A stretch of 64,000 bases of DNA, taken from the NCBI GenBank assembly GCA_024397995.1, contig CP073746.1:1302001-1366000 (forward strand), read 5' to 3'. Shown here one piece after another: positions 1-64,000 of the stretch; the stretch's first letter is position 1, and every line of letters begins with the position of its first letter. The DNA comes from a bacterium SCSIO 12827 (GTDB taxonomy: Bacteria; Pseudomonadota; Alphaproteobacteria; Rhodospirillales; Casp-alpha2). Position numbers and translations under genes: made by a program. The notes under the pieces were generated by a model. It was not told the DNA's origin, searched no databases, and saw nothing but the letters and a program-made list of their open reading frames with translations.

Positions 1-328
1 TCACATGCACGTTGAACACATTCATGAAGATGGCGATGCGGGTGCGTTCCTCGTCGCCCATTTCCAGTTCTGGCGGCGGGGCCGCGCGATCGATCATCTG
101 CACGGCGCCGTCGGCGGGTGCAATGACCAGAGTGTCGCCCAGGGGCGTCATGCGGTCCGGGTCGCGGAAGAAATAGACGCACCAGGCGGTCAGGATGACG
201 CCGAGCCAGCCCAGTTCCTCGGCGATGAAGAACAGGACGATGGTGACCGCCGCGAACAGGGCGATGAACGGCCAGCCCGCCTTGTGGATGGGGGTCATGA
301 CGGTATCCAGGATGATATTCTGTTTCAT
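1..328 (-). CDS. psd: Phosphatidylserine decarboxylase proenzyme, N-terminal part
   Basis: Psd decarboxylates phosphatidylserine to phosphatidylethanolamine at the inner membrane. The 109 visible codons read from an ATG at 328 and run off the left edge. They show a hydrophobic segment at about residues 15-45, then YFFRDPDR and the family motif GDEERTRIAIFMNVFNVHV, both typical of the short bacterial Psd form. The autocleavage site (LGST type) that makes the pyruvoyl cofactor lies outside the window. The gene is divergent from the hypothetical gene at 504. Identification rests on these motifs and is strong; completeness cannot be judged. Confidence 0.9.
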   Translation of the reverse strand, partial: MKQNIILDTVMTPIHKAGWPFIALFAAVTIVLFFIAEELGWLGVILTAWCVYFFRDPDRMTPLGDTLVIAPADGAVQMIDRAAPPPELEMGDEERTRIAIFMNVFNVHV

Positions 329-503
329 GTGCCGCCGTTGATGTCAGTTGCGATCGTTCCACCGGCAAGGCCGACGGTTCGGGCGCCCTACATAGCATAT
401 TTTACCCGGAATGCCCGGTCGAAATACCCGCGATCTGCATTGCGGGTGCTTGTCAGGGGCTAAGCAAAAAGACGATAATCCGGCAAGCAGACAGGAGACA
501 CCC

Positions 504-1028
504 GTGGCTACAGCCTCTTCCGCCGAAAAGACCAAGGCCCTCGTCGACTCTGCCACAACGCCCGCCACGGCCATGCCGTTGGGCGCCATGGGGCTGGACA
601 GTGACGGCCAGCTTGTCCGCAAGAACAATGACGGACTGATCAGGTTCAGCTTTAATTACATGGGCTATCAGTTCGCCGTGCGGGCCGAGGTCGCGCCCGG
701 CCACACCCGCATGCGCATCCATGCGGTGCTGGGCCATCTGCCCTATACGGCGGAGGCGCCGGATCTGCGCACCAACATGCGGGCCGTGGTCCACGAAGCG
801 GGGCGCGCGCTTGGCGGGCGCATCAGCATCACACAGGAGCAGCGCATCCTGTTCCTCGATGAATTCAATTTCGATGAAACCCTGACGCCGCAGTCGTTGC
901 TGACCAAGACAGTCGCGTTCCTGCTGTCGGCCAAGCCCTATCTGGAACTGCTGGCGCTGATTGCGGGGGCAAGCAAGGCGGTCTATGCCCTGCTGCCGGC
1001 GCCCGAGGCCCAGTCTCCGGCCGAATAG
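504..1028 (+). CDS. Conserved hypothetical protein, 174 aa
   Basis: I do not recognise this family. The GTG at 504 is preferred because AGGAG sits 6 nt upstream (493-497); an in-frame start at 411 has no such site. The protein has no signal peptide. The first 40 residues are Ala/Thr-rich and probably flexible. The rest alternates strand- and helix-like stretches (RFSFNYMGYQFAVRAEV, then LFLDEFNFDETLTP) and ends in a hydrophobic helix. The layout resembles small YbjN or type III chaperone-like alpha/beta folds, but that is only an impression. It stands alone between divergent psd and the convergent LysM gene. Confidence 0.65.
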   Translation: MATASSAEKTKALVDSATTPATAMPLGAMGLDSDGQLVRKNNDGLIRFSFNYMGYQFAVRAEVAPGHTRMRIHAVLGHLPYTAEAPDLRTNMRAVVHEAGRALGGRISITQEQRILFLDEFNFDETLTPQSLLTKTVAFLLSAKPYLELLALIAGASKAVYALLPAPEAQSPAE

Positions 1029-1041
1029 ACGTCGTCCGGCG

Positions 1042-2124
1042 TCAGTTCGCCGGCTTGGGAACCTGGAAAACCTGGCCCGGATAGATCAGATCGGGATCGC
1101 CGATCTGCTGTTTGTTGGCGCGGTAGATGATGGTGTACTGCACACCTTCGCCGTAGACCCGCCGCGCGATCCGCCACAGGGAATTGCCCGGCTGCACGAT
1201 GACGACCTGCCCGGCCGCCAGATTGGGCATGATCTCGTCCTGACGGAAGGGAATGGATACTTGGCCCAGAACCTTGCCCGCGGGGCTGACGCGTTCGGCC
1301 TTCAGCTTGTGGACGCCGGGTGCCACCTTGTCTTTCAAGGTCAGGGACCAGCGGTTTTGGGCGTCGGCCTGGGCTGATCCCAGGGGCGTGCCGTCCATGT
1401 ATAGGGTCACGCTGTCGCCGGCCGGTGCGCGGCCGCTGATGATGACCCGGCCGGGGGGGGTGTAGTCGACGGCGCTGATGTCGAATTCGATCTTCTGCGG
1501 GCCGTCGCCCTGGATCAGGCGGCTCGGCCCTTCGCCTTCGCGGGGCATCCGGATGGCGAGCGGTTCCGTGGTCCGTTCCTCGGCCACCAGGGGGCCGGTG
1601 TCGGTGCGTTCCGGCACGGCCAGGACGACGACATCCGGCGAGGCCAGGATACTGCCGTCGGGGGCGACGGTTTCCAGGGACAGATAACGGTTGCCCGGCG
1701 GTAGCGGGTCGCTCGGCAGATAAACCCATTCGCCCTTGTCGTCGGCGGTGATGCGGCCGATTTCGGTCTGCCCGTCCTTGATGATGACCGTGGCGCCGGG
1801 GGCGGCGCGGCCGGCGATGACCGTGTCGCCCGTGGGGCTGACGCGGACCACGTCGAAGGTCGGCAGATTCGGGTTGCCGGTCCGGGCGGCGCGTTCCGGC
1901 GTCGGGGCCGGTGTGCCCTTGCCGGGGGCGGTCAGGGCCTGCGCCGGCGGGCGGGCGGCATCGTCGTCCTTGCCGTCGTCGGGCGATGTCAGGTTGACGA
2001 CGATGGCGAACGCCACCACGACCATTCCGATCCCGACGATGAAAAGTGGATTACGCCACATTGCGTTCACAGATGCCGCAAAACGGCGGCACTCCCCGAT
2101 TTTCCCCCAAATTCGATCCTTCAC
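1042..2124 (-). CDS. LysM and Ig-like domain membrane-anchored protein
   Basis: The 360-residue protein has one N-terminal membrane segment at about residues 25-45, a Pro/Ala-rich linker, then two or more Ig-like beta modules marked by repeated VSPTGDTVIAGRAAPG- and SGRAPAGDSVTLYMDG-like strands. A C-terminal LysM domain covers the last 55 residues (VQPGNSLWRIARRVYGEG to YPGQVFQVP). LysM binds peptidoglycan, so the protein is expected to face the periplasm and attach to the wall. This architecture is common in alphaproteobacteria and has no assigned enzyme activity. It is divergent from the cytochrome b gene. Confidence 0.85.
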   Translation of the reverse strand: MKDRIWGKIGECRRFAASVNAMWRNPLFIVGIGMVVVAFAIVVNLTSPDDGKDDDAARPPAQALTAPGKGTPAPTPERAARTGNPNLPTFDVVRVSPTGDTVIAGRAAPGATVIIKDGQTEIGRITADDKGEWVYLPSDPLPPGNRYLSLETVAPDGSILASPDVVVLAVPERTDTGPLVAEERTTEPLAIRMPREGEGPSRLIQGDGPQKIEFDISAVDYTPPGRVIISGRAPAGDSVTLYMDGTPLGSAQADAQNRWSLTLKDKVAPGVHKLKAERVSPAGKVLGQVSIPFRQDEIMPNLAAGQVVIVQPGNSLWRIARRVYGEGVQYTIIYRANKQQIGDPDLIYPGQVFQVPKPAN

Positions 2125-2248
2125 AATTAGTCGCCCGAACGCGCCAACGCAATCGGCATCTGGCGAAACCGGGCCAACAGCGGCCCAAAGTCTTGCCAGC
2201 AGCGGCGTCAGGGATCATTTTTCCTGTAACAGCAAAGGAGATTTCCCC

Positions 2249-2950
2249 TTGGCATCAGACGACGCAAATACCCGGGCCGCCGGCCGGGCGGACAACATTG
2301 GAGGGCGGGTATGGGATCTGCCCGTGCGCCTGTTTCACTGGTCCTTGCTGGCGGCCGTCGTCACGTCGGTCGCCACCGGACTGACCGGCGGCCTGTGGCA
2401 GATGGACCTGCATGTGGTGTCGGGTTGTGTGGTCCTGGGCTTGGTGCTGTTCCGCGTGCTTTGGGGGCTGGTCGGCGGGCGTCACGCGCGCTTTGCCAGT
2501 TTCATCAAGGGGCCGGTCACGGTGGCGCGCTATGCCGTGGATTTCCTCAAGGGACGTACCGTTCATACGGCGGGCCATAATCCGCTCGGCGGCTGGTCCG
2601 TGGTGTTGATCCTGTCGGCCCTGGCCGTGCAGGCGGGAACGGGCCTGTTCGCCAACGACGATATCTTTCTGGAAGGACCGCTTGCCAAATACGCGGGCAA
2701 GGCGCTCAGCGACCGCCTGACCGGCATCCATCATCTGATGAGTACCGTGATCTACGTGCTGGTGGCGGCCCATGTGGCGGCCATCGCTCTGCATTGGTGG
2801 AAGGGCGATAACCTGGTCAAACCGATGATCACAGGCGTCAAGCCAGGCATCGATCCGGCGGTTGCGGACGGGCCGACACCCTGGGTATGGCTGGCCGTGG
2901 CGGTCATCGTGGCGGCCGCGCCCGTGGCTTGGATTTTGTCGATTTGGTAA
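2249..2950 (+). CDS. Cytochrome b561-type integral membrane protein
   Basis: This is a 233-residue membrane cytochrome b of the Ni/Fe-hydrogenase b-subunit (cytochrome b561, PF01292) family. It starts at TTG 2249, with AAGGAG at 2235-2240 and an 8-nt spacer; no ATG is available nearby in frame. It opens with WDLPVRLFHW, where His is a likely haem ligand, and has four or five hydrophobic helices. Further candidate ligands lie in HVVSG and in GIHHLMSTVIYVLVAAHV. Such proteins pass electrons between the quinone pool and soluble c-type cytochromes. The convergent neighbour encodes a cytochrome c', which suggests a functional pair. Confidence 0.85.
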   Translation: MASDDANTRAAGRADNIGGRVWDLPVRLFHWSLLAAVVTSVATGLTGGLWQMDLHVVSGCVVLGLVLFRVLWGLVGGRHARFASFIKGPVTVARYAVDFLKGRTVHTAGHNPLGGWSVVLILSALAVQAGTGLFANDDIFLEGPLAKYAGKALSDRLTGIHHLMSTVIYVLVAAHVAAIALHWWKGDNLVKPMITGVKPGIDPAVADGPTPWVWLAVAVIVAAAPVAWILSIW

Positions 2951-2954
2951 GGCG

Positions 2955-2979
2955 CGCCGGGACGGGTCCCGTCCCGGCG
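2955..2979. terminator. 12-bp palindrome between convergent genes
   Basis: A perfect 12-bp inverted repeat (CGCCGGGACGGG, 2955-2966, with its complement at 2968-2979) starts just after the cytochrome b stop. No T-run follows on the plus strand. Its position between convergent genes fits a bidirectional transcription barrier, but it could equally protect mRNA 3' ends. Confidence 0.45.
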
Positions 2980-3002
2980 GCTATTGCCTTCGTCCTTAGT
3001 CT

Positions 3003-3473
3003 TTAGTCTTTTTTCTTGTAGCTGTCGTGGCAGGCCTTGCAGGCGTTCTTGCCGAGGGCACCCACGGCGGCGCCAAGGGCCTTGGGATCGCCCGATTCGG
3101 CGGCGGTTACCAGGTTTTGCGCATGATCGACAAAGGCCATGCTGACCTTCTTGAAGTCCGCCGGGTCGTCCCAGATTTTCGCAAGCGCGTCCGTTTCGCC
3201 GCCCATGGCGTCGGACCCCTTGGGGAACACGTTCTGAGAGATTTTGGCAAGCGACAGCATGCCCTTGGCCAGCGCGGCCATGTCGGCTTTGTTGGCGGTC
3301 TCGCCCTTGACGATGCCGACCAGGGCGTTCATGTGCCCGCCGACGGCCTTCATGACCGCCTTGCGGTATTTGATTTCGCCGCCGTCACTGGCCTGCGCCG
3401 TACCCGCCGCGGCCATCGTCGCGACGGCCGCCGCCGCCAGGATGCCTCGGGTCATTGCCTTGAATTTCTGCAT
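3003..3473 (-). CDS. Cytochrome c' (class II c-type cytochrome)
   Basis: A periplasmic four-helix haem protein of the cytochrome c' family. The ATG at 3473 gives 156 residues with a standard Sec signal ending at AQA-SDG; an upstream TTG at 3497 would add eight residues, and the GGAT-type site fits the ATG better. The haem attachment motif CKACH lies near the C-terminus, as the family requires, followed by a Lys-rich tail. The family binds NO or acts in electron transfer. It converges with the cytochrome b561-type gene, a pairing often seen in proteobacteria. Confidence 0.9.
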   Translation of the reverse strand: MQKFKAMTRGILAAAAVATMAAAGTAQASDGGEIKYRKAVMKAVGGHMNALVGIVKGETANKADMAALAKGMLSLAKISQNVFPKGSDAMGGETDALAKIWDDPADFKKVSMAFVDHAQNLVTAAESGDPKALGAAVGALGKNACKACHDSYKKKD

Positions 3474-3640
3474 TTTTTGCCGATCCTTCTGAAACAAAAG
3501 AGTATCACCAATCGGACCTAGTCTGGCATATACTGCCCCGGGCCAGCCTGGACCTTGAATAGACTGTAATCACTCAGGTGCCGCCTGTGAACGGCCAGCT
3601 TCCCAGGTCACGAAAAGTTCAACGGAATCAAAACGCTTCG

Positions 3641-4225
3641 ATGTCCGATATTTCCGCCATCTGTGTCTTTTGCGGCTCGCGCACGGGCAGCGACCCGGCT
3701 TATGAAAACGCCGCGCGGGCCCTCGGCCGTTTGATGGCCGAGAAGGGCATCCGTCTGGTTTATGGCGGCGGGCATGTCGGCCTGATGGGCGTGATTGCCG
3801 ACGCGGTGCTGGACGCCGGGGGGCAGGTCACGGGCGTGATCCCGGATTTCCTGCGCCGCCGCGAAGTGGGGCGCGACGATCTGACCGAACTGGTCATCAC
3901 CGACAGCATGCACAGCCGCAAGCAGCGCATGTTCGAATTGGCCGATGCCTTTGTCGCCCTGCCGGGCGGGCTCGGCACCCTGGATGAAACCATCGAGGTC
4001 GCGACCTGGAAACAGCTTGGCCTGCATACCAAGCCGATCGTGATCCTGGACGCCGCCGGTTATTGGGGAGCGCTGTCGGCGCTGCTCACTTCGGTGGTCA
4101 AGGGCGGCTTCGCTTATGGCGACATCCAGACCCTGTGGTCGGTGGTCGATAGCGCCGAACAAGTGTTCGATGCGATTGATGCCGCCGCCCGGCCCGGGCC
4201 CAAGGCGGTCTCGGCCCGCCTCTGA
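3641..4225 (+). CDS. LOG family nucleotide 5'-monophosphate phosphoribohydrolase
   Basis: A 194-residue Rossmann-fold protein of the LOG/TIGR00730 family, whose members split cytokinin- or purine-type nucleoside monophosphates into base and ribose 5-phosphate. It shows VFCGSRTG at the N-terminus, the nucleotide-binding GGGHVGLMG, and the signature SRKQRMFELADAFVALPGG followed by GTLDE (the PGGxGTxxE motif with catalytic Arg and Glu). The ATG at 3641 is chosen because the family starts a few residues before this strand; upstream in-frame codons look non-coding. It is often annotated as a lysine decarboxylase-like protein, which is a misnomer. Confidence 0.9.
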   Translation: MSDISAICVFCGSRTGSDPAYENAARALGRLMAEKGIRLVYGGGHVGLMGVIADAVLDAGGQVTGVIPDFLRRREVGRDDLTELVITDSMHSRKQRMFELADAFVALPGGLGTLDETIEVATWKQLGLHTKPIVILDAAGYWGALSALLTSVVKGGFAYGDIQTLWSVVDSAEQVFDAIDAAARPGPKAVSARL

Positions 4226-4262
4226 CCCCCTTTTCCCGCCGCACATTTCGCCACGCCTGCGT

Positions 4263-4290
4263 CTTGCAGGGAAAGAGGGCAGGATATAAT
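4263..4290 (+). promoter_or_regulatory. Candidate sigma-70 promoter of icd
   Basis: CTTGCA at 4263-4268 and a consensus TATAAT at 4285-4290 are 16 bp apart and lie about 45 bp before the icd start. No experimental support; spacing and -10 match are good. Confidence 0.5.
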
Positions 4291-4334
4291 GTGCGCCGCA
4301 ACTTCAATCGCAGGACAACCGGAGCACCGAACTG

Positions 4335-5555
4335 ATGGCGAAAATTCAGGTCAAAACCCCGATCGTGGAACTAGACGGCGACGAGATGACGCGGATCATC
4401 TGGGCCTTCATCAAGGACAAGCTGATCCTCCCCTACCTCGACGTTGATCTTAAATATTACGATCTGTCCGTGCAAAAGCGCGACGAGACCGACGACCAGA
4501 TCACCATCGATTCCGCGAACGCCATCAAGCAGTACGGCGTTGGCGTCAAATGCGCCACCATCACGCCGGACGAAGGCCGGGTCGAGGAATTCGGCCTGAA
4601 GCAGATGTGGCGCTCACCCAACGGCACCATCCGCAACATCCTGGGCGGCACCATTTTCCGTCAGCCCATCGTGTGCAAGAACGTGCCGCGCTTGGTTCCC
4701 GGTTGGACCAAGCCCATCGTCATCGGCCGTCATGCTTACGGCGACCAGTACCGCGCCACCGACTTCCTGTTCCCCGGTGCGGGTAAGTTGACCATCAAGT
4801 TCGAGCCCACGGACGGCGGCGAAGTGATCGAACGCGAAGTGTTCCAGGCGCCGGAAGCCGGTGTCGCCATGGCCATGTACAACCTGGATGAAAGCATCCG
4901 CGGTTTCGCCCGCGCCTCCATGAACTACGCCCTTGGCCTGGGCTGGCCCTGCTATCTGTCGACCAAGAACACGATCCTGAAGAAATACGACGGCCGCTTC
5001 ATGGACCTGTTCCAGGAAGTCTTCGACAATGAATTCAAGGACAAGTTCAAGGCCGCAGGCATCACCTATGAACACCGCCTGATCGACGACATGGTCGCCT
5101 GCGCCATGAAGTGGGAAGGCGGCTTTGTCTGGGCCTGTAAGAACTACGACGGTGACGTGCAGTCCGACACCGTGGCCCAGGGCTTCGGCTCGCTGGGTCT
5201 GATGACCTCCGTGCTGATGACGCCGGACGGCAAGACGGTCGAGGCCGAGGCCGCCCACGGCACGGTCACCCGCCACTACCGCCTGCACCAGCAGGGCAAG
5301 GAAACCTCGACCAACCCGATCGCCTCGATCTTCGCCTGGACCCAGGGCCTGAAGTACCGCGGCGAATTCGACGGCACGCCCGAGGTGGTGAAGTTCGCCG
5401 ACGCTCTGGAAAAGGTCTGCATCGACACGGTGGAAAGCGGCTCCATGACCAAGGACCTCGCGATCCTCGTCGGCCCCGATCAGGGCTGGTGCACGACCCA
5501 GCAGTTCCTGGACGTGCTGGACGGCAACCTGAAGACCGAAATGGCGAAGTGGTAA
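4335..5555 (+). CDS. icd: NADP-dependent isocitrate dehydrogenase
   Basis: Oxidises and decarboxylates isocitrate to 2-oxoglutarate with NADP in the TCA cycle. The 406 residues match the eukaryote-like homodimeric type used by many alphaproteobacteria, not the E. coli type. Evidence is [14 protein letters not shown] at the N-terminus, the substrate loop [19 protein letters not shown], the metal-ligand segments [11 protein letters not shown] and NYDGDVQSD, and the NADP-binding [12 protein letters not shown]. Length is normal and the gene is monocistronic, with a good promoter candidate and a strong terminator. Product assignment is secure. Confidence 0.97.
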
Positions 5556-5645
5556 TTTAGCCCTTCGCCGACGCGGAAACGCGCGGCTTGGGGTTGGCCG
5601 GGTCGGCCAAGCCGCGCCCCCAGGCCCCACGAAGACTGATTACGG

Positions 5646-5673
5646 AAAACCCGGGCTTTGGCCCGGGTTTTTT
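5646..5673 (+). terminator. Rho-independent terminator after icd
   Basis: An 11-bp stem with a TTTG loop (left arm 5646-5656, right arm 5661-5671) is followed by a T-run ending at 5673. The A-tract on the left arm also lets it work on the minus strand, where it would end the bio operon. Confidence 0.9.
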
Positions 5674-5698
5674 CGTGGTCAAGGCATGCAGTTTTGCG

Positions 5699-6340
5699 TC
5701 ACCGCTCCCGCGCTGCGATGCGGATGGGGGTCGGGCCGAGGTGCCGGATCAGCGCTTCCGCCGTTTCCGCGCAGGGCACGGGGCTTTCCTCGGACTCGCT
5801 GATGACGATACTGCGAATGCTGATGTGTTTCTCGCGCAACGCCAGGGCCGCGGTCAGGGTGTGTGAGATCGTCCCCAGGTAGCTGCCGGTCACCAGGACC
5901 ACGGGCAGGCTCAGGGCGGCCATCCAATCCAGGACCGTCTTATCCTCCGTCAGGGGTACCATGACCCCGCCCACGCCTTCGATCAGAAGCGTGCCGTTGT
6001 CGCCCATGCCCTCGGCGGCATGGCGGCAGAACCCGACGACCCGTTTGAAATCGATGGCCGTGCCTTCGCGGGCCGCCGCCATGTCCGGCGAAAGCGGCGC
6101 CTTGAAGCGATAGGGGGAGCAGGCCACGATGTTTTCGGGGCTGAGATCCAGGCCCTGGGCCGCCAGCAGGATGCCGGTGTCCGAGGCCGCGACGGCCTCC
6201 GGATCATCGTCCCAGCCCGAGATCACCGGTTTCACGGCGCGCACGGGCTTGCCCTGGGCCTTCATGGTCCGGACCATACCCGCAGCCACGTGCGTCTTGC
6301 CGATGCCCGTGCCGGTCGAGGTTACGAAGAGGCCCTGAAT
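5699..6340 (-). CDS. bioD: Dethiobiotin synthase, apparent ATT start
   Basis: BioD closes the ureido ring of dethiobiotin from 7,8-diaminopelargonic acid, CO2 and ATP. The P-loop GTGIGKTH, essential for the family, lies upstream of the first ATG/GTG/TTG codon in this frame (GTG at 6289), so translation must begin earlier. The only plausible site is ATT at 6340, with GGGAG 7 nt before it, inside the end of bioF. This gives 213 residues, a normal length, starting IQGLFVTSTGTGIGKT. LLIEGVGGVMVPL and SPYRFKAPLSP are further family motifs. It is the last gene of the operon. Confidence 0.93.
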   Translation of the reverse strand: MQGLFVTSTGTGIGKTHVAAGMVRTMKAQGKPVRAVKPVISGWDDDPEAVAASDTGILLAAQGLDLSPENIVACSPYRFKAPLSPDMAAAREGTAIDFKRVVGFCRHAAEGMGDNGTLLIEGVGGVMVPLTEDKTVLDWMAALSLPVVLVTGSYLGTISHTLTAALALREKHISIRSIVISESEESPVPCAETAEALIRHLGPTPIRIAARER

Positions 6341-7506
6341 GGTTCGTCTCCCACAAGAACCTTGTCCGCGATCAGGTCGGCAAGGCGGTCGATGTCCGCA
6401 TCCGCGTGCAGGGCGGTGAAGGTCAGGCGCAGGCGCGCCGTGCCTTCCGGCACCGTTGGCGGGCGGATGCCGATGACCAGGTAGCCCGCGTCCTCCAGCG
6501 TCTTCTGCGCCGCCATGGTGCGGGCACTGTCGCCCAGAAGAATGGGCACGATGGGGCTTTCGGCGGCGGGCAGGCCCAGGCGCCGGGTGAAGCGCCGTGC
6601 CTTCTTCACCGGCCGGGCGGCGTATTCGGGGTCGCCCTCGATGATGTCGAGCGCCGCGATGGCGGCGGCCACGGTCGCGGGCGGCAGGCCCGTGGAATAG
6701 ATCAGGGTACGGCAGCGCGTCTTCATCAGGTCGATGACCGCCTTGGATGCGCAGAGGTAGCCGCCGTAGCCGCCGACGGCTTTGGACAGCGTGCCCATCT
6801 GCAGGTCGACCGCCGCCTTGGTGCCGCCGGCGAAGGTCGATCCCCGCCCGCCGGCGCCGACCACGCCGATGCCATGGGCGTCGTCGGTCATCAGCCAGGC
6901 GTCGAATTCCCGGGCCAGATCGGCCATTTCGTGAACCGGCGCCAGATCGCCGTCCATGGAGAACACGCCGTCGGTGACGATCAGACAGCGTTTGTGGCTG
7001 CCCCGGTGCTGTTCCAGCAATTCCCGCAAGTGGTCCATATCATTGTGGTGGAACAGGTGTTGCGTGGCCCGCGACAGGCGCCCGCCGACGATGATGCAGG
7101 CATGGCTCCATTCATCGGCCAAGACCAGATCGCCCTCGGTCATCAGGGTCGGGATCACGCCCGTATTGGTCAGGAAGCCCGAACCCATGACGCAGCAATC
7201 CTCGGTGCCCTTGAGGCGGGCGAGGCGGGCCTCAAGCTCCGGCAGCAGGGGATGGTCGCCGGTCACCAGGCGCGACGCGCCCGAGCCGACACCCATGCGG
7301 TCGATGGCGTCTTTGGCGGCCTGTTTCAGGGCGGGATGCTGGCTGAGGTTCAGATAATCGTTGCAAGAGAACGAGACCAGCCGCCGGCCGCCGCGCAGCA
7401 CTTCGATGGCGCCCGTGCGTTCCGTCACCGTCAGGCGGCGGCGCAGCCCCTTGGATTCCAGATCCGTGAGCTTTCCCTGAGCGAATTCGTCGAGTGAGCG
7501 GGACAT
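6322..7506 (-). CDS. bioF: 8-amino-7-oxononanoate synthase
   Basis: A PLP enzyme of the alpha-oxoamine synthase family that condenses pimeloyl-ACP (or -CoA) with alanine. It has 394 residues, the usual length. Visible motifs are SCNDYLNLSQHP at the N-terminus, GASRLVTGDHPLLPELE, the cofactor-contacting TDDAHGIGVVG, and the Schiff-base lysine in GTLSKAVGGYGGY. It begins 4 nt after the bioA stop and overlaps the start of bioD by 19 nt, so translational coupling along the operon is likely. Confidence 0.97.
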   Translation of the reverse strand: MSRSLDEFAQGKLTDLESKGLRRRLTVTERTGAIEVLRGGRRLVSFSCNDYLNLSQHPALKQAAKDAIDRMGVGSGASRLVTGDHPLLPELEARLARLKGTEDCCVMGSGFLTNTGVIPTLMTEGDLVLADEWSHACIIVGGRLSRATQHLFHHNDMDHLRELLEQHRGSHKRCLIVTDGVFSMDGDLAPVHEMADLAREFDAWLMTDDAHGIGVVGAGGRGSTFAGGTKAAVDLQMGTLSKAVGGYGGYLCASKAVIDLMKTRCRTLIYSTGLPPATVAAAIAALDIIEGDPEYAARPVKKARRFTRRLGLPAAESPIVPILLGDSARTMAAQKTLEDAGYLVIGIRPPTVPEGTARLRLTFTALHADADIDRLADLIADKVLVGDEPFRASS

Positions 7507-7510
7507 GAGC

Positions 7511-8812
7511 CTATATCTTTTTGAACCGGGCGGACCAGCCGGTGACGACCTTGATTATAGCATCACAAAGCCGTCCCAGGTCATCCGCCGGGATGTTGTA
7601 GGCCGGGGTCAGGTAGACGATGTCGGTGAACGGGCGGATGAATACCCCTTCCTCGATAAACCGGCCGCGCAGCCAGGTCAGTTCCTCGAACCCGCCGATG
7701 TCCAGTTCGACCACGCCGATGGCCCCTTGGCCGCGTACGTCCTTCACGCCGGGAATATCACGGCAGGGGGCCAGGGCAGGGACCAGCATCTGTTCCAGGG
7801 CCTGGACCTGGGCGAGGCGGCCTTCGCTTGCGAACAGGTCCAAGGAGGCATTGGCGGCGGCGCAGGCCAGGGCGTTTCCGGTGAAGGTCGGCCCGTGCAT
7901 CAGGCAATCCTCCAGCCGGTCCGACTGGAAGGCGGCGAAGACGTCTTCGGAGGCCAGCGTGGCGGACAGCGGCAGGGTGCCGCCGGTCAGGGTCTTGGAC
8001 AGGGTCAGGATATCCGGCTTCACGTCCGCCAACTGCCCGGCCAGCATGGTGCCGAGACGCCCGAGGCCGGAGAAGATTTCATCGAACACCAGCAGGACGC
8101 CATGGGCGTCACATAGGCGGCGCAGGCGGAAAAGCACGTCGGGCGCATGGAATTTCATGCCGCCGGCACCTTGGACAATCGGCTCGACCACGACGGCGGC
8201 AATGGTGCCGGCCTCGGCGGTCAGAAGGGCGTCCAGCGCCGCCGCCGACGCGTCGTCGCGGGGCAGATCGGCGATCAGCTGGCCCGGCACCACGCCCTTG
8301 AAGGCGGCGTGGAAGCCGTCGACGGGATCGCACAGCGCCATGGTCGCGAAGGTATCGCCGTGGTAGCCGCCGCGGAAGCTGAGGAACTTCTTGCGACCCG
8401 TCTCGCCCTTGTTGTGCCAGTACTGGGCGGCGATTTTCAGCGCGACCTCGACTGCGACGGATCCCGATTCGGAAAAGAACGCGCGATAGCCAGGCAGGTC
8501 CAGAAGGCTCGGCAGGCGGGCTGCCAGGGTGAACGCGGGCTCGTTGGCCAGGCCCGCCAGCATGACGTGCGGAATCTTGGCAGCCTGGGCCTGGATGGCG
8601 TCCACGATATGCGGGTGGTTGTAGCCGTGACAGGCGGCCCACCAGCTGGCGACGCCGTCGATCAATTCCCGCCCGTCGGCAAGCGTGATGCGTGATCCCT
8701 GGGTCGCCACGGCGGCCTGGGGCAGGGGGGCGGTCTGCATCTGGGTATAGGGCATCCAGATGCTGTCGTAGCCCGCCTGAAGCCAGTCGGGGGCAGTGTC
8801 GTCAGCGGTCAT
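7511..8812 (-). CDS. bioA: Adenosylmethionine-8-amino-7-oxononanoate aminotransferase
   Basis: Transfers an amino group, usually from S-adenosylmethionine, to 8-amino-7-oxononanoate, making 7,8-diaminopelargonate. The ATG at 8812 gives 433 residues; it overlaps the bioB stop as ATGA, which supports this start over in-frame codons further upstream inside bioB. Motifs include WMPYTQM near the N-terminus, [42 protein letters not shown], the PLP-contacting [12 protein letters not shown] and lysine in LSKTLTGG. Confidence 0.97.
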
Positions 8813-9813
8813 AGGGTGTCGGTCGAAACCGGACCGATGTCTTTGCCGTGGATGCCGAGGCGCCGGAACAGGGCCGCATCCCGGTCCTGTTCCGGATTGG
8901 CCGTGGTCAGCAGTTTGGGGCCGACGAAGATCGACCCGGCCCCGGCCAGGAAGCACAGCGCCTGCAATTCGTCCGACATTTCCTCGCGCCCGGCGGAAAG
9001 CCTGACGGTCGAGGACGGCATCATGATCTTGGCGACGGCGATGGTGCGCACGAAATCCAGCGGATCCAGCGCGTCACGCCCTTCAAGCGGCGTGCCTTCG
9101 ACCTGAACCAGCATGTTGATGGGCACGCTTTCCGGGTGGGGGCGCAGGTTGGCCAGGGTCACCAGCATGTCGGCCCGGTCCTGGGCCGCCTCGCCCATGC
9201 CGAGAATGCCGCCGCAGCACACCTTGATGCCCGCGTCGCGCACGGCCTGAAGGGTGTTCAGGCGGTCGGCATAGGTGCGGGTGGAGATGATTTCCGAATA
9301 GAAGTTTTCCGAGGTGTCCAGGTTGTGATTGTAGAAATCGAGCCCTGAGTCGGACAGCCGCTTGGCCTGTTCCGGCGACAGCATGCCGAGCGTGGCGCAT
9401 GCTTCCATGCCCATGCCGCGCACGCCCTCGATCATCTTGCAGACGGCGTCCAGGTCCTTGTCCTTCGGCGACCGCCAGGCAGCGCCCATGCAATAACGGG
9501 TGGCGCCCGCATCCTTGGCCCGCTTGGCCTCGGCCAGGACCGTGTCCACGTCCATCAGCTTGGCCGCGTCGACGCCCGTGTCGTATTGCGCCGCCTGGGG
9601 GCAATAAGCGCAGTCTTCCGGACAGCCGCCGGTCTTGACCGACAAAAGCGACGCCATCTGCACGGTGTTGGGGTCGAAATAACGGCGGTGCAGGGTCTGC
9701 GCCCGGTGAATCAGGTCGGCAAAGGGCAGGGCGAACAGGGCCAAAGCCTGCTCCGTCGTCCAATCAAAGCGGACGGCCGGATCGTCGTTGAGGGGGGCAT
9801 TCATTTCGTTCAT
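8809..9813 (-). CDS. bioB: Biotin synthase
   Basis: Radical-SAM enzyme that inserts sulfur into dethiobiotin. The 4Fe-4S motif is [12 protein letters not shown]; further cysteines that hold the second cluster appear in [11 protein letters not shown] and [10 protein letters not shown]. The ATG at 9813 gives 334 residues; a second ATG three codons later (9804) is equally possible. It is the first gene of bioB-bioA-bioF-bioD. I looked for the alphaproteobacterial BioR operator upstream and did not find one, so the regulator is unknown. Confidence 0.97.
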
Positions 9814-10034
9814 GATGAGGTTCAGGGCCTTCCTGGGCGTTCGGACCGGTTGGGCGCGGGGGTCGGGCCGGGATATGCCGACCAAAACCCCTGGTCAAGG
9901 AATTTAGCACAAAGCGTCTTGCTTTGGTTGACGGGGCGCGGTGATTGCCTTAAAAAGCCGCCTCCGACGCGGACTCCGGCCCGCGTCCAATGGTTTATTT
10001 ACCAGCGAAAGCTGATCATAGGAACGTAGAAGTC

Positions 10035-10325
10035 ATGTCCAGAGTTTGCGATCTGACGGGCAAAGGTGTCATCACCGGGAACAACGTGTCCCACGCCCAT
10101 AACAAGACCCGCCGCCGGTTTTTGCCGAACCTGCAGGAAACCAGCCTGTGGAGCGATTCGCTCGGCCGCATGGTGCGTCTGAAAGTGTCGGTCAGCGCGA
10201 TCCGCACTGTCGAACACAAGGGCGGCCTGGACGCCTTCCTGCTGGATGCTTCTGATGCTGACCTGGCACCCGCCATGGTCAAAATTAAGAAGCTCGTAAA
10301 GAAAGCGCAGGTCAAAGCGGCGTAG
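10035..10325 (+). CDS. rpmB: 50S ribosomal protein L28
   Basis: A 96-residue ribosomal protein of the large subunit. It starts [20 protein letters not shown], the family signature, and continues RRRFLPNLQ. The ATG at 10035 fits the family start. It lacks the zinc-binding cysteine set of the C+ form, having only one Cys. It is transcribed alone with its own terminator, and lies divergent from the biotin operon. Confidence 0.97.
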
Positions 10326-10355
10326 CCCAGCCATACAAATTTGCCAGACGGCAAA

Positions 10356-10387
10356 GGCCCGCGCCCCACAACGGCGCGGGCCTTTTT
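10356..10387 (+). terminator. Rho-independent terminator after rpmB
   Basis: A perfect 10-bp GC-rich stem (10356-10365 with 10373-10382, 7-nt loop) is followed by five T residues. It separates rpmB from the GNAT gene. Confidence 0.92.
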
Positions 10388-10440
10388 CTTTGTTCAATTT
10401 GCCGTATCCAGCCCCGGTCAAGGTAGAGGAGACCCAGACG

Positions 10441-11034
10441 ATGACCGATATGTCCGTGACCCAGATTTTGTTCCGTGATGCCGAACAGGCCGATGCGCGC
10501 GAGATCGCCGCACTCTATCGCCTGGCCGCCGGCGGGGTCGCAGACGTAATCTGGGACGCCTTGAAAGAACCGGGCCAGGATATTATCGACGCCGGGGCCC
10601 GCCGCTATGCCCGGGAAGACGTGGATTTTTCCTATCAGAACTGCGCCATCGCCGAATGCCGAGGGCTGCCGGTCGGTCTGCTGCATGCCTATCCCATGCA
10701 TGCCGATCCGGATTTCGATCCGGCCTCGGTCGATCCGGTGCTGCGTCCCTATGCGGAACTGGAAGAAGACGACAGCTATTACATTGCCGGCATCGCCCTG
10801 AAGGCCGATTACCGGCGGCGGGGCATGGGCACCAAGATGCTGCGCCTTGCCGAACTGCGCGCATTGACGCGGGGGCTCGCCAAGTTGTCGCTGATCGCGT
10901 TCGAGGAGAACACGGATTCTGTCCGTCTGTACGAGCGTCTGGGCTATCGTGTGAAGGATAGCCGCGACATCGTGCCGCATCCGTTGATCCGGCATGACGG
11001 GCGGGCGCTGCTGATGGTGAAAAACCTGGGCTGA
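10441..11034 (+). CDS. GNAT family N-acetyltransferase
   Basis: A 197-residue acetyltransferase. The acetyl-CoA pyrophosphate loop is visible as ADYRRRGMGTKML (Q/RxxGxG/A pattern) preceded by the beta strand DSYYIAGIAL, and motif B follows as SLIAFEENTDSVRLYERLGY. The ATG at 10441 has AGGAG about 10 nt upstream. The substrate cannot be inferred: the N-terminal helix region (VADVIWDALKEPGQDIIDAG) varies among GNATs of this group. It follows the rpmB terminator, so it is probably transcribed separately. Confidence 0.88.
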   Translation: MTDMSVTQILFRDAEQADAREIAALYRLAAGGVADVIWDALKEPGQDIIDAGARRYAREDVDFSYQNCAIAECRGLPVGLLHAYPMHADPDFDPASVDPVLRPYAELEEDDSYYIAGIALKADYRRRGMGTKMLRLAELRALTRGLAKLSLIAFEENTDSVRLYERLGYRVKDSRDIVPHPLIRHDGRALLMVKNLG

Positions 11035-11135
11035 GCCTGCTCAGGGCGCATGCCCGGCCTCGAAACCAGGGCCGCATTCTGCAACAATGCGGCCCTGTTC
11101 ACCGTCGCCCCCATGGCGCGGGCAAAGAGGCCGGG

Positions 11136-12827
11136 ATGCCCCAAGAAAAACCGATCCGACCGATCATTGCGTTCCTGTCCGCCGGGGCCCTGGCGGCGGG
11201 CTTGTTGCTTGCGCCGACGGCGGTGCAGGCGCAAAGCGACCAGGACCGCTGGCAGGCCGCAATGGATCCGGCGGACCACGCCCATATGCTGGGCAATCTC
11301 GCCGAGGCCGAGGATCATTATCTGGAGGCCCTGAAACTGGCGGAACGGTTCGACCGCGCGGGCGGCTACCTGGAACGCGCCATGGCAGGGCTGGGCGGGC
11401 TTTACGTTTCTCAGGAGCGCTTCGCCGAGGCGGCGGCCCTTTACCGTCAGGCCCTGACCATCGCCGAGGCATTGTATGACACGGGTCACGCCCGGCATGG
11501 CGTGATCGCGATTTACCGGACGGCCCTGGCCGGGGCGGAGGCGGGCAACGCCCGCCAGGAGGCGGCGACGCGCCGTGCTCAGGAAGCCGCCGCCGCCCGG
11601 GTGAAGAGCCCGCCGCCGCCGCGCCTGACCACACCGAATTCGGTGCCAGTTCCGGTCTCACCCTCCGTGCCGGTTCCCGCTCCCATCCAGTCCGCGGCAG
11701 TCCCCGTGCCCGTTCCGCCGCCACCCGTGCCGTCGGCGCCGGTGCTGTCCCATTACCGGCTTGCCGGTGCGGTGGTGCCCCCACCGCCCCCGGCCGAGGT
11801 CCTGGCGCCCATTCCGGCCGCGTCGCCTCCGGCCGCCGCTGCCAAGCTGCCGCCGGCCGTCGCGGCGGTCGAAGTCAGCGTGCCCGAGGCGGCCTTGCCG
11901 ATGGCCGTATCGCCGCCTGAGCCGGCTGTTTCGGCCGCGCGGCCAGCGCCAAATGCGCGGAGCTTCGTGCCCTTGCGGGGGACGCCCGTTTCACCGGTAC
12001 AGGCACCAGCACCATCCGCGCTGCCGCCGGCGGTCGAGGTGGCCGAAGCTGCCGTGCCGGAGGCTGCGGTGATGACCGCAACGCCGCCGGTCGACGTGCC
12101 GCGGACATTGGCAGGTGTCCGTCCGCCGGAAGCCGCGGGCCTGCCCCTGCGGGGGGCGCCACCACCCATTGCCCGGCCGAACACCGTCGCCCCGGAAGAA
12201 ATTGCGGCAATTGCCGAGCCCCCGGTAATTGACGCGAAAACGGTGCCGGTCGTGGCCGAGACTTCGCCTGCCGAGACCCGGTCTTGGAATTCCCGGCCGA
12301 TCGAGATCGCGGGGCAGCCGGTTGATACGGCAGCCATCCGTGCCCTTGCCGCTGATCCGGCGGCCCCGCCCGAGTTGCTGGTCCGCGCCGTTGCCGAGGA
12401 AACGCCAGAGCAAATCGCCCAGCGCAAGGCCCTTGAGAAACGCCATCCCGTCCTTGGGGTGCGGTTGGGGGAGGCCAAGCGCAACATGGGGCCGATTTAT
12501 CCGGACACGCCGCGTCTGGCTGACACGGAACAGGCCTATCTGGCGGAACTGGAAGCTCTGGAACGCTCGCTTGGGCCGGATCACCCCGATGTCGCCGCCA
12601 TGCTGTACAAGCTTGCGCGGCTGTATCAGCGGCAAAGCCGGTACGAGCCGGCAGGCAGGATGTACGAACGCTGTCTGGCCTTGCGTGAAAAAAACCTGCC
12701 CGAAGGTCATCCGGACATCATCGAAACGATGACAGGCTATGCCCGCCTGTTGCGGGCCAGCGGATTTTCCGAGCTGGCGGCGGCGATGCGCAAGCGCGCC
12801 GAAGCCGGGAAAGCGGCCGCGGACTGA
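11136..12827 (+). CDS. Secreted TPR protein with long Pro/Ala-rich linker
   Basis: The 563-residue product has a Sec signal (cleavage near AVQAQS, residue 32), an N-terminal pair of TPR-like helices at about 38-130 (GNLAEAEDHYLEALKLAERF, then RFAEAAALYRQALTIAEALY), a low-complexity Pro/Ala/Val region at about 155-400, and C-terminal kinesin-light-chain-type TPRs at about 455-545 (DTEQAYLAELEALERSLGPDHPD and RLYQRQSRYEPAGRMYERCL). TPRs mediate protein contacts; the linker would span periplasm or wall. No catalytic motif is visible. It stands between the GNAT and Fe-S genes with no clear operon. Confidence 0.8.
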   Translation: MPQEKPIRPIIAFLSAGALAAGLLLAPTAVQAQSDQDRWQAAMDPADHAHMLGNLAEAEDHYLEALKLAERFDRAGGYLERAMAGLGGLYVSQERFAEAAALYRQALTIAEALYDTGHARHGVIAIYRTALAGAEAGNARQEAATRRAQEAAAARVKSPPPPRLTTPNSVPVPVSPSVPVPAPIQSAAVPVPVPPPPVPSAPVLSHYRLAGAVVPPPPPAEVLAPIPAASPPAAAAKLPPAVAAVEVSVPEAALPMAVSPPEPAVSAARPAPNARSFVPLRGTPVSPVQAPAPSALPPAVEVAEAAVPEAAVMTATPPVDVPRTLAGVRPPEAAGLPLRGAPPPIARPNTVAPEEIAAIAEPPVIDAKTVPVVAETSPAETRSWNSRPIEIAGQPVDTAAIRALAADPAAPPELLVRAVAEETPEQIAQRKALEKRHPVLGVRLGEAKRNMGPIYPDTPRLADTEQAYLAELEALERSLGPDHPDVAAMLYKLARLYQRQSRYEPAGRMYERCLALREKNLPEGHPDIIETMTGYARLLRASGFSELAAAMRKRAEAGKAAAD

Positions 12828-12943
12828 CGGCCCCAGGGGTCTGATAAACTCCCGCTTTGATTGTCCGGTGACAATACTTCCATTGCGCGTGGCCGGGCGC
12901 CGCCGCTAGCTTTCACCCAGGTATTACGTTCGGAGGCACAGCC

Positions 12944-14266
12944 ATGGACGGCCAGGAAACCTTCATCGATAGATTGGACGGTCAGGTGCGCGCCATCGCC
13001 GACGCCTGCACGGCCTGCGGTGCCTGCGTGCGGACCTGCCCGACGCCGGGAATCCTGGGGCTGACCGCTGGTGACGGCGAAGCCGTCGCGGACGGGGTCC
13101 GGGACATCCTGCGGGACGGCCAGGGTGACGCGGTCTCGGCGGCCTGGGCCGATGCCTGCTGCGGCACGGGCAATTGCCTGAGCGTTTGCGAAGAAGGCAT
13201 CAACCCGCGGGTCATGCTGGCCATGGCGCGGCGCCGGATGGCCGAGGCGGCACCCGAGGCCGAACGCAAGGATGCGGGCAAGGCTGCCTTCAAGGCGATG
13301 AGCCGGGGTGTGCGCGTGCTGTCGCGCCTGCAACTGCCGCCGGACCTCATGAACCGGCTCAGCCCGGCATCCCATCCCGAACGGGACACACCACCCGACA
13401 TCGTATTCTACACCGGCTGCAACATGCTGAAGACGCCGCACATCGGGTTGTTGTGCCTGGACATTCTGGACCGTCTGAATGTGTCCTACGAAGTATTCGG
13501 TGGGCCCGCCAACTGCTGCGGTATCCTGCAGTTCCGGCCCGGCGACACGGCCAACTCCGGGCGCCAGATCAACAGCACCATGGACCGGTTCACCAGCACG
13601 GGGGCGGCCCAGGTGGTGTCCTGGTGCCCGACCTGCCAGATGCAGATGTCGGAGGTCATGACCGCCGTGCCGGCCCAGCCCAAGCCCTTCGACAACCTCA
13701 TGATGCCCGTGTTCCTGGCCGACCGCCTGGACGACCTGCGCCCGCTGATGACGACGCCGGTTAACAAGCGCGTGGCCCTTCATGAATATCCGGGATCACC
13801 CGGCGTGGTCGATGCGGTGAAGGTGCTGTTGGGCGCCATCCCGGGGCTGGAGCTTGTCGACCTGGAACACCCTGGGGTCGGCTATCAATTGACTTCCCTC
13901 GATGCGATGCCGGACCTTCAGAAACGCCATATCGCCGGCACCTTCCGTCAGGCCGAGGCCAAGAGCGTGCAGGTCCTGGCCGGGGTGTTTCACGCCGACC
14001 ACCGGGAGTTGGTCAGCCATCAGAACGAATGGCCGTTCGAGATCGTCAATTACATGGAACTGATCGGGGAAAGCCTGGGCCTGCGTCATCCCGACCTGTT
14101 CAAGCGCATGAAGCTGATGCAGGATGCCGACGAAATCCTGGCCGACGCACAGGACATGATCGCGCTCCACGGCCTGGACGCGGACGAGGTCCGGGCGGTG
14201 ATCCTTTCCGACATCCTAGGCGAACAGAAGCTGCCGCCGGACCGGGCCCTACATCCGGCGGAATGA
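12944..14266 (+). CDS. HdrD/GlpC-like (Fe-S)-binding oxidoreductase subunit
   Basis: A 440-residue protein with an N-terminal ferredoxin-like region (CTACGACVRTCP at about residue 24 and CCGTGNCLSVCEEG at about 68) and two cysteine-rich CCG-type segments (YTGCNMLKTP, GGPANCCGIL, and SWCPTCQMQ). This is the layout of heterodisulfide reductase D, GlpC and GlcF-type electron-transfer subunits, which relay electrons between flavoproteins and quinone or thiols. No partner flavoprotein gene is next to it, so the electron donor is unknown. GGAGG 8-10 nt before the ATG supports the start. Confidence 0.82.
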   Translation: MDGQETFIDRLDGQVRAIADACTACGACVRTCPTPGILGLTAGDGEAVADGVRDILRDGQGDAVSAAWADACCGTGNCLSVCEEGINPRVMLAMARRRMAEAAPEAERKDAGKAAFKAMSRGVRVLSRLQLPPDLMNRLSPASHPERDTPPDIVFYTGCNMLKTPHIGLLCLDILDRLNVSYEVFGGPANCCGILQFRPGDTANSGRQINSTMDRFTSTGAAQVVSWCPTCQMQMSEVMTAVPAQPKPFDNLMMPVFLADRLDDLRPLMTTPVNKRVALHEYPGSPGVVDAVKVLLGAIPGLELVDLEHPGVGYQLTSLDAMPDLQKRHIAGTFRQAEAKSVQVLAGVFHADHRELVSHQNEWPFEIVNYMELIGESLGLRHPDLFKRMKLMQDADEILADAQDMIALHGLDADEVRAVILSDILGEQKLPPDRALHPAE

Positions 14267-14272
14267 CGCCGG

Positions 14273-15259
14273 TCAGTCCGTCAACTCGAACATCATCAGC
14301 AGCGTCCGCTGCGGCCCGAAGCGGTTGAAGTTGTTGTCGGAAATCAGGAACAGCAGGGTTTCTCCCTTGGGGCCCTTGACGGCCTCGATGCCTTCGAAAT
14401 TATCGACCGTCGGGGGGGCGCGGATATCGGCCAGCAATTCCCCGGACACTTCGGCGCCGGCGCGGATGCCGCTGGCCTTGATGCGGCGGAGGCGCGACCG
14501 GGCCCCTTCGCGCGGGGTGAAATAGCGTTCGACCACCACCACGTCGCCGCCGGGCAGGGTCGCGGCGCCGGTCGGGCGGTAATTGTCCTCGGTCCGGTAG
14601 ATCAGCACGCTCCATCCCTTCGGATTGCTGACCCAGGCCAGATAGGTGCCGCCGCGGCCCTTGCCTTCGGCGATGGCGAAAAGGCTGCCGTCGTTCAGCA
14701 GGGTCAGGGCCTCGATCCCGTGGTTGTCGGGGGCGTTTTTCATCTCGGCGGGCAGGGGCAGGGGACTTGGTTCGGTCTGGTTCGGCGGATAGGCCCAAAG
14801 CCGGTGAATGCGTTCGAAGGCAATGATGATCTCGCCGTCAACGCCCGGCGCCATGGATTCCGCATCGGCCATGGACTTGTCGATCAAGGGGATTCCGCCG
14901 GGACCCGTCAGGGTGAAGATTTCCGTATTGGCAAGGCCGCGCAGGTTGCCGTCGGGGTCATAGACCAGATGAGCGTCCAGACGGTTGCCTTCGTCCGTCA
15001 GCGCGACCAGGCGCTTGCCGTCGGCGCTGAGGCCCAGGGCGGAAAACCCGCCGAAACGGTCGGACCGGCTGAGCAGTTCAGCCCCGCCCCGATAGGTCAG
15101 CTTGCCGATGACCTTCTGTTCTGGATTCTCGGCGTTCAAGGGGACAGGGATGGACTGAACGTCGACGGTGTCGGCGGCTGCCGGGCCGTGGCCAGCCAGA
15201 AGCAGAAGGCCGACCCCGGCCAGGACGCGGTGGGCGGTTCGGGCGATGCGACGGTGCAT
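14273..15259 (-). CDS. Exported esterase-like/phytase-like beta-propeller protein
   Basis: Matches the family called esterase-like activity of phytase (PF13449). The ATG at 15259 gives 328 residues with a clean Sec signal ending GPAAA-DTV; an ATG ten codons upstream would add residues before the signal. Repeated propeller-like strands are seen: FGGFSALGLSADGKRLVALTDEGN, DAESMAPGVDGEIIIAFER, HGIEALTLLNDGSLFAIAE and NFEGIEAVKGPKGETLLFLISDNN. The substrate is unknown. It lies between the Fe-S gene and the cobT block, a location shared with other alphaproteobacteria. Confidence 0.85.
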   Translation of the reverse strand: MHRRIARTAHRVLAGVGLLLLAGHGPAAADTVDVQSIPVPLNAENPEQKVIGKLTYRGGAELLSRSDRFGGFSALGLSADGKRLVALTDEGNRLDAHLVYDPDGNLRGLANTEIFTLTGPGGIPLIDKSMADAESMAPGVDGEIIIAFERIHRLWAYPPNQTEPSPLPLPAEMKNAPDNHGIEALTLLNDGSLFAIAEGKGRGGTYLAWVSNPKGWSVLIYRTEDNYRPTGAATLPGGDVVVVERYFTPREGARSRLRRIKASGIRAGAEVSGELLADIRAPPTVDNFEGIEAVKGPKGETLLFLISDNNFNRFGPQRTLLMMFELTD

Positions 15260-15342
15260 GGCGGGCGAGGTCCTCTCCCAAAAGGTCATTTTGTTCAGGA
15301 TGGGGGGACGGGCGGGCGTTGTCCAGCGCAGGTAGTGATAGC

Positions 15343-15612
15343 TCAGAATCCAGTATCGGCTTCCGGCGTGGTCTTGCGGGCACGCATATGGGACGGAACG
15401 CGGTTTGCTTCCTCCGGCCCCAGTTCGCGGCAGCTGCTGTCCGTCACGGTGACCGCCCTTCGTACCGCCCCTTCTGTCAGGTTGTACATGGGCTGTTCGG
15501 TGAACTTAGCCTGGGCGAAGGTGCAGTAGGATTCGCGGGAAAACCACATCTCAACCTGGACCGTGCCGTCGACCTGCGGCACGGTGAGCATCAGGGTCAG
15601 CAGCCAGCCCAT
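15343..15612 (-). CDS. Small conserved hypothetical protein, 89 aa
   Basis: Starts at ATG 15612 with AAGGA about 9 nt upstream. The product begins with a short hydrophobic stretch (MGWLLTLMLTVP) that looks like an uncleaved anchor or signal, then VEMWFSRESYCTFAQAKF and a second Cys (DSSCRE), which could form a disulfide in the periplasm. The charged C-terminus is Arg-rich. Small proteins of this look occur in other Rhodospirillales, but I cannot assign a function. Same strand as the zincin-like gene upstream, 121 bp apart. Confidence 0.65.
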   Translation of the reverse strand: MGWLLTLMLTVPQVDGTVQVEMWFSRESYCTFAQAKFTEQPMYNLTEGAVRRAVTVTDSSCRELGPEEANRVPSHMRARKTTPEADTGF

Positions 15613-15733
15613 GGCGGTGGTCCTTTTCGGCAGGGTAGGCGGGATCGGACGGGGCGGGGCGTCAGGCTCATGGTCCTGATCTTACAGGGCCTTTGTGAAC
15701 CCTTGATGACCCCCCAAGCTCGTGCGGCAGGCG

Positions 15734-16585
15734 TTAGGGCTTCTGCTTGAGCTTCTTTCGGCCCTTGCGGATCGTCACGTAGTAGTCGTCGAACAGGTCG
15801 ATGATCTGGGACATCAGGAAGCGGCCGGAATCCCATTTCTGCATCAGGTCGGGGCGGATGTGGCGGACGTAGCGGCGGAAATCGTGGCACACGCGGCGGT
15901 CCGTGGTCCGGCGGAAGGCGACCATCTCCTGGGTGTCCTGGGGCATGCCGGCGTCGGTGATGTACAGCTGCTGCCACAGGCGCGCCTCGCACTCCAGGTC
16001 GATGGGCCGGTCGTGGCCGAAGCGGTTCTTGAGGCGCTGCAGGCCGTGGCCGATCAGTTCGTGCACCAGCACCGCCGCCAGTTCGTCCACCGGCCAGTTG
16101 GCGCCGAAGCGGCTGACGATGACCGTGAAGTCGCGCTTGCCGTCCTGGGGCTGAAATTCGCCGACCAGGAAGGCGGCGACGATGACCCTGGACAATGAGC
16201 GTTCAGGAAAGGCGGCGTCGTAGATGATGCGGATTTGACCGGCGCTGGACAGGGTCTCGAAGCCCCTGGCGGCGACGGGCGACGCCTGCAGAACGCGGTC
16301 GACAGCCGCCTTGATCTTGGCCACCGTGGCGGCGGGATCGGCCAGCGGAATGTCGAAATCAGCCTTGGGCGGCAACTGCATGCCGACCAGGTCGATGCCC
16401 CGGTGCGCCTCGCGCAGGGCGGCCAGGGTCATGGGCCGGAGACGCCAGACCGTATCAACAAGGTTCTGCGCCCATCCCGGGGTCGGGGCGGTCAGGATAA
16501 ACAGGGTGGCGGCAAGGGCGGCCAGAAGGGGAAACCGTCTGGAGGACGGGAGGGGCGGTCCGCGGCGGCGGGCCGAAGCGGTCAC
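15734..16585 (-). CDS. Exported protein with HExxH zincin-like motif
   Basis: A 283-residue protein with a signal peptide (cleavage after GWAQ, about residue 40) and a putative zinc-protease helix [15 protein letters not shown] at about 189-203, where HELIGH supplies two His ligands and a Glu. A downstream acidic residue (for example ECEAR) may be the third ligand. Three later cysteine or charged segments suggest a folded periplasmic domain. Whether it is a protease is inference. Its GTG start overlaps the cobT stop as GTGA, so it is translationally coupled to cobT, although no role in cobalamin synthesis is known. Confidence 0.7.
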
Positions 16586-18450
16586 CCCGCCCGGCGGCGG
16601 CCGCGGGCAGCGCCGGAACCTGCGGCCGGATTATCCTCGTCGAACAGTTCGGCCAGATTGGCCATCATGGTGCCGCCCAGTTCCTCGGCATCGACGATGG
16701 TCACGGCGCGGCGATAATAGCGGGTCACGTCATGGCCGATGCCGATGGCGGTCAGTTCCACGTCGGACTTGTTTTCGATGAAGCTGATGACGTCGCGCAG
16801 ATGTTTTTCCAGATAGTTGCCTGGGTTGGCGGACAGGGTCGCGTCATCGACCGGCGCACCGTCGGAAATCACCATCAGGATGCGCCGCTGTTCTGGGCGG
16901 CCCAACAGGCGGTTGTGGGCCCACATCAGGGCCTCGCCGTCGATGTTTTCCTTGAGCAGCCCCTCGCGCAGCATCAGTCCCAGGTTGCGCCGGGCACGGC
17001 GCCAGGGCATGTCGGCGGCCTTGTAGACGATATGACGCAGATCGTTGAGGCGGCCAGGGTTCTTGGGCTTGCCCTTTTCGACCCAGTCTTCGCGGGACTG
17101 CCCGCCCTTCCATGAGCGCGTGGTGAAGCCCATGATCTCGACCTTGACCCCGCAGCGTTCCAGCGTGCGGGCCAGGATGTCGGCGCTCATGGCGGCGACG
17201 GTGATGGGTCGGCCGCGCATGGATCCCGAATTGTCGATCAACAGGCCGACGACCGTATCGCGGAAATCCGTATCCTGTTCCTGCTTGAACGACAGTGGGT
17301 GCAGGGGGTCGGTCACGACCCTGGACAGGCGGGCGGCGTCCAGGACCCCTTCTTCCAGGTCGAAGTCCCAGGACCGGGTCTGCTTGGCCATCAATTTTCG
17401 TTGCAGACGGTTGGCGAGGCGCGCAACCACGCCCTGCAGATGTGACAGCTGCTGATCCAACTGTGCGCGCAGGCGGGTCAGTTCCTCGGAATCGCAAAGC
17501 TCTTCCGCCTCGACAACTTCGTCATAGGCCTGGGTGAAGGCCTTGTAGAGTGCCAGGTCGTCGGGTGCGTTGCGCGGCCAGCGGTCGTCCCAATCGGTCG
17601 GTCCGGCGGGTTCTTCCTCGCCGTCGCCGGACATCACGTCGTCGTCGAACCCTTCGGTCGAAAACTCCATGTCGTCGGACATTTCCGCCTCGCCTGATTC
17701 GCTGGACAGCGAGCCGTCGGTGTCCATGTCGGCATCCGGGTTCTGGTTCTGGTCCTGCCCCTGTTCGGCGTCGTCATCCGCGGAATCCTGCTGATTCTCG
17801 GGCTCCGAAGGTGCCGGTGCGTCGGTCATCATGTCGAGGGCGACGATCATCTCGCGCACCAGGTTGCCGTAGGCTTCCTGATCCAGGGCGTTCTTTTCGA
17901 GTTCGGCAAGCTGCGGGCCGACCTTGCGGTTCAACTCGTCGCGCCACAGATCGACGATATGCTTGGCTTCCGCGGGCAGGTTTTGGCCGGGCAGGCGTTC
18001 ACGGGCCAGCAGGCCGAGAACCTCGGGCAGCATGGCGTCTTCGCGTTCGGTCACGCCGCCATAGCCCTTGGCGCGGCATTTTTCCGCCAACAGAAAGTCC
18101 AGGTTGCCGGCGACACCGACCATGCGTTGGGCACCAAGGCTTTCGCAGCGCGCCTGTTCCAGGGCTTCGAACACGGCGTGCCCGTCGGGACCCGTGGGCG
18201 CCATGCGGCGATGGACGTCGGCATCGTGATAGCGCAACCGCAATGCCAAGGCATCGGCGACGCCACGCAGTTTGGTGATGCCTTCGGCGCTGGGCGGGCC
18301 GGAAGGGGCGGGCAGGTTGACGGCTTCTTCGGTGGCCGAAGCGCCAGAGGCCTGAAAATGAACCTCAAGCTCTGGGCGATTGGACATCGCCTTGACCGCG
18401 GCCGCCGTGACGCGTTTCAGAAGATCTGCCGGGCGTTCCGAATTGTTCAT
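16582..18450 (-). CDS. cobT: Cobaltochelatase subunit CobT
   Basis: Part of the aerobic ATP-dependent cobalt chelatase (CobN, CobS, CobT) that inserts Co2+ into hydrogenobyrinic acid a,c-diamide. The 622 residues are the usual length. A central acidic, low-complexity region at about 215-300 separates the N-terminal helical domain from the C-terminal VWA domain, whose MIDAS reads [13 protein letters not shown] at about residue 413. It lies 52 bp downstream of cobS. CobN is not in the window. Confidence 0.96.
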
Positions 18451-18502
18451 GTCCTATGGCCCCGATTCCCGTCCGGATACGGCCCGGACGGGCGTGGGTG
18501 TC

Positions 18503-19510
18503 CTATTGCAGCACCGCGCGCATGGCGGAATCGGGAAGTTCCTCGCCCATGCAGCGCTGATAGTATTCTGCCACGACCGGGCGTTCGATTTCGTCGCACT
18601 TGTTGAGGAACGTCACCCGGAAGGCATAGCCCGCGTCATTGAAGATACGGGCGTTTTCAGCCCAGGTGATGACCGTACGCGGTGACATGACGGTCGAAAT
18701 GTCGCCGTTCATGAAGCCCGAACGGGTCAGGTCGGCCAGTTCGACCATGGCGCTGACCTGTTCCTTGCCTTGTTTGGAGGCATAGTCCGGCACCTTGGCG
18801 CAGACGATTTCAACTTCCTCGTCATGGGGCAGGTAATTGAGGGTCGACACGATGCTCCAGCGGTCCATCTGACCCTGGTTGATCTGCTGGGTGCCGTGGT
18901 ACAGGCCCGTGGTATCGCCGAGGCCGACCGTATTGGCGGTCGAGAACAGGCGGAAATAGGGATGGGGCTTGATGACCTGGTTCTGGTCCAGCAACGTCAG
19001 TTTGCCGTCGACTTCCAGCACACGCTGGATCACGAACATCACGTCCGGGCGGCCGGCATCATATTCGTCGAACACCAGGGCCGTCGGATTGCGCAGCGCC
19101 CAGGGCAGGATGCCTTCGCGGAATTCGGTGACCTGCTTGCCGTCGCGCAGGACAATGGCGTCCTTGCCGATAAGGTCGATACGGGAAATGTGGCTGTCCA
19201 GGTTAACCCGGATGCACGGCCAATTGAGGCGCGACGCGACCTGTTCGATATGGGTCGACTTACCCGTGCCGTGATAGCCCTGAATCATGACGCGCCGGTT
19301 GTAGGCAAAGCCGGCCAGGATCGCGAGCGTCGTTTCGCGGTCGAAGCGGTAGGCTTCGTCGCGTTCGGGGACATGTTCCTCGGCTTCGGAGAAGGCCGGG
19401 ACTTCCATGTCGCTGTCGATGCCGAAGGTCTGGCGCACGGAGACGGTGACGTCCGGCACCTGATGGGCCGCATCGATCCCGGGGGTGGCGGTCGATTCCA
19501 GAGTTGTCAT
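18503..19510 (-). CDS. cobS: Cobaltochelatase subunit CobS (AAA+ ATPase)
   Basis: MoxR-like AAA+ subunit that forms a hexameric complex with CobT and powers cobalt insertion by CobN. ATG 19510 gives 335 residues and matches the family start; in-frame upstream starts at 19576 and 19567 are less likely. Walker A is [10 protein letters not shown], Walker B is [11 protein letters not shown], and [18 protein letters not shown] is the family-specific N-terminal segment. The order J-domain gene, cobS, cobT is conserved in alphaproteobacteria. Confidence 0.97.
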
Positions 19511-19603
19511 GCAAATGTTCCAGTTTCTTGAGGCCGCCCCGACGGACGCGGGGCGAAGATCGGTCATGTTTGGCAAACGTCGTAGGGGTTAAGCGGCGGG
19601 CCG

Positions 19604-20182
19604 TCAAGGGCCGAGAAAGTCCAATAACGCCTCATAGGCCTCGGTGACTTTCTTGAATTCTTCCTCCGCCGCCTTGGTGCCGCCGTTGGCGTCCGGATGA
19701 TGGCGCTTCACCAGTTCCTTGTATCTGGACTTCACGTCGTCAATGGTCACCGGGATTTCAAGGCCAAATACGGAAAGGGCCCGTGAGGTCTTTGGGTCGG
19801 TCTTGCGCGCGTCGGTCGCGCGCGGGTCCGCCTGGGGGCCTTGTGACCGCGCATTGGCGTCACGAATCGCGTCGTCATTGCCGAAGGGGTTGAAAATGCG
19901 TGAACGGGTGAACTTGGGGGCATCGCCAGCCCCCAGTTTCCAGGTCGGTCGCTGCCATACGGTGTCGTTGCGCACGTCCGCCTCGACCTGATCTTCGTCC
20001 ATGCCTTTGTAATAGTTCCAGTTGCGGTTGTACTCCCGGACATGGACCAGGCAGAACCAACGGTATTCGTTCAAGGCATCACGGGACCGCGGCGCCTTGA
20101 ATTCGGCATGGCCGTCGCATCCGGGCCATTCACAGACCGACTCCGCTTGGCGGGATTCGCGATTTTTAAGCAATTCACCCAT
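19604..20182 (-). CDS. J-domain protein upstream of cobS
   Basis: A 192-residue DnaJ-like co-chaperone with the J domain at the C-terminus rather than the N-terminus: VTIDDVKSRYKELVKRHHPDANGG contains the HPD motif that stimulates DnaK ATPase, followed by FKKVTEAYEALLDFL. The N-terminal half has CEWPGC and WFCLVHVREYNRNWNYYKGM, a cysteine/aromatic segment that is typical of this cobS-linked group and may bind a client. There are 93 bp between it and cobS. A role in assembling the CobS/CobT complex is plausible but inferred from location only. Confidence 0.9.
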   Translation of the reverse strand: MGELLKNRESRQAESVCEWPGCDGHAEFKAPRSRDALNEYRWFCLVHVREYNRNWNYYKGMDEDQVEADVRNDTVWQRPTWKLGAGDAPKFTRSRIFNPFGNDDAIRDANARSQGPQADPRATDARKTDPKTSRALSVFGLEIPVTIDDVKSRYKELVKRHHPDANGGTKAAEEEFKKVTEAYEALLDFLGP

Positions 20183-20512
20183 GACGACACTATGCGCGTG
20201 CCCTTTGTTTCAGACAAGACATGTGGATGTTACGGGGGCGAAAATGCACCCGGATTCCGTCGTTATCCGAAGGGTTGAAAAACAGACATATAACCTTCGT
20301 CTAACTTGAATTACCTTGCGTTATCCCTAATTCTGAAGGCAGTGAGCGGATGATTCCGCCATAACGTCGGTAATTTGGCGCCTTCATGTGGCGTCTGTGA
20401 ACCGGTGGGGGAAAGTTTTGGAGGCGGCAGTGCGATTTGTTCTGCTGGGGTGACAGGCGTAATGCGAGTATAATAATCGCCACATACAATAAAAGAGGGT
20501 GTCAATCGGACT
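20183..20512. other. 330-bp intergenic region between divergent genes
   Basis: This stretch is AT-richer than its surroundings. A TATAAT at 20469-20474 lies about 40 bp before the ribbon-helix-helix gene, but the nearest -35-like hexamer (GTGACA, 20450-20455) is only 13 bp away, so promoter status is weak. No tRNA, riboswitch or terminator fold was recognised. Confidence 0.4.
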
Positions 20513-20791
20513 ATGCAAAGCAAACTTATAAGCCGAAACGTGACCGTCAACGGCCGCAGAACCAGCCTGCGGCTTGAAAACGCAACGTGGGATGCTTTGG
20601 ATCAAATCTGTGAATGCGAAAAGACGACCGTTCACGAGCTCTGCTCGATGATCGAAAGCGTTCGCTTCGGCTCGTCCCGAACATCAACGGTGCGGGCCTT
20701 CATCGTGACCTATTTCCGTCTGGCGGCGAACCGTACCAGCATCGAAGTTGGAATTGCCGACAAGGCCCTGACGGCCTTCAAGACGACTTGA
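20513..20791 (+). CDS. Ribbon-helix-helix domain protein
   Basis: A 92-residue protein of the RHH_4 (PF13467) type. The beta strand RRTSLRLENATWDALDQICE is followed by a helix-turn-helix stretch KTTVHELCSMIES, the pattern of Arc/MetJ-like folds in which the strand pairs into the DNA major groove as a dimer. The C-terminal half (STVRAFIVTYFRLAA) is the family's extra helix. It probably binds DNA, but the family has no well-defined target. It is separated from DUF2889 by 13 bp in convergent orientation. Confidence 0.8.
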   Translation: MQSKLISRNVTVNGRRTSLRLENATWDALDQICECEKTTVHELCSMIESVRFGSSRTSTVRAFIVTYFRLAANRTSIEVGIADKALTAFKTT

Positions 20792-20804
20792 CGTCCGGGC
20801 CGGG

Positions 20805-21392
20805 TCAGCCGGCCTTCTTTCCTTCGGCCCCGGCGGGGCCATCACCATCTTCTTCATAGAATTCGGGCCAACGAACCTTAACCACAGGGCCGTTGCTGCG
20901 AAACGCATAGCAAGTATCAATCAAGGGTGATTTCTTGCCGGGGCCGGGTTCACCCCGCTTCTTGCGGGCGGGAAAAATGGTCTGGAATGCGGTCACCGCC
21001 ATGGGCCCCATCACGAGGTCGCGCAGATGGGTGCAGCCGTGCACGCCGCCCATGGCTTCGGCCACGGCCCTGCGCCAGCCCGGCCCGACTTTCAATCCGA
21101 CCAACTTGGAAAATGCCTGGGCGACGTCGCCGCACATGGAAAACGGGCTCGATTCCGTCGATGCTTCGGCGGCCGCGACCACCATGTCGCCGGTCAGGGT
21201 CAGGCGGATGAGCATGTCGTGAATGGGCTCGCCCGCCGCGATGCCGCCGCGATCATGGTTTTCAAAGGTATAGGTCTTGGTATCGGTCAGGCGGCCTTCG
21301 ATGTCCCACAGGCCATCGTCGCGCTCAAAGCCGAGACATTTAATGTCACGGGTGTGGATATGCTTGCGGGCGGCGGGTTTGCTGAGGGGCAT
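20805..21392 (-). CDS. DUF2889 domain protein
   Basis: The 195-residue protein matches DUF2889 (PF11136): the opening RKHIHTRDIKCLGFERDDGLWDIEGRLTDTK is characteristic, as are GEPIHDMLIRLTL and GVHGCTHLRDLV in the second half. The His/Cys/Thr cluster GCTHLRDL near residue 119 may be a metal or active site, but no activity is known for the family. A Lys/Glu-rich C-terminal tail follows. No operon partners are evident. Confidence 0.85.
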   Translation of the reverse strand: MPLSKPAARKHIHTRDIKCLGFERDDGLWDIEGRLTDTKTYTFENHDRGGIAAGEPIHDMLIRLTLTGDMVVAAAEASTESSPFSMCGDVAQAFSKLVGLKVGPGWRRAVAEAMGGVHGCTHLRDLVMGPMAVTAFQTIFPARKKRGEPGPGKKSPLIDTCYAFRSNGPVVKVRWPEFYEEDGDGPAGAEGKKAG

Positions 21393-21542
21393 GGGCGGGT
21401 TTCCTGTTAGGCGAGTTGAGGCCGCCGCTGGGAAGCGGGCGGGGCGTATCGTCCGATGACTTTATCGGCTGTCGGCCACGGGCGGCAAGAGATGCGGCGG
21501 GCCGCTGGCGGGCCCCCATGAAAAATAATTTATCTCAATAGA

Positions 21543-21992
21543 TTAGGCGCTGTACCGATCGCCAAAAACGAAGGCTTCCGTCTCGCGGATGTTCTCTTCC
21601 AAGCCTTCCTTGACGGCTTCGTAAAGATCTCGGATCGACACCATGGCGACGCATTTGCCGTCCTCGCCCACAACCGGAAGGTGGCGATAGCGGCGGGTCA
21701 GCATCAGTTCAAGCGCGTCCGAGGCCCGGTCGTTCGGCGCCAGGGTATCCGGATTGGCGGTCATGATGTCGCCGACCTTGATTTCGCTGGGGCGTTTGTT
21801 TTCCGCCACCACACGGCGGGACAGGTCACGTTCCGTCAAAATGCCGATCAACGCCTTGTTTGTATCCAACACGATGATCGCCGCGACATTGGCCGCAGTC
21901 ATGTCCTTGGCGGCCTGTTCCGCCGTGGCGTCGATGGTGGTCGCTGTCAGTTCCGTGCGCTGAACGATGTCCGGAATAATCTTGCGCTGCAT
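21543..21992 (-). CDS. Tandem CBS-domain protein
   Basis: A 149-residue stand-alone Bateman module. ATG 21992 has GAGAGGAAA upstream and is preferred to an in-frame start at 22046. The first CBS repeat (TIDATAEQAAKDMTAANVAAIIVLDTNKALIGILTERDLSRRVV) and the second (NDRASDALELMLTRRYRHLPVVGEDGKCVAMVSIRDL) each end in the usual TERDL/SIRDL ribose-phosphate-binding helix start. Such proteins bind adenosine nucleotides and act as energy sensors. The partner is unknown. Confidence 0.9.
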   Translation of the reverse strand: MQRKIIPDIVQRTELTATTIDATAEQAAKDMTAANVAAIIVLDTNKALIGILTERDLSRRVVAENKRPSEIKVGDIMTANPDTLAPNDRASDALELMLTRRYRHLPVVGEDGKCVAMVSIRDLYEAVKEGLEENIRETEAFVFGDRYSA

Positions 21993-22175
21993 CGGACGTT
22001 TCCTCTCGTTGACCGTGTTACCCGGACGTTTGCCGGGCTTTGCCACGGTGCGACAATTGTTGCGTCATTGTACGGGAATTGCACCGCCGGGTTAAGAATT
22101 AACGGATGCTCATGTTAACCGTTAACCGGCCGATACATCGGGGCGCGATCATGCATCCCGTCTTGGGGCGGCAGG

Positions 22176-23453
22176 TCAGTCGGTGGCTTCGCCGGGTTTG
22201 GGCGGGGTCACGCGCAGGCGGGTGATTTGATGACGCTGACGGGCCACGATGTCGATGCGGAAACCGAACAGGCGGAATGACTGGCCGACCTCGGGAATGC
22301 GCCGGGCTTCGTGCAACACCAGACCCGCGACGGTCGCGGCTTCTTCGTCGGGCAGGCGCCATTCATACTGGCGGTTGAGGTCGCGGATCGTCACCGTGCC
22401 GTCGACCAGATACGATCCGTCGTTCTGGGGTTCGACCCCGGCGACGCTCAGGTCGTGCTCATCGTCGATGTTCCCGACGATTTCCTCGATGATGTCCTCA
22501 AGGGTCACGATGCCCTGCAGGCTGCCGTATTCGTCGACGACCAGGGCGAAATGCTCGCGCCGTTCACGGAACGCTTCCATCTGATCTAGCAGCGGTGTGG
22601 TCTCCGGAATGAACCAGGGTTCGGCGGCAATTGCCTTGATGTCGAGATTCGAAAGGTCTTCTCCGGCGGCGTTGACGGCGCGGAACAGGGCCTTGGCATG
22701 CAGAACGCCGATGATGTTGTCCGGCTCGTCCCGCCACAGGGGGACACGAGTATAGGGGCCGTCAAGTACGGCCGCGATCAGTTCCGCCGCGGGCAGGCCG
22801 GCGTCCAGGGTGTGCACGCTGGACCGATGGATCATGATTTCCCCGACTTCGACGTCGGCCAGGTCGAGGACGTTGCGCAGCATCACCCGCTCAAGGCCCG
22901 TTTCCTCGTCGCCGGTGTGCAGTTCGATGGCGCCGCGCAGTTCTTCCTCGGGCTCGTGTTCGGCATCGTCGGACGCGCGGATGTCGATGCCGCACATATG
23001 AAACAGGCCGCGCACGATAAGCTCGACCGTGCGCGTTATCGGCGACAGAAAGGCGACCAGTATCCTGACCGGCGTGCTGACCGCGAGGGCCACCGTGTTG
23101 GCGTTTTTAATGGCGTAGGTCTTCGGCATGACTTCGGCGAAGATCAGCACCAGAAGGGTCATGACCAGGGTCGCATAGGCGACACCGGCCTCGCCGAAAT
23201 AGGTGATCAGCAGGCTGGTCGCCAGCGACGAGGCCAGGATGTTGACCAGGTTGTTGCCGAGCAGGATGGCGCCGATCAGGCGCTCCTTCTGGTCATACAG
23301 CCGGTTGACCACCGCCGCCCGCTTGTCGCCGCCCTGTTCCAGACGGTGCATCAGCGGTTGCGAACTGGCGGTCAATGCCGTTTCCGAGCCCGAAAAGAAC
23401 GCCGACATCAAAAGCAGGAAAAAGATGATGATCAGGCTTGTTTCGTCTTCCAT
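22176..23453 (-). CDS. CorC/HlyC family DUF21 and CBS membrane protein
   Basis: The 425-residue product has the CNNM/CorC architecture: a DUF21 membrane domain with four hydrophobic segments at about residues 5-150 (SAFFSGSETALTASS at the start is the family's SGSE signature), a pair of CBS domains at about 200-330 (VGEIMIHRSSVHTLDAG and FALVVDEYGSLQGIVTLEDIIEEIVG), and a C-terminal CorC/HlyC domain. The family is linked to Mg2+/Co2+ export. It follows aroB by 60 bp on the same strand and is probably cotranscribed with aroK-aroB. Confidence 0.9.
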   Translation of the reverse strand: MEDETSLIIIFFLLLMSAFFSGSETALTASSQPLMHRLEQGGDKRAAVVNRLYDQKERLIGAILLGNNLVNILASSLATSLLITYFGEAGVAYATLVMTLLVLIFAEVMPKTYAIKNANTVALAVSTPVRILVAFLSPITRTVELIVRGLFHMCGIDIRASDDAEHEPEEELRGAIELHTGDEETGLERVMLRNVLDLADVEVGEIMIHRSSVHTLDAGLPAAELIAAVLDGPYTRVPLWRDEPDNIIGVLHAKALFRAVNAAGEDLSNLDIKAIAAEPWFIPETTPLLDQMEAFRERREHFALVVDEYGSLQGIVTLEDIIEEIVGNIDDEHDLSVAGVEPQNDGSYLVDGTVTIRDLNRQYEWRLPDEEAATVAGLVLHEARRIPEVGQSFRLFGFRIDIVARQRHQITRLRVTPPKPGEATD

Positions 23454-23513
23454 GACTTCCGCTCATTCAATGTGCCGGGTGGTGCCTTGGGCGCGCCGGC
23501 GGGTGGGCCCGGG

Positions 23514-24650
23514 TCAGCCCCGGGCACTGAGGAATTCGTTGAGGACATCGGCCACCGGGCCGGTCGGCACGTCGTGTTCGATGAACGCCTCGCCGATGGC
23601 CCGGGCCAGGATGAAGGTCAGCTTGCCGTCCTCGGTCTTCTTGTCCTTCATCATGTGCCCCAGCAGGCGGTCCGCCGTCCAGCCGCGGGTGTCGAGGCGC
23701 GAGAGGTCGCCCGGCAGGCCGGTGGCGTCAAGGTGGGCGCGAAGCCGCGCCGCGTCGTTGCCTTTGCAATGCCCCAGGCGGTTCGCCAGGGTCAGTGCCA
23801 TGACCATGCCGATGGCCACGGCTTCGCCGTGCAGCAGGCCGCCGCCGTAGCCGGTCTCGGCCTCCAGCGCGTGGCCGAAGGTATGCCCCAGATTGAGCAA
23901 CGCACGCTGTCCTTGTTCCGTTTCGTCGGCGCTGACGATGCGCGCCTTGGCGTCACAGCAGGTCAGGATGGCGCGGCGGCGGGCCGCGGCGTCCCCTGCC
24001 AACACGGCGGGACCATTGCCTTCCAGCCAATCGAAGAAATCGGGCATGTCGATGACGCCGTATTTCACGACCTCGGCATAGCCGGCCTGCAGTTCGCGGG
24101 GGGGCAGGGTGTCGAGCACGCCTGTATCGGCAAGAACCAGACGCGGCTGATAGAAAGCGCCCACCAGGTTCTTGCCTTGGGCCGTGTTAATGGCGGTCTT
24201 ACCCCCGACCGATGAATCGACCTGGGCCAGCAGGGTTGTCGGGACCTGGACGAAATCAATGCCACGCAGGGTCAGCGCCGCGCAGACGCCGGTCAGATCG
24301 CCGATGACGCCGCCGCCGAGGGCGATCAAGGTCGTCTTGCGGTCGATTCCGCTGGCCAGCAGGTCGCCGATGACCTGTTCAAGATGGGCGAAATCCTTGG
24401 TCTGCTCGCCGGGTTCCAGAATGATCGTGCGGCTGGCGATGTCGGCGCCGGCCAGCGCCGTTTCCAGGGTCGCAAGATGTCCGGCGTCGGCGACGTTGCG
24501 GTCGGTGATCACGGCCACCCGGCGGGACCGCAACACGGGCGCGATCAGGCGCCCGGCATCTGCCAGCAGGCCCGCACCGATCAGGATGTCGTAGCTGCGT
24601 TCGCCCAGGTCGACGCCCAGGCGTTCGATCGTCGTGCCGTCAATGGTCAT
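23514..24650 (-). CDS. aroB: 3-Dehydroquinate synthase
   Basis: Second step of the shikimate pathway; converts DAHP to 3-dehydroquinate with NAD and a divalent metal. The 378 residues show ALGGGVIGDLTGVCAALTLRGIDFVQVPTTLLAQVDSSVGGKTAIN, cut here into the motifs GGGVIGD, PTTLLAQVDSSVGGKT, and the metal-binding LLNLGHTFGHALE and GGLLHGEAVAIG. Its ATG overlaps the aroK stop as ATGA. Confidence 0.97.
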   Translation of the reverse strand: MTIDGTTIERLGVDLGERSYDILIGAGLLADAGRLIAPVLRSRRVAVITDRNVADAGHLATLETALAGADIASRTIILEPGEQTKDFAHLEQVIGDLLASGIDRKTTLIALGGGVIGDLTGVCAALTLRGIDFVQVPTTLLAQVDSSVGGKTAINTAQGKNLVGAFYQPRLVLADTGVLDTLPPRELQAGYAEVVKYGVIDMPDFFDWLEGNGPAVLAGDAAARRRAILTCCDAKARIVSADETEQGQRALLNLGHTFGHALEAETGYGGGLLHGEAVAIGMVMALTLANRLGHCKGNDAARLRAHLDATGLPGDLSRLDTRGWTADRLLGHMMKDKKTEDGKLTFILARAIGEAFIEHDVPTGPVADVLNEFLSARG

Positions 24651-25189
24651 GCTGTGCCGTCCGTCAGTTTTTCAATGATCTTGTCGGCGGTCTTTTCCGG
24701 GGTTTCATCGACGCTTTCAATGATGATATCCGCCTGTTCGTACACAGGATAACGCTCATTTATCAATTGCTTCAGTTTCTCCGTGGGATCCGTGCCCTTT
24801 AGCAACGGCCGCCCGGCGGCCCGCCGTTTGGTGCGGCGCTCCAAAATCGCCAGATCGGCGCGCAGCCAGACGCTGATCGCTGCCTCGGCGATGCGCGCAC
24901 GGGTGCGCGGGTTCATGAAGGCGCCGCCGCCGGACGACAGAATCATCGGCGGGCCGTTCAACAGGCGGTCGATGACCCGTTCCTCGACGTCGCGGAACGC
25001 CGGTTCGCCGTAGATTTCGAAGATATCCTCGATACTGCAGCCGGCGGCAGTTTCCACTTCGTCGTCGGAATCGATGAACGGTAAGTCAAGTTTGGCGGCC
25101 AAGATCCGGCCGACGGAACTTTTCCCGGCGCCCATAAGGCCGACCAAGACGATAGTTTTTTGTTGTTTTTGAATGGGTTGAGAAGACAT
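24647..25189 (-). CDS. aroK: Shikimate kinase
   Basis: Phosphorylates shikimate with ATP. The 180 residues carry the P-loop GLMGAGKSSVGR at about residue 17, the shikimate-binding DSDDEVE and GEPAFRDVEERV, and GGGAFMNPRTR. RPLL at the lid follows the expected pattern. It begins the aroK-aroB-corC series, with overlapping stop and start codons to aroB. The start ATG at 25189 fits the family with a short N-terminal extension. Confidence 0.96.
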   Translation of the reverse strand: MSSQPIQKQQKTIVLVGLMGAGKSSVGRILAAKLDLPFIDSDDEVETAAGCSIEDIFEIYGEPAFRDVEERVIDRLLNGPPMILSSGGGAFMNPRTRARIAEAAISVWLRADLAILERRTKRRAAGRPLLKGTDPTEKLKQLINERYPVYEQADIIIESVDETPEKTADKIIEKLTDGTA

Positions 25190-25389
25190 GGACCTGTAAC
25201 TTGTGGGCTGCGGATGGCGTCGGGCGGGCGGCGTTGAAAGCGGGGGGACGAGCCGATAAACTCCGGCCTGCCCGCCGCCGCCGGAAAAATGCCATAGTCA
25301 CAGTCTAGCAGAAAGCCTGAAGACAGTGGCAAACCCCGATCCGACGGTCACCAAGATCACCCGCGAAGACGAATAGGCCCGCCCTCCCG

Positions 25390-25530
25390 ATGAAAAGTAT
25401 TTCCAAGATCATCCTCATCCTCGCCCTGGCCTTGGTGCTGGGCGGCGGGACGTTCCTGGTTACCTGGGATTTCCCCGCGCCGTCCAAGGACGTGACGAAA
25501 GTTCTCCCCGATGACCGGTTCCCGCGCTAA
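25390..25530 (+). CDS. 46-residue single-span membrane peptide
   Basis: A short gene starting MKSISKIILILALALVLGGG, giving one hydrophobic helix at about residues 5-24, then a WDFPAPSKDVTKVLPDDRFPR periplasmic tail. Codon use is like that of the neighbours. It overlaps the next gene by 20 nt in a different frame, which suggests translational coupling, and is divergent from aroK. The Pro-rich tail and small size resemble other short membrane peptides placed before large exported proteins. I cannot assign a role. No strong ribosome-binding site is visible. Confidence 0.7.
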   Translation: MKSISKIILILALALVLGGGTFLVTWDFPAPSKDVTKVLPDDRFPR

Positions 25531-27598
25531 GCGCCCGGTTTCGGTATCGCGGCTGGCTGCCTTCGCGGTGGCGCCGTTGTTGCTGATCACCCCGTTAAGC
25601 CATCCGCAGGCCCAGGCGCCTGCGGCGGATGCGCCGGCGGCCCTGCTGCCGGGCGCACAACCGCCTGTTGCTGAGCCGGTGGCCCTGCAGCCGCCGGCCG
25701 CGCTGGCGCCGCCGCGGGCCCTGAAACCACAGGCACCCGCAGCCCCCGTTCAACCCCCGGCGGGCCTAGGGGCGGCCCGGCCAGCGCCGGGCGCGCCTTC
25801 GGGCGGTGAACCGGGGGTTCAGGTCGATACCCTGGATAAAGTCGATCCGGAGACGGCGGGCGTCATCGGCCCCGACGAAGGCGGCCTGGGCTTCGATCTC
25901 TGGCAGGGCGCTGATCGCGCCTATGTCGCGGCCCTGATGACGAACCTGCCCGTGCGGGCACCTTCGCCGGTGATGCGTGCATTGATGCGCCGGCTGCTGT
26001 TGACCGCGGCCCAGCCCCCTGCCTTGGCCAAACCGGCTGAGGGTGATGGCGCGGATGCGGTCAAGACGAAACCGGTCAGTCTGATTACCCTGCGCGTGCA
26101 ACAGCTTGCCGCCATGGGGGACGTCGCCGGGGTTGGCGACCTGCTGGCGGCGATCCCCGGCAGCATCACCGATCCGGCCTTGCTGCAGGTTGAAGCCAAC
26201 GCCCGTTTCCTGGCCAATGACAATGCCCGTGCCTGCGGCATCACGGCACATCAAATTCAGGCGGGGGGGGGGCCTTACTGGCAGAAGGCGATGATTTTCT
26301 GCCAGATCCTGGCTGGCGAGCCGGAAAAGGCGGAAATCGGCCTTTCCATGCTCAACGAACTGGGGGCAAGGGACCCGGCGTTCTATGCCCTGAGCGACCG
26401 CCTATTGGGCGGCACGACCGGGGAATTGACCACGGTGACCGAAGCCGATGGCCTGTTGCTGGCCATGGCGCGGGCGGCCAAAACGCCGTTGCCGGCCGAC
26501 GCCACGCGGTCAGACCGTCCGGGCGTGTTGCGCGCCATCGCCGTCAACCCAAACGTGGGACCGGATATCCGCCTGGAAGCCGCCGAGCGTGCCGAGGCCG
26601 CCGGAGCCCTCGATACCGAGGCCCTGCGCCAGCTCTATTCCAGCGTCACCTTCGATCCGGGCGACCTCAAACGCTCGTTGTCGCGGGCCGACGAAATCGG
26701 CGGGCCCGTCGCCCGCGCGCTGCTCTACCATTCCGCCTTGTCGCAGACCGTGCCGACGGCCCAGGCCGAGATCATCGACAAGGCGCTCAAGATTGCCGTC
26801 GGCGAAGGCCGCTATGGCGCCGCCGCGCGGGTGTTTCATCCGCTGGTATCGAAAATTCCACCGTCGGCGGACCTGTTGTGGTTCGCCCCGGACGCGGTAC
26901 GTTTGATGTTGTCGACGGATGATCCCACGGGTGCCGAAGCCTGGTTCAAGCTGCTGCAGGCGAGTGCATTGTTCCAGGACGACAGCCGCAACCTGCTGAT
27001 CCGCATGACGCCGCTGGTCCGGCTGGTCGGGACCATGGGGCTGGAGAACGAGCCCCGTGATCTAAGTGTCTGGTGGCGTTCGATCGCGGGCGAGAAAGAC
27101 GCCGCCCGCCGGGCGGCGCTGCTCTATGCGCTGCTTGATGGTCTGGGCGAGGATGTGCCGCTCGACGCTTGGCAGGCGATGGGGCCGGTGATCGGCCATG
27201 CATCGGCGGAAACGGTCCACCCGGCGCTGTGGTTCCGCCTGTTGTCCGTGACCGACAAGGTGGCCGCATGGACCGCCGAACGCGAAGCCCGTGAAACCGC
27301 CGCTGAATCATCGGCGGCCCTTGACGTGGCGCAGGCCGCGCCGACGGGCGAGCCCATGCGTGAGGCGCAACTCGGCACAACCGACGTGCTGCCGGCACCC
27401 ACCGTGGCCGATGAAACGGTTCTGCCGCCCCATCGCGGCGAGGTCATCCTGATGGTGTTGGCGGCGATCGGCGATGGCGGCACGGCGCGGGCTCAGGCTC
27501 AGGTTCTGCGTCAGGCGGTGATCAGCCTGCGCGCCATCGGCCTTGATCAGGAAGCCCATGACCTGGCGCTGGAGGCCGCGCTCGCGGCGGGCCTGTAA
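25511..27598 (+). CDS. Large exported helical-repeat protein
   Basis: A 695-residue protein of unknown function. It has a signal-like N-terminus (RLAAFAVAPLLLITPLSHPQAQA), a Pro/Ala-rich linker at about residues 38-105, and a long Ala/Leu/Asp-rich helical body. That body has weak, TPR- or SEL1-like pairs of helices (ITLRVQQLAAMGDVAGVGDLLAAIPG; YWQKAMIFCQILAGEPEKAEIGLSML). Only two or three Cys are present. It overlaps the 46-residue peptide gene upstream and is followed 32 bp later by xerD. A periplasmic scaffold role is the simplest guess, with no direct evidence. Confidence 0.75.
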   Translation: MTGSRAKRPVSVSRLAAFAVAPLLLITPLSHPQAQAPAADAPAALLPGAQPPVAEPVALQPPAALAPPRALKPQAPAAPVQPPAGLGAARPAPGAPSGGEPGVQVDTLDKVDPETAGVIGPDEGGLGFDLWQGADRAYVAALMTNLPVRAPSPVMRALMRRLLLTAAQPPALAKPAEGDGADAVKTKPVSLITLRVQQLAAMGDVAGVGDLLAAIPGSITDPALLQVEANARFLANDNARACGITAHQIQAGGGPYWQKAMIFCQILAGEPEKAEIGLSMLNELGARDPAFYALSDRLLGGTTGELTTVTEADGLLLAMARAAKTPLPADATRSDRPGVLRAIAVNPNVGPDIRLEAAERAEAAGALDTEALRQLYSSVTFDPGDLKRSLSRADEIGGPVARALLYHSALSQTVPTAQAEIIDKALKIAVGEGRYGAAARVFHPLVSKIPPSADLLWFAPDAVRLMLSTDDPTGAEAWFKLLQASALFQDDSRNLLIRMTPLVRLVGTMGLENEPRDLSVWWRSIAGEKDAARRAALLYALLDGLGEDVPLDAWQAMGPVIGHASAETVHPALWFRLLSVTDKVAAWTAEREARETAAESSAALDVAQAAPTGEPMREAQLGTTDVLPAPTVADETVLPPHRGEVILMVLAAIGDGGTARAQAQVLRQAVISLRAIGLDQEAHDLALEAALAAGL

Positions 27599-27630
27599 TC
27601 CCGGCGGAAACTCGCGAAGGGAGGCAACTC

Positions 27631-28545
27631 CTGTCCCGTTACATCAGCCTATTTCTCGACATGCTGGCCGCCGAAAGAGGTGCGGCCCGTAATACGATTG
27701 AATCCTACGGCCGGGATCTGGACGACTTCGCGTCGTTCTGCGCCCGGCGCAAGACGGCCGCCGACGCGGCCGGCCCGGATGACGTCACGGCCTATATGAA
27801 GCGCCTTTCGGGTGCAGGCATGGCGGCCAGTACCCAGGCCCGGCGGTTGTCGGCCCTGCGTCAATTCTTTCGCTTCCTGCAGGCGGAACGCATCCGCGAC
27901 GACGATCCGACACAGGCTGTTGATGCGCCGCGTCAGGCGCGCTCACTGCCCAAATACCTGAGTGAGGAAGAGGTCGAACGCCTGCTGACCGCGGCCCGCG
28001 AACGGCCGGGTGCTGACGGCCTGCGCACGGCGGCCTTGCTGGAAGTGCTTTACGCCACGGGTCTTCGCGTGTCGGAACTGGTCGGCCTGCCCATGGCGGC
28101 GGTCGCCCGCGACGGACGGGTGCTGATCGTGCGCGGCAAGGGCGGGAAGGAACGCATGGTGCCCATCGGTGGCCCGGCGCGCGATGCCCTTGGCGATTAT
28201 CTGGCCGTGCGCGACGGGTTTTTGGGCAAGGACAAGGATGCGCGGGCGGCCTTCCTGTTTCCGTCCCGTGCGCAACAGGGCCATCTGACGCGCGCCCGTT
28301 TCGGGCAGATTCTCAAGGAACTGGCGGTTGCCGCCGGCATTCCGCCGAAACGGGTATCACCGCACGTCCTGCGTCATTCCTTCGCCAGTCATCTGTTGGC
28401 CCACGGCGCCGATCTGCGGTCCCTGCAGCAGATGCTGGGTCATGCAGACATCTCGACCACGCAGATCTACACCCATGTCCTGGAAGAGCGCCTGAAGGCG
28501 CTGGTTGACCAAGCCCATCCCTTGGCCAAGGCCCCCCTGGATTAG
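27631..28545 (+). CDS. xerD: Tyrosine recombinase XerD, apparent CTG start
   Basis: Site-specific recombinase that, with XerC, resolves chromosome dimers at dif. Catalytic residues are visible: ATGLRVSEL (first Arg), RGKGGKERMVP (Lys), SPHVLRHSFASHLL (HxxR), LGHADISTTQIYTHV (His and the Tyr nucleophile). The first ATG (27661) would start inside the N-terminal helix at MLAAERGAARNT, about ten residues short of the family start. CTG at 27631 has GGGAGG 6 nt before it and gives LSRYISLFLDMLAAE, 304 residues, so CTG is the better start. Normally next to accA in relatives; here it is not. Confidence 0.93.
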   Translation: MSRYISLFLDMLAAERGAARNTIESYGRDLDDFASFCARRKTAADAAGPDDVTAYMKRLSGAGMAASTQARRLSALRQFFRFLQAERIRDDDPTQAVDAPRQARSLPKYLSEEEVERLLTAARERPGADGLRTAALLEVLYATGLRVSELVGLPMAAVARDGRVLIVRGKGGKERMVPIGGPARDALGDYLAVRDGFLGKDKDARAAFLFPSRAQQGHLTRARFGQILKELAVAAGIPPKRVSPHVLRHSFASHLLAHGADLRSLQQMLGHADISTTQIYTHVLEERLKALVDQAHPLAKAPLD

Positions 28546-28567
28546 GTGGAGAGGGGCAGTCTATCCC

Positions 28568-29389
28568 TCAGGGCGGCGCGACCGCACGGCGGTAGAGATG
28601 CCAGGTGGCGTGACCCAGCACCGGCAGAACCAGAAACAGGCCGATCAATCCGGACAGCAGGGCAAGGGCGATCATGGCGGCGATGGTGGCGCACCAGATC
28701 GCCATCACCCGTGGGTTAAGGGCGACGAACCGGACGCTGGTCAGCATCGCCGTGATGAAATCGACATCGCGATGGAACAGCATCGGGATGGAAATGACCG
28801 AATAGGAAAACACGGCGAAGGCGATGAGCGCCCCGGCTGCATTGCCGACCATCAGGAACAGCCAGCCCGATGGCGTGGTGAAGATGTCATAGATCAGTTC
28901 GCGGAATCCGAAGAACTGGAACCCCATGAAGCCGAAGGACAGCAGGGCGGCGATGTCCATCCAGAAGAACAGGGAAAACCCGGTGACCAGCGCCATCCAC
29001 CCCAATTCACGGCTGAACATGGATTTCACGGTTCCCAGCACGATGCCCCAGCTGAGCACAGCACCCCCGTCCGGGGTAGGGGCTTCCAGGCGCTTGCTGA
29101 TTACATAAAAGCCGCTGGCGATGAAAGGCGCGATGAGGGCAAATCCCGCCGCTAGGGGATAGACCAGATACGGCAGGTCGAAGGCGACCAGCATCAGAAT
29201 CAGCAGCCAGCCACCGAGCACATAAATTCCCGCGAAAAAGATGTCGTAGGTAGGGGCTGCCCGGAAATCCCGCAAGCCCAGGGCGAGAACGTCGATCAAG
29301 TCATTGACGCCGACACGCATAACCTGCGGTGGCGGCGGGCGAGTTCCCCGGGGGACGGCCGGCGCGGCGTCGACGCTGGGGGCGGTCAT
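28568..29389 (-). CDS. DUF2189 integral membrane protein
   Basis: The 273-residue product matches DUF2189 (PF09955): after a Pro-rich cytosolic N-terminus, it has MRVGVNDLIDVLALGLRDFRAAP and then six hydrophobic segments between about residues 50 and 265, with SVRFVALNPRVMAIW near the end, a family hallmark. ATG 29389 with AAGGA 7 nt upstream is favoured over a start eight codons earlier. The family is often described as a putative oxidase subunit or transporter, without proof. It is convergent with xerD. Confidence 0.85.
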   Translation of the reverse strand: MTAPSVDAAPAVPRGTRPPPPQVMRVGVNDLIDVLALGLRDFRAAPTYDIFFAGIYVLGGWLLILMLVAFDLPYLVYPLAAGFALIAPFIASGFYVISKRLEAPTPDGGAVLSWGIVLGTVKSMFSRELGWMALVTGFSLFFWMDIAALLSFGFMGFQFFGFRELIYDIFTTPSGWLFLMVGNAAGALIAFAVFSYSVISIPMLFHRDVDFITAMLTSVRFVALNPRVMAIWCATIAAMIALALLSGLIGLFLVLPVLGHATWHLYRRAVAPP

Positions 29390-29520
29390 GCGCTTATCCT
29401 TCCAGGCTCGCATCCATCGAGCCCCGTCTAATAACCATATAAAAAATGTGGATTGATGTCGACGAAGATCGGCGGACAGACACAGAATAAGTTGTGAAGG
29501 AAGGAACGGGGGCGCGCTTG

Positions 29521-30852
29521 TCAGCCTTCCGCCGCCACCTTTTCGACCAGCCAGCGCGCCGTGCGCAGCAGGCGCGCGTCATCGTTTCGCGCGCTGACCA
29601 ACTGAACACCGATGGGCATGCCGTTGGCCCCCTGCATCAGGGGAATGGTCACCGCCGGTACACCCAGGTATGTCCAGGTTGAGCAGAACACCGGATCGCC
29701 CGTGGCATCCAGGCCCTTGGGCGCTTCGCCGCAGGTTGCCGGGGTCAGGATGGCGTCGAATTCCTCGCCCAGGCTTTTCACCCAGCCGGCCAGATGAACC
29801 CGCATGTCGACGCATTCGTTGAAATCGACGGCGGTGACCGTCTTGCCTTCCTCGATCATGGCGCGCAGCACGTCGCTCAGCTTATCTTCGCCGCGGGCCA
29901 CGTATCCGGACAGGTAGCGCACCAGATCGGCACACATGATCTTGCGCAGGTTGTCGACGGCGCCATTGAAAGGATCGGGCAGGGTGACTTCTTCGCATTG
30001 ATCGCCAAGGAATTCGCGCAGTTCTTCGAACGCTTCCTGGGCATCCGGTTCCGCGCGGTCCCAGACCGGGGATTTGACGAAGGCGAAGCGAGGTTCGATG
30101 GGGGGCTCTTGGCGGGTGATCTCCGACAGGCGCGGGGCGGCGGCCGGCTTGGTGTCCGGATCAGCCGGATCGTGGCCGATCAGACAATCGCTGATCAGGG
30201 CGGCGTCTTCCAGGGTCCGGGCGAACACGCCGACGTGGTCGAGGGTTCGCGACAAGGCCAGGGCACCGGCGCGGGAAATCCGTCCATGCGTCGGCTTGAA
30301 GCCGACGACACCGCAGAACGACGCCGGGCGAATGACGGACCCGTTGGTTTGTGAGCCGATCGCCAAGGGCACCATGCCTGCCGCGACGGCGGCGGCGGAA
30401 CCGCTGGACGAGCCGCCCGGGGTGCGTTCCGGATCATGCGGGTTGCAGGTCTTGCCGGGGGAATAGACGGCCAGTTCCGTGGTCACGGTCTTGCCCATGA
30501 TCACGGCACCGGCGGCCCTCAACAGGCGGACGGCGGCGCTGTCGTCATCGGGAAGACGGCCCTTGGACAGGACGGTGCCGTTTTCCGTGGGCAGGTCCGC
30601 CGTATCGAAGATGTCCTTGATGCCGACGGGAATGCCGTGCAGGGGGCCGGTCGGCGCACCACTGGCATGCAGTTCGTCACAATGGGCGGCCTGGCGGCGG
30701 GCGAAGTCCGGGTCGAGATGCGCCCAGGCGCCGATGGCGTCTTCTTTCGCGTTGATCCGCGCGAGGCAGGCCTCGACCAGTTCCGTGGAGGTGATCTCAC
30801 CCCGTTCGATCATCCCAACCAATTGGGATGCGCCCAAATCCGCCAAATCCAT
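29521..30852 (-). CDS. Amidase signature enzyme
   Basis: A 443-residue amidase-signature hydrolase. The Ser-cisSer-Lys triad is visible: Lys in HGIPVGIKDIFD, cis-Ser and nucleophile in PGGSSSGSAAAVAAG, then GSQTNGSVIRPASFCGVVGFKPTHGRISR. ATG 30852 has TAGGAAC upstream; the in-frame extension to 31071 runs into the neighbouring gene and looks non-coding. It is the last gene of a minus-strand series starting with the TRAP transporter, so a carboxamide taken up by that transporter may be its substrate. That link is inference. GatA is unlikely because no gatB/gatC are near. Confidence 0.88.
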   Translation of the reverse strand: MDLADLGASQLVGMIERGEITSTELVEACLARINAKEDAIGAWAHLDPDFARRQAAHCDELHASGAPTGPLHGIPVGIKDIFDTADLPTENGTVLSKGRLPDDDSAAVRLLRAAGAVIMGKTVTTELAVYSPGKTCNPHDPERTPGGSSSGSAAAVAAGMVPLAIGSQTNGSVIRPASFCGVVGFKPTHGRISRAGALALSRTLDHVGVFARTLEDAALISDCLIGHDPADPDTKPAAAPRLSEITRQEPPIEPRFAFVKSPVWDRAEPDAQEAFEELREFLGDQCEEVTLPDPFNGAVDNLRKIMCADLVRYLSGYVARGEDKLSDVLRAMIEEGKTVTAVDFNECVDMRVHLAGWVKSLGEEFDAILTPATCGEAPKGLDATGDPVFCSTWTYLGVPAVTIPLMQGANGMPIGVQLVSARNDDARLLRTARWLVEKVAAEG

Positions 30853-30890
30853 GGTGCCGGTTCCTAAAGGTATGCCAAACCCGCGATGGT

Positions 30891-31097
30891 TCAGTCTGAT
30901 GTGGTCTTCTTCAAGGTGGAGTCCCAAAGGTCGTAGAGGACCAGGGCCAGCACGCCGAGGCTGATGACCCAGAACGGCAGCCCGCCCCAGAACCCGGCGA
31001 AGCCGTGGGAGATGCCCCAGGCAAGGCCGAGGACGAACGCCGCCACCATTGCGGTGCCGAGGATGCCACAAATTTGTTCGAATACCCTTGATCTCAT
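30891..31097 (-). CDS. Small membrane protein, 68 aa
   Basis: A short two-helix membrane protein: FEQICGILGTAMVAAFVLGLAWG at about residues 6-28 and FWGGLPFWVISLGVLALVLYDLW at about 36-58, with a Lys/Thr C-terminal tail. It sits between dctM and the amidase gene with gaps of 63 and 38 bp, on the same strand, so it is probably in the same transcript. Function unknown; it could be an accessory to the transporter. Confidence 0.7.
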   Translation of the reverse strand: MRSRVFEQICGILGTAMVAAFVLGLAWGISHGFAGFWGGLPFWVISLGVLALVLYDLWDSTLKKTTSD

Positions 31098-31160
31098 GAT
31101 CGGTTCACTCCTGAAATCCTGGCTTGGATCACCCTTGTTTTGGTTTCGCTCATGCCGGCG

Positions 31161-32528
31161 TTACGGGATGTACTTGCCGAAGAAGTAATCGGGCAGGAAC
31201 AGCGCAATCCCCGGGTACTGATACATCAGAACCATGACGGCGATGACGATGGCCAGGTACGGCATGATGCCCCTGAAAATTTCCATCAACTCGACGGCCT
31301 TGCCCATCACCCCTTTTAGATAATAGGCGGACATCGCCATGGGTGGGGTGAGGAACGACGTCTGCAGGTTGAGGGCAACCAGCATGGCGAAGAAGTAAGG
31401 ATTGACGTCGAAGGTCTTCAGCATGGGCAGGAAAATCGGTACGAAGATGATCAGGATTTCCGACCATTCCAGGGGCCAGCCCAGCAGGAAGATGATCACC
31501 TGGACAAGGATCAGGAACTGCCAGGGCTCCAGGTTGAAGCCGAGGATGAAGTGTTCGATGATTTCGTGCCCGCCCAGATAAGAGAACACCGAGGCGAAGG
31601 TCCAGGACCCGACGAACAGCCAGCAGACCATGGCCGTCGCCTTGGCGGTCAGGTAGACGGATTCCTTGAGCATCTGCCACGTCAGGGAGCGATACATGCC
31701 CGCCAGGACGATGCCGCCGAAGGCTCCCATGGCGGCAGCTTCGGCTGGTGTTGCTAAGCCGGCGAGGATCGAGCCGAGAACCAGCAGAATGAGCGCCGTC
31801 AGCGGCACGAAGGATGTCAAAAGCTGCCAATAGACGATGCGCGGGGGCGGCACGTCTTCGGCCCGCGGCTTCGGCGCGATGGATGGATTGAACATCACGC
31901 GGATGATGACGTAGAGAATGTAGGATCCCGCGAGCAGGAAGCCGGGAAAAATCGCGGCGGCGTAGAGGCGTAGCGGCGACAGTTCTGCGATCGCGGCATA
32001 GACGATCAGCATGATCGACGGCGGGATCAAAATCCCCAGTGTGCCGCCGGCGCAGATCACGCCGGATGCGAAGCTCTTGTCATAATTGGCCTTGGCCATG
32101 GCTGGGAAGGCCAGCAGCCCCATCAGGGTCACGACGGCGCCGACGATCCCACTGGCCGTCGAGAACACGGCGCAGGTAATCAGCGCGGCGATGGCCATGG
32201 AGCCCGGCAGGTTCCGCGCCGCCATCTGCAGTGCGTAAAACAGCTTGTTGACGATGTTCGCGCGTTCGACCACGTAGCCCATGAACAGGAACAACGGGAC
32301 GGCGACCAGCGTGTCGTTCTCCATCACCGAGTAGGTGTTCTGGTTCAAAAGGTAGAAGATCTTATTGTTAAAGATGTCGGCGAAGGTCGTGATGCTGCCG
32401 GCTTCGTAATAGGCGAAATAACCAAAGCCGACGCCCATGGCGAGCAAGGTGAAGGCCACCGGAAATCCGAGCAGCACCATCACAATGAAAAGCGACAACA
32501 TCAAAATCGCTACTTCGGGGTTCGTCAT
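31161..32528 (-). CDS. dctM: TRAP transporter large membrane subunit DctM
   Basis: The main permease of a tripartite ATP-independent periplasmic transporter of the mannitol/chloroaromatic type (COG4664 group), driving sodium-coupled solute import. The 455 residues form about twelve hydrophobic segments and show FPVAFTLLAMGVGFG near the N-terminus, VPLFLFMGYVVERA, GGTLGILIPPSIMLIVYAA, and the C-terminal NPYFFAMLVALNLQTSFLTPPMAMSAYYLKG, whose TSFLTPP element is typical. It follows dctQ by 48 bp. Confidence 0.95.
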   Translation of the reverse strand: MTNPEVAILMLSLFIVMVLLGFPVAFTLLAMGVGFGYFAYYEAGSITTFADIFNNKIFYLLNQNTYSVMENDTLVAVPLFLFMGYVVERANIVNKLFYALQMAARNLPGSMAIAALITCAVFSTASGIVGAVVTLMGLLAFPAMAKANYDKSFASGVICAGGTLGILIPPSIMLIVYAAIAELSPLRLYAAAIFPGFLLAGSYILYVIIRVMFNPSIAPKPRAEDVPPPRIVYWQLLTSFVPLTALILLVLGSILAGLATPAEAAAMGAFGGIVLAGMYRSLTWQMLKESVYLTAKATAMVCWLFVGSWTFASVFSYLGGHEIIEHFILGFNLEPWQFLILVQVIIFLLGWPLEWSEILIIFVPIFLPMLKTFDVNPYFFAMLVALNLQTSFLTPPMAMSAYYLKGVMGKAVELMEIFRGIMPYLAIVIAVMVLMYQYPGIALFLPDYFFGKYIP

Positions 32529-32576
32529 TCTATAACGTGCTCCGTCTCACCAAAAGTCGGTGTGTAATTATGAGAA

Positions 32577-33158
32577 TCAGGCCTGCGTCTTGGCGGCAGC
32601 GGCCTGCTGTTGCAGCAAGATGTCTTCGGTTTCCTGGGCGTCCTTGAGACGCGGCAGCCAACGGCCCGACTTGATCGCGAGATAGCAGCGCATGCATTCG
32701 GCGACGCCCTGAACAATGAACAGGCCGGCGGCCAGCGGGATCAGGGTCTTGAAGAAATAGATTTGGATGCGGGCCGGGCTGTTCCAGCTGACTTCCTTGT
32801 AACGCCATGAATCGGAAGCAATTTCAGCGCCGTACCAGGCCAGGGCCAGCATGCCCGGGAAAAAGAAACAAAAGTATAAAATCAAATCAATGCGCGCCTG
32901 CCAGCGGACCGACAGCAGGCGATAGACCACATCCGCCCGCACATGAGTGTCCTGGGCAAGGGCATATGGCCCGGCCATCAGGAACAAGGCGCCGTACATC
33001 TGAACCATCATGTCGAAGGCCCATACGGTCGGGGCATTCAAAGCATAACGGACAAATACTTCATAAGAGACCGACAGGGTCAAAATCAAAATGCACCAAC
33101 CAAAGGTGCGCCCGACCCAGATGCTCAATTCTTCAATGGCATGGATAGTTTTTATCAC
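32577..33158 (-). CDS. dctQ: TRAP transporter small membrane subunit DctQ
   Basis: The 193-residue four-helix subunit of the same TRAP system. Hydrophobic helices occur at about residues 15-35, 50-70, 90-112 and 140-160. WCILILTLSVSYEVFVRYALNAPTVWAFDMM contains the conserved YEVFVRY segment, and HVRADVVYRLLS the HVRVD-like element between helices 2 and 3. The C-terminal 40 residues are a cytosolic Ala/Gln/Lys tail. It lies between dctP and dctM. Confidence 0.93.
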   Translation of the reverse strand: MIKTIHAIEELSIWVGRTFGWCILILTLSVSYEVFVRYALNAPTVWAFDMMVQMYGALFLMAGPYALAQDTHVRADVVYRLLSVRWQARIDLILYFCFFFPGMLALAWYGAEIASDSWRYKEVSWNSPARIQIYFFKTLIPLAAGLFIVQGVAECMRCYLAIKSGRWLPRLKDAQETEDILLQQQAAAAKTQA

Positions 33159-33192
33159 GGCTTGGTTTCCCGCCCTTGATGGCTCAGGTCTT

Positions 33193-33220
33193 GAGGGACA
33201 GCCAGTTATGGCTGCCCCTC
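33193..33220 (-). promoter_or_regulatory. Hairpin between dctP and dctQ
   Basis: A 12-bp stem (one G-U pair on the minus-strand RNA) closed by a 4-nt loop lies after the dctP stop, next to a second small stem at 33225-33238. Such intercistronic hairpins usually stabilise the binding-protein mRNA or attenuate the permease genes, so that dctP is made in excess. Confidence 0.55.
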
Positions 33221-33266
33221 AATACCGAATTTTTTCGGATTGATCCTAGGAAAAAAAGGGATCAGA

Positions 33267-34373
33267 TCAACCGAAGTAGTGCTTGTAAGCGATACCGTAG
33301 TCAGGCTGGTTCAGCAGCAGATAGCCCATGACCTTCTTGGCGTAGTCCTTCTGCGAAGCAACCACCTTGGCGAAGAACGGATCTTCGTCGGAGATCTGCT
33401 TGATAACGACGTCCCAGGCCTTCAACTGATCGGCCATGACGGCGTCCGGTGTGCGGAAGACATTGACGCCGTGCTTTTCCTTCAGCGCGACCAAGTCGTC
33501 GGCGTAACGCAGCGTGTTGTTCCAATAGAAGTTGGAGTTTTCCGCTTCCGACGCATATTCCAGGATCGACTGGAGTTCCTTGGACAGGGAATCGAACTTC
33601 TTCTTGTTGAAGGTGATTTCGAAGCATTCCTGCGACTGGTGGAAACTGGCCAGATGGTAGTGCTTGGAAACGTCCTGCATCCCGAAGTCCCTGTCCGAGG
33701 TCGGGTTGTTGAACTCGGCCGCGTCGATCAGACCGCTTTTCATGGCGGGCTGAATTTCGCCGCCCGGCAACTGAACAACCGATAAGCCCATTTCCTGACA
33801 GACGTTGGCCGCCAGACCAACGGTGCGGTACTTGAGGCCCTTCATCTGGGAAGCGTCTTTGATTTCTTCCTTGAACCAGCCAAGGGGCTGGGCCGGCATT
33901 GGGCTGTTGAAGAAGCTGACCAGGTTCAGGCCGAGGCTGCCCATCAACTCATTGAACAGAGCTTTTCCGCCACCGTAGTGGATCCAGCCGAGCATTTCCT
34001 GAGCCGACCAGCCGAAGCAGGGGCCGGTGCCGAACAGCGATGCCGCTTTCGACTTGGAATACCAGTAAGCCGGCACGTAGTGGGCGCCGTCGAGAACGCC
34101 ACGATGGACGGCGTCCTGCATCTGACTGGTCTTCACGACCGAGTTGACGGACAGCAGATCGAGCTTCAGGCCCTTGCCGGCCATCTTGTTGACGCGTTCG
34201 ACATAGCTTTTGGCGTTTTCAAGAAAAATGCCACCGCCCCAAGCGGCTTGAATTTTCAGAACCGTGGGGGCCGCCGTCGCGATGTTCGGCATGGCAAGAG
34301 TAGCAGCAGTCGCTCCGGCGGCAACGGCGCCGCCTTTAAGGAACTTACGCCGGTTCACTTTTGTGGTCGTCAT
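33267..34373 (-). CDS. dctP: TRAP transporter substrate-binding protein DctP
   Basis: The periplasmic receptor of the TRAP system, 368 residues. It has a Tat-type signal (NRRKFLKGGAVAAG, with two Arg) rather than the usual Sec one, implying it folds in the cytoplasm. QAAWGGGIFLENAKSYVERV, GLKYRTVGLAANVCQEMG (ligand-binding Arg) and GEIQPAMKSGLIDAAEFNNP match the TakP/mannitol-chloroaromatic cluster, whose known members bind 2-oxoacids or similar carboxylates. The GGAGGAAACAC site precedes the ATG. Substrate identity here is not established. Confidence 0.93.
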   Translation of the reverse strand: MTTTKVNRRKFLKGGAVAAGATAATLAMPNIATAAPTVLKIQAAWGGGIFLENAKSYVERVNKMAGKGLKLDLLSVNSVVKTSQMQDAVHRGVLDGAHYVPAYWYSKSKAASLFGTGPCFGWSAQEMLGWIHYGGGKALFNELMGSLGLNLVSFFNSPMPAQPLGWFKEEIKDASQMKGLKYRTVGLAANVCQEMGLSVVQLPGGEIQPAMKSGLIDAAEFNNPTSDRDFGMQDVSKHYHLASFHQSQECFEITFNKKKFDSLSKELQSILEYASEAENSNFYWNNTLRYADDLVALKEKHGVNVFRTPDAVMADQLKAWDVVIKQISDEDPFFAKVVASQKDYAKKVMGYLLLNQPDYGIAYKHYFG

Positions 34374-34784
34374 GTGTTTCCTCCCAATTAATAATCAGCG
34401 AATAACCACCATCCGCCGATGGGTATAATTTGCGCGATGCTCGCGCGTTTAATGAACAGCCCAAGACGTCGTGTTGATTTTTTTTGCAATCCCCCGGGCT
34501 CGGTTACAACCGCTCCCAAGCCATTAGTGGCGGGGAACCGTTATATCCTGTCGGGAATCTTCCCAATACGCAACGCGAAGGCAAGGCTTTTTCCCTGTAT
34601 GACTTTTCCTGCAGACGATGCGACACGGATTCGTTGAGGTGCACCCGCAGGGGCTCGGATCAAGATTCCGGGCCGGGGACGGCGGGAAATCGGGGTCCAG
34701 AGCGGCCCGCCCAGCTGCTGTCGCTGCAAATGCCGGACCGTGGGTGTTTTTCACGATGCGGAATAGCGCGCTGATTACAGTGTC
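34374..34784. other. 411-bp non-coding region upstream of dctP
   Basis: No gene, tRNA or terminator was recognised. The short reading frames here have poor codon use and no start sites with good Shine-Dalgarno spacing. It should hold the promoter of the TRAP operon (minus strand), which has the GGAGG site near 34380. A TTAAAC/TATACC pair with about 19-bp spacing is seen on that strand around 34424-34454 but is weak. Confidence 0.45.
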
Positions 34785-35750
34785 TCAGGCGACCCGGTCG
34801 CCGGGGGTGCCGCCGGCGAAATAGGCGTCAAGATTATCGAGGGCGCGGAATCCCATTGCGTCGCGGGTTTCCCGATTGGCGCTGCCGATGTGCGGCAACA
34901 GGAATGTGTTGTCGAGCGCGATCAACCGCTTATCGACATTCGGTTCGTTGTTGTAGGCATCAATCCCCGCCGCGAACAGTTTGCCCGATTTCAAGGCGTC
35001 GACCAGCGCGTCGTCGTCGATCACCGCCCCCCGGGCGGCGTTGGCCAGGACGGCCCCATCCGGCAGCAGGGCGAAGCGCGCGGCATTCATGATGCCACGG
35101 GTCTCCGCCGTCACGTTGCAGTGAAGCGAGAGGAAATCGCAATGCGGCAACATGTCGTCCAGGGTGTCGTGCCAGACAGCCCCTTTTTCCTTGTCCGGGC
35201 TGAGGCGGGAACGGTTGTGGTAGTGGATTTCCATGCGGAAGGCGCGTGCCAGATCGGCGACCGTCTGGCCGACCCGGCCCATGCCGAGAATGCCCAGCCG
35301 TTTGCCGGTGACGCCCAGGCCGACCATGAAGGCGGGCGACCAGTCCTTCCAACCACCTGAGCGCACCAGGCGCTCACCCTCGCTGGCGCGCCGCGCCGCG
35401 CCGAGCATGAGCAGGATGGTCGTCTCCGCCGTGGCGTCGGACAGAACCTCGGGCGTGTTGGTGACGATGACGCCGTGTTTCTTCGCCGCCTCGACGTCGA
35501 CATGGTCATAGCCGACGGAGAAATTGGCGATGATCTTCACGCGCTCGGGCAGCTTGGCGAAGACCTCTTCCGTGAAGTGTTCGGTATGGCAGGGCATGAT
35601 GGCGTCCACGTCCTGGGCTGCTTCGATCAGCGCGTCTTTTGTATAGAGTTTGTCCGTCGGGTTCAGGCGCGCGTCGTAATCGCGGGACAGCCGCGCGTGC
35701 ACGGCGTCCGGCAGTTTGCGGGTGACGAGTACGGTCGGTTTGGCGGCCAT
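34785..35750 (-). CDS. D-2-hydroxyacid dehydrogenase (glyoxylate/hydroxypyruvate reductase type)
   Basis: A 321-residue NAD(P)-dependent reductase of the D-isomer-specific family. The Rossmann motif is LGILGMGRVGQTVADLAR at about residue 150; catalytic Arg is in NAARGAVIDDDAL, Glu in DAYNNEPNVDKR, and His in FLLPHIGSAN. It is closest in motif to the GyaR/GRHPR group, which reduces glyoxylate and hydroxypyruvate. It is followed, on the same strand, by the TRAP operon after a long gap, and begins 45 bp after gntR. With malyl-CoA lyase nearby (which releases glyoxylate) a link to C2 metabolism is attractive but inferred. Confidence 0.88.
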   Translation of the reverse strand: MAAKPTVLVTRKLPDAVHARLSRDYDARLNPTDKLYTKDALIEAAQDVDAIMPCHTEHFTEEVFAKLPERVKIIANFSVGYDHVDVEAAKKHGVIVTNTPEVLSDATAETTILLMLGAARRASEGERLVRSGGWKDWSPAFMVGLGVTGKRLGILGMGRVGQTVADLARAFRMEIHYHNRSRLSPDKEKGAVWHDTLDDMLPHCDFLSLHCNVTAETRGIMNAARFALLPDGAVLANAARGAVIDDDALVDALKSGKLFAAGIDAYNNEPNVDKRLIALDNTFLLPHIGSANRETRDAMGFRALDNLDAYFAGGTPGDRVA

Positions 35751-35795
35751 GATTTCCTCCCATCAGGTTGTCGGCATGGGGGTACACCACGGCGT

Positions 35796-36500
35796 CTAGC
35801 CTTGTCGAGGGGGAGCCTCCATTGCCGGCTGGTAGATGTCCATGTCGCGCACGGGTTCGGACACCATGACCTGGCCCAGAAGCTCGTCGCGCAGGTCGGT
35901 CAGATAAACGTAGGTCTGGGCTTCGGCCTTTTTCTTTTCACCGTCGCGTAGGATCGCCAGGGCATCCTCGATCCCGGCACGCAGGCGCGGAATGATGACG
36001 TCTTCTGCCCACAGCAACGAGATGATGCGTTCCGACCAGTCAAGCATGGGGGCGAGTGCATCCGCCGCGCGCCGGTTGCCGGTGATGCCGAGCACCGCCA
36101 GACGAAACCGCCGGTCGGCTTCGAACATGGCGGGGCGGGAGCGGTTAACCTCCGGCTTGGCGGCGTCGCGGGCAATGGCATCCAGCGACCGGATGTCGTC
36201 GGCGGTGATCATCTCCGTCGCCATGCCGGCGGCGGCCAGTTCGATCAGCAAGCGGAAATCGAACACTTCCTGGATGTCGCGGACGGTGACGCGGGACACC
36301 GTATAACCCTTGCGTGGGGCGGACAGGATCAGGCCGTCGTGGACCAGGCGGATCAGGGCGACCCGCACGGTGGCCAGCGTTGCCTCGTAACGCCGGCAGA
36401 ACTCCTGTTCCGTCAGGTCCTGCCCCGGCGGCAGGGCGCCCTGAATGATGTCGAAGCGGATGCGGTCGTAGACCAGATCGCTGAGCTTGGGTTTCTCCAT
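35796..36500 (-). CDS. GntR family transcriptional regulator (FCD type)
   Basis: A 234-residue regulator: N-terminal winged helix at about residues 5-70 (LVYDRIRFDIIQGALPPGQDLTEQEFCRRYEATLATVRVALIRLVHDGLI) and a C-terminal all-helical FCD effector domain with candidate metal ligands. ATG 36500 is chosen because one of the repeats of the operator array (36517) lies just upstream; a TTG at 36536 would place two repeats inside the gene. It is divergent from the PLP gene and probably autoregulates. The effector is likely a carboxylate. Confidence 0.88.
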   Translation of the reverse strand: MEKPKLSDLVYDRIRFDIIQGALPPGQDLTEQEFCRRYEATLATVRVALIRLVHDGLILSAPRKGYTVSRVTVRDIQEVFDFRLLIELAAAGMATEMITADDIRSLDAIARDAAKPEVNRSRPAMFEADRRFRLAVLGITGNRRAADALAPMLDWSERIISLLWAEDVIIPRLRAGIEDALAILRDGEKKKAEAQTYVYLTDLRDELLGQVMVSEPVRDMDIYQPAMEAPPRQG

Positions 36501-36516
36501 GAGAAAACTGATAGCA

Positions 36517-36566
36517 TCAGATTCATCTTTTAACAATGTCAGATGTGGATTATAGACATATCAGAT
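36517..36566. promoter_or_regulatory. Triple TCAGAT repeat array, likely GntR operator region
   Basis: TCAGAT occurs at 36517-36522, 36539-36544 and 36561-36566, with exact 22-bp start-to-start spacing (two helical turns), in the divergent promoter region between gntR and the PLP gene. Phasing puts all three on one face of the helix. A -10-like TATAGA is at 36551-36556. Assignment to the adjacent GntR is inference. Confidence 0.55.
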
Positions 36567-36599
36567 GATTTAACCTCTTCCAGGTGCAGGACCCTCCTC

Positions 36600-37844
36600 A
36601 TGACCAAAGATCGCTTCGGTAACGACTTCGCGCCCGGCCTCGCCTATGCGCGCGGCGACATTCTGTCCTCGACCGCCGATGATTTGGCCAAACTGCGGGC
36701 CGCCTGGGAACATATCCGGGCGCGCGAGGCCAAGGGCGAGGACACGGTCAACGCCTCGGGCCTGGAGCGCTGCATGTCCGTGGAGCCGGGGGAGGAACAC
36801 CTGCTCGACGACGAGATGGCGGCGGCCCTGCTGACTGACGAACTTCGTGAACTGGGATTGAGGATGTTCGGCGGCGATGGCGACCGCCACGACATCATGA
36901 TGACCAACCGGTTGACGGCGGGCCTGCTGATCGCCGCCGACGTGGTGGTGCCCGAGGGATCGCACGTCATCGGCTTTTCGCCGACCTACAGTCATCCGGC
37001 GGTGCAGCGCGCGGCCAAACACGCACGGGCGACCTTCACCGACCTGACGGACATCCGCGATGTGGAGGCGGCGCTGCGCGCAGATCCCAAACCGGGGGCA
37101 CTGTTCCTCACGCGATTGGCGGTCAGTTATCAAATTCTGGACGAGGCCGACCTGCGCCGGGCGGCGGACATCGCCCATGGTCGGGGCATTCCGGTGATCG
37201 TGGACGATGCCGGGGGCGCACGCGTCGGGCCGGCCTGTTTCGGTCAGCCGCGCACCTTGGAGTTGCCCGTAACGGTCGCCTGCACAGGGTTGGACAAGTA
37301 CGGCACACTGGGCCCGCGCTTAGGGTTGATCGGCGGCGAGGCGTCCGTGATCGCCGCCATGCGCGCCCGTGCCTATGAAATGGGGATCGAGGCCCGGGCC
37401 ATGCTGTTCCCGCAGGTTGTCCGGTCGCTCAAGTACTACAGCGACGAAAAGGTCCAGGCCCTGGTCGCCTGCACCATGACCGTGCGCGACGCGGTGGTCG
37501 CGGCGCTTGGCGCCGACCGGGTGCATGTCACGCCGGTGACGGCGCAGTTGAAGGCCGAGGATATCCTGGAGATGGCCATGGCGCGCAGCGGCGTGAACGA
37601 AGCACCTTGCGTGCCTTACGAGGCAACGGCGGGCCTCGCCATGCTGCTGCTGCGCGATTACGGCATCCTGACCGTGCATTTCGCAGGTATCCCGCCGGGA
37701 ACCTCGGCGCTGATGTTGAAGTTCATCTCACCCCAGGTGTTGGCGGCGGTCGGCGGGGCGGATGCCTTCGCCCGCGCCATCGACGCCTCGATCGGCAAAC
37801 TGGGGAGGTCATCGCCGACCCTGCGGCCCTTGCCCGCCTGCTGA
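36600..37844 (+). CDS. PLP-dependent enzyme (class V/SelA-like), probably frameshifted at the C-terminus
   Basis: The 414 residues as read carry a PLP fold: substrate region ITSERTIER is not kept, but VVPEGSHVIGFSPTYSHPAVQRAAKHA, the cofactor Asp segment IPVIVDDAGGAR, and the probable Schiff-base lysine in CTGLDKYGTLGPRLGLIGG are visible. ATG 36600 has AGGA upstream. After IDASIGKLG the frame ends in RSSPTLRPLPAC, unlike coding sequence, while the frame shifted by one base reads GEVIADPAALARLLKG and runs on to a stop at 37924. A G lost from the run at 37802-37805 would explain this. Substrate unknown. Confidence 0.7.
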   Translation: MTKDRFGNDFAPGLAYARGDILSSTADDLAKLRAAWEHIRAREAKGEDTVNASGLERCMSVEPGEEHLLDDEMAAALLTDELRELGLRMFGGDGDRHDIMMTNRLTAGLLIAADVVVPEGSHVIGFSPTYSHPAVQRAAKHARATFTDLTDIRDVEAALRADPKPGALFLTRLAVSYQILDEADLRRAADIAHGRGIPVIVDDAGGARVGPACFGQPRTLELPVTVACTGLDKYGTLGPRLGLIGGEASVIAAMRARAYEMGIEARAMLFPQVVRSLKYYSDEKVQALVACTMTVRDAVVAALGADRVHVTPVTAQLKAEDILEMAMARSGVNEAPCVPYEATAGLAMLLLRDYGILTVHFAGIPPGTSALMLKFISPQVLAAVGGADAFARAIDASIGKLGRSSPTLRPLPAC

Positions 37845-38066
37845 AGGGGGCTGAGGCTTCGGTCCCCGCGTTGCCGGCGAATAGGTGGAGCAGCGGATCC
37901 GGGGTTTTTTCCGCATTGCGGTAAGCCTTCCATTCGTGGCTGATTTGCCCTTGCGGGCGCTTGGGGGGCTGGTTATGTTGCGCCCGCGAAATAACAATTC
38001 ATAAGCGGTGGCGCCATCGGCTTCGAAACCCGAGAACGCCGCCTCATTCGGACGCAGGAGATTCAG

Positions 38067-39044
38067 ATGAGCTTTCATATCGTCGAACAGGCGCCGGCGC
38101 GCTTGAACCGCAGCGAACTGGCCGTTCCCGGTTCCAACCCCACGTTCATGGAAAAGGCTGCCAAAAGTAACGCCGACGTGGTGTTCCTGGACCTGGAAGA
38201 CGCCGTCGCCCCGGATGACAAGGCGCCTGCGCGCAAGAACATCATCGCCGCCCTGAACGATCTGGACTGGTCGGGCAAGACCGTGTCCATTCGCATCAAC
38301 GGCCTGGATACCCATTACATGTACCGCGATCTGGTCGAGATCCTGGAAGGGGCGCCGGGCAAGCTTGACCTGATCATGATCCCCAAAGTCGGCACGGCGT
38401 CGGACGTCTATGCCATCGATATGATGGTGACCCAGATCGAAGACGCGACCAAGGTGTCCAAGCGCATCGGCTTCGAGCTGATCATCGAAACGGCCTTGGG
38501 TATGCAGAATCTGGCGGAAATCGCCCAGGCGTCCAAGCGCAACGAATCCCTGCACTTCGGTGTCGCCGACTACGCGGCGTCGACCAAGGCGCGGACCACC
38601 GTCATCGGCGGCCCGAACCGGGACTATGCCGTGCTGACCGATCCCGACGACGCCGGCAACCGCGACGTTCACTGGGGTGATATGTGGCATTACCCGATCG
38701 CCAAAATGGTCGTCGTCGCGCGCGCCAACGGCCTGCGCCCGATCGACGGCCCGTTCGGCGATTTCTCCGACCCGGACGGCTACAAGGCCCAGGCCATGCG
38801 CGCCTCGACCCTTGGCTGTGAAGGCAAGTGGGCGATTCATCCGTCGCAGATCGACCTTGCCAACGAGCTATTCAGCCCGTCGGAAAAGGAAGTGACCCAG
38901 GCCCAGCGCATCCTCGACGCCATGGACCAGGCTCAGAAGGAAGGCAAGGGCGCCGTCTCGCTTGACGGTCGCCTGATCGACATCGCCTCCATCCGCCAGG
39001 CCAAGGTATTGGTGGAAAAGGCGGCGCAGATCAAAGGTTCCTGA
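38067..39044 (+). CDS. mcl: Malyl-CoA lyase (HpcH/HpaI, CitE-like)
   Basis: The 325 residues closely fit (beta-methyl)malyl-CoA lyases: LNRSELAVPGSNPTFMEKAA, FLDLEDAVAPDDKAPARKNI (metal-ligand Glu/Asp), IRINGLDTHYMYRDLVEI, IETALGMQNL, FGVADYAASTKAR, GPFGDFSDPDGY and GKWAIHPSQIDLAN. It splits malyl-CoA to acetyl-CoA and glyoxylate, as in the serine cycle or the ethylmalonyl-CoA pathway. GGAG precedes the ATG and a terminator follows. No other genes of those cycles are adjacent, so I infer a glyoxylate-handling module with the reductase at 34785. Confidence 0.9.
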   Translation: MSFHIVEQAPARLNRSELAVPGSNPTFMEKAAKSNADVVFLDLEDAVAPDDKAPARKNIIAALNDLDWSGKTVSIRINGLDTHYMYRDLVEILEGAPGKLDLIMIPKVGTASDVYAIDMMVTQIEDATKVSKRIGFELIIETALGMQNLAEIAQASKRNESLHFGVADYAASTKARTTVIGGPNRDYAVLTDPDDAGNRDVHWGDMWHYPIAKMVVVARANGLRPIDGPFGDFSDPDGYKAQAMRASTLGCEGKWAIHPSQIDLANELFSPSEKEVTQAQRILDAMDQAQKEGKGAVSLDGRLIDIASIRQAKVLVEKAAQIKGS

Positions 39045-39071
39045 TCTGTCTTTTCGGCATTTTTGAACAAT

Positions 39072-39108
39072 AAACGGCGGGTTCCCTGGATTTGGGACCC
39101 GCCGTTTT
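39072..39108 (+). terminator. Rho-independent terminator after malyl-CoA lyase
   Basis: A GC-rich stem of about 13 bp with one bulged T (39072-39086 with 39094-39107) is followed by TTTT. It cleanly separates mcl from the EAL gene. Confidence 0.88.
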
Positions 39109-39153
39109 CGTTTCTGTCCCCAGGGTGCCAAATCTATAGCGAAAGTAGGGATG

Positions 39154-39181
39154 TTCATCGCCCGCATAAGGTTTCTATAAT
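39154..39181 (+). promoter_or_regulatory. Candidate promoter of EAL gene
   Basis: TTCATC (39154-39159) and a consensus TATAAT (39176-39181) with 16-bp spacing lie 30 bp before the ATG at 39212. Confidence 0.45.
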
Positions 39182-39211
39182 GCCCGCAAAATACAAAGGG
39201 CAGGGACGGAT

Positions 39212-40966
39212 ATGGCGGAAACTTCCGCACAAGAGGGCAATGGCGCACGCCGGGTTTCGGACCGGGAGCGGTTCATTGCATTCTCTTTCTGTTGGGCCGA
39301 AGCCATCATCGAGCTCGACAGCGAGCGAACCATCACCTTTGCCGGCGGTATCCTGCCGCTTTTGACGGGTAAGGATCCGCGCACCCTGAAGGGCATGACG
39401 ATCCTCGACATCATCGCCGACGAGGACCGTCCGTTGGCCGAACAGATGCTTGACGCCATCGCCCGCACCGGCCGGTTCGACAATATCCATCTGCGCTTCA
39501 AGGGAGCCAACGGCAATTCCCAACCCCTGGTGACCTGCGGCTACCGCAATCCGGAATTGGAAAACCGCTATTTCCTGGCATTCCATTTGGCCGGCGGCCT
39601 GTCCACGGACAAATCCCTGAAGAAAACGGGCAAGGAAGGGCTCTACGACGCCGACAGCTTCGGCAAGATGGCGTCCAAGATGTTGGCAGAAGGGGTCGAC
39701 GGCGCCGACAAGATGACCCTGGTCGAACTCGACGGCTTGACCGAAGCTCAGGAGGAAATGGACGAGGCCCAGCGCGAGAACCTGATGGGCGCGGTGGGGT
39801 CGGTCCTCAAGATGTCGTCGGTCAACGGCGACGCGGCGGCCAAGCTGGGCGATGGCAAGTACGGGGTGGTCCACGGCCAGGGCCTGGACGTGGACGCCAT
39901 GAAGGCGCGGATCTCGTCCCTGATCCAGAACATCGCGCCCGAAGCCGATGGCATCTCCGTCGGCGCGGCGACCATCGACGCCGGCGACGGCCTGACCGAG
40001 GAAAACCTGACCAAGGGCGTGATCCACGCACTCAACGAATTTTCCAAGTCCAAGGGCGGGGCGGTATCGCTCGAAGCCCTGTCGGGTAGCATGGACGACT
40101 TGGTCAAGGACGCCATGGAAACGGCGGAAACCTTCAACCGGGTGGTTAAGAAATCCGATTTTCGCATGGCCATGCATCCGATCATCGGGATCAAGGACGG
40201 AGTCATCCACCATTACGAGGCGCTGGCCCGGTTCCAGGGAAAGCATGGTGAAAGCCCCTACAAGTACATCACTTTCGCCGAGGAAACGGGCCTGATCGGG
40301 GCCTTCGACCTGTCCGTCATCGACAAGGTCATGGTCTGGATCGACGAGAACAAGGATTCCCCCCTGTTTGCCTCGGTCGCCGTCAACATCTCGGGCAACT
40401 CGATCGTCGACAAGCGCTACATCGACGGCCTGCAGGATCGCCTGAAGGCCAACCCCTGGACCCAGGGCAAGCTGATCTTCGAATTGACGGAATCATCGCG
40501 GGTCGAGGATCTGGAAACCGCCAACGAGTTCATCCAGAACCTGCGCGGCATGGGCTATCCCGTGTGCTTGGACGATTTCGGCGCCGGGGCGGCCAGTTTC
40601 CAATACCTGTCCGCCATCGATGTCGACGTGGTGAAGATCGACGGCCCGGTGGTCAAGAACGCGGAAGCGATCGAGCGCGGCCGGGCGTTCCTCACGGCGT
40701 TGGCGTCGTTCTGCCGGGAACTGAAGGTCGAGACCATCGCCGAAATGGTCGATACGCCGGAAACGGTATCGTTCTGCCACGCCTGCGGCATCGACTTCGT
40801 GCAGGGCTTTTTGTTCGGCCCGCCCAAGTTCGATCTGACTGAGTACAGTGATTTCCGCGACAAATTGGCGGCCTCCACCGCGCCGGGCGCCAAGGCCTCG
40901 GGGCCGCTGACCTCAAGCCACGCGACGTCGTCCGCATCGGCCGCGCCGGAACCGGGTGCGTCCTGA
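39212..40966 (+). CDS. PAS/EAL c-di-GMP phosphodiesterase
   Basis: A 584-residue signalling protein. The N-terminal 115 residues look PAS-like (AIIELDSERTITFAGGILPLLTG). The middle segment, about 150-310, looks like a GGDEF remnant with no active-site motif. The EAL domain spans about 315-565 and keeps the expected catalytic residues: HHYEALARF, VAVNISGNSI, FELTESS, LDDFGAGAAS, VKIDGPVV, IAEMVDT and QGFLFG. Active c-di-GMP hydrolysis is therefore expected. The C-terminal tail is Ala/Ser-rich. It is followed closely by DUF6614. Confidence 0.88.
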   Translation: MAETSAQEGNGARRVSDRERFIAFSFCWAEAIIELDSERTITFAGGILPLLTGKDPRTLKGMTILDIIADEDRPLAEQMLDAIARTGRFDNIHLRFKGANGNSQPLVTCGYRNPELENRYFLAFHLAGGLSTDKSLKKTGKEGLYDADSFGKMASKMLAEGVDGADKMTLVELDGLTEAQEEMDEAQRENLMGAVGSVLKMSSVNGDAAAKLGDGKYGVVHGQGLDVDAMKARISSLIQNIAPEADGISVGAATIDAGDGLTEENLTKGVIHALNEFSKSKGGAVSLEALSGSMDDLVKDAMETAETFNRVVKKSDFRMAMHPIIGIKDGVIHHYEALARFQGKHGESPYKYITFAEETGLIGAFDLSVIDKVMVWIDENKDSPLFASVAVNISGNSIVDKRYIDGLQDRLKANPWTQGKLIFELTESSRVEDLETANEFIQNLRGMGYPVCLDDFGAGAASFQYLSAIDVDVVKIDGPVVKNAEAIERGRAFLTALASFCRELKVETIAEMVDTPETVSFCHACGIDFVQGFLFGPPKFDLTEYSDFRDKLAASTAPGAKASGPLTSSHATSSASAAPEPGAS

Positions 40967-40980
40967 CAAGGCCACGGCCG

Positions 40981-41331
40981 ATGGACATCTATCACATCTG
41001 GTGCACCCTGAAGGACGGCGTCGGCGACATGGCCTTCGCCGGTCATGTGGGCAAATATCTGGACCATCTGAAGGATCAGGGGCACATCGCGGGCTGGCGG
41101 CTGACGCGGCGCAAGTTGGGCCTGGGCCCGGAAGATCTCCCCGAATTCCACATCATGGTCGAAGTCACGGGCCTGGCCCAATTGGATGAGGCGTTCGGTC
41201 ACGTCGCCACGCGGGCAGAGCCCGTGGAAGGTCTTCACCATTGCGTCAACAGTCTGGTTTCAAAGGTAAAATTCGCGCTCTACCGGGACTTTCCCGACCC
41301 CGTCCGGAAAACGGGTGAAGAACGGTTCTAG
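40981..41331 (+). CDS. Conserved small alpha/beta protein, DUF6614-like
   Basis: A 116-residue protein: DIYHIWCTLKDGVGDMAFAGHVGKYLDHLKDQGHIAGWRLTRRKLG, then FHIMVEVTGLAQLDEAFGHVA and EGLHHCVNSLVSKVKFALYRDFPD. The pattern of beta-alpha-beta repeats suggests a ferredoxin-like dimeric barrel, as in DUF6614 family proteins. No catalytic residues are known. It lies 14 bp after the EAL gene and may be cotranscribed. Confidence 0.7.
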   Translation: MDIYHIWCTLKDGVGDMAFAGHVGKYLDHLKDQGHIAGWRLTRRKLGLGPEDLPEFHIMVEVTGLAQLDEAFGHVATRAEPVEGLHHCVNSLVSKVKFALYRDFPDPVRKTGEERF

Positions 41332-41391
41332 CGGCGATTTCGGCGATTTTCAGCGTCGCCAAGATGCGAAGGCCTGTGCTAGAAAACGCAG

Positions 41392-42348
41392 ATGCACAAT
41401 TACCTGGATTTCGAAAAGCCCATCGCCGAGCTTGAGGGCAAGATCGAGGAGCTTCGGCACCTCTCGTCCGACGGCCAGATGAACATCGCCGACGAAGTCG
41501 GCAAGATGCAGGCCAAGGTCGACAAGCTCCTGGTCACGACCTATCAGAAGCTCACGCCCTGGCAGAAGACGCAGGTGGCGCGCCATCACGACCGCCCCCA
41601 TGCCATGGACTACATCAATTCCCTGATCGACGATTTCACGCCCCTGGCTGGCGATCGCCAGTTCGCCGAAGACCCGGCCGTGGTCGGCGGCATGGGCCGT
41701 TTCCGCGGCCAGTCGGTGGTCGTCATCGGCAACGAAAAGGGATCCGACACGGTTGCCCGCGTGCGCCATAATTTCGGCATGGCCAAGCCCGAGGGCTACC
41801 GCAAGGCCCAGCGCCTGATGAAGCTGGCCGACCGCTTCAACCTGCCGGTCATCACCCTGGTCGATACGCCCGGCGCCTATCCGGGGGTCGAGGCAGAGGC
41901 CCGCGGCCAGGCCGAAGCCATCGCCCGGTCGATCGAAGTCTGCTTCGGCATCAAGGTTCCCTTCGTCTCCGTCGTTATCGGCGAAGGCGGGTCAGGTGGC
42001 GCTATCGCGCTTGCCGCCGCCAACGTGGTGGTGATGATGGAACATGCGGTCTATTCGGTGATTTCGCCGGAAGGCTGCGCCTCGATCCTGTGGCGCGACG
42101 GCGACATGGCGGAAACGGCGGCGGGGGCGTTGAAACTGACGGCGCAGGATCTGGCCGACCTCGGCGTCATCGACGCCATCGTTGCGGAACCGCTGGGCGG
42201 TGCGCACCGCGAACGGGATCAGGCGATCCAGTCGGTCGGCAAGGAAATCGACAAGCAGCTCGCCGAATTGGCGGCCCTGCCCGGTGACGCCCTGCGCAGT
42301 GCCCGGCGTGAGAAGTTCCTGAAGATGGGTGCCAACGGCCTCGCCTGA
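41392..42348 (+). CDS. accA: Acetyl-CoA carboxylase carboxyltransferase alpha subunit
   Basis: With AccD, transfers carboxyl from biotin to acetyl-CoA, making malonyl-CoA for fatty-acid synthesis. The 318 residues begin [21 protein letters not shown] and show [67 protein letters not shown] and [15 protein letters not shown]. In many alphaproteobacteria accA follows xerD directly; here about 12.8 kb separate them. Confidence 0.97.
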
Positions 42349-42395
42349 TTTCTCGCCGTCTTCCGTGCAGGCGCCGGCAAGGGTAGTCTCGCAGG

Positions 42396-42896
42396 ATGAC
42401 ATCCGCACAGAAAATGACTCTCTGGCTCAGCGCTCTTGGCGGCGCCGGTTTGGCACTCGTGCTCTGGGGCCTGCTGGCTTGGCTCGACGGTTGGCCGGGG
42501 CCGATTCCGGACGCGGGGGAGCGCATCGGCCTTGCCTTGAAGCTCGCGGTCCTGCTGGTCGTGGTGCAGGGGGTGGCGCTGACGCGGCTGATCACCGGGG
42601 CCATCGATCCGCTTACCGATGCGCCTACAACCTGGCGCCGCGTCGACATGCGCGTGCTCGCCAATACGGTCGAGCAGACACTGATCTTCCTGCCGCTCTA
42701 TCTGGCGGTGGTGATGGTGATCAAGGCCGATGAAAGCCCCTGGCTGACGGCGCTGCCCGTGGCCTTCGTGCTGGCGCGAATTGCGTTCTGGATCGGCTAC
42801 CGCATCAGCCCCATGGGCCGGGCACCCGGCATGGCGGCCGGGTTCTTCATCAATCTGGGGATGCTGGGCTTCGTGATCGCGCGGTTTCTCTGCTGA
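42396..42896 (+). CDS. MAPEG family membrane protein
   Basis: A 166-residue protein with four hydrophobic helices of the MAPEG (membrane-associated eicosanoid/glutathione) family. RVLANTVEQTLIFLPLYL contains the conserved helix-2 NxxEQ pattern, and RIAFWIGYRISPMGRAPGMAAGF matches the helix-3/4 region. Family members are glutathione transferase-like or uncharacterised. It is separated from secA by only 17 bp in convergent orientation, so its transcript may read into secA antisense or share a terminator. Confidence 0.85.
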   Translation: MTSAQKMTLWLSALGGAGLALVLWGLLAWLDGWPGPIPDAGERIGLALKLAVLLVVVQGVALTRLITGAIDPLTDAPTTWRRVDMRVLANTVEQTLIFLPLYLAVVMVIKADESPWLTALPVAFVLARIAFWIGYRISPMGRAPGMAAGFFINLGMLGFVIARFLC

Positions 42897-42913
42897 CTGC
42901 TCGGGGTTTGTGA

Positions 42914-45637
42914 CTAAACCTTACCGTGGCAGTGCTTGAACTTGTTGCCCGACCCGCAGGGGCAAGGGGCGTTGCGCGGCACCTTGCCCCAGGTCGCGGG
43001 GTCGTTGGGGTCGACCTCGGGGGCGGCCTGGCGATTGACCACGGTCATGGTCGCCGAACCCTCGGCCTGTTCGTCCTCGCCGCCCATATATTCGGGGCTG
43101 TCGTGATGGGCCTCGCCCTCGTCACCGGCGCGGGCGGCCAGGTATTCCTCTTCCGAGAAGTCCATGCTGAGTTCCACATGGGCCAGCATCATGGTGGTGC
43201 GCTCGCGCAGGCCGACCAGCATTTCCTCGAACAGGGCGAAGGCTTCCTGCTTGTACTCGTTCAAGGGGTCGCGCTGGCCATAGGCACGCAGCCCGATGCC
43301 GTGGCGCAGGTGGTCGAGGGTCAGCAGGTGGTCCTTCCACAGCTGATCCAGCAGTTGCAGCAGCACGGCCTTTTCGACCGAGCGGAAGATTTCCGGCCCG
43401 GCGTTGGCGGCCTTGGCGGCGATCTGTCCGTCCACGGCCTGGGTCAGGCGGTCGCGGATTTCGGCATCGGCGATGCCTTCTTCCTTGGCCCATTCCTGGA
43501 CCGGCAGGTCGAGCCCGAAGACCCGCAGGATTTCCTCATGCAGGGTGTCCATGGCCCACTGCTCGGCATAGGCCTTTTCCGGCATGGTCAGGGCAACCAT
43601 GTCATCGATCACCTGGTGGCGCATGTCGGCGACGTCCTCGGACACGTCCTCGGCCGCCATCAATTCCTTGCGCTGCTCATAGATGACCTTGCGCTGATCG
43701 TTCATGACGTCATCGAACTTCAGCAGGTTCTTGCGGATTTCGAAGTTCCGCTCTTCAACTTTCTGCTGCGCCTTTTCCAGGGCCTTGTTGACCCAGGGGT
43801 GGACGATGGCCTCGCCTTCCTGAAGCCCCAGTTTCTGGAGCATGCTGTCGATGCGTTCCGACCCGAAGATGCGCATCAGGTCATCTTCCAAGGACAGGAA
43901 GAAGGATGAGGCGCCGGGGTCGCCCTGACGGCCGGAACGGCCGCGCAGCTGATTGTCGATGCGCCGGCTTTCGTGGCGTTCCGTGGCGATCACATAAAGC
44001 CCGCCGGCCTGCTTGACGATCTCGCGGTCGGCCGCGATCTCTTCGGCGATCTTCTTGTAATGGGTTTCGTATTCCGGGGTGCCCGGCTCGGCCTTGATTT
44101 CCTGCAGGGCGCGCATGTCGACGTTGCCGCCCAACTGGATGTCGGTGCCGCGGCCGGCCATGTTGGTGGCGATGGTGACGCCGCCGGGCCGCCCGGCCTG
44201 GGCGATGATCTGGGCTTCCTGATCGTGGAAGCGGGCGTTCAGAACGTTGTGTTCGATCTTGCGCTTCTTCAGGCGGGCCGACAGTTCCTCGGATTTCTCG
44301 ATGGACACGGTGCCGACCAGAACCGGCTGCTTCCTTTTGTGGCAGTCCTCGATCAGGTCGAGGATCGCCTCGAACTTCTCGCTGCCCGTGCGGAACACGA
44401 TGTCGTCCTCGTCCTTGCGGATGCAGGGCACGTTGGTCGGAATCTCGATCACCTCGAGACCGTAGATCTGATGGAACTCGCCGGCTTCGGTCATCGCCGT
44501 GCCGGTCATGCCGGCGAGCTTCGGATACAGGCGGAAATAATTCTGGAAGGTGATCGAGGCCAGCGTCTGGTTCTCGTTCTGGATCTCCACGCCTTCCTTG
44601 GCTTCCAAGGCCTGGTGCAGGCCTTCGGAATAGCGCCGGCCCTCCATCATGCGGCCGGTGAATTCGTCGATGATGACGACCTTGCCGTCCTTGACGATGT
44701 AATCCGTGTCGCGCTGGAACAGGATATGCGCCCGTAGCGCCGAATTGGCGTGATGGACCAGGGCGATGTTGTTGATGTCGTAGAGCGAGCCGTCGTCGAG
44801 CAGGCCCTGCTCGCGCATCATCGCTTCAAGCTTTTCCATGCCGGCTTCGGTGAAGGTGACGGAGCGCGCCTTTTCGTCCTTTTCGAAATCGTCGGGGGTG
44901 ACGTTCTTCAGCAGCTTGTCGACGGAGACGTAGAGGTCCGAATTGTCCTCGGTCGCGCCCGAGATGATCAGCGGCGTGCGCGCCTCGTCGATCAGGATGC
45001 TGTCGACTTCGTCGACGATGGCGTAGTTGAAGGGCCGCTGAACCATGTCGTCGAGCGAGAACTTCATGTTGTCGCGCAGATAATCGAAGCCCAGTTCGTT
45101 GTTGGTCGCATACGTGATGTCGCAGCCATAGGCGGCGCGCCGTTCGTCGTCGTCCAACCCGTGCTTGATGACGCCGACGGTGAGCCCCAGGAAATCGTAG
45201 ACCGGCCGCATCCAGTCCGCGTCGCGCGAGGCCAGGTAATCGTTGACCGTGACGACATGGACACCCTCGCCGGAAAGGGCGTTGAGGTAGACCGCCAGGG
45301 TCGAGACCAGGGTCTTGCCTTCACCGGTCTTCATTTCCGCGATTTGGCCCCGGTGCAGAACGATGCCGCCCAGCATCTGCACGTCGAAATGGCGCAGGCC
45401 CAGGGTGCGCTTGGAGGCCTCGCGCACGGTGGCAAAGGCTTCGACCATGATGTCGTCGATGCTTTCCCCCGCTTCGAGGCGCTGTCGGAAGGTGGCGGTG
45501 CGGGCCTTGAGCGCATCGTCGGACAACTTCTCGAGTTCAGGCTCAAGGCCGTTGATGGCATCGACGTCCTTTTGCAGGCCGTTCAGGTACCGGTCATTGG
45601 CGGAACCGAACAGGCTCTTGGCGATGGCGCTGAACAT
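42914..45637 (-). CDS. secA: Preprotein translocase ATPase SecA
   Basis: The motor ATPase that pushes preproteins through SecYEG. ATG 45637 gives 907 residues starting [18 protein letters not shown], the normal start; upstream in-frame codons are non-coding. Walker A is EMKTGEGKT, the DEAD-like box is [17 protein letters not shown], and the C-terminal zinc motif [14 protein letters not shown] binds SecB and lipids. It is divergent from the PpiC-type isomerase gene. Confidence 0.98.
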
Positions 45638-45882
45638 TCGGGGGTCGTCCTTGAATGGGTAAATGAATATGACAAGTATGAAGCGATTGTGGCGGTTCCT
45701 GGGCGGAATCGCTGGGGAAGAGATAGAGGGGCTCCCCGGTCCTGTCAATGCGGGCCGCCCCATGAGGTTCTTGAAATTACCCTCACATTCAAATGATTGT
45801 CACGGCGACCGGTCGGCGGGTAGGGTGGGGCCCAATCCAGCGGCCGAAGGTTCGGTCGTCTTTCAACGAAAAGGATCTGTTT

Positions 45883-46725
45883 ATGACGTTTCAAAACGCC
45901 CTGCGCGCAGGTGGTGTCGCGGTCTTGATGGGTCTGGCGCCCCTAAGTTTTGCCGCGGCGCCGGTTCTGGCCGCCGACGACCCGGTGGCCGCCACGGTGG
46001 ACGGCACCAAAATCATGCGCTCCGAGGTCACCGAGGCCTACAGCCGCCTGCCGGCCGAATACCAGCAGGTGCCGCTTGAGCAGATCTACCCGGCGTTGCT
46101 GAACAGCCTGATCGACACCAAGCTGGCGGCCATCAAGGCGCGCAAGGAAAAGATCCATGAAACGGCCGAGTTCAAGGAGGAACTGGCGGCGTTCACCGAA
46201 CGGCTGCTGGGCTCGACCCTGATTCAGCGGGCGGTCGATGCCAAGGTCACGGACCAGGCGGTCGCCGCGCGCTATGCCGAAGTCACAAAGGACATGGGCG
46301 GCCAGGTCGAAGTCCATGCCCGCCATATCCTCGTGAAAACCGAGGATGAGGCGAAGGCGGTGATCAAGGAATTGGCCGGCGGCGCCGATTTCGCCGATAC
46401 GGCGAAGAAGAAATCGACCGGTCCTTCCGGCCCCAACGGCGGCGACCTGGGTTATTTCGGCAAGGGTCAGATGGTGCCCGAGTTCGAAAAGGCGGCCTTC
46501 GCCCTTGATAAGGGAGCGATGACCAAGACGCCGGTGAAGACCCAGTTCGGATGGCATGTCATCAAGGTCGAGGACAAGCGTTCACAGCCGGCCCCCTCGC
46601 TTGAGGAAATGGAACCGCAGATTCGCGACAGCCTGACCCGCGAGATCGGCGCCGAGGTGACCAAGGGCCTGCGCGAGACGGCGAAAATCGAACGCTTCAA
46701 TTTGGACGGCACTCCGGCTAAGTAG
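45883..46725 (+). CDS. Periplasmic parvulin peptidyl-prolyl isomerase
   Basis: A 280-residue SurA/PpiD-like folding catalyst for exported proteins. ATG 45883 has AAGGAT upstream and opens a Sec signal ending at VLAADDP. The N-terminal SurA_N-type helical part ([21 protein letters not shown]) is followed by one parvulin domain at about residues 140-230, with [43 protein letters not shown] and [12 protein letters not shown]. Its position beside secA fits handling of secreted proteins. Confidence 0.92.
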
Positions 46726-46737
46726 GAGGCGATTCAA

Positions 46738-46761
46738 GGCCTTCCCCGACCAGGGAAGGCC
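46738..46761 (+). terminator. 9-bp hairpin between parvulin gene and argJ
   Basis: A perfect 9-bp stem (46738-46746 with 46753-46761, 6-nt loop) lies 13 bp past the stop. No T-run follows, so it may be a processing or attenuation structure rather than a full terminator. Confidence 0.4.
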
Positions 46762-46792
46762 CTTCCAACTCCTTGCAGACGCGAGTTCGACC

Positions 46793-48037
46793 ATGGCCAA
46801 GACCAAGCCCAAAGTCTCCCCCCTGGCGCCCGAAGCCTTCCCGACCATTCCGCCGATCGACGGCGTGCGCGTAGCCACCCGTGCCTGCGGCGTGCGTTAC
46901 AAAGGGCGGACGGACGTCCTGCTGGTCGAACTGGCCGACGAGACCCAGGCGGCGGGGGTGTTCACCAAATCGTTGACCGCGTCGGCCCCCGTGGATTGGT
47001 GCCGCAAGTCCCTTCCGGGCGGCATCGCCAACGGGCTGATCGTCAATTCCGGCAATGCCAACGCCTTCACCGGGCGGCTGGGCGAGGATGCGGTGGAACA
47101 GGTGGTCGAGGCCGTGGCCGACCGTCTGGCCTGCCGGCCGTCACGAGTGTTCGCGGCGTCCACGGGCGTGATCGGCGAGCCGCTCAATTTCAAGTCCATC
47201 ACCGACAATCTGGACGCCCTGGCGGCCGATCTTGCCCCCGGCAAATGGGACGAGGCGGCCAAGGCCATCATGACCACCGATACCTTCCCCAAGGGGGCGG
47301 TGAAGGAAGCCCAGATCAACGGCACCAAGGTCACCATCGCGGGCATCGCCAAGGGATCGGGCATGATCGCGCCGGACATGGCGACCATGCTGGCCTATGT
47401 GTTCACGGATGCGAAAATCCCGGCCCCCGTTCTGCAGGGCATCCTGGCCCCGATCTGCGAACGCACGTTCAATTCGATCACCGTGGACAGCGATACATCG
47501 ACCAGCGATTCCCTGATGCTGTTCGCCACGGGGGCGGCGGGCAACGCCGACCGGTTCTCCGGCCCCGACGATGCCGCGCTCAAGGATTTCCGGACCAAGG
47601 CGGAAGCGGTCATGCGCGACCTTGCCCATCAGATCGTGCGCGACGGCGAAGGGGCGTCAAAGTTCATCGAAATCACGGTCACCGGCGCCGACAGCGACGC
47701 CGCGGCCAAGCGCATCGGCCTGTCGATCGCCAATTCGCCCCTGGTCAAGACGGCGATCGCCGGCGAAGACGCCAACTGGGGCCGCATCGTCATGGCCGTG
47801 GGCAAGGCGGGTGAGAAGGCCGAACGCGACCGCCTGAACATCGCCATCGGCGGCATCACCATCGCCGCCAACGGCCTGGCCGTGGACGGCTACGACGAAG
47901 CTCCGGTGACGGCCCATATGCAAAGCCCGGAAATCAACATCGCCGTCGACGTCGGCGTGGGCAACGGGCGGGCCACCGTGTGGACCTGCGACCTGACCCA
48001 CGGCTACATCGACATCAACGCCGACTATCGGTCTTGA
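46793..48037 (+). CDS. argJ: Bifunctional ornithine acetyltransferase/N-acetylglutamate synthase
   Basis: Moves the acetyl group from N-acetylornithine to glutamate in the cyclic arginine pathway and may also use acetyl-CoA. The 414 residues show TDVLLVELADETQAAGVFTKS, NSGNANAFTGRLGEDA, the nucleophile and autocleavage site KGSGMIAPDMATMLAYVFTDA (cut before the Thr to give alpha and beta chains) and NWGRIVMAVGKAGEKAERDR. It lies in the secA-parvulin-argJ-mutT order common in the group. Confidence 0.97.
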   Translation: MAKTKPKVSPLAPEAFPTIPPIDGVRVATRACGVRYKGRTDVLLVELADETQAAGVFTKSLTASAPVDWCRKSLPGGIANGLIVNSGNANAFTGRLGEDAVEQVVEAVADRLACRPSRVFAASTGVIGEPLNFKSITDNLDALAADLAPGKWDEAAKAIMTTDTFPKGAVKEAQINGTKVTIAGIAKGSGMIAPDMATMLAYVFTDAKIPAPVLQGILAPICERTFNSITVDSDTSTSDSLMLFATGAAGNADRFSGPDDAALKDFRTKAEAVMRDLAHQIVRDGEGASKFIEITVTGADSDAAAKRIGLSIANSPLVKTAIAGEDANWGRIVMAVGKAGEKAERDRLNIAIGGITIAANGLAVDGYDEAPVTAHMQSPEINIAVDVGVGNGRATVWTCDLTHGYIDINADYRS

Positions 48038-48059
48038 TATGAACCCTCAGTCGCCGGGC

Positions 48060-48136
48060 GGACGCCTCCGCGTCCTTGGCTCTCGCGCTGACCGCGCGGC
48101 GCCCGCTTGGGCTTGCCTCGACGCCTTGAAAAGGCG
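48060..48136 (+). repeat. Cluster of four small stem-loops before mutT
   Basis: Four consecutive short inverted repeats occur within 77 bp: GGACGC/GCGTCC (48060-48075), GCGC/GCGC (48085-48097), GCCC/GGGC (48101-48112) and CGCCTT/AAGGCG (48122-48136). The last ends 9 nt before the mutT ATG. They may form an argJ 3' structure or limit mutT translation, or be a decayed repeat element. Confidence 0.45.
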
Positions 48137-48145
48137 CCTCGGTTA

Positions 48146-48613
48146 ATGGCGCCCGCGAACCTTCCCGAAGGCGGCTGCTGGGATGCGGAATTCCGCAAAT
48201 CCCAGGGCGACGTGCGGACGGTCATCGTGGTCGCCGCCGTGCTGGTCGATATCGATGGGCGGGTGTTGGTCGCGCAAAGGCCCGAGGGCAAGGCCATGGC
48301 CGGCCTGTGGGAATTCCCCGGCGGAAAACTGGAAGTCGGCGAATTGCCGGAAACGGCCCTGGTCCGCGAACTGAAGGAAGAACTGGGCATCGACCTGACG
48401 GAAAGCTGCCTGGCGCCCCTGACCTTCGCCAGCCACCTTTATGAAGATTTCCACCTGCTGATGCCGGTCTATGTCGCGCGCCAATGGAAGGGTGAGCCCC
48501 GGGGCCTCGACGGCCAGGCCCTGAAATGGGTGCAGCCGGTGAAACTGCGCGACCTGGCCATGCCGCCGGCGGACGAACCCCTGGTCGCCCTGATCCGTGA
48601 TTTCCTGGGTTAG
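48146..48613 (+). CDS. mutT: NUDIX hydrolase, 8-oxo-dGTP diphosphatase type
   Basis: Removes oxidised dGTP from the pool. The Nudix box is GGKLEVGELPETALVRELKEELGI, matching Gx5Ex7REUxEExGU at about residues 65-87, and VAQRPEGKAMAGLWEFPGG precedes it as in MutT. ATG 48146 gives 155 residues; a shorter product from the GTG at DVRTVIVVAAV cannot be ruled out. The TAG stop shares bases with the left end of the MITE-like element, which therefore abuts the gene. Confidence 0.92.
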   Translation: MAPANLPEGGCWDAEFRKSQGDVRTVIVVAAVLVDIDGRVLVAQRPEGKAMAGLWEFPGGKLEVGELPETALVRELKEELGIDLTESCLAPLTFASHLYEDFHLLMPVYVARQWKGEPRGLDGQALKWVQPVKLRDLAMPPADEPLVALIRDFLG

Positions 48614-48871
48614 AGCCTATCATCTTGATACGGAACCGCTGAGACGTCGGAGGACGTGTTCTGGCTAGGAAGGCGGTGCGCAGCGATGCGGTGTCATCGG
48701 AAGCGCCGCCTGACGCCGCCAGAGCGCGTCATCCGCCGCCTGCGGTCGGTTGTCCGGGCTTCCGGCGTCGTCGAGGCCGCTCGCCGATGCCCCGCATCGC
48801 CGTCACGTCCTCTCCTATCAGGAAACCCGGACAACCGATCTCAGCCGCTTCCGTATCAAGATGATAGGCTC
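48613..48871. mobile_element. 259-bp MITE-like element with TIRs and TA flanks
   Basis: The left end (48613-48644) and right end (48839-48871) form terminal inverted repeats of 32-33 bp: the first 23 bases match exactly, GAGCCTATCATCTTGATACG continuing GAA, then there is a one-base difference in length. TA dinucleotides flank both ends (48611-48612 and 48872-48873), the target duplication used by IS630/Tc1-type elements. Internally, TGCGG/CCGCA-type and GGTTGTCCGGG/CCCGGACAACC inverted repeats make a long imperfect hairpin. There is no transposase; this suggests a non-autonomous element mobilised in trans. Both flanking genes end in its boundary bases. Confidence 0.75.
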
Positions 48872-49491
48872 TAGCTGAAATACCAGAGGTCCACCACGAA
48901 ATGGACCAGGATGACCAGCGCCAGGCTGCGGCTTCGCCGGTAGAGATACATCAGCAGTACGCCCCAGACGATGGCGATGGCCGTATCGGCCAGGCCCTGG
49001 GGCAGGTGCAGCAGGCCGAACACCAGGGATGATCCGACATACAGCCCGGTGACGCCGCCGCCCCGGGCATGCCACCAATCAGTCCACAGGCGGCGGAACA
49101 CCAGTTCCTCCGACACCGCGACCAGGACGAGGCCGAAGGTCAGGTCCACGGCCTGCCAGACCTCGTTTTCCGGGGGCGGGAAGGAGACTTCGGGGAACAG
49201 GGCCGTATCGAAGGCCGCGCGTTGGGCCAGGCCGCCGGTCCAGGTATCGGCCGCGATGATCGCGGCGGCCCCGCCCAGCGCCAAAAGCCAGACCCGGTCG
49301 GTGATCGGCGGCAGGGGGCGGCGGAAACTGTCCGTCAGCGCCGCCCAGCCGAGTGCGATGATCAGGGCGCGCTGGGCGTAGTCGATCAGGTAGACGTCCG
49401 TATCAACGGCGGCGAACTTGATCCAGCCGGCGTAGAACAGGACGAGAAGAAGAGCGAGCCGGAACCCCGGGCGGGCCGTCACGGCGGTCAC
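48871..49491 (-). CDS. CPBP (CAAX/Abi) family intramembrane protease
   Basis: A 206-residue membrane protein with six hydrophobic segments. The CPBP motifs are SEELVFRRLWTDW (EExxxR), SLVFGLLHLPQG (FxxxH) and LVHFVVDLWYF (HxxxD-type), the glutamate, histidines and aspartate that form the metal/active site of Rce1-like proteases. The GTG start overlaps the stop of the upstream winged-helix gene as GTGA, so the two are coupled. The last bases meet the MITE-like element. Substrates are unknown. Confidence 0.88.
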   Translation of the reverse strand: MTAVTARPGFRLALLLVLFYAGWIKFAAVDTDVYLIDYAQRALIIALGWAALTDSFRRPLPPITDRVWLLALGGAAAIIAADTWTGGLAQRAAFDTALFPEVSFPPPENEVWQAVDLTFGLVLVAVSEELVFRRLWTDWWHARGGGVTGLYVGSSLVFGLLHLPQGLADTAIAIVWGVLLMYLYRRSRSLALVILVHFVVDLWYFS

Positions 49492-49880
49492 CGCATGCCG
49501 TTGATCAGCTTGCAGGTCTTGAACATCTCGGTGATCGAGCAGTCATAGAACGCGTCCATGCGGCTGCGCAGATCCGCCGACAAGGTCAGCAGTTTGGAGC
49601 GCGCGTCCTTGGGATTGTCCTGTTCGATCAGAAGGCCCTTCTTCAGGGCGACGTCCAGGTATTTGCCCGCCGTATGCGCGCTTTTGATGCTGGTCATGAA
49701 CTTGAGTGCATCCGTCTTGCGCACGGGCGTGCGGGCGCGCCACATGTTGTTGAACAGGTCCCAATAGGCAGCGTCGTAGAAATCCGTGTCGCCTTCGAAT
49801 ACTTCGACCCATTCGCGGCCAATGGCGTCGTTGAGCTCCATATAGGCGCGATGCTGATCGTTGCTGAAAGACAGCGTCAT
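49488..49880 (-). CDS. Winged-helix (MarR-like) transcriptional regulator
   Basis: A 130-residue DNA-binding protein. ALKFMTSIKSAHTAGKYLDVALKKGLLIEQDNPKDARSKLLTLSADLRSRMDAFYD has the MarR pattern of recognition helix then wing (DxRxK with hydrophobic end). The N-terminal helices carry acidic and aromatic residues (EWVEVFEGDTDFYDAAYWDLF). It is coupled to the CPBP gene (GTGA overlap) and divergent from the lipoprotein gene at 50088, whose promoter region has dyads. A second protein of similar design lies at 56683. Confidence 0.7.
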   Translation of the reverse strand: MTLSFSNDQHRAYMELNDAIGREWVEVFEGDTDFYDAAYWDLFNNMWRARTPVRKTDALKFMTSIKSAHTAGKYLDVALKKGLLIEQDNPKDARSKLLTLSADLRSRMDAFYDCSITEMFKTCKLINGMR

Positions 49881-49970
49881 TGCTTGTTTTCCCCATAACC
49901 TTTTGCGGTGCCCAGGCTCCCCCCATGGACGACCGCATCCCCGCGTTTCTTATATCGCAATGGAAACTAG

Positions 49971-50035
49971 ATGCAAAAATGAAATTAGTTATTGACATCA
50001 ATTTTGCATGTAATTATACATATGATGTTTCATCA
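49971..50035 (+). promoter_or_regulatory. Strong sigma-70 promoter with two operator-like dyads
   Basis: TTGACA (49992-49997) and TATACA (50015-50020) are exactly 17 bp apart. ATGCAAAA (49971-49978) and TTTTGCAT (50002-50009) form an 8-bp inverted repeat around the -35; TGATG-TTT-CATCA (50023-50035) lies just past the -10. The region is much more AT-rich than the genome. Direction matches the lipoprotein gene; control by the divergent regulator is inference. Confidence 0.6.
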
Positions 50036-50087
50036 ATCCGCCAACGGGGGACATACCGGTTCCGGCGGACCATTGAAGGAGGACGTT

Positions 50088-50645
50088 ATGAACACGACCA
50101 AGATGCAGACGACTGAACAGGCCGGTTCCGCCGGCAGCCATCGGACGGTCCGGCGCGCGGCCCGCGGGCCCGTGTTCGCCGCCGTCGCGGCCCTGATGGG
50201 CGTGGTGATGCTGGGCGGTTGCGTCACCGACGGCAACACCGGCATGAAGCAGGGGGCGGGCACGCTGCTCGGCGCCGGGCTGGGCGGCCTGGTCGGCTCG
50301 AAGATCGGCGGCGGCCGCGGCCAGTTGGCGGCGGTCGCGGCGGGCGCGCTTTTGGGCGGCTTCATGGGCAACGAGGTCGGGGCATCCCTTGATCGTGCCG
50401 ACCAGATGTACCAGCAGCGCGCCCAGAACACGGCCCTGCACACCGCCGATTGGCAGCCTGTCGCCTGGTCCAACCCGGACAGCGGCAATTCGGGCACCAT
50501 CACGCCGGTCCGCACCATGCAGAACACCAACACCGGCGAGGTCTGCCGCGAATACCAGACCTCGGTGACCATCGGCGGCCGGGTCGAACAAGGCTACGGC
50601 ACCGCCTGCCGCACCGCCGACGGCGCTTGGCGCCTTTCCAGCTAG
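50088..50645 (+). CDS. Glycine-zipper 2TM lipoprotein (17-kDa antigen-like)
   Basis: A 185-residue outer-membrane lipoprotein. AAGGAGGACGTT precedes the ATG. The lipobox VMLGGCVTDG places the lipidated Cys near residue 44. The glycine-zipper region is GLGGLVGSKIGGG and AAGALLGGFMGNEVG, followed by a C-terminal domain TGEVCREYQTSVTIGGRVEQGYGTACRTADGAW with two Cys typical of the 17-kDa surface antigen family. It is strongly expressed in related bacteria and probably supports envelope structure. Confidence 0.88.
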   Translation: MNTTKMQTTEQAGSAGSHRTVRRAARGPVFAAVAALMGVVMLGGCVTDGNTGMKQGAGTLLGAGLGGLVGSKIGGGRGQLAAVAAGALLGGFMGNEVGASLDRADQMYQQRAQNTALHTADWQPVAWSNPDSGNSGTITPVRTMQNTNTGEVCREYQTSVTIGGRVEQGYGTACRTADGAWRLSS

Positions 50646-50796
50646 TCAAAATCCCCCCGACAGGGACGGTTCGACCTCCTTCCCTGTCCCTGTCCAAGCC
50701 CTGACCGTCCCGCATCCGTGCGGGGCGGTCTTGCTTTGGGCCGTTGCCTTGGGGGCACTGTTCGGGCTAGCTACATGCCGCCGAGCCGGAGGACAC

Positions 50797-51552
50797 ATGA
50801 GCAACCCCAAGACCGTCACCGCCTGCCTGATCATCATCGGCAACGAGATTCTGTCGGGCCGCACCCGCGACGCCAACCTGCAGTTCCTGGGTGAAAACCT
50901 GAACGCGCTGGGCATCCGCCTGATGGAAGGCCGCGTCATTCCCGATGTCGAAGCGACCATCATCGCCAATGTGAACGACGCCCGCGCCCGTTTCGATTAT
51001 GTGTTCACCACCGGCGGCATCGGGCCGACCCATGACGACATTACCTCGGCCTGTATCGCCAAGGCCTTCGGCCGCAAACTGATCCGCCATCCCGATGCGG
51101 AAAAACTGCTGCTCGCCCATTACAAGCCCGAGGACGTGACCGAAGCCCGCATGAAGATGGCCGACGTGCCGGAGGACTCGATCCTGCTCGACAATCCGGT
51201 CAGCCGCGCCCCGGGGTTCCAGGTCGACAACGTGTTCGTGCTGCCGGGCGTGCCCCGGATCATGCAGGCCATGTTCGACCTGTTCAAACACCGGCTTACG
51301 GGCGGGGCGGAGATGCTGTCCAAATCCATCGCCTCCTACACGCCGGAGGGCAAGATCGCGGCCCGCCTGACGGCGTTGCAGGACGAACACCCGGCGCTGG
51401 AGATCGGCAGCTATCCGTTTTCCCGCGACGGCAAGCACGGCTCGACCATCGTCATCCGCGGCACGGATGCGGCCGACATCGCCGATGCGGCGGACAAGCT
51501 CCGCGCCATCATGCGCGATCTGGGCAACGACCCCCAGGAAGTGGATTTGTAA
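50797..51552 (+). CDS. CinA-like molybdopterin-binding domain protein
   Basis: The 251-residue product contains the MoCF/CinA N-terminal domain: IIIGNEILSGRTRDANLQFLGENL and VFTTGGIGPTHDDIT. GGAGGAC before ATG 50797 defines the start. It lacks the C-terminal CinA deamidase domain (nicotinamide mononucleotide amidase), so it is the short form called competence/damage-inducible protein A or ADP-ribose pyrophosphatase-like. The true substrate of the short form is not certain. Confidence 0.88.
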   Translation: MSNPKTVTACLIIIGNEILSGRTRDANLQFLGENLNALGIRLMEGRVIPDVEATIIANVNDARARFDYVFTTGGIGPTHDDITSACIAKAFGRKLIRHPDAEKLLLAHYKPEDVTEARMKMADVPEDSILLDNPVSRAPGFQVDNVFVLPGVPRIMQAMFDLFKHRLTGGAEMLSKSIASYTPEGKIAARLTALQDEHPALEIGSYPFSRDGKHGSTIVIRGTDAADIADAADKLRAIMRDLGNDPQEVDL

Positions 51553-51561
51553 GACGCGCGC

Positions 51562-52230
51562 TCAGCGCTTCAGGATGAATTCGGACACATCGGCCCGATC
51601 CTGCCAGCCGGCGCGCACCAATTCCGGCTCCAGGTGCTCCTCCTCGGGCAGGCCCAGGCACAGATAGGCGACCAGGTGCCAGTCTTCGGGGACGTCGAGG
51701 ATTTGCGACACACGGCCGGGATGGAGGATCGACACCCAGCCCACGCCGACCCCCGCCGCCCGCGCCGCCAGCCACAGGGTATTGACGGCGGCGACCACGG
51801 AATAGGGCAGCATTTCCGGCATGGTGTTCTGGCCCAGGCCGTGCCCGCGCTCCGTCGCCCGGTCGGCGAACACGGCCAATTGCACGGGCGCCTTGTCCAG
51901 CCCCGCCAGCTTCAACCCCGCATAGGTCTGGGCGCGCTCCCCGGAATAGCCCTGAAGGGCGTCCGTATTGGCGGCCTCGAAATCGTCGCGCACCGCCTTG
52001 CGGCGGGCCGCATCCTCGACCACGACGAAGCGCCAGGGCTGTGAATTGCCGACGCTGGGCGCCAGCGCCGCCTGGGCCAGCAGGCCTTCCAGCAGGCCGT
52101 CGGGCAGGGGGGTGGCCAGGAATCGCCGCACGTCGCGCCGCCACAGCAACAGGTCGCGCAGCTTGTCGCGGAAGGCCGCGTCGAAATCCGGTGGCTGCGT
52201 GCCGGGGCCTGGGTCGGGGCGCTCGCTCAT
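51562..52230 (-). CDS. bluB: 5,6-Dimethylbenzimidazole synthase
   Basis: An oxygen-dependent nitroreductase-fold enzyme that fragments FMNH2 to make the lower ligand of vitamin B12. The 222 residues start at ATG 52230. WRRDVRRFL, ALAPSVGNSQPWRFVVVED, MPEMLPYSVVAAVNTLWLAARAAGVGVGWVSIL and CLGLPEEEHLEPEL match BluB rather than generic nitroreductases. With cobS/cobT elsewhere in the window it indicates aerobic cobalamin synthesis with DMB. Confidence 0.92.
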   Translation of the reverse strand: MSERPDPGPGTQPPDFDAAFRDKLRDLLLWRRDVRRFLATPLPDGLLEGLLAQAALAPSVGNSQPWRFVVVEDAARRKAVRDDFEAANTDALQGYSGERAQTYAGLKLAGLDKAPVQLAVFADRATERGHGLGQNTMPEMLPYSVVAAVNTLWLAARAAGVGVGWVSILHPGRVSQILDVPEDWHLVAYLCLGLPEEEHLEPELVRAGWQDRADVSEFILKR

Positions 52231-52335
52231 GGGGTCGAGGTGTAGCCCCTGCCGCGAAGGCGGGCAACCCGTCCTTGGCCCTTGCGATGGAAAGCCCGTA
52301 GGATTACCAGAGGCATGCCGCAACGGCGGCCGCGC

Positions 52336-52422
52336 GCGGGCGTGGTGAAATTGGTAAACACAAGGGACTTAAAATCCCTCGGCCTTACGGCCTTGTCGGT
52401 TCAAGTCCGACCGCCCGCACCA
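52336..52422 (+). tRNA. tRNA-Leu(UAA)
   Basis: An 87-nt class II tRNA with acceptor stem GCGGGCG/CGCCCGC and encoded CCA. The anticodon loop CTTAAAA carries TAA. A variable arm (CGGCCTTACGGCCT region) and TTCAAGTCC T-loop are present. It is the apparent integration site for the downstream islet. Confidence 0.95.
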
Positions 52423-52557
52423 TCCGCCTTCGCTTACGGTTCGGTGAATTAGATATCTGTGTTCCCATAATGTTCTATTTTCTTGTATTCTCTCTGCTGT
52501 GATTGCATTCTGTAGTGCGGGGTACAGCAGTGCGGCAAGGCAAATACGAGGTTGAAA

Positions 52558-54375
52558 ATGGGCCGATACTCTCTCGTAAAACAGCAATCAACGCCTCAGG
52601 ATTCGCATTGTTTTCGAGGGGGTTCGCCTCTCGATACGTTGACTTCCGGTCGGGCTATGGCACGTGCACTGGTGGCCAGTGTTGATGAATCCGATTGCCT
52701 TGCTTTGGCCCGGGCGTTTGGAACGCACGTGATATCTGTGTGGTGGGAGGCTTTTACCGCCTCTGAAACGACAATGATTTCTCTGCGCGCTCCCCTGGAG
52801 CCGTTCGAGATGATCGACCTTCCTACCGCTGTAAAAAATTTGGCTGACAGCCTCGGTAAAGCGGCAGCGCAACTTGAAGCCGAGGTGGCTGCTTATCATA
52901 TCGGTCTCATCTACACTTCCACGCTGCCGCTCACGCACCGAGCTTCGTTCGGCGTTTATTATACGCCACCATGCCTGACGGATCGGTTGATTGCTCAAGC
53001 CACTTACAGCGGTGTCGATTGGGCTACCTGTCGCGTTCTCGATCCAGCCTGTGGCGGTGGTGCTTTTCTTGCGCCCGTGGCTCGTCGCATCCTTGACGAG
53101 TTGACGGACTGTACCCCACGTATCCTGATCGAGAATATTGCCAACCGCCTGCGTGGTTACGAAATCGATCCCTTTGCAGCTTGGCTATCTCAGGTCGCAC
53201 TCGATGCCGTGCTACTGCCCATTACTTTGGCAACGGATCGTCAGCTTCCTGTTGTTGTCACTGTTTGTGATAGTCTCCGCAAAAATCCGCCGCGCGATCA
53301 GTTTGATCTTGTTATTGGCAATCCGCCTTATGGTCGGGTTCGTTTGGCCCCGGACGATCGTGCGCACTTCAAGCGTAGCTTATTCGGTCACGCTAACCTC
53401 TATGGGTTATTCACAGACATGGCACTGCGTCACACCCGTTCCGGAGGTGTGGTCGCCTATGTGACACCGACTAGTTTTCTCGCCGGAGAGTACTTCAAAA
53501 ATCTCCGCGACTTGCTTGGCCGGGATGCTTCGCCCGCAACGCTCGATTTCGTCTCTGTTCGTAAAGGTGTTTTCGACGACGTTCTGCAGGAGACCCTGCT
53601 CGCAACATATAAGCGAGGCTCACTCCGTTCCCCTATTGTGGTCCACGAGATCACGCCTGAGAACGATTCCGGCCTGACCGTTGAATATGCAGGATCTTTT
53701 GATATTCCGTCGGATTTTTCTAGGCCTTGGATTTTGCCCCGCTGCGCGGAACAGGCTCCGCTTGTCTCCTTGCTTATGGGAATGGAGCACCGTCTTTCCG
53801 ATTGGGGGTATACCGTCAGCACGGGCCCTTTGGTTTGGAACCGTTACAAGGATCAACTTGCCGAACGGCCGGGCCGGAACCGCTATCCGCTGATATGGGC
53901 CGAGGCTATTACTTCGGATGGCCGATTCACTTGGCGTGCCGAGAAAAGAAACCATACACCTTGGTTCGAGATACGAAATGGTGATGACTGGCTTGTTACT
54001 GATAACCAATGTGTTCTATTACAGCGTACCACGGCAAAGGAGCAAAACCGCCGGTTGATTGCCGCGGCTCTCCCAGCGGATTTTCTTGGGCGACACGGTG
54101 CAGTAGTCATCGAAAATCATGTCAATATGTTGCGACCACTTACCGAAAGCCCATCGATTTCTGCGGACGTTCTGGCTGCTTTTCTCAATAGTGCCGCTGC
54201 TGATCGTGCCTTTCGGTGTGTCAGCGGTAGTGTCGCCGTATCTGCGTTTGAGTTGGAGGCGTTGCCCCTCCCAACTCCTGACGATCTGAAGCCTCTCTCC
54301 CGATTGGTCCGGGATAATGCCAGCCGTGCGCGGATCGAGGCAGCCTGTTCTAGGCTCTACGAGGGAACCGCCTGA
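52558..54375 (+). CDS. N6-adenine DNA methyltransferase of PstI/BsuBI-type system
   Basis: The 605-residue modification enzyme has an N-terminal helical region, then FGVYYTPPCLTDRL, SAM motif I LDPACGGGAFLAP at about residue 162, acidic motif II/III GYEIDPFAAWLSQ, and catalytic motif IV FDLVIGNPPYGRV at about 253, followed by a target-recognition region. NPPY shows adenine-N6 methylation. ATG 52558 has GAGG 6 nt upstream. The gene is AT-richer than its neighbours and its stop is 3 nt from the endonuclease start. The pair lies beside tRNA-Leu. Confidence 0.92.
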   Translation: MGRYSLVKQQSTPQDSHCFRGGSPLDTLTSGRAMARALVASVDESDCLALARAFGTHVISVWWEAFTASETTMISLRAPLEPFEMIDLPTAVKNLADSLGKAAAQLEAEVAAYHIGLIYTSTLPLTHRASFGVYYTPPCLTDRLIAQATYSGVDWATCRVLDPACGGGAFLAPVARRILDELTDCTPRILIENIANRLRGYEIDPFAAWLSQVALDAVLLPITLATDRQLPVVVTVCDSLRKNPPRDQFDLVIGNPPYGRVRLAPDDRAHFKRSLFGHANLYGLFTDMALRHTRSGGVVAYVTPTSFLAGEYFKNLRDLLGRDASPATLDFVSVRKGVFDDVLQETLLATYKRGSLRSPIVVHEITPENDSGLTVEYAGSFDIPSDFSRPWILPRCAEQAPLVSLLMGMEHRLSDWGYTVSTGPLVWNRYKDQLAERPGRNRYPLIWAEAITSDGRFTWRAEKRNHTPWFEIRNGDDWLVTDNQCVLLQRTTAKEQNRRLIAAALPADFLGRHGAVVIENHVNMLRPLTESPSISADVLAAFLNSAAADRAFRCVSGSVAVSAFELEALPLPTPDDLKPLSRLVRDNASRARIEAACSRLYEGTA

Positions 54376-54378
54376 GTC

Positions 54379-55464
54379 ATGTCTGTGCTCCCGCCCTATG
54401 TTTCTCGAGATTTCGTAGCAGAAAGACTACCTCTAATCTTTCCCGAAGGCACGCCAAACCGGACTTATTGCGTGCGGGAACTGGCGGCCAGTACTGTCTT
54501 CGCGATGCTTTATATTGGGGCAGTTGAAGGTACCGAACGTTACCTTGGTCCGGTCCATGTTTATCGCATGACCAAAGAGCAAGCCGCACAGTCTGGCGAT
54601 GACATGCGCTTAGGTTATGCCAGTTCAGTATTGAAGAAGAAATATGTTACTCAAGGCACGCGTTGGTATGCTGACAATACTCGCGAGCCGATCCGCGATG
54701 AAACTTTGCGCGAGGGCTTGGTTGCCATCGGGGCCGTTTTTACGCGAACCGATTTGCCAACCACCTCCAGTAAGCCTCGATATGCGCTCAAATCAAACTT
54801 CGCAACATTGTTTGATCCATCTCTGGATGGTGCTGCACTTGAAACCGCCATCGGCAACTTTCAGGAAACGCACCTGTCCAAGAGTGCGCTTGCGCGCGTC
54901 TCGATCATGCGTGCGGGTGCCGCCGCTGGGGCGAGTGGCGTATTAGTCTCGTTCCCCAACAGGGAAACCCGCCAACTCGCACCAGGTCCCAGTTCAATCA
55001 TTACGCAGGCTGTCATTGAAGTTTTTGCGCCTGCATTTCTAGAAAATCCCGCTGTGCTGTGGCTCAGCGAAAGCGGCAACAAGGTTGTCGCTCGTGACGA
55101 CAAGCTTGCCGCTGCCATCGGCCTCAAAATCGAAGCCGATAAAAATCTACCGGATATCATCCTTGCGGACCTCGGCCCGACTGAACCGCTCCTCGTTTTT
55201 ATTGAAGTGGTTGCCACTGATGGTGCTGTCACGACACGCCGACAAAAAGCGTTGTTAGCCCTTACCGACGAGGCGGGGTTCTCGCGAGATCAAGTGGCGT
55301 TCTTGAGCGCCTATCAGGACCGGGAGACCGCTGGGTTTCGTAAAACCATCACAGGGCTCGCTTGGGGGGCATTTGCTTGGTTTGCATCTGAGCCTGATAA
55401 GCTTGTCATTCTTCGAGACGGCGGGAGTAGCCCGGCCCGTCTCGCCGACCTGCTGGCTTTCTGA
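54379..55464 (+). CDS. PstI/BsuBI-type restriction endonuclease
   Basis: A 361-residue type II endonuclease of the BsuBI/PstI family (PF06616). A helical N-terminal domain (VREL..STVFAMLYIGAVEG) is followed by the C-terminal PD-(D/E)xK-like catalytic core: LPDIILADLGPTEPLLVFIEVVATDGAVTTRRQ, split as LPDIILADLG and VFIEVVATDGAV, where Asp and Glu are the expected metal ligands. PstI-type enzymes recognise CTGCAG, but specificity cannot be read here. It overlaps no other gene and is followed by the tRNA remnant. Confidence 0.9.
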   Translation: MSVLPPYVSRDFVAERLPLIFPEGTPNRTYCVRELAASTVFAMLYIGAVEGTERYLGPVHVYRMTKEQAAQSGDDMRLGYASSVLKKKYVTQGTRWYADNTREPIRDETLREGLVAIGAVFTRTDLPTTSSKPRYALKSNFATLFDPSLDGAALETAIGNFQETHLSKSALARVSIMRAGAAAGASGVLVSFPNRETRQLAPGPSSIITQAVIEVFAPAFLENPAVLWLSESGNKVVARDDKLAAAIGLKIEADKNLPDIILADLGPTEPLLVFIEVVATDGAVTTRRQKALLALTDEAGFSRDQVAFLSAYQDRETAGFRKTITGLAWGAFAWFASEPDKLVILRDGGSSPARLADLLAF

Positions 55465-55473
55465 CGATAGTGT

Positions 55474-55550
55474 AAGAGGGTTTTATAATCCCTCGGCAAT
55501 TTCGGCTTGTCGCTTCAAGTCTGGCTGCCCCCTGCTTTCGCTTCGCTACA
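55474..55550 (+). repeat. Degraded copy of tRNA-Leu 3' half (att-like)
   Basis: This stretch resembles 52362-52437 of tRNA-Leu and its flank: it shares AATCCCTCGGC, CTTGTCG, TTCAAGTC and TTCGCTT in the same order, with substitutions and small gaps. It starts 10 nt after the endonuclease stop. It would be the distal end of an islet inserted into the tRNA gene and is not a functional tRNA. Confidence 0.75.
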
Positions 55551-55672
55551 GCGCGGTTAAGCCCTCAACACGAAATCGTCACCCCCTCGCCACAGGATCG
55601 CCCCGTTGCCCCCTAGGATGCCGTACTGTCGGCGCCGCCGCCATTCACAGGCTTAACGAGGGGACGCAATCC

Positions 55673-56215
55673 ATGACCACTGAGAACCCGACCGCGCGCT
55701 TCCACGAACAGTTGGGCGGCGATGCCTTGCTGTCGGTTTTGTCGGAGGCCCAGGACACGGTGCGCAGTTACGACAACAAGGCCCAGATCATGGGCGTGGG
55801 CTACATCCTGGCCTTGCAGGTGGTGTTGCGCAGCGGCGCGCAGATTCCGGTGCCCATTGATCAGGCGGGGCTTTACGTGTTCGCGGGCTGGGCCATTCTG
55901 GTGCTGCCGATCATCATGTTCGCGTTGGTGCTCTATCCGTCGCACGCCAACAAGGTGTCGCGGAAGCGCGATTTCGGGGCCTGCGTGGGGGCGATGTATT
56001 TCGATCCGTGCCGCAGCCCCGATGTGGACGCCTATGTGCGCACCGTGGCCGGCGCCGACTGGGTGCGCGAGACGGCCTGCGAGATCATCAAGGTGTCGGA
56101 CATCCGCGACAAGAAACGCACGCGCTTCCTGCGGGCCCTCTATTGGACCGGCGGGTCGTTCGTCATGCTGTTCCTGGCGCAGATGGCGCGGGCCTCGGGC
56201 CTGCTTGCCGAATAG
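55673..56215 (+). CDS. Pycsar effector-like (DUF5706) membrane protein
   Basis: A 180-residue protein that fits the Pycsar membrane effector family in layout: a helix with TVRSYDNKAQIMGVGY (the DxKA element) at about residue 30, a first membrane segment around 38-55, a second at about 65-88 ending LYPSHANK, then MYFDPCRSPDVDAYVRTVAG and EIIKVSDIRDKKRTRFL before a last hydrophobic helix. Known PycTM effectors disrupt the membrane on binding cyclic pyrimidine nucleotides. No cyclase gene is nearby, so function may differ. ATG 55673 has AGGGG upstream. Confidence 0.62.
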   Translation: MTTENPTARFHEQLGGDALLSVLSEAQDTVRSYDNKAQIMGVGYILALQVVLRSGAQIPVPIDQAGLYVFAGWAILVLPIIMFALVLYPSHANKVSRKRDFGACVGAMYFDPCRSPDVDAYVRTVAGADWVRETACEIIKVSDIRDKKRTRFLRALYWTGGSFVMLFLAQMARASGLLAE

Positions 56216-56226
56216 GCCGAAGCCGC

Positions 56227-56547
56227 TTAAGCCGACGACGACAGCTTCAACCCGACGATGCCCGCCGCGATCAGGCCGATGCAGGCAAGGCGCACCGCCG
56301 TTGCCGGTTCGTTGAACAGGAAGATGCCGAAGGCGGCGGCCCCCAGGGTGCCGATCCCGGTCCACACCGCATAGGCGGTGCCGAGCGGCAGGTCACGCAC
56401 GGCCAGGCCCAGCAGGAGCATGCTGGCGATCAGCGCCGCCGCCGTGGCGATGCTGGGCAGGGGGCGGGTGAAGCCGTCGGTGTATTTCAGGCCGATGACC
56501 CAGGCGATTTCGAACAGACCCGCGACAAACAGGTAGATCCAGGACAT
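56227..56547 (-). CDS. sugE: SugE/Gdx-type SMR exporter
   Basis: A 106-residue small multidrug-resistance family protein with four helices. [22 protein letters not shown] carries the essential Glu in helix 1, and [16 protein letters not shown] the helix-3 signature. The [11 protein letters not shown] segment points to the Gdx (guanidinium exporter) subtype over EmrE. ATG 56547 is chosen. I saw no guanidine riboswitch upstream. Confidence 0.9.
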
Positions 56548-56682
56548 GGGCGCGCTCTCATGATGGGTTTGGGTGGTGGTTGGACATGACGATCCGGGCG
56601 TGCCAGCCTGTTCCCGATGATCTGGGGCGGCCGCCCGGATGGGCATTCATGAATGCGGGATGCGGCGCCGTCAACCGGCGCG

Positions 56683-57066
56683 TTAATCGTGCGCGGGAAA
56701 GGTTGTGCTCAGGGTGTCCAGATAATGTTCGAGCTTCTTGCGGAAGGTGTCGTGCAGGGTGACCAGCTGCGTGCGGGAATCGTTTTCCTTCTGCCGCTTG
56801 TCGATCACGTTGTCGGTGGCCAATTGGGCGATCAGCTTCAGGGTCGTCGATTTGGACGCGGCCACGGACACGCAGATGTCCGAGACGTTGAGGTTCTGTC
56901 CGGCGTATTGGGCCTCCGCAATGAGGAAAAGAACGTCCCAGGTCAAATTCTGGGTGCCTGCATTTCGGTACAGGGCATTCTGGGCCGCGCGGGATTTTTG
57001 CACCCAACGGACCTTTTTTAGGTATTTCGTATACTCCGCTCTTGCTTGAGTTCGAGCGTTCACCAT
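56683..57066 (-). CDS. MarR-like winged-helix protein
   Basis: A 127-residue regulator. The core is NLTWDVLFLIAEAQYAGQNLNVSDICVSVAASKSTTLKLIAQLATDNVIDKRQKENDSRTQLVTL, with recognition helix SVAASKSTTLKLIAQL and a wing ending DSRTQLVTL. It is similar in plan to the regulator at 49488. A purine-rich site (GGGGGAGGGGG) lies before ATG 57066. No target is obvious; the flanking region at 57127-57426 might contain its operator. Confidence 0.72.
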   Translation of the reverse strand: MVNARTQARAEYTKYLKKVRWVQKSRAAQNALYRNAGTQNLTWDVLFLIAEAQYAGQNLNVSDICVSVAASKSTTLKLIAQLATDNVIDKRQKENDSRTQLVTLHDTFRKKLEHYLDTLSTTFPAHD

Positions 57067-57426
57067 GCTGGCCCCCTCCCCCGAAGGTTTTGCTTTTAAT
57101 GCGCTGGATTCCTTACGGAACACCACTCGTATATTCTTTTACAATCGTAAGCGTGAGCAAAAAAAGGTCTAGAAATTAGAGGGAATTCCCGTTTCACGAT
57201 AGTAAGCGCGGATTATTCCTTCGCGAAAATTTCACAATGTGCCCGCATGGCAGCCTTTTACGGCGTATTTGTCCAGAGACTTGCGCCTGATAATCATACG
57301 CGGCATCCTAACGGCAATTCTCGCCCGCCGGAACAACCGGCGGCGTGCTTTTGAGGGGGTGCGGTTGGTACGTGGCGCTGTCTGCAGGAGACGGCGCCCA
57401 GATCAGCACTTGGGGACCTAACCAAC
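57067..57426. other. 360-bp intergenic region with hairpin and weak dyads
   Basis: No gene seen. A 7-bp stem (57325-57331 with 57337-57343, loop AACAA) is followed by a GTGCTTTT run and could end a minor transcript. GTAAGCG appears twice in the first 140 bp, and TTACAATCGTAA is an imperfect dyad there. These may serve the adjacent regulator. Confidence 0.4.
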
Positions 57427-59373
57427 ATGCAAACGAACCTTGCGGGGAAGACCTATGAGGTCCAGACCGAATCCGACGGCAAGTGGACCTTTTTCGCTTC
57501 CCATAATGTAAAATCGCAGGCCATCCAGCAGGCGCAGGCCCTCTTGGACTCCCACAAATATTCGGGCGTCAAGGTGATCGCCGAAAGCGACCGCAAGGGC
57601 GACGAGATCATCTTCAACGAACGGGCCGAGGTCACGGACAAGGGCCTGACCGTCGTGCCCATCGATTCCTCGCCGGTCTGCGAGACGCTGTCCGATTGCT
57701 ATCAGTTGGAGGCCCGCCGCACGATCGGGCGCCTGCTGCGTCAATACCTGGACGACGTCGGCATGACGGCCATGGAATTGGCCTTCGATTTCGGCCGCCT
57801 GAAGATGCTGGAACGCGACGACAAGCTCTATATCGGTGCCCTGTCGCGCCTGGCCAGTTTGCAGGTCGACAAGGACGCCGGTGAAAAGCCCGTCGACCGC
57901 CAGAACAAGCTGGAACGTCTGTACAACCAGCTTGTGGCCAACGCGCAAAAGATGATGAAGCGCGAGGACCTGAACGAGGCCCTTCAGGCGGGCGGTCTGC
58001 AGGCCCTGATCGACAAGGTCAATGCCGAGGCCCCGGCCGATGAGCGCCATATGCTGATCCTGGCCGGCCTCGCGGTCCATTTGGGCGAGCAGGGCGATTG
58101 GAGCGGCAAGATCGAATCCCTGGTCACGCTGTTGGGCGGGCAAGCGGGCGTCGTCGTTCAGGCTTATGTCGATGAGGCCTTGGCGGAAATCCTCGACGGC
58201 ACCGCCGCCATCACGGAACTGCTGGGCGGCGTCGCCGACGCGGCATCCGCCCACCGCATGCTGGTTCAGCTGTGCCAGGGACGGCTGCCGGAAGTGAAAA
58301 ATCCGCTCAGCTGCATCAACGAGCTGAACAAGACCATGGCGGCTTACGAACTGGAGAACGCGCGTGACGCGATCCTCGGCCGGGTCGCCCGCGGCATCGG
58401 CGGGGTCAAGCCGATGACCCGTGAGGGCAAGGAAGGCGAGCGCACGGCCCTGGTCACCCTGATCCGCAATCTTGAAGGTTATGCCGGGTTGCTCGGTGGC
58501 CCGCAGATGGCCGAGGCCCTGACCCTGCGCGCCAAGATGGCCCTGGGCCGCGAGGACGGCGATCTCAGCGCCGAGGAAGCCGTCGCCAGCATCCTTGCCT
58601 ATCTGCCGTCCCTGCCGTCGCGGGCGGGTTTCGTGCTCGACCTGTCGGCCACGGACACGGGCGCCAAGCAGCAAGCCGCCGTGGTCCGCAACCTGGCCCA
58701 GGCCATGCGCGGGTTGACCGGCGTCGACGCCCTGACCGGCGGCGGCCAGGATGCGAAGATGGCCAAGCGCGTGGCCGATGTGCTGAAGGAAAAGATCGCC
58801 GCGGCGGGCTTGCCGAATGAATTGAAACGGACGGCGGCCGCGACCCTGGACAAGGCCCTGGCCAACGGGGCCGCGGCGGGGGGCGCGCCGAACGGCGCGG
58901 CACCGCAGGAAAAGCGCTGGGACGAAGGGGCTCAGAAACCGGCACAACCGGCACCGGCCGCTGCTCCCAAACCCGCCCCGGCGCCGGCACCTGCGGCGGC
59001 GCCGGCCAACGGTGGCGGCAAGGGGCCGGAGCAACGCAAGCTGGTCAAGGGCCAGATATTGTTCGAGGAAGGCGATGCCGGGACTGAGGCGTTCCTGATT
59101 TCCACGGGCGCGATTGAGATTTATCGGCGCGGCGCCATCGAGCAGAGTCTGGCCACGCTCGGCGCGGGCGAACTTCTGGGGGAACTGTCGCTGATCGACG
59201 ATCAGCCGCGCGCCGCCTCGGCCCGCGCCGCCGAGGATTCGGTGCTGATCGTGCTGTCCAAGGAATCCCTCAAGGCCCGCCTGCAGCGCCTGGAGCAGAC
59301 CGACAAGGTCCTGCACCGTCTGATGGGTGTGCTGGTCAACCGCCTGCGCGGGATGGCCCGCTCGGCGGAATAG
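57427..59373 (+). CDS. Large protein with C-terminal cyclic-nucleotide-binding domain
   Basis: The 648 residues consist of a basic N-terminal domain (about 1-90, NLAGKTYEVQTESDGKW, FFASHNVKSQAIQQAQALL), a long helical region to about 480, a Pro/Ala-rich linker at about 495-535, and a cNMP-binding domain from about 538: KLVKGQILFEEGDAGTEAFLISTGAIEIYR and the phosphate-binding cassette LLGELSLIDDQPRAASARA with Glu and Arg. It lacks a DNA-binding domain, so it is not a CRP-type regulator. The N-terminal domain is unfamiliar. Confidence 0.8.
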   Translation: MQTNLAGKTYEVQTESDGKWTFFASHNVKSQAIQQAQALLDSHKYSGVKVIAESDRKGDEIIFNERAEVTDKGLTVVPIDSSPVCETLSDCYQLEARRTIGRLLRQYLDDVGMTAMELAFDFGRLKMLERDDKLYIGALSRLASLQVDKDAGEKPVDRQNKLERLYNQLVANAQKMMKREDLNEALQAGGLQALIDKVNAEAPADERHMLILAGLAVHLGEQGDWSGKIESLVTLLGGQAGVVVQAYVDEALAEILDGTAAITELLGGVADAASAHRMLVQLCQGRLPEVKNPLSCINELNKTMAAYELENARDAILGRVARGIGGVKPMTREGKEGERTALVTLIRNLEGYAGLLGGPQMAEALTLRAKMALGREDGDLSAEEAVASILAYLPSLPSRAGFVLDLSATDTGAKQQAAVVRNLAQAMRGLTGVDALTGGGQDAKMAKRVADVLKEKIAAAGLPNELKRTAAATLDKALANGAAAGGAPNGAAPQEKRWDEGAQKPAQPAPAAAPKPAPAPAPAAAPANGGGKGPEQRKLVKGQILFEEGDAGTEAFLISTGAIEIYRRGAIEQSLATLGAGELLGELSLIDDQPRAASARAAEDSVLIVLSKESLKARLQRLEQTDKVLHRLMGVLVNRLRGMARSAE

Positions 59374-59382
59374 GCGGTCGGC

Positions 59383-60684
59383 CTAACCCCAGGGAAAGGC
59401 CGAACGGGGCGGCAGGGCGGCGGAGCCGATGGCGTCGGCGACCCGTAGGCCTTCGTTCCACTTCACCATGCGTTCGGACCGCGTGAACGACCCCACCTTC
59501 AATTGCTTCGCCCCCCAGCCGACGGCCAGATGGACGATGGTCACGTCCTCGGTCTCGCCCGACCGGGCGGACACGATGGCGCCGATCCCGGCATCCCGGG
59601 CGGCGTCGAAGGCAGCCTTGGTTTCCGTCACCGTGCCGGCCTGGTTCGGCTTGATCAGGGCGCAGTTGAGGGCGCCGTCACGGGCCGCCGCCTGGACCCG
59701 GCCCGCGTTGGTCACCAGGAAGTCGTCACCGACGATCTGCAATGACTTGGGGGCGGCCTTCGCGAAGGCGAGGAAGCCTTCCGCGTCGTCTTCGCTCATG
59801 GGGTCCTCGACGGACACGATGGGATAGCGGCCGACCCAGCCCAGCAGCATCTCGGCCAATTCCTCGCGCGACATGTCGCGGTCCTCGCGGGCCAGGCGGT
59901 AACGCCCGCCCTTGCCGAATTCCGAGGCTGCGATGTCGAGCGAGATGGCGACCTGCTCCCCCGGTTTCAGCCCGGCCTTCTCGATGGCCTGGACCAGGGT
60001 TTCGGCGGCGTCCTCGTTGGCGTCGAACGCGGGCCAGAAGCCGCCTTCGTCGGCGACGCCCTGCAGCACGCCGCGTTCGGCCATGATCTTGCCGGCGGCG
60101 ATATAGACCTCGGCGGTCCAGGCCAGGGCCTGTTCATAGTCGTCGGCGCCGGTGGCGATGACCATGAAGTCCTGCACGTCGATGCGCCGCCCGGCATGGG
60201 CGCCGCCGCCGAAGATCTGAATTTCCGGCAGGGGCAGCAGCGGCAGGCCCGGTGTGCCGCCCTGATCCCAAAGGTACTTCCACAAGGGCTGCCCGGCTTG
60301 CGCGGCGGCGGCATGCAGCACCGCCATGGATACGGCGATGGTCGCGTTGCCGCCCAGGTTGGCCTTGTTGGGCGTGCCGTCCAGCGCGATCAACGCTTGG
60401 TCCACGGCCGCCTGATCGCCGGCATCCATGCCGGTCAGCGTCTTGGCAATGGCGCCGTTGGTCTGCTTCAGGGCATCCGTCACGTCCCAGCCGCCGAACC
60501 GGGGGCCGCCGTCGCGCAGGTCGATGGCTTCATTGCTGCCGCGCGACGCCCCCGCGGGCGCGATGGCCCGGCCGAGCGCGCCGCCGGCCAGGGTCACGTC
60601 GGCTTCGACGGTCGGCCGCCCCCGGGAATCCCAAACGCGGCGGGCCTTGACGGCGGTGATGGTGGTGGCGGAGGAGGCCGTCAT
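59383..60684 (-). CDS. Enolase homologue with altered active site
   Basis: A 433-residue enolase-family protein. Many elements are kept: ARRVWDSRGRPTVEADV, GGNATIAVSMAVLHAAA, GVADEGGFWP, SLDIAASEF, VSVEDPMSEDDAEGF, IVGDDFLVTN, LIKPNQAGTVTETKAA and QLKVGSFTRSERMVKWNEGLR. But where E. coli enolase has QEF the sequence reads QDF (the catalytic Glu167 equivalent is Asp), and SHRSGETED reads SARSGETED (the active-site His369 is Ala). It starts ATGA-overlapped with the kinase gene. I infer a changed substrate, not glycolytic 2-phosphoglycerate. Confidence 0.82.
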   Translation of the reverse strand: MTASSATTITAVKARRVWDSRGRPTVEADVTLAGGALGRAIAPAGASRGSNEAIDLRDGGPRFGGWDVTDALKQTNGAIAKTLTGMDAGDQAAVDQALIALDGTPNKANLGGNATIAVSMAVLHAAAAQAGQPLWKYLWDQGGTPGLPLLPLPEIQIFGGGAHAGRRIDVQDFMVIATGADDYEQALAWTAEVYIAAGKIMAERGVLQGVADEGGFWPAFDANEDAAETLVQAIEKAGLKPGEQVAISLDIAASEFGKGGRYRLAREDRDMSREELAEMLLGWVGRYPIVSVEDPMSEDDAEGFLAFAKAAPKSLQIVGDDFLVTNAGRVQAAARDGALNCALIKPNQAGTVTETKAAFDAARDAGIGAIVSARSGETEDVTIVHLAVGWGAKQLKVGSFTRSERMVKWNEGLRVADAIGSAALPPRSAFPWG

Positions 60685-61673
60685 TGGCGGAGTTCCCTTT
60701 CCCAGGCGTGGCGGACGTCCGCCAGAATTGGCGGCGGTGTGGTGATCAATGGTCGGGCCGTGCGCCGCACGCGGTCGCGCTCAGCTTCGGCGGTGATGTA
60801 TTCGACGGGAGACTTACCGTCCACGCGGGCCAGGAACAAGGCTGGAAGCAGGGCGGCGGCCCGGGCCTCGATCGCGGGCTCGGCGGCGTATCCGGCGGCC
60901 AGCGCGTCGAAGCAGGCGAGGAACCCGTCCGTCGCGGCGGGCGTCCACAGGCATTTCAAAAGCAGATGGTTGAGGCAGAAGGCCAGGTCGAAGGCCGGAT
61001 CGCCGTACCAGGCGCATTCGGCATCCAGGAACACCGGCTCGGCCCCGTCGACCAGGATGTTCTTGGGGCTGACGTCGCCATGTACCAAGGCCTCGCGGTG
61101 TGACGCCGTGGTCTTGGCCAGGGCCTCCATCCGGGGGGCGAGGTCCGCATGGGCGCCGCCCGTGGCGATCAGATAGGGCTCCAGGCGAATGGAATAGAAG
61201 GTTTCGTCCGTCCTGAACCGCTGGGCCACGCCGTCGTCGCCCGCCGTCCCGGCGTGAACTCGTTTCAGGCATTCCCCGACCCTGCGCGCGAAGGCGGGGT
61301 CCGCCCGTCCGGCGTGCAGTTCGTCTTTCCAGATCGGGTGAGCCTCTGGCTCCAGATAGGCCATGGCGAACACGCCCTGGTCCGCGTCATGGGCCAGCAC
61401 GCGGGGGGCGATGCCGGGCTGCAGACCGTTGGCGGTTTCCATCCAGGCGACTTCGAAGGCGTTGCGCTCGACCGGCGCGAACCAGTCGGCCTTGACCTTC
61501 AGCTTGGCCAGGGCGCGTTTGACGCAGACCGGCCCGCGCGCCAGGTCCGCGCGCCAGATGTCCGATGACACGCCGCCGGCCAGCGCCGTATAGGCGGGGG
61601 TTTCATCCGGGGCGGCGAGGCCGCTTTGACGCAGGAAAGCCGTCAGGAAGTCATCCGCATTGGTGGTATTCAT
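60681..61673 (-). CDS. APH-family small-molecule phosphotransferase
   Basis: A 330-residue kinase of the aminoglycoside phosphotransferase/choline kinase fold. N-terminal lobe: LAGGVSSDIWRADLARGPVCVKRAL (Lys in VCVKR). Catalytic loop EALVHGDVSPKNILVDG with Asp and Asn, and metal-binding FLDAECAWYGDPAFDLAF. ATG 61673 lies 4 nt after the cheB stop, and its stop overlaps the enolase-like start as ATGA. It is therefore tightly coupled to both neighbours. Substrate unknown; methylthioribose kinase and homoserine kinase are structural relatives. Confidence 0.85.
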   Translation of the reverse strand: MNTTNADDFLTAFLRQSGLAAPDETPAYTALAGGVSSDIWRADLARGPVCVKRALAKLKVKADWFAPVERNAFEVAWMETANGLQPGIAPRVLAHDADQGVFAMAYLEPEAHPIWKDELHAGRADPAFARRVGECLKRVHAGTAGDDGVAQRFRTDETFYSIRLEPYLIATGGAHADLAPRMEALAKTTASHREALVHGDVSPKNILVDGAEPVFLDAECAWYGDPAFDLAFCLNHLLLKCLWTPAATDGFLACFDALAAGYAAEPAIEARAAALLPALFLARVDGKSPVEYITAEAERDRVRRTARPLITTPPPILADVRHAWERELRQ

Positions 61674-61677
61674 GGTG

Positions 61678-62793
61678 TTATTTCCCTGCGGCAGCTTGGG
61701 CGATGAATTTGAACAGATCGCCCAAGGGCAGGATTGCGTGGCAGTCCCCGGCGGCCGCCACCGCCCCCGGCATGCCCCAGACGATGCTGCTGTCCTTGTC
61801 CTGCACGGCGACGGTGCCGCCGCCGTCGGCGACGGTCTTGGCCCCCACCTTGCCATCCGATCCCATACCGGTCAGCACGACGAACAGGATGTTTTCCGCG
61901 CCATAGGCCTCGATCAGCCCGCGCATCATGGGCTCGGCCGAGGGTTTGCAGAAATTTTCCTCAGGCCCGTCGTCGATCTTGATTTGCACCCTGCCGGCGT
62001 TTCGTGTCGGGACCATGTGGAATCCGCCGGGCGCAATATAGACCTGTCCGTTCTTGATCGGATCACCGTCTTTGCCTTCGGCGCAGGGCCATCCCGTGCG
62101 CCGGGTGATGTGTTCGGCGAGCGCGGTCGTGAACCCGGGGGGCATGTGTTGGGTCACGAAGATCGGCTGGGTAACGTTACGGGGCAGGTCCTTAAACAGG
62201 GCAAAAAGGGCCTGCGGGCCGCCGGTCGAGCTGGCGATGGCGATGGCTTTCGGGACATGGGGACGACGTTGGCGAACCTCCCCGGAGGGTTGGTGTTCGA
62301 AGCGATGGGCGGCCGGCGGCGGGGCGATCACGCGGGTGCCCTTGTCGCGGCGTGCCCGGCCCAGGCCCAGGGACAACTCGGCGATCTGGCGGGTGAATTC
62401 GGGCTCGGCAATATGCGGCGTGTGGCGGGACGGTGCCTGGATGAATTCGGCGGCGCCGGCGACCAGGCCGGCCATGGCGTTCTTCACGTTGGCGAAGGTC
62501 AGGGTCGCGACCAGCACGACCTGGGCGTCGGGGTCGACCTTCAGCAGACGCGACAAATCGGTCGCCAACTTGACCTTGGCGTCGCCGATGTCGATGAAGA
62601 TCACGTCGATGGCCTGGCGGCGCAGATGGCTCACGGCATCGATGCCGTCCGTCGCCTCGGCGGCAACATCGACTCCGTCCAGGTCGCGCAGCACCGTCTT
62701 GACGGGCTCCGCGACAACGTCCGATGTGCCGACGACCATGGCCTGGATCGCACCGGAAGGGGTGCCTGAAGTGCTGGTGATGCTGTCCGCCAT
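61678..62793 (-). CDS. CheB-type protein-glutamate methylesterase with degenerate receiver
   Basis: The 371-residue product (ATG 62793; ATG 62829 also possible) ends in a full CheB catalytic domain: Ser in IASSTGGPQALF, His in VTQHMPPGFTTAL, Asp in LTGMGSDGK. The N-terminal receiver-like domain retains the phospho-acceptor Asp (VIFIDIGDAK) but has VVGTSD where a DD acid pair is expected and FIQAPS instead of the usual FVxKPS lysine. So it cannot be switched in the standard way. No other che genes are near; its operon partners are a kinase and an enolase homologue. Confidence 0.82.
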   Translation of the reverse strand: MADSITSTSGTPSGAIQAMVVGTSDVVAEPVKTVLRDLDGVDVAAEATDGIDAVSHLRRQAIDVIFIDIGDAKVKLATDLSRLLKVDPDAQVVLVATLTFANVKNAMAGLVAGAAEFIQAPSRHTPHIAEPEFTRQIAELSLGLGRARRDKGTRVIAPPPAAHRFEHQPSGEVRQRRPHVPKAIAIASSTGGPQALFALFKDLPRNVTQPIFVTQHMPPGFTTALAEHITRRTGWPCAEGKDGDPIKNGQVYIAPGGFHMVPTRNAGRVQIKIDDGPEENFCKPSAEPMMRGLIEAYGAENILFVVLTGMGSDGKVGAKTVADGGGTVAVQDKDSSIVWGMPGAVAAAGDCHAILPLGDLFKFIAQAAAGK

Positions 62794-62988
62794 TGCGGCT
62801 ATGCTCGTTTCCTCGTTTTGTCCGACCATAGTCGCTGGACTTGGGCGAGACAATGGCGTGCGGCGGCCAAACGGTGCCTCCCCTGCGGGTGGTGATTGAC
62901 CGGAGCCGGGCAACGGGCGTATACCCGCCATGGGCCAGGTCCCCCCAACGGGATCGGACCCTTCTGGAAGCGAAGGGAGTAAAATTCG

Positions 62989-64000
62989 ATGCCAGTTCCT
63001 CAGAAGCCGAGCACCCGCCCGGCCAATCCGTGCTTTTCGTCCGGCCCCTGCGCCAAGCGCCCCGGATGGACCGTAGATGTCCTTAAAGATGCCTTTCTCG
63101 GCCGTTCTCACCGCCATGCCACGGGCAAGGCGAAGCTGAACGAGGTCATCACCCGTTCCCGCAAGATTCTGGGCATTCCCGACGACTATTACGTCGGCAT
63201 TCTGCCCGGTTCCGACACCGGCGCCTTCGAGGCCGCCATGTGGAACCTGCTGGGCGAACGCGGCGTCGATATCCTGTCCTGGGAAAACTTCGGTAATGAA
63301 TGGACCAAGGACGGCGTTCAGGAACTGAAACTGGACAACCTGCGCACCTTCACCGCCCCCTTTGGCGAACTGCCGGATTTGTCCCAGATCGATTTCAACA
63401 ACGACGTGGTGTTCACCTGGAACGGCACCTCGTCGGGCGTCATGGTACCCGACCGTGGGGCCTGGATTCCCGCCGACCGTGGCGGCCTGACCCTGGTTGA
63501 CGCGACGTCCTGCATCTTCGGCGTCGATCTGCCCTGGGACAAGCTGGATGCCGTGTCCTGGTCCTGGCAGAAGGTCATGGGCGGCGAGGCCGCGCACGGC
63601 ATGATCGCGCTGAGCCCGCGCGCGGTGGAACGGCTCAACACCTTCCATCCGGATCGGCCCATCCCCAAGGTCTTCCGCATGAAGAAGAACGGCAAGATCA
63701 ATCCCGAGCCGTTCGAAGGGGCGACCCTCAACACGCCGTCGCTGCTCTGTGTCGAGGACGCGCTCGACGGTCTGCGCTGGGCCGAGGACATCGGCGGCCT
63801 GCCGGTTCTGCTGGGCCGCGTGCAGTCGAACTTCGAAGCCCTCAGCCGTTGGGTCGAGCGTACGCCCTGGATCGACTTCCTGGCTACCGACCCCAAGGTG
63901 CGGTCCTGCACTTCGGTGACGCTGAAGATCGTCGACCCGGCCTTCAACGGCCTGAGCGAGGACGACCTGCGCAAGACGCTGCGCCGCATTCCCAAGATGT
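62989..64000 (+). CDS. serC: Phosphoserine transaminase, right-truncated by window end
   Basis: Second step of serine synthesis: 3-phosphohydroxypyruvate plus glutamate to phosphoserine. The 337 codons begin MPVPQKPSTRPANPCFSSGP (GGGAG ahead of the ATG) and show ILPGSDTGAFEAAMWNLLG, WENFGNEW, FTWNGTSSGV, DATSCIFGVDLPWDKLDAVSWSWQKVMGGEAAHGMI (Schiff-base Lys in WQKVMGG) and LNTPSLLCVEDALDGLRW. This is the longer alphaproteobacterial type of SerC. The C-terminus is outside the window. It is divergent from the cheB-kinase-enolase operon. Confidence 0.94.
   Translation, partial: MPVPQKPSTRPANPCFSSGPCAKRPGWTVDVLKDAFLGRSHRHATGKAKLNEVITRSRKILGIPDDYYVGILPGSDTGAFEAAMWNLLGERGVDILSWENFGNEWTKDGVQELKLDNLRTFTAPFGELPDLSQIDFNNDVVFTWNGTSSGVMVPDRGAWIPADRGGLTLVDATSCIFGVDLPWDKLDAVSWSWQKVMGGEAAHGMIALSPRAVERLNTFHPDRPIPKVFRMKKNGKINPEPFEGATLNTPSLLCVEDALDGLRWAEDIGGLPVLLGRVQSNFEALSRWVERTPWIDFLATDPKVRSCTSVTLKIVDPAFNGLSEDDLRKTLRRIPKM

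Follow-up and report, generated by a model that had tools for sequence, protein, structure and literature searches.

How did a two-gene restriction-modification (R-M) unit come to stand between an intact tRNA-Leu(UAA) gene and a decayed copy of the 3' half of the same tRNA, with no integrase gene beside it? The locus lies in a 64,000-nucleotide stretch of the SCSIO 12827 genome, and that whole stretch is called the window here. It was originally predicted, from the letters of the window alone, to be an R-M islet inserted at the tRNA gene.

Layout and content of the islet

The only tRNA gene that ARAGORN finds in the 64-kb window is tRNA-Leu(UAA), at 52336..52422 on the forward strand. It is intact, identical in the closest congeners (G004, G006 and G001), and forms the proximal, attL-like junction of the islet. 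The other features of the islet lie on the same strand: an AT-rich leader (52423..52557); the gene for a type II N6-adenine DNA methyltransferase (52558..54375, with an ATG start at 52558 and an in-frame TTG at 52552); the gene for a BsuBI/PstI-family type II restriction endonuclease (54379..55464); and a degraded tRNA-Leu(UAA) 3' half (55477..55533), recognised by repeat alignment, which runs from the anticodon stem onward and forms the distal, attR-like junction. The host DNA downstream of the site (55534..55672) aligns with the post-tRNA sequence of G006, and likewise with that of G004 except for an extra piece of ~115 nt there. From the end of the tRNA to 55477 there are 3054 nt, in agreement with the ~3.05 kb originally predicted between the two tRNA copies. 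The relic had also been placed 10 nt past the endonuclease stop, and it is indeed close by, at a distance of 12 nt when its boundary is set at 55477. The first ~16–20 nt of the leader resemble host post-tRNA sequence and the remainder is unlike the host, and no integrase similarity above chance was found in its 135 nt. The two R-M genes are the only genes between the junctions, so the integrase gene is absent, as had been claimed.

The reading of this region as an intact tRNA-Leu(UAA) followed by a methyltransferase and an endonuclease of the PstI/BsuBI type is one on which ARAGORN and Pfam agree. The methyltransferase matches the Pfam families Eco57I (1e-13) and N6_Mtase (1.1e-07), and the endonuclease matches BsuBI_PstI_RE (PF06616, 4.5e-46) as well as an N-terminal HTH domain (PF17728, 1.6e-28). 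PADLOC labels them MTase_II (1.5e-239) and REase_II (6.4e-144), respectively. The only solved structure matched by the endonuclease sequence is that of SdaI (PDB ID: 2ixs; E 1.2e-11, residues 95–346), a distant likeness seen in sequence alone. When compared with 30 relatives, the methyltransferase shows 0 deviations in 167 near-invariant columns and the endonuclease 1 deviation in 122. Since almost all of these columns are kept, both genes look intact and, judging from the family, the pair is probably still active in modifying and cutting sites of the PstI type. Both genes are foreign by composition: each has a GC content of 0.545, compared with 0.56–0.71 for 12 neighbouring genes, and GC3 is 0.524 for the methyltransferase and 0.532 for the endonuclease, compared with 0.72–0.90 for the same neighbours. 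The higher AT content and different third-base choice noticed at the outset are therefore real.

BsuBI and PstI recognise and cut CTGCAG. Avoidance of this site was considered as a mark of long residence and rejected, the genome containing 1395 sites and its sister G004, which has no R-M pair, 1428. Within the genus, CTGCAG is depleted in G006 (558) and G003 (810) compared with the other six genomes (1322–1617, including the 1395 of the present one); despite this depletion, neither G006 nor G003 has a match to the endonuclease of the window.

The tRNA relic and the empty site

A direct repeat connects 52363–52427 with 55477–55541, at 72% identity over 65 ungapped nt, and is the longest direct repeat listed in 52000–56000; it may extend ~16–20 nt beyond the end of the tRNA. 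That a degraded copy of the tRNA 3' half follows the endonuclease, as predicted, is borne out by its alignment score of 51; the highest score among 2000 single-base shuffles is 29, and the best other place in the sampled stretches of the window reaches 31. A 151-base tRNA query has three matches in the 3.93 Mb genome, namely the tRNA itself, the relic (E 1.2e-5) and tRNA-Leu(UAG). A chance likeness of 55477–55541 to the tRNA is ruled out by the genome match and the shuffle scores, and derivation from tRNA-Leu(UAG) is ruled out by a score of at most 16, compared with 51–53 for the UAA types. The latter are indistinguishable as sources of the relic (51 for the tRNA of this genome, 53 for the type found in G005 and G024). 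Relic and tRNA differ at 13 of 54 positions without gaps or, once two one-base gaps are allowed, at 9 of 53, and the CCA region is lost. The relic was also rejected as a part of a travelling R-M cassette, as blastn finds it neither at 23 loci with related R-M pairs nor in plasmids. No copy of its 20-base core was found in viral contigs.

Seven congeners, mostly draft genomes with a completeness of 83–98%, were compared at this site. tRNA-Leu(UAA) is present in all eight genomes of the genus, the present one included, and the endonuclease has no match in any of the seven congeners. Among 41 genomes (again including the present one) it was found in this genome only, where it has no second copy, and one other genome gives a partial match with 27% identity. 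The flanks of the nearest congener, G004, are ~95% identical to the window. There, CCCGCTTTCGCTTACGCTACAGCGCGG comes directly after the CCA of the tRNA; from GCTTTCG onward it equals, apart from one deleted base, the sequence distal to the relic in the window. The islet is absent at the tRNA in G004, G006 and G001, each of which has a single intact tRNA-Leu(UAA), and in G002, G003 and G007 other sequence lies 3' of the tRNA. What speaks for insertion at the tRNA, as originally predicted, is that the site is empty in G004 and that none of the seven congeners gives an endonuclease match.

A small GIY-YIG-like gene (a label given by reading of the sequence) lies directly after tRNA-Leu(UAA) in G005 (L053:4329-4568), and only its start is found in G004 (L048). 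Because this gene, or its start, occurs in two congeners, the tRNA-Leu(UAA) site has taken other DNA as well, and it varies within the genus. Another segment that differs between this genome and G004 is 35740–37905 (~2.2 kb), which has no alignment to G004 and encodes a GntR-like regulator and a 433-aa PLP-dependent-enzyme-like ORF, both named by reading.

No integrase adjoins tRNA-Leu(UAA) in any of 13 relatives, some of whose contigs end nearby. In seven of them the contig that carries the tRNA also encodes an integrase, the nearest one being 12–33 kb away and a high-scoring member of the family, like the one at 27952–28488 in the window; in the other six, that contig, which in several cases is short, has none. 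The genome itself contains seven integrase matches, three of which have a tRNA gene (Ser, Arg or Ala) no more than 1 kb away, and none has a tRNA-Leu gene in the 1.5 kb of flank examined.

Attachment sites in viral contigs and the origin of the islet

In IMG/VR, 83 stretches contain GGGACTTAAAATCCCTCGGC, an anticodon-stem sequence, and the 80 of these that were listed were examined. Seven of the 80 lack the 5' half of the tRNA. In five of the seven (L116, L153, L155, L164 and L183) the tRNA 3' half adjoins a tyrosine integrase frame on the opposite strand, whose C-terminal end is 14 nt (four cases) or 43 nt (one case) past the CCA; no integrase was detected in the other two (L142 and L145). 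Since L153, L155 and L183 share one sequence, the five amount to about three independent attP cases. The search pattern starts at the anticodon stem and can find this type of attachment only, so that the existence of this attP type is shown, and not its commonness. Two stretches with a full tRNA (L143 and L177) have the integrase upstream of it, which is a different layout. The relic starts at the same anticodon stem as the viral attP-like halves of tRNA-Leu(UAA), and because these lie beside tyrosine integrases, the footprint of the islet fits an integrase insertion. Deletion of the integrase end from a parent element would fit too, as a phage of the attP type, once integrated, would put int where the bare 135-nt leader remains; by this comparison, the leader would be the former int slot.

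The account that we favour, with a probability of roughly 0.63 for the whole of it, is that the islet is the stripped remnant of a tyrosine-integrase element at tRNA-Leu(UAA), which probably arrived already stripped, by homologous recombination. A tyrosine-integrase element would have inserted at the anticodon-stem end of the tRNA, the anatomy of such an event being observed and the enzyme presumed. The insertion would have left a functional tRNA on the left-hand side, with the former 3' half pushed out to the right, an arrangement which is seen directly. The integrase and the other genes of the element would have been deleted, leaving the two-gene type II R-M unit between the junctions. The block may have reached this genome in that stripped form, through homologous recombination in the conserved tRNA and flank; this is the weakest step. 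Against an integrase element speaks the fact that nothing recognisable as an integrase, whole or in part, remains here, and that no integrase adjoins the tRNA in the 13 relatives. The original prediction had left a choice between a larger element that was cut down and movement in trans; the first is backed indirectly, by the viral attP sites and the position of int in the slot of the leader, and the second is unsupported.

Since the integrase gene is absent, the islet is classed as a stripped remnant and not as a working island. It is a stripped tRNA-site islet whose type II R-M system is an ordinary one; as such it is a further example of a kind already known, the age of its junction being a modest puzzle, and no paper was recognised in a literature search as an account of it. 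Like islands and prophages placed at tRNA genes by an integrase, such as the tRNA-integrated elements of Sinorhizobium meliloti (PMC11476347), it has a tRNA kept intact, a direct repeat of the tRNA end and foreign DNA between the two. It differs from these elements in having no integrase, in being a 3 kb unit and in its decayed distal repeat; all 88 tRNA-integrated elements analysed there carry an integrase gene (PMC11476347). The present islet is small and well delimited: the insertion site, the empty site and the leftover junctions are all readable, and a neutral clock is available with which to compare the decay of the junction. The case suggests that, at tRNA sites, defence genes can survive the loss of the integrase that brought them in, and perhaps spread further through recombination at the tRNA. 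By itself, it does not alter current understanding of the spread of R-M genes.

Age of the junction and competing routes

When an integrase inserts in the classic way, the tRNA end found at the distal junction is the one that belonged to the host before it was displaced. Pairwise divergence between this genome and G004 is 10.6% at fourfold sites (935 sites) and 5.7% over 4596 non-coding positions, as delimited by a crude gene caller, and lineage-specific change in the right flank amounts to 94 of 3569 positions (~2.6%). The probability of at least 13 differences in 54 positions is 3e-9 at 2.85%, 8e-6 at 5.7% and 0.004 at 10.6%, and that of at least 9 in 53 is 2e-5, 0.003 and 0.1, respectively. 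The divergence of the relic exceeds both the lineage-specific change and the pairwise non-coding divergence from G004; with the gapped count (9/53), it is not clearly above the fourfold divergence of 10.6%. Local exceptions exist, since ~4.5% of overlapping 54-nt non-coding segments have at least 13 differences, all of them in three places. The relic looks older than the neutral change of the lineage, which the original prediction did not include. Because it is more decayed than that change, the insertion may predate its presence in this genome and is probably older than the split from G004, with the gapped count leaving room for a younger one, and the excess decay of the displaced tRNA end makes arrival in an already stripped form the likelier course.

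Between the window and G004, 18 of 118 sites of the spacer 55551–55672 differ. The crude caller labelled this spacer coding, which puts it outside the non-coding mean. Sixteen of the changes are specific to G004 and eight to the window; the latter (8/121, compared with 94/3569 beyond the spacer, p 0.018) weakly support the idea that the right flank may have been imported as a tract. Elsewhere in the window, two stretches called intergenic, 34389–34769 and 39060–39196, differ from G004 by 13.7% and 16.8%, compared with the mean of 5.7%, and local recombination is possible there.

An unlikely alternative has the degraded tRNA copy arriving on the element itself, with the crossover immediately beyond the 3' end of the tRNA, within GCYTTCGCTT(A)CG, which both junctions have in common. 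Such a crossover would explain why the relic is 17–24% diverged and, relative to G004, the neighbouring 26 nt of host sequence have one deleted base and no substitutions (Fisher p 0.007 with 13/54, 0.026 with 9/53), and why host-like post-tRNA sequence is kept at both junctions. However, G004, G001 and G005 have almost identical sequence in this stretch, which may be under constraint, and an extended form of the pattern has a single occurrence in this genome, hence is no general recombination site. A dispersed repeat as the site of crossover was ruled out, there being one copy in the genome. Similarly unlikely is an insertion that predates the species split, was inherited vertically here and was cleanly lost in the sampled relatives. 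The divergence of the relic does suggest an old event, but several independent clean losses would be needed (G004, G006 and G001 have a single tRNA and no islet), each of them without an integrase and between repeats just 72–77% alike.

Nobusato et al. reportedly described, in 2000, R-M insertion with a long target duplication. Entry of the R-M unit by such a route, without an integrase and with a duplication of ~65–85 bp, would be expected to produce a bare two-gene unit between long direct repeats, and the islet shares these traits; it would also accommodate a repeat that may run beyond the tRNA. R-M systems insert with long, variable target duplications according to PMC3031569. The repeat of the islet, however, is the tRNA 3' half, sits in a classic integrase target and starts at the anticodon stem like the viral attP-like sites of tRNA-Leu(UAA), and it is strongly diverged where a fresh copy is expected to be near-identical, all of which makes this origin quite improbable.

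Pairs related to that of the islet are encoded at 23 loci in species genomes, the best endonuclease identity being 84%, in Afifella pfennigii. In plasmids, 141 records match the endonuclease, the best (84.7%) being two Cereibacter plasmids typed as conjugative, and there are two matches in phage records (25% identity) and two in viral contigs (72%). Thirty loci were compared, comprising the 23 genome loci, the two viral ones and five of the 141 plasmid records. At all 30, blastn likeness to 52301–55700 is confined to 52840–55457, with no shared flanking DNA by blastn, and ARAGORN finds no tRNA gene at any of them, several being clipped by contig ends; two genome loci (L070 and L074) contain a tmRNA. 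No match to the leader was found in plasmids or among the loci compared. An integrase is found near the pair at one of the 30 loci (L074), and misses are likely because the HMM used was home-made from few frames (six, from five of the seven integrase loci of this genome, without L095 and L098).

Movement in trans, in which a tRNA-Leu(UAA)-specific integrase from a phage or an island would mobilise a minimal integrase-less R-M unit with tRNA-type ends, suits the lack of an integrase and of room for one, and integrases beside attP sites of this type exist in viral contigs, but it is very unlikely given that none of the 30 related loci has a tRNA gene by ARAGORN and none of the 13 relatives an integrase beside the tRNA (some contigs ending nearby in both cases), that the attachment sequence on the right has decayed badly, and that the unit has no second copy in the genome. 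That the R-M unit, with its tRNA-type attachment ends, moves about without encoding an integrase, through capture in trans by phage integrases of tRNA-Leu(UAA) or by interspecies recombination through the conserved tRNA gene, is likewise quite doubtful.

The Cereibacter pairs, on plasmid p.D of C. sphaeroides (CP031755.1) and p3 of C. azotoformans (NZ_CP090025.1), have no tRNA gene in the stretch examined and no flank in common with the islet. Their gene order is the same, and in addition to the endonuclease identity given above, 2.6 kb can be aligned at 71.5% DNA identity. On both of these plasmids a CopG/ribbon-helix-helix gene, which is missing from the islet, precedes the methyltransferase.
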